In this document: positions 1 to 32,385 of the stretch, piece by piece
How positions within the stretch are numbered: the stretch's first letter is position 1
How the letters are laid out: the number at the start of each line of letters is the position of its first letter
Origin: Candidatus Borkfalkia excrementavium
GTDB taxonomy: Bacteria; Bacillota; Clostridia; Christensenellales; Borkfalkiaceae
Direction of reading: 5' to 3'
Length of the DNA stretch: 32,385 bases
Assembly: GCA_019115945.1 (NCBI GenBank)
Contig: DXCO01000031.1
Location: forward strand, 1-32,385
Notes under the pieces: model-generated
What the model was told of the DNA's origin: nothing
The model's database searches: none
Seen by the model: the letters and a program-made list of their open reading frames with translations, nothing else
Program-made: the position numbers and the translations under genes

Positions 1-536
1 AACTGCCATTTTCTTCCCGTGGGGAACCCCGCGCCGCCCCTGCCGCGCAGGCCGGATTTGGAGATCTCGTCGATGACGTCCTGCGGGGTCATTTCGGTCA
101 GCACTTTGCCGAGCGCCTGATAACCGTCGTAAGCGATGTATTCCTCGATTTTTTCGGGGTTGATCACGCCGCAGTTGCGCAGCGCCACGCGGTGCTGTTT
201 TTTATAAAAATTCGTATCGTTGAGCGCTTTGATATTGCCGTCTTCGCCCACCGTCTCTTTGTAAAGAAGGCGGGTGACGATGCGCCCCTTGATGATGTGT
301 TCGTCAATGATCTCGTCGACGTCTTCCACCTTGACCTGAGAATAGAAAGCGCCTTCGGGATATACGATCATGATGGGGCCGAGCGCACACAGGCCGAAGC
401 AGCCCGTCTTGGTCACGTGGACCTCATTTTCCAGCCCCTCTTTTTTGATGCGTTCGACGAGCGCGTCGTAAACTTTCATCGAGTTTCCGGAAGTACATCC
501 CGTACCGCCGCAAACGAGTATATGCGATCTGAACAT
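1..536 (-). CDS. hydB: HydB / NuoF-like NADH-binding subunit of [FeFe]-hydrogenase (3' end outside window)
   Basis: This is the N-terminal 178 codons of a NuoF/HydB-type flavoprotein; the rest lies beyond base 1. The start ATG at 536 follows an AGGGGG-type ribosome site about 9 nt upstream. A thioredoxin-like [2Fe-2S] domain is visible, with Cys9 and Cys14 (VCGGTGC) and Cys46/Cys50 (GCFGLC). The linker then leads to the start of the FMN/NADH domain, whose glycine-rich [10 protein letters not shown] sits at the window edge. In the known HydABC family this subunit oxidises NADH with FMN and passes electrons to the HydA hydrogenase. The upstream hydC, HATPase and ferredoxin-like genes match the usual order of such operons, and hydA would be expected just beyond the edge. 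NuoF of a complex I is the alternative, but the neighbours argue against it. Confidence 0.88.
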
Positions 537-556
537 TTGTCTCTAATCCCCCTGCC

Positions 557-922
557 TCAATTTTCACCGATCAGATATTCTTTGCATACGTTGCCGTTGA
601 CGACGTGATCAGCGATGACTTTTCTCGCTTTTTCAGGCGTCATAAGGACATACGTATATTTCTGCCCGTCTCTGAACACTTCCACGATGGGTTCGAGCCT
701 GCAAAGCCCGATGCAACCCGTCTGCGAAATGCTCACGTTGTGCAACTGCCTCTTTTCCGCCTCGTCGAGAAGCGCGGTGAGCACGGGACGCGCGCCCGCT
801 GCGATGCCGCAGGTCGCCATGCCGACTTTGATCACCGTTTCGTCCGAACCCGCGACCGCCCTGTTGTCCGTTTGGGATCTCATCTTTTCCCTGAGCGCTT
901 TGAGTTCTTCCAAACTTTTCAT
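557..922 (-). CDS. [2Fe-2S] ferredoxin-like (thioredoxin-fold) protein of the hydrogenase operon
   Basis: A 121-residue protein of the thioredoxin-like [2Fe-2S] ferredoxin family commonly encoded between hydC and hydB in Clostridia. Cys38 (MATCGIAAGA), Cys70 and Cys74 (TGCIGLC) are visible; the usual fourth ligand position is not a Cys, and Cys113 near the C-terminus is the only other cysteine. This pattern seems typical of the subfamily rather than a defect. The start ATG overlaps the stop of the HATPase gene as ATGA, indicating translational coupling. hydB begins about 20 nt downstream. It probably carries electrons within, or accompanies, the hydrogenase complex; its exact role is not established by the sequence. 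Confidence 0.85.
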   Translation of the reverse strand: MKSLEELKALREKMRSQTDNRAVAGSDETVIKVGMATCGIAAGARPVLTALLDEAEKRQLHNVSISQTGCIGLCRLEPIVEVFRDGQKYTYVLMTPEKARKVIADHVVNGNVCKEYLIGEN

Positions 923-1470
923 AACCTACCTCCGTATATGCTGACTAAATTTTCTTGGATATATTCTCTCAGAAAAGCCCGTACCTCCGGTTCCCTGAAG
1001 GAGACGTCACCCAAAATTCCGCGCACTTCGCGCGTATCGAGCGCGCCGACGCGCCCGCTGCTTTCCACTGAAATGTAAAAATCCACGCCTTCGTTCATCG
1101 TGATCAGTTGCAGGATCACGCCGCCGAAATCGCCGAGCGGCATTCTGTCCACATGGCTGATGCAGTACGTTGCCGTGACTGTTGTGCCCTTCCCCTTTTC
1201 CGATGCGATAAAAAACGTGCCGCCCGCGCTCTCTGCCGAATATTTGAACAGAGGAACCCCCATGCCGACGGGGCGCGTCGTGCGCGATGTCGTGAAGGGA
1301 TCCGTCACGCGGGCGAGGGTATCCTCATCCATGCCGCAGCCGTCGTCTTTGATCGCAATGCGCATCTCGTCCTTTTCAAAATCGACGAAAAGCGCGATCT
1401 CGATCAGTTTTGCGCCGGCGGCCAGAGAATTTTCCGCAATGTCGAGAATGTTGAGCGCAAGTTCGCGCAT
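919..1470 (-). CDS. HATPase_c ATP-binding protein of hydrogenase operon (RsbW/histidine-kinase-like)
   Basis: A 183-residue protein with a GHKL ATPase fold. The N-box is near Glu13/Asn14 (AENSLAAGA), the G1 box is DDGCGM at 42-47, and the G2 box is GMGVPLFK at 69-76. No sensor or dimerisation/phospho-acceptor His domain precedes it, so it is not a full histidine kinase. The last ~80 residues are a separate region rich in charged residues that I do not recognise. It begins 3 nt after the hydC stop and overlaps the next gene by 4 nt (ATGA), so it is co-translated with hydrogenase subunits. Stand-alone HATPases of this type are frequent in hydABC operons. A regulatory (kinase or anti-sigma-like) role is an inference. 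Confidence 0.82.
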   Translation of the reverse strand: MRELALNILDIAENSLAAGAKLIEIALFVDFEKDEMRIAIKDDGCGMDEDTLARVTDPFTTSRTTRPVGMGVPLFKYSAESAGGTFFIASEKGKGTTVTATYCISHVDRMPLGDFGGVILQLITMNEGVDFYISVESSGRVGALDTREVRGILGDVSFREPEVRAFLREYIQENLVSIYGGRL

Positions 1471-1473
1471 AGT

Positions 1474-1977
1474 TTAATTACCGTATTTGGCGAGAATGGA
1501 CTCCACCTCGTCGGGAGTGACTTTCCCGTACACGTCGTCGTTGACGGTGAGCACGGGCGCAAGCCCGCAACAGCCGATGCAGCGCGTGGCGTCCAGCGAA
1601 AATTTCAGATCGTCGGTGCACTGCCCGCCCTCGATATGCAGGGTCTCGCACACCTTTTTGTATACGTCTCCCGAGCCCTTTACGTAGCAAGCGGTGCCCA
1701 GGCAGACGCCGATCTTGTACTGCCCCTTGGGATACAGCGAAAACTGCGCGTAAAAGGTGGCCACGGCATACACCTCCGCCAAAGAGACGCCCAACGCATC
1801 CGCAATCATCTGCTGCACGGCTTCGGGAAGGTAGCCGTAGATCTCCTGCGCCTTCTGCAACGCGGCAATCATCAACCCCTTATCTCCGTGCTCTTTTTTA
1901 AGATTTTCCAGTTCTTTTTTCAGCCGTTCTTCCTGTTCCTTGGTGCCGTTGAAAGGAACGTCGATCTTTTTAGCCAA
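1474..1977 (-). CDS. hydC: HydC / NuoE-like [2Fe-2S] subunit of [FeFe]-hydrogenase
   Basis: A 167-residue NuoE-family protein. The start is probably TTG at 1977, because GGAGG (1986-1990) lies 8 nt upstream; an in-frame ATG at 1995 overlaps that ribosome site and is unlikely. An N-terminal helical region (about 1-80, with QEIYGYLPEAVQ) is followed by the thioredoxin-fold [2Fe-2S] domain with Cys92-x4-Cys97 and Cys133-x3-Cys137. In HydABC complexes it is the gamma subunit, relaying electrons between the HydB flavin and HydA. It is the first gene of the operon, transcribed from the promoter at 2045-2073 and divergent from citrate synthase. It could belong to a formate dehydrogenase or complex I, but the companion HATPase and ferredoxin-like genes favour hydrogenase. 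Confidence 0.88.
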   Translation of the reverse strand: MAKKIDVPFNGTKEQEERLKKELENLKKEHGDKGLMIAALQKAQEIYGYLPEAVQQMIADALGVSLAEVYAVATFYAQFSLYPKGQYKIGVCLGTACYVKGSGDVYKKVCETLHIEGGQCTDDLKFSLDATRCIGCCGLAPVLTVNDDVYGKVTPDEVESILAKYGN

Positions 1978-2044
1978 GATAATAACCTCCAACATAAATT
2001 ACGGCGGTGAACGTATCGCCGCCCCCAAAAATTCCGATAAATAT

Positions 2045-2073
2045 ATTTTATCATAAACAGCGGGGATTTTCAA
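2045..2073 (-). promoter_or_regulatory. Sigma-A-type promoter of the hydC operon
   Basis: On the minus strand, TTGAAA (2068-2073) and TAAAAT (2045-2050) are separated by 17 bp. The site lies about 70 nt upstream of the hydC TTG start. Confidence 0.65.
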
Positions 2074-2143
2074 CATTTATGCACGGTTTTTCCGATACTT
2101 TTTGCAGATTTTTAACGGGAAAAAAGCGCGGATTTTCCCGCGC

Positions 2144-2172
2144 TTGACATTTCTGGCGTTTTATGGTATTAT
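2144..2172 (+). promoter_or_regulatory. Sigma-A-type promoter of the citrate synthase gene
   Basis: TTGACA (2144-2149) and TATTAT (2167-2172) are separated by 17 bp, about 65 nt before the start codon. It is divergent from the hydC promoter, with about 70 bp between the two -35 boxes, so a shared regulator is possible. Confidence 0.8.
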
Positions 2173-2237
2173 TATAGAACTCTTTTTTACCTTTGCGGGA
2201 GAAAAGGATATAAAAAACAAAAAAGGAGGGACGGTTT

Positions 2238-3635
2238 ATGAATTATTCAGAACTCCGCGACCATCTGCTGACCAATCTGTCGAAATACGCGCAGGACATC
2301 ATGGAAATGACAAAAATGGCGCAAAAGAGCGACATCATCAACCCCAAACTTTACGAAAAATACGACGTAAAGAGGGGATTGCGCGATATCAACGGCAACG
2401 GCGTCGTATGCGGTCTGACGGAAATTTCGGAGATCGTTGCGTTCGGAAAAGACGCGGACGGGAACAAGATCCCCGCAGACGGGCAACTTTACTACCGCGG
2501 CATCGACATCCGCGAACTCGTCAAAGGCGAACAGGGCAGGCGCTTCGATTTCGAGGAAGCGACCTATCTGCTTTTGTTCGGGCATCTGCCGACGAAGAGC
2601 CAGTTGGAAAGATTCTGCGAGATCCTTGCCGATTTCCGTACCCTTCCACCCTCATTCGTGCGGGATATCATTATGAAAGCCCCTTCGCGCGATATGATGA
2701 ACATGCTCGCGCGGTGCGTCCTTTCCCTCTATTCGTACGATCCCAAACCCGACGACGTATCCAAGAAAAACGTACTGCGCCAGTCTCTGCAACTCATCGC
2801 GCAGTTCCCCCTGCTCACCGTATACAGCCAGAAGGCTTATCAGTACTATCATTCGGACGCTTCCCTGTTCATACATAAGCCGAGAAAGGAACTTTCCACC
2901 GCGGAAAATATCCTGCATATCCTGCGGGAAGACAGCAAGTATACAGAACTCGAAGCGGAGGTTCTGGATCTTTGCCTCGTTCTGCACGCGGAGCACGGCG
3001 GCGGCAACAACTCTACGTTCACCACGCACGTCGTGACGTCTTCCGGAACGGACACGTATTCGTCGGTGGCGGCGTCGCTCGGTTCTCTGAAGGGGCCCAA
3101 GCACGGGGGCGCGAACATCAAAGTATGCGAAATGTTCGACAATATCAAGGCGCACGTGCCCGATTACGACAGGGGCAAACTCAAAGATTATATCGCAAAG
3201 ATCCTCGACAGAGAGGCCTATGACCGCTCGGGGCTCGTGTACGGCATGGGGCACGCGGTCTACTCTCTTTCCGATCCCCGCGCGGACATTCTCAAATCTT
3301 TCGCGGAAAAACTTGCCGTCGAAAAACATATGGAAAAGGAATACGAAATGCGCACTGCGGTCGCCGAGATCGCTGCGGAACTGATCGCGGAAAAGAGGAA
3401 AATTTATAAAGGCGTCAGCCCCAACGTGGACTTTTTCTCCGGATTCGTGTACGACATGCTCAACCTGCCCCGCGAACTGTACACGCCCTTCTTTGCGGTT
3501 TCGCGCATTGCGGGCTGGTCTGCCCACCGCATGGAAGAGATCACCAACGGGGGAAAAATCATCCGCCCCGGTTATCAGGCGGTTGCGCCCCGCAGAAAAT
3601 ACGTGCCCATCGAAGAGCGCACGGAAGAAGAATGA
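2238..3635 (+). CDS. gltA: Citrate synthase (citrate/2-methylcitrate synthase family)
   Basis: A 465-residue citrate synthase that condenses oxaloacetate with acetyl-CoA. The ATG follows AGGAGG (2224-2229) at 8 nt. The catalytic triad can be read directly: His289 in GPKHGGAN, His339 in GMGHAVY and Asp398 in SPNVDFFSG. The motif LHAEHGGGNNSTF (249-261) is also typical. The protein is slightly longer than the ~370-430 residues of many bacterial enzymes, with an N-terminal extension of about 40 residues. It is a single-gene unit with its own promoter and a strong terminator. In an anaerobe it likely feeds 2-oxoglutarate and glutamate synthesis. A Re-type citrate synthase is excluded because that enzyme is unrelated in sequence. 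Methylcitrate synthase activity cannot be ruled out. Confidence 0.95.
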   Translation: MNYSELRDHLLTNLSKYAQDIMEMTKMAQKSDIINPKLYEKYDVKRGLRDINGNGVVCGLTEISEIVAFGKDADGNKIPADGQLYYRGIDIRELVKGEQGRRFDFEEATYLLLFGHLPTKSQLERFCEILADFRTLPPSFVRDIIMKAPSRDMMNMLARCVLSLYSYDPKPDDVSKKNVLRQSLQLIAQFPLLTVYSQKAYQYYHSDASLFIHKPRKELSTAENILHILREDSKYTELEAEVLDLCLVLHAEHGGGNNSTFTTHVVTSSGTDTYSSVAASLGSLKGPKHGGANIKVCEMFDNIKAHVPDYDRGKLKDYIAKILDREAYDRSGLVYGMGHAVYSLSDPRADILKSFAEKLAVEKHMEKEYEMRTAVAEIAAELIAEKRKIYKGVSPNVDFFSGFVYDMLNLPRELYTPFFAVSRIAGWSAHRMEEITNGGKIIRPGYQAVAPRRKYVPIEERTEEE

Positions 3636-3653
3636 GACCCCTGAAAAAGTTAA

Positions 3654-3696
3654 GGAGGCGGAAGAAAACAGCGTTTTCTTCCGCCTCCGTTTTTAT
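3654..3696 (+). terminator. Intrinsic terminator of citrate synthase
   Basis: A perfect 16-bp stem (3654-3669 with 3673-3688, 3-nt loop) is followed by GTTTTTATT. It starts 18 nt after the stop codon. Confidence 0.93.
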
Positions 3697-3739
3697 TGTC
3701 TGAGCGGACCGTAAAAATAGGATACAACGTGCCATGCCC

Positions 3740-3835
3740 TTCATATGCGCCGCGGCGCACGCGACCCGTTTTTGCGCAAAAACGCATACGCGCAATCCGT
3801 ATATGCGCCCGCCCGCATATGCCCCGCGATGCATC
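3740..3835. repeat. Palindrome-rich non-coding stretch
   Basis: The 3' spacer between the citrate synthase terminator and the next terminator holds consecutive inverted repeats. TGCGCCGCGGCGCA (3746-3759) is a perfect 14-bp palindrome and CGTTTTTGCGCAAAAACG (3767-3784) a perfect 18-bp palindrome. A near-palindrome, GTATATGCG...CGCATATGC, follows at about 3799-3822. The 12-mer GCCCGCATATGC recurs at 5292-5303. I see no convincing gene here; short ORFs cross it but lack ribosome sites. Confidence 0.5.
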
Positions 3836-3873
3836 ATATCCATACTTTCTCATTTTTCCGCAAAGAACTCTGC

Positions 3874-3908
3874 AACAAAAAACAGCCCGCGGTTTTTACG
3901 CCGCGGGC
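3874..3908 (-). terminator. Intrinsic terminator of the small membrane protein gene
   Basis: GCCCGCGG (3885-3892) pairs with CCGCGGGC (3901-3908). On the minus strand the stem is followed by a T-rich run (TGTTTTTTG). It lies about 17 nt past the stop of the 3925-4227 gene. Confidence 0.82.
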
Positions 3909-3924
3909 CGCCATTTTTTTCAGA

Positions 3925-4227
3925 TTATTTGACGATATTGATAAGATTATCGTACGTTCCGGGGAAAAAGAGAAACACGACGATCAAAGCGAGCAGAGCG
4001 AGGAAAATGATCTGGAAAATAAAATTCCTCTTGGACATCGCTTCCAGACCGACCACGGCAATCAGAACGAGCGACCCGTAGTTGCGGATCACCTCGAATA
4101 CGTTCAGCACGCCGTCCGGAAGAAATTCAAACGTGGCATTGACGATGAGCAGGGCAAACACGACGACCAAAAGGACCGCCAGAATTTCCCCCAAAATATC
4201 GAACACCTTTTCCATCTTTTTGAACAT
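3925..4227 (-). CDS. Small three-helix membrane protein of unknown function
   Basis: A 100-residue hydrophobic protein that I do not recognise. Predicted membrane segments lie at about 15-38, 50-64 and 69-89, separated by short loops, one of them positively charged (SKRN). The start ATG at 4227 is chosen because GGAGG (4237-4241) lies 9 nt upstream; an in-frame ATG at 4233 would be only 3 nt from it. It is a single-gene unit with its own TTGACA/TACAAT promoter and terminator, so it is very likely expressed. Its neighbours (citrate synthase convergent, HAD phosphatase upstream) give no functional clue. Confidence 0.75.
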   Translation of the reverse strand: MFKKMEKVFDILGEILAVLLVVVFALLIVNATFEFLPDGVLNVFEVIRNYGSLVLIAVVGLEAMSKRNFIFQIIFLALLALIVVFLFFPGTYDNLINIVK

Positions 4228-4274
4228 AGCCATCAGCCTCCGTTGCAAAATTTCCGCCGCAGCGGATTTTCTAC

Positions 4275-4303
4275 ATTGTAGCCGCTTTTTTCCGCTTTGT
4301 CAA
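4275..4303 (-). promoter_or_regulatory. Promoter of the small membrane protein gene
   Basis: On the minus strand, TTGACA (4298-4303) and TACAAT (4275-4280) are separated by 17 bp, about 48 nt before the start codon. Confidence 0.8.
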
Positions 4304-4406
4304 CCGCTGTGTGAAAATTTTTGAAAGGATACACTGCCCGAAAGGCCGAAAAAATTGCACATCTTGCGAAAAAAATGACGATTTTTGCCCTTTTTCAAAA
4401 ATTTTT

Positions 4407-5225
4407 TCAGAGATATTTCACGAGATCGTTGAGGCTTTGCGCAACCGCCTCAGCCCTGTCGGGCGTGCGCTCGGCAAGCGCCGCGTCCGTCTCGCCGCTG
4501 AGCACGAGAAGAGTGTGAAACCCGTTGTTATTGCCGAAACGGATATCCGTATGCGGCCTGTCCCCCGCCATTGCGATCGCGGAAGCGGGAAGGGCGAGGC
4601 GGCGTTTGATGCAGTCTCCCATCACGGTATACGGCTTTCCGCAAATTATGTCGGGTTCCCTGCCCGAAGAACATTTCAATAATTGTATAAAAGAGCCCAC
4701 GTCGGGCGGGAACACCCCCTTGGCGGGACATACCGCGTCGGGATGCGTGGCGATATACGGCTTTCCCTCCGCGATCAGTCGGTTGATCTCGGTCAGTTTT
4801 TCAAAGGTGAGCGTGGTGTCATAAGCGAGAACGGCTACTTCCGCCTCGTCCGCAGAAGAAATTTGCACGCCGCCTGCCGCGAACTCCCCTTTCAGCCCCT
4901 CTGTTCCGACAAGGTAAACCCGCTTTCCCGCGTAATGCTCGTTGAGAAATTCGATCGTCGCCGTGCCGGAAGTATATACGAAATCCCCTTCCCCGAAAAT
5001 GCCGAGTTTTTTCAGTTTTGCCTCATACTCGGCCACCGTTTTGGAGGAATTGTTTGTAAAATATACCAGTCTTCTGCCCGAAGAACGGATGGAAGCGAGC
5101 GTATTTTTCATATCTCCGATCAGTTCGTTTTCGATATAGACGGTGCCGTCCATGTCCAGAAGAAAGACTTTCGTTTGCTTGACTAAATTTTTCAGAGCAC
5201 GCTCGTTTTCTGCACTAAAAAGCAT
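4407..5225 (-). CDS. HAD-IIA family phosphatase (NagD/AraL-like)
   Basis: A 272-residue HAD hydrolase of subfamily IIA, which dephosphorylates small phosphorylated metabolites in the cytoplasm. Motif I is DMDGT (24-28, Asp24 nucleophile and Asp26 acid/base), motif II is TNNSS (57-61), Lys197 lies in GKPYT and motif IV is GDRPHTDIR (221-229). The C2 cap lies between motifs II and III. The start at 5225 is preferred, with GAGG 8 nt upstream; the open frame extends further upstream without a good ribosome site. It lies 101 nt downstream of an AraM-like gene on the same strand. In Bacillus araL (HAD-IIA) and araM (glycerol-1-phosphate dehydrogenase) are adjacent, which suggests an AraL-like role. 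The substrate is unknown. Confidence 0.88.
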   Translation of the reverse strand: MLFSAENERALKNLVKQTKVFLLDMDGTVYIENELIGDMKNTLASIRSSGRRLVYFTNNSSKTVAEYEAKLKKLGIFGEGDFVYTSGTATIEFLNEHYAGKRVYLVGTEGLKGEFAAGGVQISSADEAEVAVLAYDTTLTFEKLTEINRLIAEGKPYIATHPDAVCPAKGVFPPDVGSFIQLLKCSSGREPDIICGKPYTVMGDCIKRRLALPASAIAMAGDRPHTDIRFGNNNGFHTLLVLSGETDAALAERTPDRAEAVAQSLNDLVKYL

Positions 5226-5326
5226 ATGTGTTTCCTCGCATATAAGTGTTTTTCCCTTCGTTTTTCGGGGATTTTTGCTACAAATGCCCCTGCCCGCATA
5301 TGCGCGGCCGCGCAGACGCGCCGCTT

Positions 5327-6445
5327 TCAGGCGCAACGGACGCCGAAATCGCGCATGAGCGCCCCCACCGAAAGGAAGGGGGAAAGATCGGCGCTGAAAG
5401 AAAACAGTTCGTTGAGAAGATCTTCTCCGAAAGCGCCCCGCTTGCCGCCCGCCGCATAATATTTTTCTTTGACGGCATCCGCAAAATCGGACAGCAGACG
5501 CATCGCGTCGCAGAATCTTCGCCTGCTTTCGGCAAACACGCGCTCGCGTTCGAAACTTTCCCGCAAGGAGGGTACGGCGATCAGGGAAAAGGCGCGCTTG
5601 CCGATCGTTTCGGCCGCCCTTTGCGCGCGGGCCGCATAGTCGGCCACATAAAAAGGCCGCAGATGCCCATCATTGAACAAATACGAATATTTTTTCGTGA
5701 AAAAGAGAAGCGTTTCCAGCGCACATGCACCCCTGTCCTTTCCGCTCCTCTGTATGAGAAGAGACAAAAACGCGTCGGCGGGGAATCTGAAATTGCAGGC
5801 GCGCGCGAGTGCGAGACAGGCGGACGCATTGAAAAGATCTTTTGCGCCGATCTCCTCCGCGCACAAAAATTTTTGTGCGGCGCGCAGTTGTCCGTAACCG
5901 GCGTCCTCTTTGCGCCTGCCCGTAAAGGCGCCGTCGATATCGATATCTTCGGCAAACAGGGAAGAAAGGGCGCACTCGGCGATCTCCGCGGCATCCGTTT
6001 TCATCAGCAGTTCGTCCGCAATGACCGCATCCGCATCGCACAGCGGGTACTCTCCGCACGTCTCGATCGAGCGCTCGAATATGCCCCGCGCCGAGGCGCG
6101 GACGGGCAGAAGAATACAATATCCCCCGCGGAGCGTTGTAAAAAAGCGCGCCGCAAGCGCGCTCCTTTCGCCCACCGCAACGGTGCCGCGCACTTCGTCC
6201 GGGAGGGAAAAGAGCCCTTCCGGCCTGTCTTTTTCGCCGTAAACGACGGAAATCACCTTAAAACCGGCCAGATCCGCTTTTATCGCCGCGGCGAGAGATG
6301 CGTGCGCTTGGTCCGCGAGCAAAAGCACCTTTCCCCCGGGGAGCAAAGCGCGCAGATATTCCCCCACCCGCGCGGATCTGTCGTAATACACGCGCGTCCG
6401 GATGCCGCGCGCCGACAAAAAGCCGTTCAAAAGTTGCGAACACAT
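5327..6445 (-). CDS. Degenerate AraM/glycerol-1-phosphate-dehydrogenase-like protein (probable pseudoenzyme)
   Basis: A 372-residue protein whose order of segments resembles sn-glycerol-1-phosphate dehydrogenase (AraM) of the iron-ADH/dehydroquinate-synthase superfamily. These are a Rossmann-like KVLLLAD (39-45), TVAVGERS (88-95) in place of the family AVGSGT, LLPVRASARG (112-121) in place of PTAPSxDG, and ADAVIADELLMK (138-149) like xxALFADLDLL. Where the family has GFGD with the metal-binding Asp, this protein has ALSSLF (159-164), and no GxEHxxSH metal-site motif is seen. It is therefore likely inactive as a dehydrogenase. GGAGG lies 14 nt before the ATG, which is rather far. An AraL-like phosphatase gene follows and hisC precedes. 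The family assignment is my alignment by eye and needs a structure prediction. Confidence 0.5.
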   Translation of the reverse strand: MCSQLLNGFLSARGIRTRVYYDRSARVGEYLRALLPGGKVLLLADQAHASLAAAIKADLAGFKVISVVYGEKDRPEGLFSLPDEVRGTVAVGERSALAARFFTTLRGGYCILLPVRASARGIFERSIETCGEYPLCDADAVIADELLMKTDAAEIAECALSSLFAEDIDIDGAFTGRRKEDAGYGQLRAAQKFLCAEEIGAKDLFNASACLALARACNFRFPADAFLSLLIQRSGKDRGACALETLLFFTKKYSYLFNDGHLRPFYVADYAARAQRAAETIGKRAFSLIAVPSLRESFERERVFAESRRRFCDAMRLLSDFADAVKEKYYAAGGKRGAFGEDLLNELFSFSADLSPFLSVGALMRDFGVRCA

Positions 6446-6498
6446 AAAAGAAAAAGAGACCTCCGTGTATTCTTCTTCTTTCGTGTTTCCGCCTATGG

Positions 6499-7560
6499 TC
6501 AGCGCCCGAGCAGATCTTTGAGCGCTTCGAGAAGTTTTTCGTTTTCCTCCGCCGACCCGACGGTAATGCGGACGAAATCGGATATTTTCGGTTTGTCGAA
6601 CCAGCGCACGAGCACGCCCCGCTCTTTCAGCCCCGCATAAACTTTGCCGCCGGAAAGAGAATTGCTCTTTGCAAAGAGAAAATTCGAGCGGCTGGGCAAT
6701 ACAAAAAAGCCCATTTTTTCCAGCGCGCCGCGCAGTTGTTCCCGCTCGAAGATCACGAGACCGTTCATGCGGCTATAATATTCCGCGTCCAAAATGGCCG
6801 CGGCGCACGCCGCCTGACACAAACTGTCAACAGGGTAAGAATTGAAACAGTCGCGCACACGCTCCAGCCCCTCGATCAGAGAGCGGTCCCCGATTGCATA
6901 TCCGCAGCGGATGCCCGCAAGCGAATATCCCTTCGAAAAAGTCTTTACGACGAGCACGTTGTCGTATTTTTTTGTAAGAGGCACGGCCGATTCGCCGAAA
7001 AATGGCATATACGCCTCGTCCAATATGACGAGCCTGCCGCTCTTTTTGACAAATCCCTCCACCTCACCGAGCGGGATGCCGATGCCCGTGGGCGCGTTCG
7101 GGTTCGCCACGACGAACCCCTGCGCGGGCAGAGCGAGCAATTTTTCCAGATCGAGCGTAAAATCTTCGTCCAACGGTAAAATTCTTTTCGGGATCCCGAA
7201 AAAGTCGCAGAATACGGGATAAAAAGAGTAAGTGATATCCGCAAAGGCGGCTCCATCGCCGTCCGGATCGAAAAACGCGGGAAAACACAGGGCGAGAATC
7301 TCGTCGCTGCCGTTGCCGCAGAATACGTTTTCCGCGGGGACCCCTTCCGCCTGCCCGATCGCCTCGCGCAGCGCTTTTGCGGTCGGATCCGGATACAGTT
7401 TCAGGGAAGCCGGATCGAATTTTTCCACCGCGGCGCGCACCTTCGGGGAAGGAGGGTACGGATTTTCGTTGGTATTGAGTTTGACGTATTTTTTATCTTT
7501 GGGCTGTTCCCCCGCCGTGTACGGGGAAATTTTTTTCGCCTTTTCGCTCAGATAACGCAT
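6499..7560 (-). CDS. hisC: Histidinol-phosphate aminotransferase
   Basis: A 353-residue class I/II PLP aminotransferase of the HisC family, which converts imidazole-acetol phosphate to histidinol phosphate. Visible motifs are LNTNENPYPPSP (28-39), NPNAPTG (153-159), DEAY (181-184), and the PLP lysine Lys210 in TFSKGYSLAGIRCGY. C-terminal Arg residues (VRWF and FVRITVG) fit substrate phosphate and carboxylate binding. The ATG has an AGAAGG site 10 nt upstream. The gene has its own promoter and stands outside any visible his operon, so a broader aromatic or phosphoserine-type aminotransferase role is possible. It is followed after 53 nt by the AraM-like gene. Confidence 0.88.
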   Translation of the reverse strand: MRYLSEKAKKISPYTAGEQPKDKKYVKLNTNENPYPPSPKVRAAVEKFDPASLKLYPDPTAKALREAIGQAEGVPAENVFCGNGSDEILALCFPAFFDPDGDGAAFADITYSFYPVFCDFFGIPKRILPLDEDFTLDLEKLLALPAQGFVVANPNAPTGIGIPLGEVEGFVKKSGRLVILDEAYMPFFGESAVPLTKKYDNVLVVKTFSKGYSLAGIRCGYAIGDRSLIEGLERVRDCFNSYPVDSLCQAACAAAILDAEYYSRMNGLVIFEREQLRGALEKMGFFVLPSRSNFLFAKSNSLSGGKVYAGLKERGVLVRWFDKPKISDFVRITVGSAEENEKLLEALKDLLGR

Positions 7561-7589
7561 CGTTTCGGCACCTTCTTTCGTTTGATTCC

Positions 7590-7618
7590 ATAATATATTT
7601 TTTCATGCAAAAAGTCAA
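7590..7618 (-). promoter_or_regulatory. Promoter of hisC
   Basis: On the minus strand, TTGACT (7613-7618) and TATTAT (7590-7595) are separated by 17 bp, about 30 nt before the hisC start. The -35 box abuts the terminator hairpin of the upstream operon. Confidence 0.78.
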
Positions 7619-7647
7619 GCGGAGGGGGCGCAAAGGCATCCCCTCCG
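7613..7647 (-). terminator. Probable terminator of the DRTGG/PHP operon
   Basis: CGGAGGGG (7620-7627) pairs with CCCCTCCG (7640-7647) around a 12-nt loop. On the minus strand it is followed by CTTGACTTTTTG. The interrupted T-run makes it weaker than the other terminators here, and it overlaps the hisC -35 box. Confidence 0.6.
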
Positions 7648-7711
7648 ACAAAGATTCTGAAAATCCGGCAAATTCCGCGTTTTGCTCAGACCTTTCGCCC
7701 GTCGGCGCCGC

Positions 7712-8404
7712 TCAGCGGCGTCCGCACAACTTTTTGAGCGCTTCGAACACGCCGTGCGCGCTGCACGTTTCCGCATCGATAAAATGTTCCGCTTCGGATA
7801 TATCCCAAAGATAATGCGCGTCCGAATCGGTGATCTGGGGCAGTTCCACCCCCGAATCGAGGGTACATTCCACCATTTCAAATCCAAGCCCGTAATCGAA
7901 TCCTCCCAAAATGCCGACGAGAGAATTGGATTGCTTGTCGATATGCGCGGGCACCGCGATGCCGCCGAAAGACTTCACGAGAGGCGCGGCCTCTTCGACG
8001 CTCACGCCCGAACTGACGATGAGAAGGTTTTCCTCCTCGCCGACGATCTCGTCTTGCTCGTTCATGATCAGTTGCCTGCCGAAGATCTCCGGCCTGTTGC
8101 GGATCTTCATGCGGGTGTTCTGTATATGTTTTTCCAATTTTTCAAGATCCTCATATCTTTCGAAAAGGCAGAGGATGTGGATATCTTCGCTGGTGGTCAG
8201 TTCCATGGCAGGCAGAACGACCAGCCCGTTTCTTTTGCCCGCCGCGATCGCCGCAGGGCAGTTTTTGCCCGTGTTGTGATCGGAGAGCGCGATGACGTTC
8301 AGCCCCTTGATGAGCGCCATATTGACAATGTTGTTCGGCGTATTGTCCTCGTCTCCGCAGGGGCTGAGGCAGGAATGAATATGAAAATCGTAATACAGTT
8401 TCAT
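7712..8404 (-). CDS. PHP-domain metal-dependent phosphoesterase of the hydrogenase-linked operon
   Basis: A 230-residue PHP domain protein. Metal ligands are visible in order: His8/His10 (DFHIHS), Asp18, Asp42/His43 (SDHNTGKN), Glu68, His76, His154 (VPAHID), and Asp195/His197 (DSDAHY). These motifs suggest a trinuclear metal site hydrolysing a phosphoester, but the substrate is unknown. A GGGAGG site precedes the ATG. It is the last gene of the five-gene operon 7712-10844, 55 nt after the second DRTGG gene. PHP proteins next to DRTGG and hydrogenase-like genes are a recurring arrangement in Clostridia, as far as I recall. A small nucleotide or second messenger is a plausible but unproven substrate. 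Confidence 0.87.
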   Translation of the reverse strand: MKLYYDFHIHSCLSPCGDEDNTPNNIVNMALIKGLNVIALSDHNTGKNCPAAIAAGKRNGLVVLPAMELTTSEDIHILCLFERYEDLEKLEKHIQNTRMKIRNRPEIFGRQLIMNEQDEIVGEEENLLIVSSGVSVEEAAPLVKSFGGIAVPAHIDKQSNSLVGILGGFDYGLGFEMVECTLDSGVELPQITDSDAHYLWDISEAEHFIDAETCSAHGVFEALKKLCGRR

Positions 8405-8459
8405 ACGACCTCCCGAACGGGCGAGAAAACTTTTTGCCGCGACAAAGGGGATGGCCCCG

Positions 8460-8789
8460 TCAGATCCCGCACAGAGCGGAAACTTCCTTTGCCGTCAAAA
8501 ACACATCTTTCGCCGAGCCCAATACCCACAGGCCCTGCATCTTCGCGCGCTCAAAAAGCGGTCCGTCCGGTTCCGTTCCCTCGCAGAGGATGATGCAGGC
8601 GCAGTCGATGAGCACCGCCACCGCCGCGACGTTCACGTTGTTCATGACCGTAAGCCAGGCACAGTTTTCGGGTGCGCGCGAGATGATGTTGCTCAAAAAA
8701 TCGCCGCAGTAGCCGTTTTCGATCTCGCGGTCCTCCCCCTCGCAGAAGACGCGGTACCCTGCCCTGTTCACCAATTCGGAAACTTTCAT
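8460..8789 (-). CDS. DRTGG-domain protein (second copy in operon)
   Basis: A 109-residue single-domain protein of the DRTGG family, known as a small regulatory domain often paired with CBS or phosphotransacetylase modules. The start ATG at 8789 overlaps the stop of the hydrogenase-like gene as ATGA, which decides the start although the frame is open further upstream. It resembles the 112-residue protein at the head of the operon over its whole length: start MKxxELV, a cysteine-containing turn near residue 28, LT in the middle, and a hydrophobic ACIILCEG strand. The two are therefore diverged paralogues. The ligand is unknown. Its coupling to the Fe-S protein suggests the two proteins act together. 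Confidence 0.78.
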   Translation of the reverse strand: MKVSELVNRAGYRVFCEGEDREIENGYCGDFLSNIISRAPENCAWLTVMNNVNVAAVAVLIDCACIILCEGTEPDGPLFERAKMQGLWVLGSAKDVFLTAKEVSALCGI

Positions 8790-10027
8790 TTGCCCCTTTC
8801 CTCCCTCAGTTTCACGCAGTCCGGTTTGCCGCCGTTGATGACAAGATCTTCCGCATAGCAGCGGCAGGTCGGGGCGCCGCATGCGCCGCAATCGATCCCG
8901 GGAAGTTGTTTCAGATATTCCTCGACCTGCACCATCTTGCGCATGGCGACAAACATATCTTCGTCAAGCCGGAAAGAGGTGGAAGGTTCGGGCGCCTTGT
9001 CCCAGAGGAAAAAACTTTCGTCCAGCCCGTATTCTTCCATGGTGGCGGGCTTCGTTTTCATTTTTTCGGCAAGTTGCCGCATGCGGTTGCGCGCGATGAA
9101 CGGGTTTTCCACGTTCAACACCCCGCCGACACAGCCGCCCGGGCACATATTGAGTTCCACAAAATCCGCACTTTCCAGTTTACCGTCGCTCATTTCCGTC
9201 AAAAGGCCGAGCACATTCCGCACCCCCGAGCAATGAATGTAATTGCCCAGGCCGAGAGAGTTGCTCTCTCCGCCGGAGGAGCCCCAGCCGATGCCGAAGT
9301 GCCCGCACTTGCCCAAACGGCGCGGATTTTTTATTTTATTCATCTTTTCCACGAGGCGGAAATAAATGTCGCTCTGCGAAAGCACGCCCGATATGTATTT
9401 TTGGTTGGAGACCTCCTCCCTGTGCAGAGAATACACCTTTGCCGGACAGGGAGAGATAAAAAACACGCCGATGTCGTCCGCAGGGATCCCCGCCTCGATC
9501 GCCCGCATTTTTGCGATCTTCGCCGCCACTTTCGCAGGGGCGTAAACGGGCAGCATATGGTCGGCCAGTTCATGGAATTTGAGAAGGATCAGTTCTGCGA
9601 CCGCAGGACATGCCGTGCTGATGACGGGGTGAGGCAGATTGCCCTTCTGCATAAGTTTTTTCGTGCAGTCCGTGACGAGTTCCGCCGCCAGCCCCACCTC
9701 GAGCACGTCGTCGAACCCCAGCGCCAACAGCCCCTCTATGACGTAGTTCGGGTCGTCCAGATTGTTGAACTGGCCGAACAGCGAAGGAGACGGCAGCGCG
9801 ATCTTGTAGGCATAACTTTCCACGAGGTCGAAACTGTCGTAAACGGGGCGTTTGGCGCCCCCTTTGCAACTTCTGACGCATTCTCCGCAGTTGATGCACT
9901 TATCGTATATAATTTTCGCTTTGCCGTTGACGATGCGAATGGCCTCCGTCGGGCACCTGCGCATGCAGGTGATGCAGCCGATGCATTTTTCGCTCTCTAA
10001 AACGACGGTCTTCAGCGTTTTGTCCAT
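8786..10027 (-). CDS. [FeFe]-hydrogenase-like Fe-S protein with sensory-type H-cluster site
   Basis: A 413-residue protein. The N-terminus is a 2x[4Fe-4S] ferredoxin domain (Cys15, 18, 21, 25 and 44, 47, 50, 54). An [FeFe]-hydrogenase large-subunit-like domain follows: L1 STACP (Cys140, Ala139), L2 SPCPAK (Cys194), a GSSGGE turn (249-254) and L3 ELNMCPGGCVGG (Cys295, Cys299). The C-terminus is an extra [4Fe-4S] domain, IDCGACGAPTC (378-388). All four H-cluster ligand cysteines are present, but the proton-relay Cys of catalytic enzymes is Ala and the L2 Met is Ser. This matches known sensory (HydS-like, group C/D) hydrogenases. The ATG at 10027 is chosen because GAGG lies 6 nt upstream. It is likely a cytoplasmic H2 or redox sensor; net H2 turnover is unlikely. 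Confidence 0.85.
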   Translation of the reverse strand: MDKTLKTVVLESEKCIGCITCMRRCPTEAIRIVNGKAKIIYDKCINCGECVRSCKGGAKRPVYDSFDLVESYAYKIALPSPSLFGQFNNLDDPNYVIEGLLALGFDDVLEVGLAAELVTDCTKKLMQKGNLPHPVISTACPAVAELILLKFHELADHMLPVYAPAKVAAKIAKMRAIEAGIPADDIGVFFISPCPAKVYSLHREEVSNQKYISGVLSQSDIYFRLVEKMNKIKNPRRLGKCGHFGIGWGSSGGESNSLGLGNYIHCSGVRNVLGLLTEMSDGKLESADFVELNMCPGGCVGGVLNVENPFIARNRMRQLAEKMKTKPATMEEYGLDESFFLWDKAPEPSTSFRLDEDMFVAMRKMVQVEEYLKQLPGIDCGACGAPTCRCYAEDLVINGGKPDCVKLREERGK

Positions 10028-10084
10028 AAGACACCTCAAAATCCGTGCCGCGCAGCGCCGAAAAACGGTGCGGGCGGCCCCTTA

Positions 10085-10504
10085 TCAAAAATTCACGCGC
10101 AGATAGACGGTCGTTCCCACGCCGACCGTCGAATCGATCTTCATTTCGTCGCTGTACTTTTTCATATTGGGAAGCCCCATCCCCGCGCCGAATCCGAGAC
10201 TTCGTATGTTTTCGGACGCCGTGGAATATCCTTCCTTCATGGCAAGTTCAATGTTTTCGATCCCCGGCCCCCTATCTTTCAGCCAGATCTCGGCACGGTC
10301 GGGCCAAATTTCCACTTCTGCCCGTCCGCCGTGCGCGTGGATGACCATGTTGATCTCCCCTTCGTACATCGCGATCGCGACGCGCCGGACGGAAGCGGCG
10401 GGCACGCCGATCTGTTTGAGCGTGCGTTTCACGCGCTCGCTCGCGTTTCCCGCAGAAGAAAAATTTTCTCCGTCCACTTCAAATTCAAGTCTGATACAAT
10501 CCAT
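10085..10504 (-). CDS. RsbW/SpoIIAB-like anti-sigma-type ATPase
   Basis: A 139-residue stand-alone HATPase of the serine-kinase/anti-sigma family. The N-box includes Glu48, Glu50 and Asn52 (YEGEINMVIHA), the G1 box is DRGPGI (77-82), and the G2 box is GFGAGMGLPNMKKY (104-117). The start ATG at 10504 lies 1 nt after the stop of the first DRTGG gene. An upstream open frame has no ribosome site. Members of this family bind sigma factors or phosphorylate STAS antagonists, but no sigma or STAS gene is present in the window. In this operon it is placed before the sensory hydrogenase-like gene, so it may be the output component. Confidence 0.83.
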   Translation of the reverse strand: MDCIRLEFEVDGENFSSAGNASERVKRTLKQIGVPAASVRRVAIAMYEGEINMVIHAHGGRAEVEIWPDRAEIWLKDRGPGIENIELAMKEGYSTASENIRSLGFGAGMGLPNMKKYSDEMKIDSTVGVGTTVYLRVNF

Positions 10505-10505
10505 G

Positions 10506-10844
10506 TCAGCCGCCCAGCCCGTTCGTATACAGGATGCCGCAGGCCACGAACAGTCTTTTTTCCGTGGAGAGAAGCACGATCCCCTTTTCCTTTGCAAGTT
10601 CTATAACGGCAGATTCGGGACGCTTGCCCCGCACGAACACGATGCACAGCATATCCATCATTTCCGCCGTGCGCACGACCTGCGGATTCAAAAGTCCCGT
10701 CAAAAGAACGGACTGATCTTTGACGTAGGCCAACACGTCGCTCATCATGTCTGAACCGCAGGCGGTATGGATCTCGGTGTCCAGATGTTCTTCGCCGCAG
10801 AGGATCTCCGCGTCGAGCAATTTGACCACTTCTCTGATTTTCAT
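10506..10844 (-). CDS. DRTGG-domain protein (first gene of sensory operon)
   Basis: A 112-residue DRTGG-family protein. The ATG at 10844 follows GGAG at about 7 nt. The frame extends far upstream without ribosome sites and across the promoter, so the short form is right. Visible features are an N-terminal MKIREVVKLLDAEIL helix, an ACGSDMMSDVLAY turn (29-41), SVLLTGLLN, and IVFVRGKRP. It is first in the operon with a well-formed extended -10 promoter. A weak similarity to the 109-residue DRTGG protein four genes later suggests duplication. The family is usually treated as a ligand-binding regulatory domain, but its ligand is unknown. Confidence 0.8.
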   Translation of the reverse strand: MKIREVVKLLDAEILCGEEHLDTEIHTACGSDMMSDVLAYVKDQSVLLTGLLNPQVVRTAEMMDMLCIVFVRGKRPESAVIELAKEKGIVLLSTEKRLFVACGILYTNGLGG

Positions 10845-10877
10845 AATAATCTCCGATGATAAGATAGGGTTTTTATT

Positions 10878-10906
10878 ATCATACCACAAATCCGCGCATA
10901 TTTCAA
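10878..10906 (-). promoter_or_regulatory. Promoter of the DRTGG/hydrogenase-like/PHP operon
   Basis: On the minus strand, TTGAAA (10901-10906) and TATGAT (10878-10883) are separated by 17 bp, with a TGG extension before the -10. It lies about 33 nt before the first start codon. Confidence 0.78.
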
Positions 10907-10990
10907 GACATTTTTTGATTTTCAGTCCGAAAAAGAAGAGCCCGTCCCTCCTTTTCCGCCCGCGCAGGTTCCGATAAAGCCCAGCGGTAC

Positions 10991-11016
10991 AAAAAAAGAA
11001 AGGGCCGCAGCCCTTT
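10991..11016 (-). terminator. Intrinsic terminator of the ArsP_2 exporter gene
   Basis: AAAGGGC (10999-11005) pairs with GCCCTTT (11010-11016) with a CGCA loop. On the minus strand it is followed by CTTTTTTTG. It lies 15 nt after the stop codon. Confidence 0.85.
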
Positions 11017-11030
11017 CGCATATTTTTTAT

Positions 11031-11894
11031 TCAAAAAAGAGGGAGCACGGCGTTCAGAAGATAACCGAACCCGACGCCGATCACATACACTGCGAGCATC
11101 AGCGCGAGGTTGCGCTTCCACTTGCGGACGTTGCGGAACAGGACGACGAACCCGAGCCCCGCATTCGCGCAAAGGCCCGCGACGCAACTGCCGAAAGCGA
11201 TGTAACCGTCTATGAACGCTTCGGTGATGACCACGCTCGACGCGCAGTTCGGGATCAGCCCCACCGCCGCGGCGACGAGCGGCTGATACCATACGCCTTT
11301 TTGCAAAAACGCTTCCAGTTTATCCTCTCCCACAAAGTGGATGACGAGGCCGAAAATAATGTTTACGGCAAGGATATAGACAAAAATTTCCAAAGAGTGC
11401 AAAAGCGGATGCAGAAAATAACTTTTGAATTTGCTCTCCTCTTCATGGTCGTGGCCGCACGCGGTGCCGTGGATCTCTTCGTTTTCGGAAAGTTCCGCAA
11501 GCGTTTCTTTGCGGAAGAGGGCGTTGGCAAGGTATCCGATCCCCACGGCAATCACGAATTTCGCCGCGATCATCGGCACCACCCAGGCGGCCTTCGTGCC
11601 GTCTGCAAGCAGAAGGATAAAAGCCTCGTCCGATGTTGCAAGAAACACGGCGAGCACCGTACCCGTGCGGATCAACTTTCTGTCATACAGTTTTGCCGCC
11701 ATGACGGAAAAGCCGCACTGCGGCACCAGCCCCGTCGCCGCGCCGAGCAGGGGCGCAAGGTTTCCGCGCAATACGTTATGATTGCGGGAAATATTGGTAC
11801 GGTTTTCCAAAATCTCGATCAGCACATAAATGAGAAAGAGAAAAGGGAACAATTTAAGGCTGTCGAGCAGCGCATCCAGCAATACTTCGCCCAC
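11031..11894 (-). CDS. ArsP_2-family putative heavy-metal (manganese/arsenic) exporter
   Basis: A 287-residue polytopic membrane protein of the putative 10-TM heavy-metal exporter type (ArsP_2; often annotated as putative manganese transporter). Two related half-motifs show internal symmetry: GLVPQCGFSV (55-64) and GLIPNCASSV (212-221), each with a Cys. Between the halves a soluble loop has the metal-binding-looking segment HGTACGHDHEEE (142-153). The start is GTG at 11894, fixed by AAAGGAGGT 7 nt upstream. It is a single-gene unit with its own promoter and terminator. The transported ion is not shown by the sequence. No metalloregulator gene adjoins it, and no riboswitch is seen in the short leader. 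Confidence 0.8.
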   Translation of the reverse strand: MGEVLLDALLDSLKLFPFLFLIYVLIEILENRTNISRNHNVLRGNLAPLLGAATGLVPQCGFSVMAAKLYDRKLIRTGTVLAVFLATSDEAFILLLADGTKAAWVVPMIAAKFVIAVGIGYLANALFRKETLAELSENEEIHGTACGHDHEEESKFKSYFLHPLLHSLEIFVYILAVNIIFGLVIHFVGEDKLEAFLQKGVWYQPLVAAAVGLIPNCASSVVITEAFIDGYIAFGSCVAGLCANAGLGFVVLFRNVRKWKRNLALMLAVYVIGVGFGYLLNAVLPLF

Positions 11895-11956
11895 TTAGCG
11901 ACCTCCTTTCGGCAAACATCCGGAAATTTTCGTTCGACTTTGTACGAATACGAAGT

Positions 11957-11985
11957 ATTATACTGAAAAAACCGCGTAAAATCAA
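11957..11985 (-). promoter_or_regulatory. Promoter of the ArsP_2 exporter gene
   Basis: On the minus strand, TTGATT (11980-11985) and TATAAT (11957-11962) are separated by 17 bp, about 63 nt before the GTG start. Confidence 0.78.
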
Positions 11986-12045
11986 CCGTTTTGGGGAATC
12001 CGAAAAAATTTGGCATCGTTTTTGTTCAGAAAGCGAGCCTCTACC

Positions 12046-12085
12046 GATTGAAAAGAGAGCCTTCCCGATTAAAGAAGGCTCTCTT
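12046..12085 (-). terminator. Terminator of the UgpC-type ATPase gene
   Basis: AAGAGAGCCTTC (12053-12064) pairs with GAAGGCTCTCTT (12074-12085), a 12-bp stem with a 9-nt loop. On the minus strand it is followed by a short TTTTCAAT tail. It lies 17 nt after the stop codon. Confidence 0.8.
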
Positions 12086-12101
12086 GATTCATTTTATCCG
12101 A

Positions 12102-13673
12102 TTACTGTTTTTTATTGCCCTGCGTTTTTTTCTTTGCGGGAGCCTTTTTTTCGGCTTCCGCTTCGGCAGCCTTCTCTTCGATGGCTTCCTTTTCAGCCTC
12201 GGCCGTCGTTTCGGCGGGCTGTTCTTCCGTAGGCATCACGGCCGCTGCAGGAATTTCAGGAGCGGCGTCCGCTTCCGGCTGATTGATCGCGTTCTCCGCA
12301 GGGATCTCCGCGGCGGCTTCGGCAGCGGCTTTCGCCTCGGCCTTTTCCTTTCTCGCGGCGGCGCGCGCTTCGCGGCGCATTGCGGCCTTTTCTTCCTTGG
12401 TAACGACCCTGTTCTTCTCGATGATCGCCTGCATCTCCTGAGGCGTCAGAGGCACGAAGTTGGAAGAAACTTCGTTTTCAGGCGTGATTTCATAGCCGTC
12501 GTCTCTCGCGAGGATGGACATCTCCGTCGTGGCATCGAACAGGTGGATGTGGTTCGCATCGAAAGCAAGTTCGATGACCTCGCCGCGGTTGACGGTGCTT
12601 CTCGAATCGATCTTGGCGATCATGCTGGACGCGGAATCGCCGATGACGTTGCCGACTTCTTCGCCCTCTTTATAGTCGAGTTTGCAGTAGATCTGCGTCT
12701 CTGCGCCGAGTTTTTCGACAACTTCGACGAGAACTTTGACCACGGTATCGGGAGAGGCGTTGATGAACGCTTCCTCTTCGTGGATATCTTCGGGACGGAC
12801 GCCCAAAGTCACGGGCTTTTCCGTATTGAGATAGTCTTCGATATTTCTGATCCTTGCAACGACGGACTTGGGAAGAAGGATCTTATTGTTATTGATGAAT
12901 TCGCAATAAACTTTGCCCTTGTCGTCCTTGGTGAGGGTCGCTTTGAAGAAGTTCATCTGAGGGGTGCCGATGAAGCCCGCAACGAACTGGTTGATCGGAT
13001 AATCGTACAGGTTCTGCGGCGTATCCACCTGCTGCATGAAGCCGTCTTTCATGACGACGATGCGCGTTCCCATCGTCATCGCCTCGATCTGGTCGTGCGT
13101 GACGTAAATGAACGTGGTCGCAAGCCTTGCGTGCAGTTTGGAGATCTCCGTCCTCATCTGTGCGCGGAGTTTCGCGTCGAGGTTGGACAGAGGTTCGTCC
13201 AAAAGGAATACTTTCGGTTCACGGACGATCGCACGGCCGAGCGCGACACGCTGGCGCTGACCACCGGAAAGAGCCTTCGGCTTACGGGTAAGATAATCGG
13301 TGATGCCGAGGATGGCCGCCGCCTCTTTGACGCGTTCGTCGATGATCTGTTTGGGCACTTTGCGCAATTTCAGACCGAACGCCATGTTGTCGTAAACGGC
13401 CATGTGCGGATACAGAGCGTAGTTCTGGAACACCATCGCGATGTCCCTGTCCTTCGGCACGACGTCGTTGACGAGTTTGCCGTCGATATACAGTTCGCCC
13501 TTGGAGATCTCTTCAAGCCCCGCGATCATACGGAGCGTGGTCGATTTTCCGCAGCCGGACGGACCGACGAATACGATAAATTCTTTGTCCTTGATGTCAA
13601 GGTTGAAATCCGTAACCGCGGTAACGCCGGACGGATAAACCTTATAGATCCCTTTTAACAAAAGGCTTGCCAT
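12102..13673 (-). CDS. ugpC: UgpC/MsmX-type sugar ABC transporter ATPase with long Ala/Glu/Lys tail
   Basis: A 523-residue ATPase of the carbohydrate-uptake (CUT1) family that powers sugar ABC transporters. Walker A is GPSGCGKST (37-45), the Q-loop [11 protein letters not shown] (81-91), the signature LSGGQRQR (135-142), Walker B VFLLDE (155-160), and the switch His193. A TOBE/OB regulatory region follows to about residue 390. Usual family members have about 370 residues. Here a further ~130 follow, ending in a low-complexity Ala/Glu/Lys/Pro-rich stretch from about residue 420. No permease or binding protein is nearby, as with the shared MsmX/MsmK ATPases of other Bacillota. GGGAGG lies 11 nt before the ATG. 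It is monocistronic. Confidence 0.93.
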
Positions 13674-13709
13674 GAAGTTAGATTCCTCCCTACAATAAAT
13701 CTTACAAAT

Positions 13710-13738
13710 ATTTTACAACATTACAAAAAAAAACGCAA
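13710..13738 (-). promoter_or_regulatory. Probable promoter of the UgpC-type ATPase gene
   Basis: On the minus strand, TTGCGT (13733-13738) and TAAAAT (13710-13715) are separated by 17 bp. The region is AT-rich with repeated TTACAA words. Confidence 0.55.
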
Positions 13739-13843
13739 TGGGCAATTATTACAAATAATTTTCCCGATTCTGTTAATAGTGCCCAAGTAGGCGCGCGCTC
13801 GCTTTTTTTGCCCCCGTTTTATGGAAAATTTTTCACATTCGGG

Positions 13844-13872
13844 TTGTCTTTTCTGTGCCATTCTGCTATAAT
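13844..13872 (+). promoter_or_regulatory. Promoter of argF
   Basis: TTGTCT (13844-13849) and TATAAT (13867-13872) are separated by 17 bp, with a TGC extension before the -10. It lies about 57 nt before the ATG. Confidence 0.82.
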
Positions 13873-13929
13873 GGATATACATCAGGCGCAAAAGACGGCG
13901 CCGCAAAAAAACGATAACGGGGTCTGAAA

Positions 13930-14877
13930 ATGGACATCAATAAATATTCTCCCAAATTCAGGGTAAAAAATACGCACCTTCTCAAGCTTGCGGATATTTC
14001 CGCGGAAGAAATTTTTGAATTTCTGTATGCGGCGAAGGTCATGAAAAAGAAATACAAGGTGGGCGAGATCAACAGCATCCTCAAAAACAAGACGATCGGC
14101 CTGCTGTTCGGAAACGTATCCACCAGAACGCGCGTTTCCTTTCAAATGGGTATCCGCCAGATGGGCGGGCACTATGTGTTTTTGCCCAAAGACGAAACGC
14201 AGCTTTCCCGCGGCGAGAGCATCAAAGACACGGCGGTCATGTTGGGAAGATACGGCATTTCCGCGCTCGTTCTGCGCGCGTTCAGCGATGCGGAGGTGAG
14301 CGAGTTCGCCAAACACAGCGGCATCCCCGTGATCAACGGGATTTCGGAATCCGCGCATCCCCTGCAGGTCCTTTCCGACCTGTTTACCGTGTGGGAAGTG
14401 AAAAAAGGGCTTGAAAATCTGAAGATCGCGTACATCGGCGACGGAAACAACGTGGCGAATTCGCTGATCATCGGGTGCTCGAAATGCGACATGAACGTGG
14501 CGATCGCAAGCCCACACGGGTACCGCCCCGCAAAAGAGGTCGTGGAGCGCGGCATGCAGTACAGCGACGTGCTCATCACCGACGATATCTATGAAGCGGT
14601 CAAAGACGCCGACGTCGTTTATACGGACGTATTCATCTCCATGAACGACGAGGACGACGAAAAAAAGAAAGCAAAACTTGCCAAATACCGCGTGACGGAA
14701 GAGGTCATGCAGCACGCAAAACCGGACGCCGTGTTCATGCACTGCATGCCCGTGCGGAGGGGCGAAGAAGTAGCCGCCGAAGTTGCGGACGGGCCGCAGT
14801 CCATCATGTATCTGCAGGCGGAAAACAGGCTGCACCTGAACAAAGCGGTGCTCACACTGCTGACAAAAAACAAGTAA
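13930..14877 (+). CDS. argF: Ornithine carbamoyltransferase
   Basis: A 315-residue transcarbamylase that makes citrulline from ornithine and carbamoyl phosphate. The carbamoyl-phosphate motif STRTR is at 64-68, HPLQVLSD at 143-150 (family HPxQxLxD), the GDGNNV loop at 170-175, and HCMPVRRGEEV at 271-281 (family HCLPxxRGxEV). The ornithine-loop region reads DVFISMND (233-240) where most members have DVWxSMG. These small deviations leave a related transcarbamylase possible, but OTC is the best call. The ribosome site is weak (GGGG). The gene is monocistronic with its own promoter, away from any other arg gene, and no ARG box or terminator is obvious. Confidence 0.88.
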   Translation: MDINKYSPKFRVKNTHLLKLADISAEEIFEFLYAAKVMKKKYKVGEINSILKNKTIGLLFGNVSTRTRVSFQMGIRQMGGHYVFLPKDETQLSRGESIKDTAVMLGRYGISALVLRAFSDAEVSEFAKHSGIPVINGISESAHPLQVLSDLFTVWEVKKGLENLKIAYIGDGNNVANSLIIGCSKCDMNVAIASPHGYRPAKEVVERGMQYSDVLITDDIYEAVKDADVVYTDVFISMNDEDDEKKKAKLAKYRVTEEVMQHAKPDAVFMHCMPVRRGEEVAAEVADGPQSIMYLQAENRLHLNKAVLTLLTKNK

Positions 14878-14991
14878 ACAGACACAAAGGAGAGGGCCAA
14901 AACGCAAAACCGCGCGGGGTATAACTGAAATTCGCAAAAATCATTTCGCGACCATATTTCAAAAATACCGTCCCTTCGCGCGTCTTTTCGG

Positions 14992-15020
14992 TTGCCTTTC
15001 TCTGTTTCTTATGATATAAT
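14992..15020 (+). promoter_or_regulatory. Promoter of pnuC and its leader
   Basis: TTGCCT (14992-14997) and TATAAT (15015-15020) are separated by 17 bp. Transcription would start near 15027, giving a leader of about 115 nt. Confidence 0.85.
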
Positions 15021-15027
15021 ACGGAAA

Positions 15028-15124
15028 AATCGAATGACAAGCTGCCACCGGGTAGCCAGATGCGAACAAGCATCCGTTTACACATCGTTAGGTCTTTGCA
15101 GATGTGTATGCGGATGCTTTTTTT
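15028..15124 (+). promoter_or_regulatory. Structured leader of pnuC: candidate riboswitch/attenuator
   Basis: Three hairpins can be drawn. First, GCTGCC (15041-15046) pairs with GGTAGC (15051-15056) around a 4-nt loop. Second, GATGC (15059-15063) pairs with GCATC (15070-15074). Third, AAGCATCCG (15068-15076) pairs with CGGATGCTT (15111-15119), extended by TACACATC (15079-15086) with GATGTGTA (15101-15108), and is followed by a run of T to 15124, so it is a terminator. The second and third hairpins share 15070-15074 and exclude each other, which is the logic of transcription attenuation. I could not match it to the TPP, FMN, preQ1 or SAM consensus. NAD-related classes are possible because of the gene, but I cannot confirm one. 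Confidence 0.65.
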
Positions 15125-15141
15125 CGGAGAAATTTATTTTT

Positions 15142-15876
15142 ATGCTGAAAGAAAAAATCAATTATTTTTCAAAAACGGAAAAGATCTTATGGATATCGTC
15201 CGTTGCGATCATTCTGGCCGTGTTCCTCATTTTCGACAGGGAAAGGTATCTGACGCTCGCAGCCTCGCTGATCGGCGTAACTTCGCTCATTTTCAACGCA
15301 AAGGGAAATCCCGTCGGGCAGATCCTGATGATCGCGTTCAGTTTGCTGTACGGGATCATCTCTTTCACCTTCTCCTATTACGGAGAAATGATCACCTATC
15401 TCGGCATGACCTTGCCCATGGCCGTCGTCGCGCTGATCGCCTGGCTGAAAAACCCGTATAACGGGAACAGATCGGAGGTAAAAGTCAACCGTATCGGCAA
15501 AAAGGAACCCGCCCTCATGTGGCTTTTGGCCGCCGCCGTGACCGTTGCCTTTTATTTTATCCTCGACGCGTTCCGCACCGCCAACATGATCCCGAGCACC
15601 ATTTCGGTGACGACGAGTTTCGTGGCCGTGTATCTCACTTTCCGCCGCAGCCCCTATTATGCGCTCGGTTACGTCGCGAACGACGTCGTTCTGATCGTGC
15701 TGTGGGTCATGGCGTCCGTCGAAGACGTCACGTATATCTCCGTTGCGGTCTGCTTTGCTGCCTTTCTCGTGAACGACCTTTACGGGTTTTTGAACTGGCG
15801 CAAAATGGAACGCAGGCAAAACGGGCAAAAGGGATGCGCCGGCAACGGACAGGCATGCGCCCGCGAAGAAAAATAA
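15142..15876 (+). CDS. pnuC: PnuC-family vitamin (probably nicotinamide riboside) transporter
   Basis: A 244-residue membrane protein of the PnuC family with about seven membrane helices. The signature parts are MTLPMAVVALIAWLKNP in the middle and YYALGYVANDVVLIVLW plus VNDLYGFLNWRKMER near the C-terminus. PnuC carriers take up nicotinamide riboside by facilitated diffusion; relatives PnuT and PnuX carry thiamine or riboflavin, so the substrate is not certain. The start ATG at 15142 is preferred because it follows the leader terminator and a GGAGA site; the frame is open upstream through the leader, which is clearly non-coding. Expression is probably controlled by the leader RNA. A bidirectional terminator ends the gene. 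Confidence 0.87.
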   Translation: MLKEKINYFSKTEKILWISSVAIILAVFLIFDRERYLTLAASLIGVTSLIFNAKGNPVGQILMIAFSLLYGIISFTFSYYGEMITYLGMTLPMAVVALIAWLKNPYNGNRSEVKVNRIGKKEPALMWLLAAAVTVAFYFILDAFRTANMIPSTISVTTSFVAVYLTFRRSPYYALGYVANDVVLIVLWVMASVEDVTYISVAVCFAAFLVNDLYGFLNWRKMERRQNGQKGCAGNGQACAREEK

Positions 15877-15902
15877 ATCCCGCACACGACCAAAAGGTGC
15901 GC

Positions 15903-15938
15903 AAAAGCCCCGGAATGTACGGCATTCCGGGGCTTTTT
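15903..15938. terminator. Bidirectional terminator between pnuC and secA
   Basis: AAAAGCCCCGGAATG (15903-15917) pairs with CATTCCGGGGCTTTT (15923-15937), a 15-bp stem with a 5-nt loop and T-runs in both directions. It serves both convergent genes. Confidence 0.93.
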
Positions 15939-15952
15939 ATTTAACTTTTGTG

Positions 15953-18814
15953 TCAGAAGTTCTTTCCGCAGCAGTTTTTGTACTTTTTGCCGCTGCCGCA
16001 GGGGCAGGGATCGTTTCTTCCCGGCGTCTTCTGCGACTTGACGGCCGGCGTGCGCGCGCCCTCGGCCGAACGGTTCGTCGTAAGTTCCGCATGGCTTTCG
16101 CTGATGAGTTTTGTGGATTCGGCGGCAGGTTGCGGCGCGGGACGGTTGACCTCGATGCGCACTTTTAAGAGCATCGCGATCGTGTTTTCCTGGATGCGCT
16201 CGACCATTTCGTCAAACATTTCGAAGCCTTCCTGCTTATACGAAATGACGGGGTCCACGTTCCCGTAAGCGCGCAGGCCGATACCCTTGCGCAACTGATC
16301 CATCGCGTCGATATGGTCGATCCAGTTGCGGTCTACGTTCATCAGAAGGAAACGGCGCTCCACGTCCGAATAGTCGATGCCGAACTCCTCTTTGACCTGA
16401 GCGATCTTTTCTTCGTACGCCTTTTCCGTCGCCTTTACGATGCGGTCGAGCGCGTAGTCGGTATCCCATTTATTGAGTTTGTCCTGCGTGATGAAGTTGC
16501 TTCCTTCGGGCAGCAGGCGGTTTTCGAGCGCCCTGTTGAGAACGGCGGCGTCCCACTTTTCGGGCATTTCATCCGTATTGACGGCGCCTTTGACCACTTT
16601 ATGCACGAAATCGGGGATGAATTTGACCACCTGCTCGTGCACGTCTTCGCCTTTGAGCACCTTCATGCGCTCCGCGTAAATGATCTCGCGCTGTTTGTTC
16701 ATGACGTCGTCGTATTGCAGGATATTTTTACGGATACCGAAGTTCCTGCCCTCGATGGCGCGCTGCGCGTTTTCGATCCCGCGCGAGAGCATTTTCGATT
16801 GCAGGCAGGTATCCTCGTCCTTGCTGAATACGTTGTAGATCTTTTTCATCGTCTCGCCGCCGAAACGCTTGATCAGATCGTCTTCGAGGGAGATATAGAA
16901 CACGGAAACGCCGGGGTCGCCCTGACGGCCGCTGCGGCCGCGCAACTGGTTGTCGATACGGCGGGATTCGTGCCGCTCGGTACCGAGAATGCACAGGCCG
17001 CCCGCCTTTACGACTTCCACTTTTTCCGCATCCGTTTCCGCTTTGTACTGATCGTACAGTTCGCGGTAATGCTTGCGCATTTCCTCCGCCTCGCCTTCAA
17101 GTTCCGCGTAAGAAGTGGCAAGTTCGATCATTTCATGTTCGACGCCCTCTTCCCTGAGCCGTTTTTTGGCAAGATATTCGGGGTTGCCGCCGAGAAGGAT
17201 ATCCGTGCCGCGGCCCGCCATGTTCGTGGCGATGGTGACCGCGCCGAGCCGCCCTGCCTGCGCGATGATCTCCGCCTCGCGCTCGTGGTTTTTAGCGTTG
17301 AGAATATTGTGCTTGACGCCGTTTTTGCGCAATACTTTTGCGATCTCTTCCGATTTTTCGACGGTGGCGGTACCGATCAGGATCGGCTGGCCCGTCGCAT
17401 GCACGTCCATGATCTCTTTGAGCAGGGCGCGCTTTTTGCCGTCTTCGGTGGGATAGACCTTGTCGGGCATATCCTTGCGGATCACGGGTTTGTTGGTGGG
17501 GATTTCCAGAACGTCGAGCGAATAGATCGCGCGGAATTCCCCCTCTTCCGTCTTTGCGGTACCCGTCATGCCCGAAAGTTTTTTATACAGACGGAAAAAG
17601 TTCTGGAAGGTGATGGTGGCGTACGTCTTGTTTTCGTTTCTGACCTTGACGCCCTCTTTCGCTTCGATCGCCTGATGCAGCCCGTCCGAATAGCGGCGCC
17701 CGATCATCAGACGGCCGGTAAATTCGTCGACGATGATGACTTCCCCGTCGTTGACGATATAATCTTCGTCGCGGTGGAAAAGTTTGTGCGCTTTGAGCGC
17801 CTGTTGGATATGGTGGTTCAAAGAGGCGTTGTCGATATCGCCGAGGTTATCGATATTGAAGAACCGCTCCGCTTTGGCAGCGCCCTTTTCGGTGATCTGT
17901 ACGCTTCTGTCCTTGCGGTCGATCACGTAATCCCAGTCGCCGTATTTGCTCCCCTTTGCGATGTCGTCGTAATCGCCGTATTTGGATTCGGTCTCCTCTT
18001 CCGGCTCTTCCTCCGCTTTCTTCTTTTTCTTTTTGCCCTTGTCGTCTTCGCCCTTCACGCCGTCGTCTTCAAAGCCGCCGTTTAGGGTGCGCACGAATCT
18101 GTCCACGCGCTCGTACAGTTCGCTGGATTTGTCTCCTTTGCCCGAAATGATGAGCGGCGTTCTCGCCTCGTCGATGAGAATGGAGTCCACCTCGTCGACA
18201 ATGGCAAAATCCAGATCCCTCTGCATCATTTTGGAAAGGTCCGTCTTCAGATTGTCGCGCAGATAATCGAAGCCGAGTTCGTTGTTGGTCGCATACGTGA
18301 TATCGCAGTTGTACGCCTTCTTTTTCTCCGCGTCGTCCATACCGGGGACGACCACGCCCACCGTCAGGCCGAGAAATTTATGGACCTTCCCCATCCATTC
18401 CGCGTCACGCTTTGCAAGGTAATCGTTGACGGTGACGATATGCACGCCCTTGCCGGCGAGCGCGTTCAGATAGGCGGGAAGCGTTGCCACGAGCGTTTTT
18501 CCTTCGCCCGTCTTCATTTCTGCGATACGCCCCTGATGGAGCGCGATACCGCCGACGATCTGCACGTGATAATGTTTGAGTTTCAAAACCCTGTTCGCCG
18601 CTTCGCGCACGACGGCGAACGCATCGTAGAGGATATCGTCGAGCGTTTCTCCGTTTTTGAGGCGGTCTTTGAGCACGTCCGTCTGCGCGCGCAGATCGGC
18701 ATCGCTCATCGCCGCGTATTTGGGTTCGAGGGCTTCGACTTTATTCGCCATCTTGTCGAGTTTTTTCAGGCTTTTTCTTCCGTCGCTGCCCATCATAAAA
18801 TTGATCAATCCCAT
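15953..18814 (-). CDS. secA: Preprotein translocase ATPase SecA
   Basis: The 953-residue motor ATPase of Sec export. Motifs include EMKTGEGKT (Walker A, 99-107), VDEVDSILIDEARTPLIISG (206-225), a second helicase motor with GTERHESRRIDNQLRGRSGRQGDPG, and a C-terminal zinc-binding NDPCPCGSGKKYKNCCGKNF for SecB/ribosome contact. The length exceeds the usual ~800-900. Part of the excess is a charged insertion at about 248-292 within the preprotein-crosslinking domain, with six consecutive Lys and then Glu-rich sequence. The start at 18814 follows AGGGG; MGLINFMMG fits the family N-terminus. It is monocistronic with an own promoter. The insertion is probably lineage-specific and dispensable for the motor core. 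Confidence 0.96.
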   Translation of the reverse strand: MGLINFMMGSDGRKSLKKLDKMANKVEALEPKYAAMSDADLRAQTDVLKDRLKNGETLDDILYDAFAVVREAANRVLKLKHYHVQIVGGIALHQGRIAEMKTGEGKTLVATLPAYLNALAGKGVHIVTVNDYLAKRDAEWMGKVHKFLGLTVGVVVPGMDDAEKKKAYNCDITYATNNELGFDYLRDNLKTDLSKMMQRDLDFAIVDEVDSILIDEARTPLIISGKGDKSSELYERVDRFVRTLNGGFEDDGVKGEDDKGKKKKKKAEEEPEEETESKYGDYDDIAKGSKYGDWDYVIDRKDRSVQITEKGAAKAERFFNIDNLGDIDNASLNHHIQQALKAHKLFHRDEDYIVNDGEVIIVDEFTGRLMIGRRYSDGLHQAIEAKEGVKVRNENKTYATITFQNFFRLYKKLSGMTGTAKTEEGEFRAIYSLDVLEIPTNKPVIRKDMPDKVYPTEDGKKRALLKEIMDVHATGQPILIGTATVEKSEEIAKVLRKNGVKHNILNAKNHEREAEIIAQAGRLGAVTIATNMAGRGTDILLGGNPEYLAKKRLREEGVEHEMIELATSYAELEGEAEEMRKHYRELYDQYKAETDAEKVEVVKAGGLCILGTERHESRRIDNQLRGRSGRQGDPGVSVFYISLEDDLIKRFGGETMKKIYNVFSKDEDTCLQSKMLSRGIENAQRAIEGRNFGIRKNILQYDDVMNKQREIIYAERMKVLKGEDVHEQVVKFIPDFVHKVVKGAVNTDEMPEKWDAAVLNRALENRLLPEGSNFITQDKLNKWDTDYALDRIVKATEKAYEEKIAQVKEEFGIDYSDVERRFLLMNVDRNWIDHIDAMDQLRKGIGLRAYGNVDPVISYKQEGFEMFDEMVERIQENTIAMLLKVRIEVNRPAPQPAAESTKLISESHAELTTNRSAEGARTPAVKSQKTPGRNDPCPCGSGKKYKNCCGKNF

Positions 18815-18879
18815 AACCGTACCCCTATATCCGCGCGCAGAACAGGCGCGGATCCATGATAAATTGCGTATCTTATCTT

Positions 18880-18908
18880 ATTTTACAATATTTTCCGCAA
18901 AATGTAAA
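18880..18908 (-). promoter_or_regulatory. Promoter of secA
   Basis: On the minus strand, TTTACA (18903-18908) and TAAAAT (18880-18885) are separated by 17 bp, giving a leader of about 60 nt that contains a GC-rich inverted repeat (CCGCGC...GCGCGG). Confidence 0.65.
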
Positions 18909-18940
18909 AGACTTTTTAAGTATATTTGACAAATTCGGAA

Positions 18941-19687
18941 TTATTTAACCGTATTTTTACCCGCAAAAGAGACGCTTGCCGCGGTGAGAAGATAAATTTT
19001 CCGTGCGCCCGCGCTTTTTAGCGCCGCCGCGACCGCGCTGCCCGTCGCGGCGGTGGTGAGCACGTCGTCCACGATCAGGATATTTTTGCCCGCGCACTTT
19101 TTGCGTTCATGCACGCGGAAGGCACCTTTCAGATTTTCCGTCCTTTCGCGGAAGGAAAGGCTTTTCTGCGCAGGCGTTTCCTTTGCCTTGACGAGAACAC
19201 CCTCCTCAAAGGAAAGCCCCGCGCGCGAACACACCCTTTCGGCAAGAAGGGCGGACTGATTGTAACCGCGCCGCTTTTCGCCGCCCGCCGTCATGGGGAC
19301 GCATACGGCAAAATCCGCATCGGCGAAATCGGAAAGCGCGTGCAGATACATATTTTCGGCAAACGCATCGGCAAGGTATTTAGCGCCCGTTTTGAACTTT
19401 CGTATCAGGCGCACGATCTCGCCTTCATACAAAAACGCGGAACGCGCAGCGTCGAAAGCAGGCATATGCGCCTTGCACTCCAGGCAGACGGGATAATCCT
19501 CCCCGATCGCCCTGCCGCATTTGTTGCAGATAAATCCCAGGTTGAAAGGGAGATCTTCTAAGCATTTCTCGCAGAAATGCCCGTCGGAAAAGAGATCTTT
19601 TCCGCAACAGGCGCAGGTGAGTCCGTCTTCCGCAAACAGCGCCCGCACAGCGCCGCCGATCTTTGCAAAAACTTCTTTTCCCGTCAT
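18941..19687 (-). CDS. comFC: ComFC-family phosphoribosyltransferase-like protein (natural competence)
   Basis: A 248-residue ComFC/GntX-type protein. Two Cys4 zinc ribbons stand at the N-terminus (Cys25/28 with Cys39/42, and Cys54/57 with Cys68/71), followed by a phosphoribosyltransferase-like domain. Its PRPP-loop motif is ILIVDDVLTTAATG (203-216). ComFC acts in uptake or processing of transforming DNA together with the ComFA helicase, which is not in the window. The start ATG at 19687 overlaps the GrpB-family stop as ATGA, and GAAGGGGAAG lies just upstream. The frame is open for another 100 codons, but that part overlaps the GrpB gene. There is no clear terminator before the secA promoter. 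Confidence 0.88.
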   Translation of the reverse strand: MTGKEVFAKIGGAVRALFAEDGLTCACCGKDLFSDGHFCEKCLEDLPFNLGFICNKCGRAIGEDYPVCLECKAHMPAFDAARSAFLYEGEIVRLIRKFKTGAKYLADAFAENMYLHALSDFADADFAVCVPMTAGGEKRRGYNQSALLAERVCSRAGLSFEEGVLVKAKETPAQKSLSFRERTENLKGAFRVHERKKCAGKNILIVDDVLTTAATGSAVAAALKSAGARKIYLLTAASVSFAGKNTVK

Positions 19688-20217
19688 CTCTTCCCCTTCT
19701 TCGCCTCCGCCGCAAAACGCAGGGCGCGCGATTCGAGGGCGCGCACGAAGGCGTCCTTCCCGTCGCAGTACCCTTCGATGTCGTAAGGGAATTTTAAGGC
19801 GAGAGAAATTTTGAGTTTCCCGTAAGCGGCCGCCTCTTCGGGAAAAGCGCGCAGGTAATCGCGCACGGCGAGGTGGCGCTCGATCTCGCGGCGGCTGTCC
19901 GCCCCGAATATATGTATCTGATGGGTGCGCTCGTCGCCGCCCTTTCTGTAATAACGGCGGCCGGCGATGCCGAATTCCCCCATGCATTCGTACCCCAGCC
20001 CTTCAAAACCGCGATCGAATGCGTCGACTTTTCCGATCTCTTTTACGACGGGCATGATGTCGATGATCGGCTTGGCGCACAGCCCTTTCACGGCCGTACT
20101 GCCGATATGATGCACCGCAAGGCATTCTCCGCCCAGAACATTCCGGATCTTTTCCGCCTCTTTTTCGAACGCGCTTTCCCATAAAGGGTCGTAAGGCACA
20201 ACGACGACGTGCTGCAT
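19684..20217 (-). CDS. GrpB/UPF0157 family nucleotidyltransferase-like protein
   Basis: A 177-residue member of the GrpB (UPF0157) family, which has a nucleotidyltransferase-like fold. The characteristic segment is HHIGSTAVKGLCAKPIIDI (36-54), with a later HQIHIFG (about 97-103) and RDYLRAFPEEAAAYGKLK. The molecular function is not established in the family. The ATG follows AAGGAGG at 7 nt. It overlaps comFC by four bases, so the two genes are translated together, though the functional link is unclear. It follows the metK terminator, and I find no strong promoter of its own, so read-through from metK is likely. Confidence 0.83.
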   Translation of the reverse strand: MQHVVVVPYDPLWESAFEKEAEKIRNVLGGECLAVHHIGSTAVKGLCAKPIIDIMPVVKEIGKVDAFDRGFEGLGYECMGEFGIAGRRYYRKGGDERTHQIHIFGADSRREIERHLAVRDYLRAFPEEAAAYGKLKISLALKFPYDIEGYCDGKDAFVRALESRALRFAAEAKKGKR

Positions 20218-20235
20218 AAAATTCCTCCTTATCGC

Positions 20236-20265
20236 CGCAAAGAAAAGGGCGGCAGAATGCCGCCC
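20236..20265 (-). terminator. Terminator of metK
   Basis: GGGCGGCA (20247-20254) pairs with TGCCGCCC (20258-20265). On the minus strand it is followed by TTTTCTTTG. It lies 8 nt after the metK stop. Confidence 0.8.
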
Positions 20266-20273
20266 CGATTCCG

Positions 20274-21437
20274 TTAAAGATACTTCTTCAGCGTCTCCGC
20301 CATATCCGTCTTTTCCCAGGGGAATCCTTCCCTGCCGAAGTGGCCGTATGCGGCCGTCTTTTTGAAGATGGGCCTTCTCAGCCCTAATTTTTCAATGATC
20401 GCCGCGGGGCGGAGATCGAAATTTTCTTTGATCGCGCGCACGATCTCCTCGTCGGAGATCCTGCCGGTGCCGTACGTATTCACATATATAGAGACGGGAT
20501 TCGCCACGCCGATGGCATAGGCAAGTTCGATCTCGCACTCGTCCGCGAGCCCCGCCTTTACGATGTTTTTGCAGATGTAGCGCGCCATATATGCGGCGCT
20601 CCTGTCCACCTTGGTGCAGTCTTTTCCGGAAAAACTGCCGCCGCCGTGCGCGCACCTGCCGCCGTACGTGTCCACGATGATCTTGCGTCCCGTCAGGCCG
20701 CTGTCTCCCTCGGGGCCGCCCACTTCGAACCTGCCCGTAGGATTGATGAAATACTTCGTATCCTTATCCAGAAGCCGCGCGTCCACCACCGCGTCGATGA
20801 CGTGTTTTTTGATATCCGCGCGCAGTTTTTCCTGCGAGACGAATTCGTCATGCTGGGCGGAAACGACGACCGTATCCACGCGGACGGGTTTCCCGTTCTC
20901 GTATTCTACGGTGACCTGCGTCTTCCCGTCCGGACGAAGATAGGGCAAAAGCCCGCTCTTTCTCACCTCGGCAAGGCGCGCCGCAAGTTTTTGCGAGAGG
21001 ACGACGGTGAGCGGAAGAAGTTCCTCCGTCTCGTTGACCGCATAACCGAACATCATGCCCTGATCCCCGGCGCCGATCGTATCGAGGTCGCCGCCGCCTG
21101 CCTTTTTTTCGGCGGAGGCATCGACGCCCAGCGCGATATCGGGGCTCTGCCCGTGAATGGCGGTGATCACGGCCAGGGAATTGTAGGAAAATCCCGAACC
21201 GTGCGTATACCCGATCTCTCTGACCGTGTTTTTGACGATTTTATTGATATCCACGTAGCAATTCGTGGAAAGTTCCCCCATCACGAGCACCATGCCCGTC
21301 GTCGCGCAGCATTCGATCGCGGCGCGCGCCGCGGGGTCCTGCTCCAGTACGGCGTCGAGAACGGCGTCCGCGATCTGATCGCATACTTTATCGGGATGAC
21401 CTTCGGTCACGCTTTCGCTCGTGAAAAATTTTTTCAT
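20274..21437 (-). CDS. metK: S-adenosylmethionine synthetase
   Basis: A 387-residue MetK, which makes S-adenosylmethionine from ATP and methionine. The start is set at 21437 (AGAGG 8 nt upstream); [21 protein letters not shown] is the classic N-terminus. The ATP motif GAGDQG is at 122-127, and the P-loop-like [19 protein letters not shown] at 265-283 differs from the common [19 protein letters not shown] by A to S and P to C. Both deviations are conservative in position and the enzyme should be active. The promoter has perfect consensus boxes. The short leader (about 30 nt) leaves no room for a SAM riboswitch. Confidence 0.97.
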
Positions 21438-21472
21438 GGGACAAACCTCTTCGGTAAATTTCTGACGCACAT

Positions 21473-21501
21473 ATTATATAATTTTGCCTGCGCGTTGTCA
21501 A
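21473..21501 (-). promoter_or_regulatory. Consensus promoter of metK
   Basis: On the minus strand, TTGACA (21496-21501) and TATAAT (21473-21478) are separated by 17 bp. This is a perfect sigma-A consensus, close to the divergent promoter of the next gene. Confidence 0.93.
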
Positions 21502-21504
21502 TGC

Positions 21505-21534
21505 TTTACAAATGCGAATTAAATATGTTAAAAT
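21505..21534 (+). promoter_or_regulatory. Promoter of the radical SAM gene, apparently giving a leaderless mRNA
   Basis: TTTACA (21505-21510) and TAAAAT (21529-21534) are separated by 18 bp. The ATG at 21541 is at the expected first transcribed base, and no ribosome site is present. Confidence 0.6.
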
Positions 21535-21540
21535 CTCTTC

Positions 21541-22413
21541 ATGAGCAAAAATTGCGCTCTTTGCCCCGTATCTTGTGGGCAGGACAGAACGAAGCGCGCC
21601 GGATATTGCGGCGCGGACAACAAAATTTCCATCGCGAAATACGGGCTTCACCCTTACGAAGAACCGTGCATCTCGTATAAAAACGGATCGGGAACAGTCT
21701 TTTTTTCCGGCTGCAGCCTTCGGTGCGCATTCTGCCAGAACTACGAGATCTCCCGCGCGCGCGTCGGAGAAGCGGCGGACGAAAAGAGGCTTGCCGCAAT
21801 TTTTGCCGAACTTGAGGAAGCGGGCGCGGAAAACATCAATCTGGTAACGGGGGCGCATTACGTGCCGCAGATCGCGGCGGCGTTTGAGATCTACCGCCCG
21901 AAGATCCCCGTCGTTTACAACACGCATGCCTACGAGAAATTAGATGCGCTCGCGCTGATCGATCGATATATCGACGTATATCTGCCTGATCTGAAATACT
22001 TTTCGCCGAAAATTTCCGCGCGGTACACGGGCAGGAGCGACTATTTCGAATACGCCTCGGCGGCCGTCGCCTTTATGGCGAAAAGAAAACCGGACATCCG
22101 CGGGGGCAAAATGTATGCCGGCTGCATCGTGCGGCACCTCGTGCTGCCGCTGTGCACGGACGACAGCGTGAAGATCATCGAATGGTTTTCCGCGCTGCGT
22201 TCCCCCGCCTATTTTTCTTTGATGGGGCAATACACGCCGCACGGGGAGATCGGCGATCTGCCCGAACTGAAGCGGCGCATCACGCCGCGCGAGTACGCGA
22301 AGGCAAAGAACGCGCTCGTGCGATGCGGCGTGGAGAACGCCTTCGTGCAGGAACTTGCCGCGGCGGACGAAAAATATATTCCCGACTTTTCGGAAAAAAA
22401 CGGACTTTTCTGA
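21541..22413 (+). CDS. PflX-like radical SAM Fe-S protein (COG1313 type)
   Basis: A 290-residue radical SAM protein. An N-terminal cysteine set (Cys5, 8, 12, 23; CALCPVSCG) precedes the radical SAM motif GCSLRCAFC (57-65, Cys58/62/65). The arrangement resembles the PflX/COG1313 family, related to pyruvate-formate-lyase activating enzymes but of unknown substrate. The family N-terminus confirms the ATG at 21541. There is no Shine-Dalgarno sequence, and the -10 box ends 6 nt upstream, so the transcript may be leaderless. No glycyl-radical enzyme or AMMECR1/Memo gene is near. It stands divergent from metK, which makes the cofactor, though this may be chance. Confidence 0.85.
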   Translation: MSKNCALCPVSCGQDRTKRAGYCGADNKISIAKYGLHPYEEPCISYKNGSGTVFFSGCSLRCAFCQNYEISRARVGEAADEKRLAAIFAELEEAGAENINLVTGAHYVPQIAAAFEIYRPKIPVVYNTHAYEKLDALALIDRYIDVYLPDLKYFSPKISARYTGRSDYFEYASAAVAFMAKRKPDIRGGKMYAGCIVRHLVLPLCTDDSVKIIEWFSALRSPAYFSLMGQYTPHGEIGDLPELKRRITPREYAKAKNALVRCGVENAFVQELAAADEKYIPDFSEKNGLF

Positions 22414-22419
22414 AAGCCT

Positions 22420-22548
22420 TCAACTTTGATAAAAAAACTTCTTTTTCAGGCGGACGAGTTTTTTGACGAGCCGCGCCACTTTTGCGGGCGGCGCGGCCTG
22501 CAATTCCGCCTCGAGATCTTCGATCTCTTGCATTAAAACGCGCTTCAT
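22420..22548 (-). CDS. Possible small charged protein (42 residues)
   Basis: An ORF on the minus strand in the 156-bp gap between the radical SAM and ABC-F genes. It begins MKRVLMQEIEDLEAEL and ends with a Lys/Arg-rich amphipathic part (KKLVRLKKKFF). Codon third positions are mostly G or C, as in the real genes around it. It lacks a clear ribosome site and promoter. It may be a real small protein or chance; I do not recognise it. Confidence 0.25.
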   Translation of the reverse strand: MKRVLMQEIEDLEAELQAAPPAKVARLVKKLVRLKKKFFYQS

Positions 22549-22578
22549 ACAAAAAGTATTGCGCGGCGGGTGAAAAAT

Positions 22579-24462
22579 ATGCTGCTGAACGCGGAAAATG
22601 TAATCTTCGGGTACGACGACAAAATTATATTGGACAAGGTTTCCTTTACCGTGAACGAAGGAGAGCGGATCGGCTTTATCGGCGCGAACGGAGAGGGCAA
22701 GACCACGCTTTTGCGCATTCTGACGGGGCAACTGATCCCCGACGCGGGCGCCGTCTATAAAAAGAGCGGATTGAAATGGGGTTACCTTGAACAGAACGGC
22801 GGTTTCGAGAGCGATGGCACCGTGTACGGCGAAATGCGGGCGGTGTTTTCGGACGTATTCGGCGCCATGGACAAACTGAGAGAAACGGAAAAGGCGCTCT
22901 CCCTTGCCCCGTTCGGCTCGGACGAATACAGGCGCCTTGCCGCCGCCTACGAGGGACTGGAAAAGAGGATCGCCGCGGCGGACGGCTACAATGCCGACGT
23001 CAAGATCAGGACGGTGCTCGGCGGCATGGGGTTTGAAAAGGCTTACGACCAGAAGATTTCCACCATGAGCGGCGGAGAAAAGACGCGGCTGAAACTGTGC
23101 CGCCTGCTTTTAGAAGAGCCCGAGATCCTGTTTTTGGACGAGCCGACCAACCATTTGGACGTAAAGACCCTCTTCTGGCTGGAAGATTACCTTTCTTCCT
23201 ATAAGGGGGCCATTTTTGCGGTCTCGCACGACCGTTATTTCCTTGACAGAACCGCGAACAAGATCTTCGAACTGGAAAACAGGCGCATCTTTTCCTATCG
23301 GGGCAATTATTCCAAATATAAAATCCTGAAGGCGGAGCGCATCGCTTACGAAGAAAAGGAATACGAAAAACAGCAGGAAGAGATCGCGTCGCTCAAAGAG
23401 TATATCGCAAAAAATATCGTGCGCGCCACGACGGCCAAGAGCGCGCAGTCGAGGGTGAAGAAACTGGAAAATATGGAAATGCTCGAAAAGCCCCTTCCCC
23501 CTCCCGCGCCTCCGCGCTTTTCCTTCGCGTTCACGGAAAACTGCTCAGAGGTCGCGCTGACGGCGACCGATCTTTCCCTTGCCGTCGGGGACAAAAAACT
23601 GTTCGGCGGCGCCGCGTTCGAAATAAGGCGGGGCGAAAAAGTTGCCGTGATCGGCGAAAACGGGACGGGCAAATCCACGCTGATCCGCACCGTCGTCGAG
23701 GGGAACGACCCCGCGATCAGGCGGGGAAGATACGTGAAGATCGGCTATTACGATCAGGAAAACGCGCGCATCGACCCGAACGAAACGGTGCTCGGCGCGC
23801 TTTGGCATAAACACACGTATATGAGCCAGACGCAGGCGAGAAGCCTTCTCGCGCAGGCAAAACTTTCGGAAGAGGACGTGGATAAAAGGGTATCCGCCCT
23901 TTCGGGAGGAGAGCGGGCAAAACTTTCGCTCGTTCTGCTCGAAGCGGAAAAAGCGAACTTTCTCATCCTCGACGAGCCGACAAACCACCTTGACCTTGCT
24001 GCAAGGGAGAGCCTTGAATCTGCGTTGAAAAATTTTGAGGGGACCCTGCTGTTCGTTTCGCACGACCGCTATTTTATACAGAATCTCGCGGACAAGATCA
24101 TCGAGATCGAGGGCGGCAAAGTGACCGAATTCAAGGGTACGTATGACGAATTTACCGACCGGAAGCGGGCGGACGATGCGCGGCGGGCGCAGATCTTGCA
24201 GGCGGAACAGCCGGAAAAAAACGCGCAGTCTTCCTACCGCTCCAAAGCGGACCGCGCGCAGGAAGCCAAGCGCAAACAGCGCGTGCGTGAACTGGAAGAA
24301 AAAATTTCCGTCTGCGAAGCGGAGATCGATTCGATCAACGCCGAGATCGCGAAGCCGGAAATTGCGTCCGACTATAAACTGCTCGGCGAAAAGTGCGCCC
24401 GTCTGGACGCGCTGCACCGAGAGGCGGACGCGCTGTACGCCGAGTATGAAAAACTGATTTAA
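22579..24462 (+). CDS. ABC-F family ribosome-associated ATPase
   Basis: A 627-residue protein with two ABC ATPase domains and no membrane segments. Domain 1 has Walker A GANGEGKTT (35-43), signature MSGGEKTRLKL and Walker B ILFLDEPTNHLD. Domain 2 has GENGTGKST, LSGGERAKLSL and ILDEPTNHLD. The linker of about 80 residues between them is charged and helical, as in ribosome-binding ABC-F factors. A C-terminal coiled coil follows domain 2 (about 520-627). The start could be ATG 22579 or GTG 22570; I prefer 22579, with GGGTG upstream. Members act in translation or protection from ribosome-targeting antibiotics; which one cannot be told here. Confidence 0.92.
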   Translation: MLLNAENVIFGYDDKIILDKVSFTVNEGERIGFIGANGEGKTTLLRILTGQLIPDAGAVYKKSGLKWGYLEQNGGFESDGTVYGEMRAVFSDVFGAMDKLRETEKALSLAPFGSDEYRRLAAAYEGLEKRIAAADGYNADVKIRTVLGGMGFEKAYDQKISTMSGGEKTRLKLCRLLLEEPEILFLDEPTNHLDVKTLFWLEDYLSSYKGAIFAVSHDRYFLDRTANKIFELENRRIFSYRGNYSKYKILKAERIAYEEKEYEKQQEEIASLKEYIAKNIVRATTAKSAQSRVKKLENMEMLEKPLPPPAPPRFSFAFTENCSEVALTATDLSLAVGDKKLFGGAAFEIRRGEKVAVIGENGTGKSTLIRTVVEGNDPAIRRGRYVKIGYYDQENARIDPNETVLGALWHKHTYMSQTQARSLLAQAKLSEEDVDKRVSALSGGERAKLSLVLLEAEKANFLILDEPTNHLDLAARESLESALKNFEGTLLFVSHDRYFIQNLADKIIEIEGGKVTEFKGTYDEFTDRKRADDARRAQILQAEQPEKNAQSSYRSKADRAQEAKRKQRVRELEEKISVCEAEIDSINAEIAKPEIASDYKLLGEKCARLDALHREADALYAEYEKLI

Positions 24463-24550
24463 CACGCATTTCACGTCCCTCCTTTGCCCGCAATGCGGAC
24501 GGAGAAGGGGCATTTTATGCCTTTGCGCGATCGATTTTTGCATTATGATT

Positions 24551-24601
24551 AAAACCGTGCAAATATGGGAATAAATTTTCAAACGGCGGTTTTCTTTTTT
24601 T
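24551..24601 (+). terminator. Weak candidate terminator of the ABC-F gene
   Basis: A seven-base stem (24551-24557 with 24587-24593) around a long 29-nt loop is followed by CTTTTTTT. The weak stem and long loop make this uncertain. Confidence 0.35.
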
Positions 24602-24714
24602 GTCGAAAAGAAAAGAATGATCACATTTCGTACAAAAACAGTATCTTTTTTACAGAACAAACACAATTGCCGTTGAATCCTTCACATTTTTCAGGAAAAT
24701 CCATCATAAAAGCG

Positions 24715-24723
24715 TGGTATAAT
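24715..24723 (+). promoter_or_regulatory. Extended -10 promoter of the polysaccharide operon
   Basis: TGGTATAAT (24715-24723) is an extended -10 element. No good -35 box is seen at 16-18 bp. It lies 37 nt before the first start codon. Confidence 0.7.
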
Positions 24724-24760
24724 GGGCGCATAAAATATCAGAGCCGGAGAAAAAAGTATC

Positions 24761-25459
24761 ATGAACAGAATTTATATACGGACAAAATACGCGATCGATT
24801 TTTTCTTCGCGTTGCTCGCGCTGGCGGTCGCAAGCCCGCTTTTGCTCGCGGTGGCGGTGGCGATCAAGGCGGAAGACGGCGGGCAGGTGTTTTTCAAACA
24901 AATCCGCACGGGTAAATACGGAAAAAAATTTTATTGTTATAAATTCCGCTCCATGAAAGGGACGGACGTCGCGTTCGACAAGCGCAATCCCGTCATCTCC
25001 GAACAGAATGCAAACCTGACGAAGGTGGGCAGGTTCATCCGCAAATTCAAGATCGACGAATTGCCCCAACTGATCAATATCGTAAAGGGCGACATGTGTT
25101 TTGTGGCACCGAGGCCCCTGCTCCCCGTATACGATTCCGACTATAAGGATTGGGAACTGGTGAAATTTACCGTTCGGCCAGGCCTTACGGGGCTCGGGCA
25201 GGTGAACGGGAACGGGTATCTTTCCATTGAAGACCGCAAATACTATGACGTGTATTATGCGATGCACGCATCCCCCCTGCTCGATCTGAAAATACTTTTC
25301 AAGACGGCCGCGGTGCTGTTTGCGGGGGAGAAAAAGTTTTTCAATCCCGTCATGCCGGAAGAGTACGAAACCTTAAAGAGGGAGGTCAAGAAGAAATTTA
25401 CTCCCGATCCGCAGACGTTTGCACAACTTTCCGGCGCGGAAAACGAGTGGCGGCCATGA
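24761..25459 (+). CDS. Initiating sugar transferase (short monotopic polyprenyl-phosphate phosphoglycosyltransferase)
   Basis: A 232-residue bacterial sugar transferase that puts the first sugar-phosphate on undecaprenyl phosphate. One N-terminal hydrophobic segment (about 10-35) precedes the catalytic core with KFRSM (61-65), DELPQL (99-104), APRP (116-119, family VGPRP) and RPGLTGLGQVNG (139-150). The four-helix N-terminal domain of WbaP/WcaJ is missing, so this is the minimal PglC-like form. GGAG lies upstream of the ATG. It is the first gene of a five-gene coupled operon. The sugar donor is unknown. Confidence 0.9.
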   Translation: MNRIYIRTKYAIDFFFALLALAVASPLLLAVAVAIKAEDGGQVFFKQIRTGKYGKKFYCYKFRSMKGTDVAFDKRNPVISEQNANLTKVGRFIRKFKIDELPQLINIVKGDMCFVAPRPLLPVYDSDYKDWELVKFTVRPGLTGLGQVNGNGYLSIEDRKYYDVYYAMHASPLLDLKILFKTAAVLFAGEKKFFNPVMPEEYETLKREVKKKFTPDPQTFAQLSGAENEWRP

Positions 25460-26547
25460 ACGACAACAGAATCAAAGTTTTACAGATCATCGGCAACGCC
25501 CGCCTCGGCGGCGTTGCCTCTTGTTTGATGAATTACTTCCGTTTTGCGGATACGGATAAATTCAGATTCGACTTCGCGACTTACGGAGAAAGCCCCCTCG
25601 ACGAACGGGTGAAAGAGATCGATCCCTCTTCGCGCATCTTCCATATCCCCTCTTTTGAAAAAAATTTTTTCAAATCGATGCGCGAGATCGGGCGCGTCTG
25701 CCGCACGGAAAAATACGGCATCGTCCATTCGCACATGACCACCCTGTCCGCCTTTGCCCTTCCGCCTGCGGCGAAAGCGGGCGTGCCTGTCAGGATCTGT
25801 CACGCGCACAGCGCCTTCGATAAAAATTCGGACCGGTATCTGTTCAAAAAGATCCTGCGGCCGTTCGCGGCAAAGCGCGCGACGCATCTGATGGCGTGCA
25901 GCGCGCATGCGGCAAAAAACCTGTTCCGCACGCGCGCGGACGAGGCCTTTCTGCTGCCGAACGCCATAGACGGGGCGCATTTTGCCTGTTCCGCGCAGGA
26001 ACACTTCGAGGCGAAAAGGAAATGCGGCCTCGAAGGCAGGACCATCCTGTTCGTAGGCAGATTTGCCTTTGCAAAAAACCTGTTCTTTTTGCTCGACGCC
26101 TTCGCGCTGGCGCGAAGGCAGCGGCAGATGACGCTGCTTTTGGTCGGAGACGGAGAACACCGACCCGCCCTCGAAAACGCCGTACGCGAAAAGGGACTGG
26201 AACAGAGCGTGAGGCTGATCCCGCCCGCCGACCCTGCCGTTTGGTACAAGGCCGCAGATCTGTTCTGCCTTCCCTCCCGCTACGAAGGATTGGGCATGGC
26301 GGCGATCGAGGCGCAGGCGGCGGGCCTTCCGTGCATCTTTTCGGACGCCGTGCCGAAAGAGGCGGATATTTCCAAAAAGAGCATCTTTCTGCCTTTGGAC
26401 GAAGTCCGTTGGGCGGACGCCATGCTCAAAGACAGACCCCGCCACCCTGACGGCGACAAAGCCCTGCTCAGGGCGGGATACGAGATCAGAAAAGAAGCGC
26501 ACCTTTTGACCGATTTTTATGAAAAAGCGCTCGGAGAGAGAATATGA
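25456..26547 (+). CDS. Glycosyltransferase family 4 (GT-B)
   Basis: A 363-residue retaining GT4 enzyme. The GT-B fold shows an N-terminal IIGNARLGGVASCLMNYF donor-side loop (11-28), FVGRFAFAKN (199-208) opening the C-terminal domain, and the E-x7-E motif with Glu277 and Glu285 (EGLGMAAIE). The start at 25456 overlaps the sugar-transferase stop as ATGA; an upstream GTG is less likely. It likely extends the lipid-linked saccharide with an activated sugar in the cytoplasm. The sugar is not predictable. Confidence 0.9.
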   Translation: MNDNRIKVLQIIGNARLGGVASCLMNYFRFADTDKFRFDFATYGESPLDERVKEIDPSSRIFHIPSFEKNFFKSMREIGRVCRTEKYGIVHSHMTTLSAFALPPAAKAGVPVRICHAHSAFDKNSDRYLFKKILRPFAAKRATHLMACSAHAAKNLFRTRADEAFLLPNAIDGAHFACSAQEHFEAKRKCGLEGRTILFVGRFAFAKNLFFLLDAFALARRQRQMTLLLVGDGEHRPALENAVREKGLEQSVRLIPPADPAVWYKAADLFCLPSRYEGLGMAAIEAQAAGLPCIFSDAVPKEADISKKSIFLPLDEVRWADAMLKDRPRHPDGDKALLRAGYEIRKEAHLLTDFYEKALGERI

Positions 26548-27353
26548 TTTCCGTGATCATGGGCGTTTACAACGCCGAAAAGACGGTGCTGCGCGCCGCC
26601 GAAAGCATTCTTGCGGAGCAGGAAGAACTTGAACTTATTCTTATAGACGACGCCAGCACGGACGGAACGCCGGACGTGCTGGGCGCACTGAAAGAGAGGG
26701 ATGCCAGAGTCTTGCTGCTGCGCAACGACCAAAACCGCGGACTCGCATACTCGCTCAACGCGGGGCTGCATGTCGCGCGCGGAGAATTCATCGCCCGCAT
26801 GGATGCGGACGATTTTTCGCATGCCGGCAGACTTGCGGCACAGAAAAAATTCCTCGAAGAAAATCCTTCCTACGCTTTTGTAGGGAGCGCGGCAAACCTT
26901 GCCGAACAGGGCAAGATCTACGGGCGCCGTTCCTTTCCCGCCGCGCCGGACGAAAAGGAACTGATCAGGCGGTGCCCTTTCATACACCCCTCGCTCATGT
27001 TCCGCGCCGAGGCGCTCAAACGCGTCGGCGGTTACCGCGACGCAAAATTCACCTGCCGCTGCGAAGATTACGACCTGTACTTTCGGCTTTACAAACAAAA
27101 ATTAATCGGGTATAATATACGGGATGCGCTCATCGACTATGAAGAAAAGCGGGGCGATGCGTCCAAACATACCGCAAAGACGCGGCTGAACGAATTCAAG
27201 GTGCGCGTGAAGGGAAGCCTTTCCCTCGGCAAGCCGCTCGGCGCTCTGATCGCATTCCGCTGCCTGCTGCTCATGGTCATGCCGAAAAAAATGTATATAA
27301 AGCTGAAAAATAAAAAAGCGGAGAAGGTTGCCGATGCAGACAATCAAGTATGA
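26544..27353 (+). CDS. Glycosyltransferase family 2 (GT-A)
   Basis: A 269-residue GT2 enzyme starting MISVIMGVYNAEKTV, with LILIDDASTDGTP (31-43) and the metal-binding DADD (87-90). A later HPSLMFRAE and ARG/Lys-rich C-terminus fit a peripheral inverting transferase. It overlaps the preceding GT4 gene as ATGA, and its end overlaps the next gene by about 20 nt, so the operon is tightly coupled. It probably adds another sugar to the repeat or polymer. The sugar is not predictable from the sequence. Confidence 0.9.
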   Translation: MISVIMGVYNAEKTVLRAAESILAEQEELELILIDDASTDGTPDVLGALKERDARVLLLRNDQNRGLAYSLNAGLHVARGEFIARMDADDFSHAGRLAAQKKFLEENPSYAFVGSAANLAEQGKIYGRRSFPAAPDEKELIRRCPFIHPSLMFRAEALKRVGGYRDAKFTCRCEDYDLYFRLYKQKLIGYNIRDALIDYEEKRGDASKHTAKTRLNEFKVRVKGSLSLGKPLGALIAFRCLLLMVMPKKMYIKLKNKKAEKVADADNQV

Positions 27354-28140
27354 CAGAACGCGCGAGTTGCGGCAAAGGGCTTTCCTTTTGAGCATGCTCG
27401 TGCGCAGAAATATCAAAAATCAATACTACCGCTCCTTTATCGGGGTGCTGTGGACAGTGCTCAACCCCCTTCTGAACATGCTCGTCATGGCGTTCGTCTT
27501 TTCCATGATCTTCGGAAGACAGGGCATGGAGATCGATTATTCCGTCTATATCCTGTCGGGTAATATCATTTTCGGGGTCATGCGCTCCTCCACTTCGGGG
27601 TCGCTGCCCTGCCTGGTCAACCAGCGGGACATGCTGCAAAAAACGAAAGTTTCCATTGCGCTCTTCCCCACGGCGAACGTGCTCTCTTCATTGGTCACGT
27701 TCGGTTTTTCCTTCATCGCCCTGATCATTGTCATGTTTGTGCGCTGGCTGGCGGGCGCTTATACCTTCTGTTGGGAAACGCTGCTCATCCTGACCACTCT
27801 GCCCGCGCTCACGCTGTTTTCACTCGGGATCTCTTATTTCCTGAGCACGCTTTACGTATTCTTCCGAGATATAAAGCATATATACAGCGTCATTCTCACC
27901 CTTTGGACGTATCTTACGCCCTTGTTTTATACGGTGAGTGCGCTCAAAAACCCCGCCGTTTCGAAATTTATGGTCTTCAATCCGATGTTCCACTACGTCG
28001 AAACATTCCGGGACATGCTGGCGGGGCGCATCCCCACGGGGGTGGAATATCTTTTCTGCTACGGGTTCGCCTTCCTTTCGCTCGCGATCGGTTGGCTGTT
28101 CCTGCGCGCGGTCAAAAACAAGATCGCCGCGCAGTTGTGA
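27334..28140 (+). CDS. ABC-2 polysaccharide/teichoic-acid export permease (Wzm/TagG-like)
   Basis: A 268-residue membrane protein of the ABC-2 type. The N-terminal amphipathic part RRNIKNQYYRSFIGVLWTVLNPL is typical of Wzm/TagG exporters. About six helices follow (near 36-55, 63-80, 108-135, 142-165, 175-195, 236-258). The ATG at 27334 is preferred over an upstream TTG because GGAG lies about 10 nt before it. With the next gene it forms the flippase that exports the lipid-linked polymer. It overlaps the GT2 gene end by about 20 nt. Confidence 0.9.
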   Translation: MQTIKYDRTRELRQRAFLLSMLVRRNIKNQYYRSFIGVLWTVLNPLLNMLVMAFVFSMIFGRQGMEIDYSVYILSGNIIFGVMRSSTSGSLPCLVNQRDMLQKTKVSIALFPTANVLSSLVTFGFSFIALIIVMFVRWLAGAYTFCWETLLILTTLPALTLFSLGISYFLSTLYVFFRDIKHIYSVILTLWTYLTPLFYTVSALKNPAVSKFMVFNPMFHYVETFRDMLAGRIPTGVEYLFCYGFAFLSLAIGWLFLRAVKNKIAAQL

Positions 28141-28148
28141 GGTGAAAT

Positions 28149-28931
28149 ATGGAAGAAACGAAACCCGCCGCGGCGGAAAAGGCACCGGACGAAGGGGAGA
28201 TCCTGATGGACGTACAAAACGTCTCCATGGCGTTCAACCGCTACGAAGTGGGCGTAAATTCCCTGAAAGAACTTGTCGTGCGTGCATTTAAGCGCAATCT
28301 GAAAAAAAATAAATTCGAATGCCTGAAACAAGTGGGCTTTTCCATCAGAAAGGGAGAGGCGGTCGCCCTGATCGGCAGAAACGGCGCGGGGAAGAGCACC
28401 CTGTTAAAGATCGTTTCGGGGATCCTGAAACCGTCCGGGGGCAGCGTCGTCTGCAACGGCAGGATCACGCCCCTGCTGCGATTGGGCGCGGGATTCGACG
28501 GCAACGCGACGGGGCTGGAAAACATCTACCTCAACGCCGCCATCCTCGGCTATACCAAGCGCGAGATCGACGAAAAACTGCCTGACATACTCGGTTTTGC
28601 GGAATTGGGAGATTTTATCAATTCCCCCATCAAAACGTATTCGTCGGGCATGATGGCGCGGCTTGGATTTTCCATCGCCGTGAATATGGAATCGGAAATT
28701 CTGCTCATCGACGAAATTTTAGCCGTCGGAGACATTGCGTTCAACAAAAAATGCTATCAGAAACTGGACGAACTCAGGGCAAAGGGCCTGACATTTCTCA
28801 TCGTTTCGCACAGCGAATCGGTCAAACGGTACTGCACGCGCGCCATCTGGCTGGATAAAGGCGTCGTACGGGAAGACGGGAACATCGACGAGGTTTTTAC
28901 CCATTATAAAAAGATGATGACCAACGAATAA
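28149..28931 (+). CDS. ABC ATPase of polysaccharide export (short Wzt/TagH-like)
   Basis: A 260-residue ATPase. Walker A is GRNGAGKST (76-84), the signature YSSGM (164-168), Walker B ILLIDE (184-189) and the switch His221. The segment LLRLGAGFDGNATGLENIYLNAAILG (about 110-134) is typical of Wzt/TagH. The protein stops after the ATPase domain, lacking the C-terminal carbohydrate-binding domain of O9a-type Wzt, so chain-end recognition is not expected. It partners the permease 8 nt upstream. GAGGTG precedes the ATG. A strong terminator follows. Confidence 0.91.
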   Translation: MEETKPAAAEKAPDEGEILMDVQNVSMAFNRYEVGVNSLKELVVRAFKRNLKKNKFECLKQVGFSIRKGEAVALIGRNGAGKSTLLKIVSGILKPSGGSVVCNGRITPLLRLGAGFDGNATGLENIYLNAAILGYTKREIDEKLPDILGFAELGDFINSPIKTYSSGMMARLGFSIAVNMESEILLIDEILAVGDIAFNKKCYQKLDELRAKGLTFLIVSHSESVKRYCTRAIWLDKGVVREDGNIDEVFTHYKKMMTNE

Positions 28932-28936
28932 GATAT

Positions 28937-28968
28937 AAAAGGGCCGCCCGAAATCGGGCGGCCCTTTT
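28937..28968. terminator. Bidirectional terminator at the end of the polysaccharide operon
   Basis: AAAAGGGCCGCCCGA (28937-28951) pairs with its complement (28954-28968) around a short loop, with A and T runs on both sides. It serves the plus-strand operon and the convergent ligase gene. Confidence 0.92.
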
Positions 28969-28994
28969 ATGAAAACAGATTTTTTGCGCAAAAC

Positions 28995-30521
28995 TCAGAA
29001 CTTTCCTTCCGTCGGAACGGGAGAAGGGACAAGATCTTTTTTCTCCTTCGGATCGTCCGCTCCTCTCTTTTCCTCCGCGCGAGACCATTCGGCGGAAAGC
29101 AGAAAAACAGAATATACCATCGCGGGGAAAATATGAAAAATGTGATTGTCCAAAAGGCTGGTGCCGAGGATAGCCGCGATCACAGCGAGGGAAAACAACT
29201 TTTCCGTTGCAGGCTTTTTTCCGGCGCATAGACGGAGCAGTTCAAAAAGATGGAACGCGAGCGCCGCCGCCCCTGCCGCGCCGCAACTTGCGAGCATCTG
29301 GACAAACAGATTGTGATACATGTCCGGAAAGACAAAATTCACGATATCGTACGACCAGTCGGGCGCGATCGGCTCGTAAAACCCTACGCCGAAAAGGGGC
29401 GCGCGCAAAAAATTTTTCACACCGCTTTTCCAGATGAAAAAGCGGTCGGAATCGTCGAATCCGCGCTCGAACAGCACGGCAAAAATTTCTCGGATCCGTT
29501 CCCGAAAGAGAACCGACGCCAGAAGGGCGACAAAAAGCGCGGCAAGATTGAAAATGCGGAAAAACAGGCGATGCGGAGATGGTTTCACGCTCAGATACAC
29601 GAGGATACAGAGCAGGATCGCCCCGCCCACGAGCATGGAAGATCGGCTTTGCGTGAGGCATACACCGCCGAAAAAAAGAAAGCCGAGCACGTAAAAGATG
29701 CATCCGCGGCGGCGGACGGCGGCAAGATAGAAGCACGCGGGGCAGAACATGGCCAGCATGCCGCCGATATTGTTGCTCATCCCCCACCCGACCAGAACGA
29801 GGTCTTTATCGATGGTGCCGCCCGAATATGCGCCTTCGACAAAGAGCGCCCATAAAAGTTGCGCGAAAATCACACCGCAGGCGAACACCAAATTCACGGC
29901 GAGATATTCCGTGAGCCCCGCGCGCGTACGCAGTGTGGAAAAGAAAAAGATATACAGCCCGAACAGAGAGAGGGCGACCGCCGCCCCGAGCAGGAGATCG
30001 AAAACGGTATAATCGGCAAAGAATGCGCCGTTCAGAAGGAGCGCGACGGTAAGAAAGAGCGCAGACCATCGGAAATTTCCGTCAGACCTGAAAAAATTGC
30101 GCTCGGCGCCGAACACAACAAGGCGGAACGCATATGCCGCTAAAACGACTGCGGCAAAAGCGCCCAGCACCGCGAGAACGTGCGGTTCCCCGAAATATCC
30201 GGACGGATCCTCTTCGGCGCGGGGAGAATGCATGAAACTTGTGGAGTACACGGCCAGAAGCGCGGGCACGAGCGCGGGTTTCGTATCGGGCGAAAACAGC
30301 GCAATGAACGCGAGCGCCGCCCCCGTAAAAATATAAAAAGGGATCTCTCCGCCCGTAAGCGAACAGATCAGCGTGAGGAACGCATACGCCGCGGGCCAGA
30401 AAGGCCCTTCAAAAAAGAGAACGATCCTGCGCAGGGCAGGTTTTTGCGCCGCCTTTTGCAACGCTCGGGCAAGTGTGCGCCGCCCCGTTTTGCGGGGCGA
30501 TTCGGCAGAAATTTCAATCAT
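28995..30521 (-). CDS. O-antigen ligase/polymerase-like membrane protein (Wzy_C/WaaL type)
   Basis: A 508-residue polytopic protein with about eleven or twelve hydrophobic segments. The Wzy_C/WaaL-type region near 350-400 has DDSDRFFIWKSG, NFLRAPLFGVGFY and MYHNLFVQMLASCG, similar to the conserved periplasmic loop and its His. The cytoplasmic C-terminal tail is charged. In a Gram-positive-type cell it could ligate or polymerise a cell-wall polysaccharide made by the convergent operon. The ATG at 30521 lacks a ribosome site, and the -10 box ends 6 nt upstream, suggesting a leaderless mRNA. Confidence 0.83.
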   Translation of the reverse strand: MIEISAESPRKTGRRTLARALQKAAQKPALRRIVLFFEGPFWPAAYAFLTLICSLTGGEIPFYIFTGAALAFIALFSPDTKPALVPALLAVYSTSFMHSPRAEEDPSGYFGEPHVLAVLGAFAAVVLAAYAFRLVVFGAERNFFRSDGNFRWSALFLTVALLLNGAFFADYTVFDLLLGAAVALSLFGLYIFFFSTLRTRAGLTEYLAVNLVFACGVIFAQLLWALFVEGAYSGGTIDKDLVLVGWGMSNNIGGMLAMFCPACFYLAAVRRRGCIFYVLGFLFFGGVCLTQSRSSMLVGGAILLCILVYLSVKPSPHRLFFRIFNLAALFVALLASVLFRERIREIFAVLFERGFDDSDRFFIWKSGVKNFLRAPLFGVGFYEPIAPDWSYDIVNFVFPDMYHNLFVQMLASCGAAGAAALAFHLFELLRLCAGKKPATEKLFSLAVIAAILGTSLLDNHIFHIFPAMVYSVFLLSAEWSRAEEKRGADDPKEKKDLVPSPVPTEGKF

Positions 30522-30527
30522 AAAATC

Positions 30528-30556
30528 ACTATACCATTTTTTGCGATGCGGGGCAA
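30528..30556 (-). promoter_or_regulatory. Promoter of the ligase-like gene, apparently leaderless
   Basis: On the minus strand, TTGCCC (30551-30556) and TATAGT (30528-30533) are separated by 17 bp, with a TGG extension. The ATG at 30521 is at the expected first transcribed base. Confidence 0.7.
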
Positions 30557-30680
30557 CGGTTTATCGGGCAAAACTTGCGCTTTGCGGCAGATTTTAAGGG
30601 GATCTCCGCATAAAAAAGGAGGATTTTTGTCTGATTTTGCGTTTATTAAAATGAAAACGCGCAAAAGCCGCGGGGACCGA

Positions 30681-31769
30681 TCAGCCTTGCGCAAGAGACA
30701 GATACAGGGAGACGAGGCCGCGCGTCGTCTCTCCGTAATTGCGTGTCCCGGAAGGGATCCCGTTCGCCTTCAGAAAGAGATCGTTGAACCAGGAAGAAAT
30801 TTCGTCGATAATGCCGGAATACTGCCGGTAATGCTCCGACACGTTGCGGTATTCGAGCAGGACTTCGGGAGAAAGCCTGTCGCGAAGCGCAGAGTACGAC
30901 TCGTCGGGAAGCGCGTTCAAAAGATTGGACACGGCGGCCATCAGCCCGCTGTACGCAAGGTAATCGCTGCCCGAACGGATGCAGAGAACGTACGCGATCA
31001 GATTCGCTTCGTTTTCCATGGAAACGCCCTTCGCATGCGCCATCTCGTGCGCCATGGTTACGGGAAGATCGCAGGCGGGAATGTTTACGTTAACATTCGC
31101 TTCCGCATAAAAGGGAAAATAAATGCCCGTAATGCCAAGATAACTCATCGGGACGGACAAGACGACCTGTTTCGGCCGCACTTCAAAGCCGGCAAAATAC
31201 GACGAACCCAAGGATTGATATTCTTCGTTCAGAATATCGGCAAGTTCGTCAAACGAACAGTCCGCAACGACGTTCCCCTTCTCGTCCCGTTCGAGTTTTG
31301 CCGACGTTTGATTGAGCATATCCACAAAATATTCTGCCGCCGCATAGACGTTCTCTTCCGTGACCTGCACCTGCGGGAGGCCGAGCGCAGGAAAAAGATC
31401 TCCGCGATTATAGAGCGGCGCATATAATACGCCGAAGGCGAGCAACACCGCCAGCCCGAACATGACGAGGCGATACAGCCATCTTCCCGCCCGCGCAAAC
31501 CGTTTTTTGCATAACAGAAGGATAACGCCCGCGGCATACGCGACCCCCGCGACGATCAAAAGCACTGCCGTCCATTCGTAGAAGGAGACGGCAATAAAAT
31601 TGGTGATGCGCCCGATCAAAAAACTTATCCAGCGCGTGATGCCGCGCGCGAAAACGTATTCCGCAAAGACGGGGATATTCCCCAACGCGAAAACGGCGAG
31701 CGTACACAGCGCAAATATACAGAATTTTTGCGGCCGCGGCATGCGGCGGCGGGCATTCAGAAGTTCCAT
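30681..31769 (-). CDS. DUF3810-like membrane protein with HExxH metallopeptidase motif
   Basis: A 362-residue protein of the DUF3810 type. Three hydrophobic segments (about 15-35, 62-88 and 99-118) precede a soluble part with HEMAH (241-245) and EANLIAY (254-260), the arrangement of a gluzincin-like zinc site (HExxH then Glu). The segment GFEVRPKQVVLSVPMSYLGITGIYFPF precedes it. The start at 31769 is chosen because a TATAAT box ends exactly 6 nt upstream and the longer frame has no promoter or ribosome site. No SD sequence is present. The substrate and cellular role are unknown; a membrane-bound protease is a reasonable inference. Confidence 0.75.
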   Translation of the reverse strand: MELLNARRRMPRPQKFCIFALCTLAVFALGNIPVFAEYVFARGITRWISFLIGRITNFIAVSFYEWTAVLLIVAGVAYAAGVILLLCKKRFARAGRWLYRLVMFGLAVLLAFGVLYAPLYNRGDLFPALGLPQVQVTEENVYAAAEYFVDMLNQTSAKLERDEKGNVVADCSFDELADILNEEYQSLGSSYFAGFEVRPKQVVLSVPMSYLGITGIYFPFYAEANVNVNIPACDLPVTMAHEMAHAKGVSMENEANLIAYVLCIRSGSDYLAYSGLMAAVSNLLNALPDESYSALRDRLSPEVLLEYRNVSEHYRQYSGIIDEISSWFNDLFLKANGIPSGTRNYGETTRGLVSLYLSLAQG

Positions 31770-31775
31770 GCTTTT

Positions 31776-31784
31776 ATTATAACA
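31776..31784 (-). promoter_or_regulatory. Extended -10 promoter of the DUF3810-like gene, apparently leaderless
   Basis: On the minus strand, TGTTATAAT is an extended -10 element (TATAAT at 31776-31781). The start ATG lies 6 nt downstream. The -35 region is poor. Confidence 0.65.
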
Positions 31785-31813
31785 TAAAAACGTACGGAAA
31801 AAAGGGAAAAAAG

Positions 31814-31850
31814 AAAAAATCCTTGCGAAAATTCTTCGCAAGGATTTTTT
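31814..31850. terminator. Terminator upstream of the DUF3810-like gene, serving the gene at 31876
   Basis: AAAAAATCCTTGCGAA (31814-31829) pairs with its complement (31835-31850), a 16-bp stem with a 5-nt loop. It is followed by A/T runs on either strand, so it may act in both directions. Confidence 0.9.
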
Positions 31851-31875
31851 ATAAGATCTGGTATGCGGATCAACT

Positions 31876-32385
31876 TTAATTGTCTGAAACCTTACGGGCT
31901 CCGCGGCGTTTTCTGCGGACGACCAGCACCGGAACGCAGATCCCCGCGGCCAAAACAATCGCCGCGCCTACGCCGATCACGATCCAGACAAAAATGCCCA
32001 TCCCCCCGTCCGACACGGAAACCGGCGCCGAATAATAGACCATCGGCAGATACCTTGCAGTCTCGTAAGTATACTTGAACACGCCCGTATCGTCGGAGAT
32101 GCGGATAAACTCGGCGCTCACTTTCTCCTCCGTTCCGCCGTACAGCACAGCGGTAACGGTGTGCTTATTGTCCGAAACGTCCTTTTTATCCACGCTTTGC
32201 GGGGCAGAGATGCGACTGACCACCGCCGCCGCGCCCGACACGTTGTCCGTAGTCAGGCCAGAAAATCCGTTGCGGATGTCGACGATCACCTCTTCTCCCG
32301 AATACGTCCATCTCCAGACGGCATAGCCGCTCACGATCATGCCGTGCAGATCGTCTTCCGACGGAAATCCCATGAGCGTTCTGTC
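31876..32385 (-). CDS. C-terminal part of a single-pass membrane-anchored protein (5' end outside window)
   Basis: About 170 residues of an open frame running to the window edge; its start is not visible. The N-terminal part is a soluble region with beta-rich motifs (YAVWRWTYSGEEVIVDIRNG, FIRISDDTGVFKYTYETARYLP). Then comes one strong membrane segment (MGIFVWIVIGVGAAIVLAAGICVPVLVV) and a basic cytoplasmic tail (RRKRRGARK). That layout fits a cell-surface or secreted-domain protein anchored by a C-terminal helix. I do not recognise a family. It ends with a TAA at 31876-31878 before the terminator. Confidence 0.7.
   Translation of the reverse strand, partial: DRTLMGFPSEDDLHGMIVSGYAVWRWTYSGEEVIVDIRNGFSGLTTDNVSGAAAVVSRISAPQSVDKKDVSDNKHTVTAVLYGGTEEKVSAEFIRISDDTGVFKYTYETARYLPMVYYSAPVSVSDGGMGIFVWIVIGVGAAIVLAAGICVPVLVVRRKRRGARKVSDN

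Follow-up and report, generated by a model that had tools for sequence, protein, structure and literature searches.

TamHydS of Thermoanaerobacter mathranii is, according to the available text of a 2026 paper (PMC13104023), the only characterised group D [FeFe]-hydrogenase; its partners are given there as not known, and the identification of group D interaction partners is called critical. The same text reports that the secondary structure of TamHydS changes upon H2 and photoreduction and that H2 does not reduce its C-terminal cluster. The presence of HydS plus a kinase beside HydABC is already in print in the accessible part of the literature, and no description of the whole six-gene set reported here was found in the portions of the published literature that were searched. 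Group D enzymes are under study as putative H2 sensors. In our study, the survey gave the group D [FeFe]-hydrogenases five candidate partners that usually accompany HydS. The six-gene set, centred on the hydrogenase-like HydS and a small kinase-like protein, was found to travel through many Clostridia, usually near an H2-making enzyme, and it may be a so far undescribed switch of hydrogen metabolism. We consider it fairly probable that the six proteins form a redox-control module whose targets are energy complexes linked to ferredoxin/NAD, above all the electron-bifurcating HydABC.

Gene organization of the operon

The window, the whole stretch of DNA that was analysed, comprised 32,385 nucleotides of Candidatus Borkfalkia excrementavium (contig DXCO01000031.1). 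An earlier note had described five open reading frames with coupled starts at 7712-10844, and all of them were present in that order on the minus strand.

10506..10844, minus strand: DRTGG1, first gene, 112 aa (Pfam DRTGG, 1.5e-9)
10085..10504, minus strand: HATP, a kinase-like HATPase of SpoIIAB/RsbW type, 139 aa (HATPase_c_2, 9.5e-10)
8786..10027, minus strand: HydS, a group D (M2e)-type [FeFe]-hydrogenase homologue and putative H2 sensor, 413 aa, ATG start
8460..8789, minus strand: DRTGG2, 109 aa (Pfam DRTGG, 3.6e-5, 24.0 bits)
7712..8404, minus strand: PHP-family protein, 230 aa (Pfam, 2.4e-6)
10878..10906, minus strand: promoter-like site upstream of DRTGG1, a consensus match only (10/12 consensus positions, TG preceding the second hexamer)
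10998..11017, minus strand: terminator-like stem separating the operon from the gene that precedes it, a consensus match only (shuffles gave about as many)

Re-read from the letters, the DRTGG1/HATP junction contained a stop codon, one base and ATG, and HydS and DRTGG2 overlapped by ATGA. The other two gaps were 57 bases (HATP-HydS) and 55 bases (DRTGG2-PHP). Gene gaps across the other loci are rough, as the earliest start codon was taken and many negative values are artefactual.

Co-occurrence, gene order and fusions

The recurrence of these genes elsewhere, on which the earlier note had made its reading depend, was found. In 29 of the 141 loci one flank of HydS was too short, and these were left out; among the other 112, which extend far enough both ways, 95 had the five-gene order intact. 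The nearest relatives were contained in the named sample, which contributed 62 of these loci and was complete in 61; in the wide sample 33/49 loci were complete, and L150, L153 and L157 were counted as incomplete solely through fusions. Counting that of the window, 17 of the 18 same-genus loci had all five genes, and in the remaining one (L021) the missing PHP would lie past the contig end. A further same-genus genome (G001, one of 18 relatives) gave no full HydS match. The operon as a chance arrangement or a local oddity was rejected by the order in the 112 loci and in the same genus.

HydS and HATP occurred together in 155 of the 398 sampled genomes, HydS only in 2 and HATP only in 14, so that HATP was present in 155/157 genomes with HydS; these co-occurrence tests ignore phylogeny, and the loci searched with the profiles had also supplied their seeds. 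The HydS-only genomes were G349, where HydS sits at a contig end (L156), and G196. Among the HATP-only genomes, HydS was split into two ORFs in G031 and G121 and ran off the contig in G308; in G266 HATP lay at the contig end, on the side expected for HydS, and G358 carried a partial HATP at the contig start and belonged to the same genus as G039, G189 and G336. Four were CBS variants (G120, G147, G180, G351) and five were reduced modules (G039, G189, G336, G066, G370).

Fusions that join neighbouring members into a chain were found between DRTGG1 and HATP (10 genomes, 2 families), PHP and HATP2 (5 genomes, 1 family), HATP and HydS (2 genomes, 1 family), HydS and DRTGG2 (2 genomes, 1 family), and HATP2 and the Trx-like protein (1 genome, L178). 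These natural fusions are ready test constructs.

Conserved residues of HydS and the DRTGG proteins

The Pfam scan of HydS gave Fe_hyd_lg_C (3.9e-26), Fer4 repeats and a C-terminal FeS region, and no PAS domain. In the alignment of 21 sequences the N-terminal C15, C18, C21, C25, C44, C47, C50 and C54 were invariant, so that two [4Fe-4S] sites are present, and the H-cluster cysteines C140, C194, C295 and C299 were invariant in 21/21 sequences. The cysteine of proton transfer (C299 of CpI) was substituted by alanine in an STACP motif, and none of the 21 aligned sequences contained a cysteine at this position. The position equivalent to M353 contained serine (SPC), with Ser/Thr in 20/21 sequences and alanine in L026. 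The C-terminal cysteines were C380, C383, C388 and C404, with a last spacing of 15 as against 16 in Cx2Cx4Cx16C. The assignment of HydS to group D (M2e) is a match of sequence features to the feature list in the available part of PMC8163306.

DRTGG2 scored under the Pfam cut-off of 25.2 bits, and the profiles of DRTGG1 and DRTGG2 matched each other at 99.6%. The structural model of DRTGG1 had a predicted DRTGG/HprK-N-like fold (pLDDT 94.6; Foldseek against 2ioj, 9.1e-7), in which Ser35 would start helix 34-40. The serine was invariant in DRTGG1 (125/125 aligned) as well as in DRTGG2 (135/135).

HATP and its sensor domains

SpoIIAB phosphorylates its STAS partner, and the N-box Glu is catalytic in kinases of SpoIIAB/RsbW type. 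The nearest named relatives of HATP were SpoIIAB and RsbW, and SpoIIAB was its best NCBIfam model (2e-14, under the model cut-off). HATP contained the ATP-binding motifs, and 134/135 aligned sequences had the Glu and Asn of the N-box, the remaining one having a gap; the lid of HATP may resemble that of RsbT. This kinship favours a classical anti-sigma partner switch, in which HATP would hold a sigma factor encoded elsewhere and free it once HydS sees H2, so that the expression of hydABC changes. Such a switch agrees with the presence of a Rex gene in the same stretch in 16/161 loci (L185 and L200 being one place) and with the suggestion, in the available part of PMC3492117, that transcription could be under the control of kinases, phosphatases and PAS sensors that lie upstream of bifurcating hydrogenases. 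However, the 53.7 bits of HATP on TIGR01925 fell short of the cut-off (135), with the RsbW models likewise under their cut-offs, and any one family outside the module lay 9 kb or less from HydS in at most 17/141 loci. We regard the anti-sigma switch as improbable.

No sigma or STAS gene family was seen to recur near HydS by unsupervised clustering (9 kb, 141 loci), a search which small regulators could escape through the choice of ORFs. Three neighbour families found in at least 10/141 loci resembled FolC, an ABC ATPase and a SPOR-domain protein, as read from sequence. A dedicated DNA-binding partner was rejected, as none was seen to recur in the 141 loci. A Rex-type operator was also rejected; the window contained one match with 3 mismatches at 21495, not near the operon, against 0.85 expected by chance.

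For the redox-control module, the passage of the signal from HydS to HATP would be the next step. The earlier note had proposed this link, which gained support from the two genomes with HATP-HydS fusions and from the paired CBS domains carried by HATP in 8/13 loci devoid of HydS (Pfam was run on 3 of the 8). The HATP of the other five (L202, L203, L209-L211) was devoid of CBS. CBS domains can also add to HydS, because four CBS-bearing HATP loci (L147, L198, L185/L200 and, by a weaker match, L144) also carry HydS.

PHP protein

The His/Asp/Glu set of PHP, which we take from the family to be the metal ligands, was kept in 121 to 126 of 126 sequences, with gaps in the remainder, and the protein carried an invariant LSPC motif. 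The proteins nearest to it, EndoQ, RNase AM and 2yb1 (a structure with AMP), have nucleic acids or nucleotides as substrates. PHP might make or break a nucleotide, the signal that would form the real output and be sensed by DRTGG or CBS; this reading takes up the small compound of the earlier note and can overlap with the preferred one. According to the accessible parts of two papers, the CBS domains of the C. perfringens pyrophosphatase bind Ap4A (PMC13039410), and AMP, ADP, ATP and diadenosine polyphosphates affect the CBS-pyrophosphatase (PMC11172384). PHP was absent from L142, L171, L174, L177, L202, L203, L205, L207 and L209-L211, and L171, L174 and L177 nevertheless keep DRTGG1-HATP-HydS-DRTGG2; a signal made by PHP is therefore not the sole output, and we consider a nucleotide output unlikely.

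HATP2 and the link to HydABC

The sixth member of the redox-control module was found in the hydC operon at the other side of a plus-strand ORF.

1474..1995, minus strand: HydC (NuoE-like), belonging to HydABC, the likely target (Pfam, 8.5e-50)
919..1470, minus strand: HATP2, a second HATPase inside the hydC operon and sixth module member (Pfam HATPase_c, 4.7e-14)
557..922, minus strand: small Trx-like [2Fe-2S]-type protein adjoining HATP2 (Pfam 7.7e-5 and NCBIfam 3.1e-9, both below cut-off)
2238-3635, plus strand: citrate-synthase-like ORF, as read from sequence, between the two operons

The window edge cuts off a further Trx-like match, which probably represents the beginning of HydB, and HydA was absent from the window. 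As the citrate-synthase-like ORF lies on the plus strand between them, the module and the hydC operon are not one transcript here. HydC was present in the same locus as the module in 88/112 loci, and an A6-type HydA occurred in 146/157 genomes with HydS. Eleven of the 157 had no A6 match at 1e-100, and 4 of these belonged to the 30 genomes in which HATP2 was found.

HATP2 was found in 30/30 hand-picked genomes with HydS, whereas only 2/30 hand-picked genomes that had HydA but lacked both HydS and HATP contained it; HATP2 as an ordinary HydABC component was rejected by this comparison. The earlier note had named HydABC as the natural target of the operon. This gains support because HATP2, which lies within the hydC operon, accompanies the module, but HydABC is probably not the sole target, as some copies adjoin Rnf genes (RnfC was in the same stretch in 15/161 loci, L185 and L200 being one place). 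To our knowledge, Rnf has no H-cluster.

The proteins could also be assembly or repair factors, with the ATPases as chaperones and the DRTGG proteins and HydS as scaffolds for HydABC or Rnf, so that HydS would be structural and not a sensor. The operon beside HydABC, the ATPase folds, the lack of a recurring transcription factor among those seen and the C-terminal cluster of TamHydS, which in the available text of PMC13104023 is not reduced by H2, are consistent with this. HydABC is made without the module, however, because 143/289 genomes with A6-HydA were devoid of HydS and 28/30 of those checked were devoid of HATP2. The copies adjoining Rnf also count against assembly factors, and the CBS domains on HATP suggest ligand sensing; we give this explanation little credence.

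Proposed mechanism

In the redox-control module, we infer that HydS would read H2, or a redox state set by H2, and would alter the state of HATP, which would behave like a serine kinase, as an ATPase of SpoIIAB/RsbW type. The DRTGG proteins would be the targets of HATP, which in the simplest case would phosphorylate their invariant serine at the helix start, and PHP may strip this mark or a linked phosphoester. HATP2, a product of the hydABC operon, would convey the state to HydABC, where the output probably acts on the enzyme and not on the promoter. In other genomes, CBS domains would replace or supplement HydS, and Rnf would replace HydABC; the exchange of sensor and of neighbour is visible in the surveyed loci. 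A bolder form, which we put forward tentatively and think doubtful, is a bacterial redox switch of a new class, where paired DRTGG proteins serve in place of STAS proteins as phospho-acceptors of a SpoIIAB/RsbT-like kinase, and swappable sensors (H2-reading HydS or adenine-nucleotide-reading CBS) directly set the activity or direction of HydABC and Rnf. If true, the module would explain how many fermenting Clostridia, including gut species, match the handling of H2 and NADH to conditions, and it would be relevant to fermentation yields and gut H2 exchange.

Comparison with known systems

HydS resembled TamHydS, as described in the available parts of PMC8163306 and PMC13104023, in its domain plan, the lost proton-transfer Cys, the Ser/Thr near the [2Fe] site, the C-terminal four-Cys site and the lack of PAS. 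That literature names a flanking ATPase and an AraC gene in one strain, and DRTGG1, DRTGG2, PHP and HATP2 as a set were not found described in its available parts. The AraC gene as a general neighbour was rejected, as no DNA-binding partner was seen to recur in the 141 loci. The group C HydS proteins with PAS (T. maritima, PMC10055695; R. albus, cited in PMC11837493), so far as the accessible text describes them, share the hydrogenase domain as a presumed H2 sensor, whereas the HydS of the window has no PAS and its partners are separate genes.

The ATP-binding motifs and the N-box Glu and Asn of HATP are common to the SpoIIAB/RsbW/RsbT partner-switch kinases, but DRTGG proteins occupy the place expected for STAS. 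The fold of DRTGG1 is shared with the DRTGG domain of the CBS-pyrophosphatase and the N-domain of HPr kinase, whereas the DRTGG proteins of the module are stand-alone and paired and contain a D-[LM]-[LM]-S motif. PHP shares the fold and metal-ligand positions of RNase AM and EndoQ but differs in its length of 230 aa, its LSPC motif and its place in an operon, with 15-19% identity in the structural matches.

Gene organization and recurrence of the module

The window was found to be an entire contig (C25) of a draft genome (G000) of 1.55 Mb, about 90% complete. This genome contained five H-cluster proteins, two of which lay on contig C34, separated by about 3 kb. The following features were present in the window.

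10844 to 7712, minus strand: DRTGG1, HATP (a SpoIIAB/RsbW-type ATPase), HydS (an [FeFe]-hydrogenase homologue), DRTGG2 and PHP, in that order
DRTGG1/HATP junction: one-base gap
HATP/HydS junction: 57 bases
HydS/DRTGG2 junction: ATGA overlap
DRTGG2/PHP junction: 55 bases
Before DRTGG1: promoter-like site (consensus match only)
Between DRTGG1 and the preceding gene: terminator-like stem (consensus match only)
1995-557, minus strand: HydC, HATP2 (a second ATPase) and a small Trx-like protein

The Trx-like gene was probably followed by the start of HydB, truncated by the contig end. The recurrence of this order was studied in 141 loci, searched with iterated profiles, comprising the window, 80 named loci of close relatives (the best 80 among the matches listed) and a wide sample of 60 loci with about one per family (53 of them belonging to the phylum sample and 7 to same-order genomes). 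At least 1.5 kb upstream and at least 2 kb downstream of HydS were available in 112 loci, and 95 of these contained DRTGG1-HATP-HydS-DRTGG2-PHP, in order and on a single strand. The full order was found in 33 of the 49 wide-sample loci and in 61 of the 62 named loci, the 112th locus being the window. The same locus held HydC in 88 of the 112, and the most frequent layout was DRTGG1-HATP-HydS-DRTGG2-PHP-HydC-HATP2-Trx-HydB-HydA. In some lineages HydC came first (for example L065, L105, L115, L124 and L190), so that the module lay inside the hydrogenase operon; in others, for example L067, L083 and L109, HydABC was divergent. Among the same-genus loci, including that of the window, 17 of 18 contained all five genes, and the exception ended at a contig edge. 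A full HydS match was not found in one further genome of the genus (G001).

A second PHP gene was present about 0.7 kb upstream of DRTGG1 in L117 and L134. A draft genome labelled Spirochaetaceae (L133) contained HATP-HydS with HATP2 3 kb away and no match to DRTGG or PHP; its presence there is possibly a transfer or a binning error.

Co-occurrence across genomes

One phylum sample of 398 genomes was examined with best E-value cut-offs of <=1e-60 for HydS, <=1e-25 for HATP and <=1e-100 for the A6-type HydA. HydS was found in 157 genomes, HATP in 169 and both in 155 (Fisher p = 8e-91, in a test which ignores relatedness). The A6-type HydA was found in 289 genomes; it was present in 146 of the 157 genomes with HydS and absent from 11, and 143 genomes contained it without HydS (p = 7e-15, with relatedness likewise ignored). 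In genomes hand-picked from these lists, HATP2 was found in 30 of 30 with HydS as against 2 of 30 with HydA and without HydS and HATP; thus HATP2 accompanies the module, though it looks like a part of the hydC operon. Its placement in that operon links the module to HydABC also in genomes where, as in the window, the two operons are separate. Where at least 8 kb was available on both sides (77 first-set loci), HATP2 and HydC were both present in 62, neither in 13, and one alone in 1 each.

Loci without HydS

A second set of 20 loci (L195-L214) covered genomes with HATP alone, second copies of HATP and some further loci with this gene, and 13 of these were without HydS. In the remaining seven, HydS was split (L195, L204), cut by the end of the locus (L196) or present (L198, L200, L212, L214). 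A tandem CBS pair preceded HATP in 8 of the 13 (L197, L199, L201, L205-L208, L213), with Pfam support in L206, L208 and L213, and was absent from the other five (L202, L203, L209-L211). CBS and HydS were found together in L147, L198 and L185/L200 (the same place, fetched twice); L144 also combined the two, its CBS match being weaker.

The neighbouring genes also changed. The names Rnf, Rex and Etf rest on Pfam for some members and, for others, on profiles seeded from such members. The module continued directly into Trx and RnfC in L198, L200, L205 and L207, and RnfC was 4 kb further along in L213; RnfC also came immediately after the module in three loci with HydS (L180, L182, L185). A Rex gene was directly upstream of DRTGG1 in L197, L199 and L208, the last containing HydABC without HydS. 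In L201, EtfA with a ferredoxin domain and an FAD-linked dehydrogenase were found 4 to 7 kb past HATP2, which may be coincidence. L205 and L207 retained DRTGG1-CBS-HATP only, and L202/L203 DRTGG1-HATP only, with Rex, Nfn-like (by reading) and Rnf genes in the same stretch. L209-L211 kept DRTGG1-HATP-DRTGG2-HATP2; HydC lay roughly 4 to 6 kb to one side and Rex some kb off on the opposite side, as did RnfC in L210 and L211. Over both sets, the fetched stretch contained RnfC in 15 and Rex in 16 of 161 loci, at distances of up to about 7 kb.

The stretch of L202 and L203 also contained a cytochrome-like protein and looks like one redox regulon. A FolC-like gene was found in the module stretch of 14 of the 20 second-set loci versus 10 of the 141 first-set loci, being commonest in the set rich in HydS-less variants.

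Gene fusions

Fusion of DRTGG1 with HATP was found in 10 genomes from two families (L153, L157, L218-L225). HATP-HydS (L175/L226, L183/L227) and HydS-DRTGG2 (L150, L228) fusions were each found in 2 genomes of one family, PHP-HATP2 in 5 genomes of one family (L184/L229, L230-L233) and HATP2-Trx in 1 genome (L178). Combined, the fusions form a chain of contacts, with few independent events, at least one per type.

Conserved sites and predicted folds

HATP retained Glu and Asn of the N-box in 134 of 135 sequences (one gap). The ligand positions of PHP were conserved in 121 to 126 of 126, and the Cys of LSPC, right after the HxH motif, was invariant (126/126; alignment A5; window 7712-8404); this residue could perhaps be redox-sensitive or bind a metal. 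The structures closest to the PHP model (pLDDT 96.3) were EndoQ, 3o0f and RNase AM.

The DRTGG1 profile matched that of DRTGG2. The serine of the D-[LM]-[LM]-S motif was present in 125/125 DRTGG1 sequences and that of DRTGG2 in 135/135. In DRTGG1 this serine is predicted at a helix start (pLDDT 94.6), and the modelled fold resembled 2ioj, the DRTGG part of CBS-pyrophosphatase, and HPr kinase. STAS proteins carry a phosphoserine in a similar place; to our knowledge, none has been reported in DRTGG.

Proposed mechanism

The comparison of loci shows the membership, linkage and exchange of the module parts. The simplest account would be a sensor-kinase switch, in which HydS or CBS would give the input, HATP would be the kinase, the DRTGG proteins its substrates or binding partners and PHP the eraser, and HATP2 with the Trx-like protein would form an arm reaching HydABC or Rnf. 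HydS probably feeds the ATPase, and HydABC is the likely main target in the window. The phosphorylation steps, the function of PHP and the form of the output are our inference; phosphorylation of the DRTGG proteins is put forward tentatively and, like the role of PHP as eraser, is less likely than not. H2 as the signal would follow from what has been reported for a single group D enzyme, TamHydS of Thermoanaerobacter mathranii, whose C-terminal cluster was not reduced by H2 in the same study (PMC13104023).

Comparison with known systems

No description of the six-gene set was found in the accessible literature, which was partly covered and included few subscription papers; parts of it may have been described already in Calusinska et al. 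(2010), cited for the M2e class. According to PMC3492117, two bifurcating hydrogenases in C. thermocellum have phosphatases, kinases and PAS sensors upstream. Within the literature covered, DRTGG is mentioned in 15 papers and appears alongside hydrogenase in one paper, where the DRTGG protein relates to growth on lactate.

HydS was found in two ORFs in L195, L204 and L224, with differing break points and the remaining module intact, as split genes or frameshifts. None of the 48 PDB sequences matching HydS at 1e-10 was a sensory hydrogenase by name. In the HydS alignment A1 (21 sequences), the Cys residues of the H-cluster, of two N-terminal sites and of a C-terminal four-Cys site were all conserved. 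Ala took the place of the proton-transfer Cys, Ser occurred two positions ahead of the second H-cluster Cys, and no PAS domain was found with Pfam; PMC8163306 gives these as M2e/group D features. Judged by this published list and the alignment, HydS is of group D type. Its Asp379-Cys380, Asp403-Cys404, Lys36 and Lys59 agree with the residues described as conserved for TamHydS in PMC13104023.
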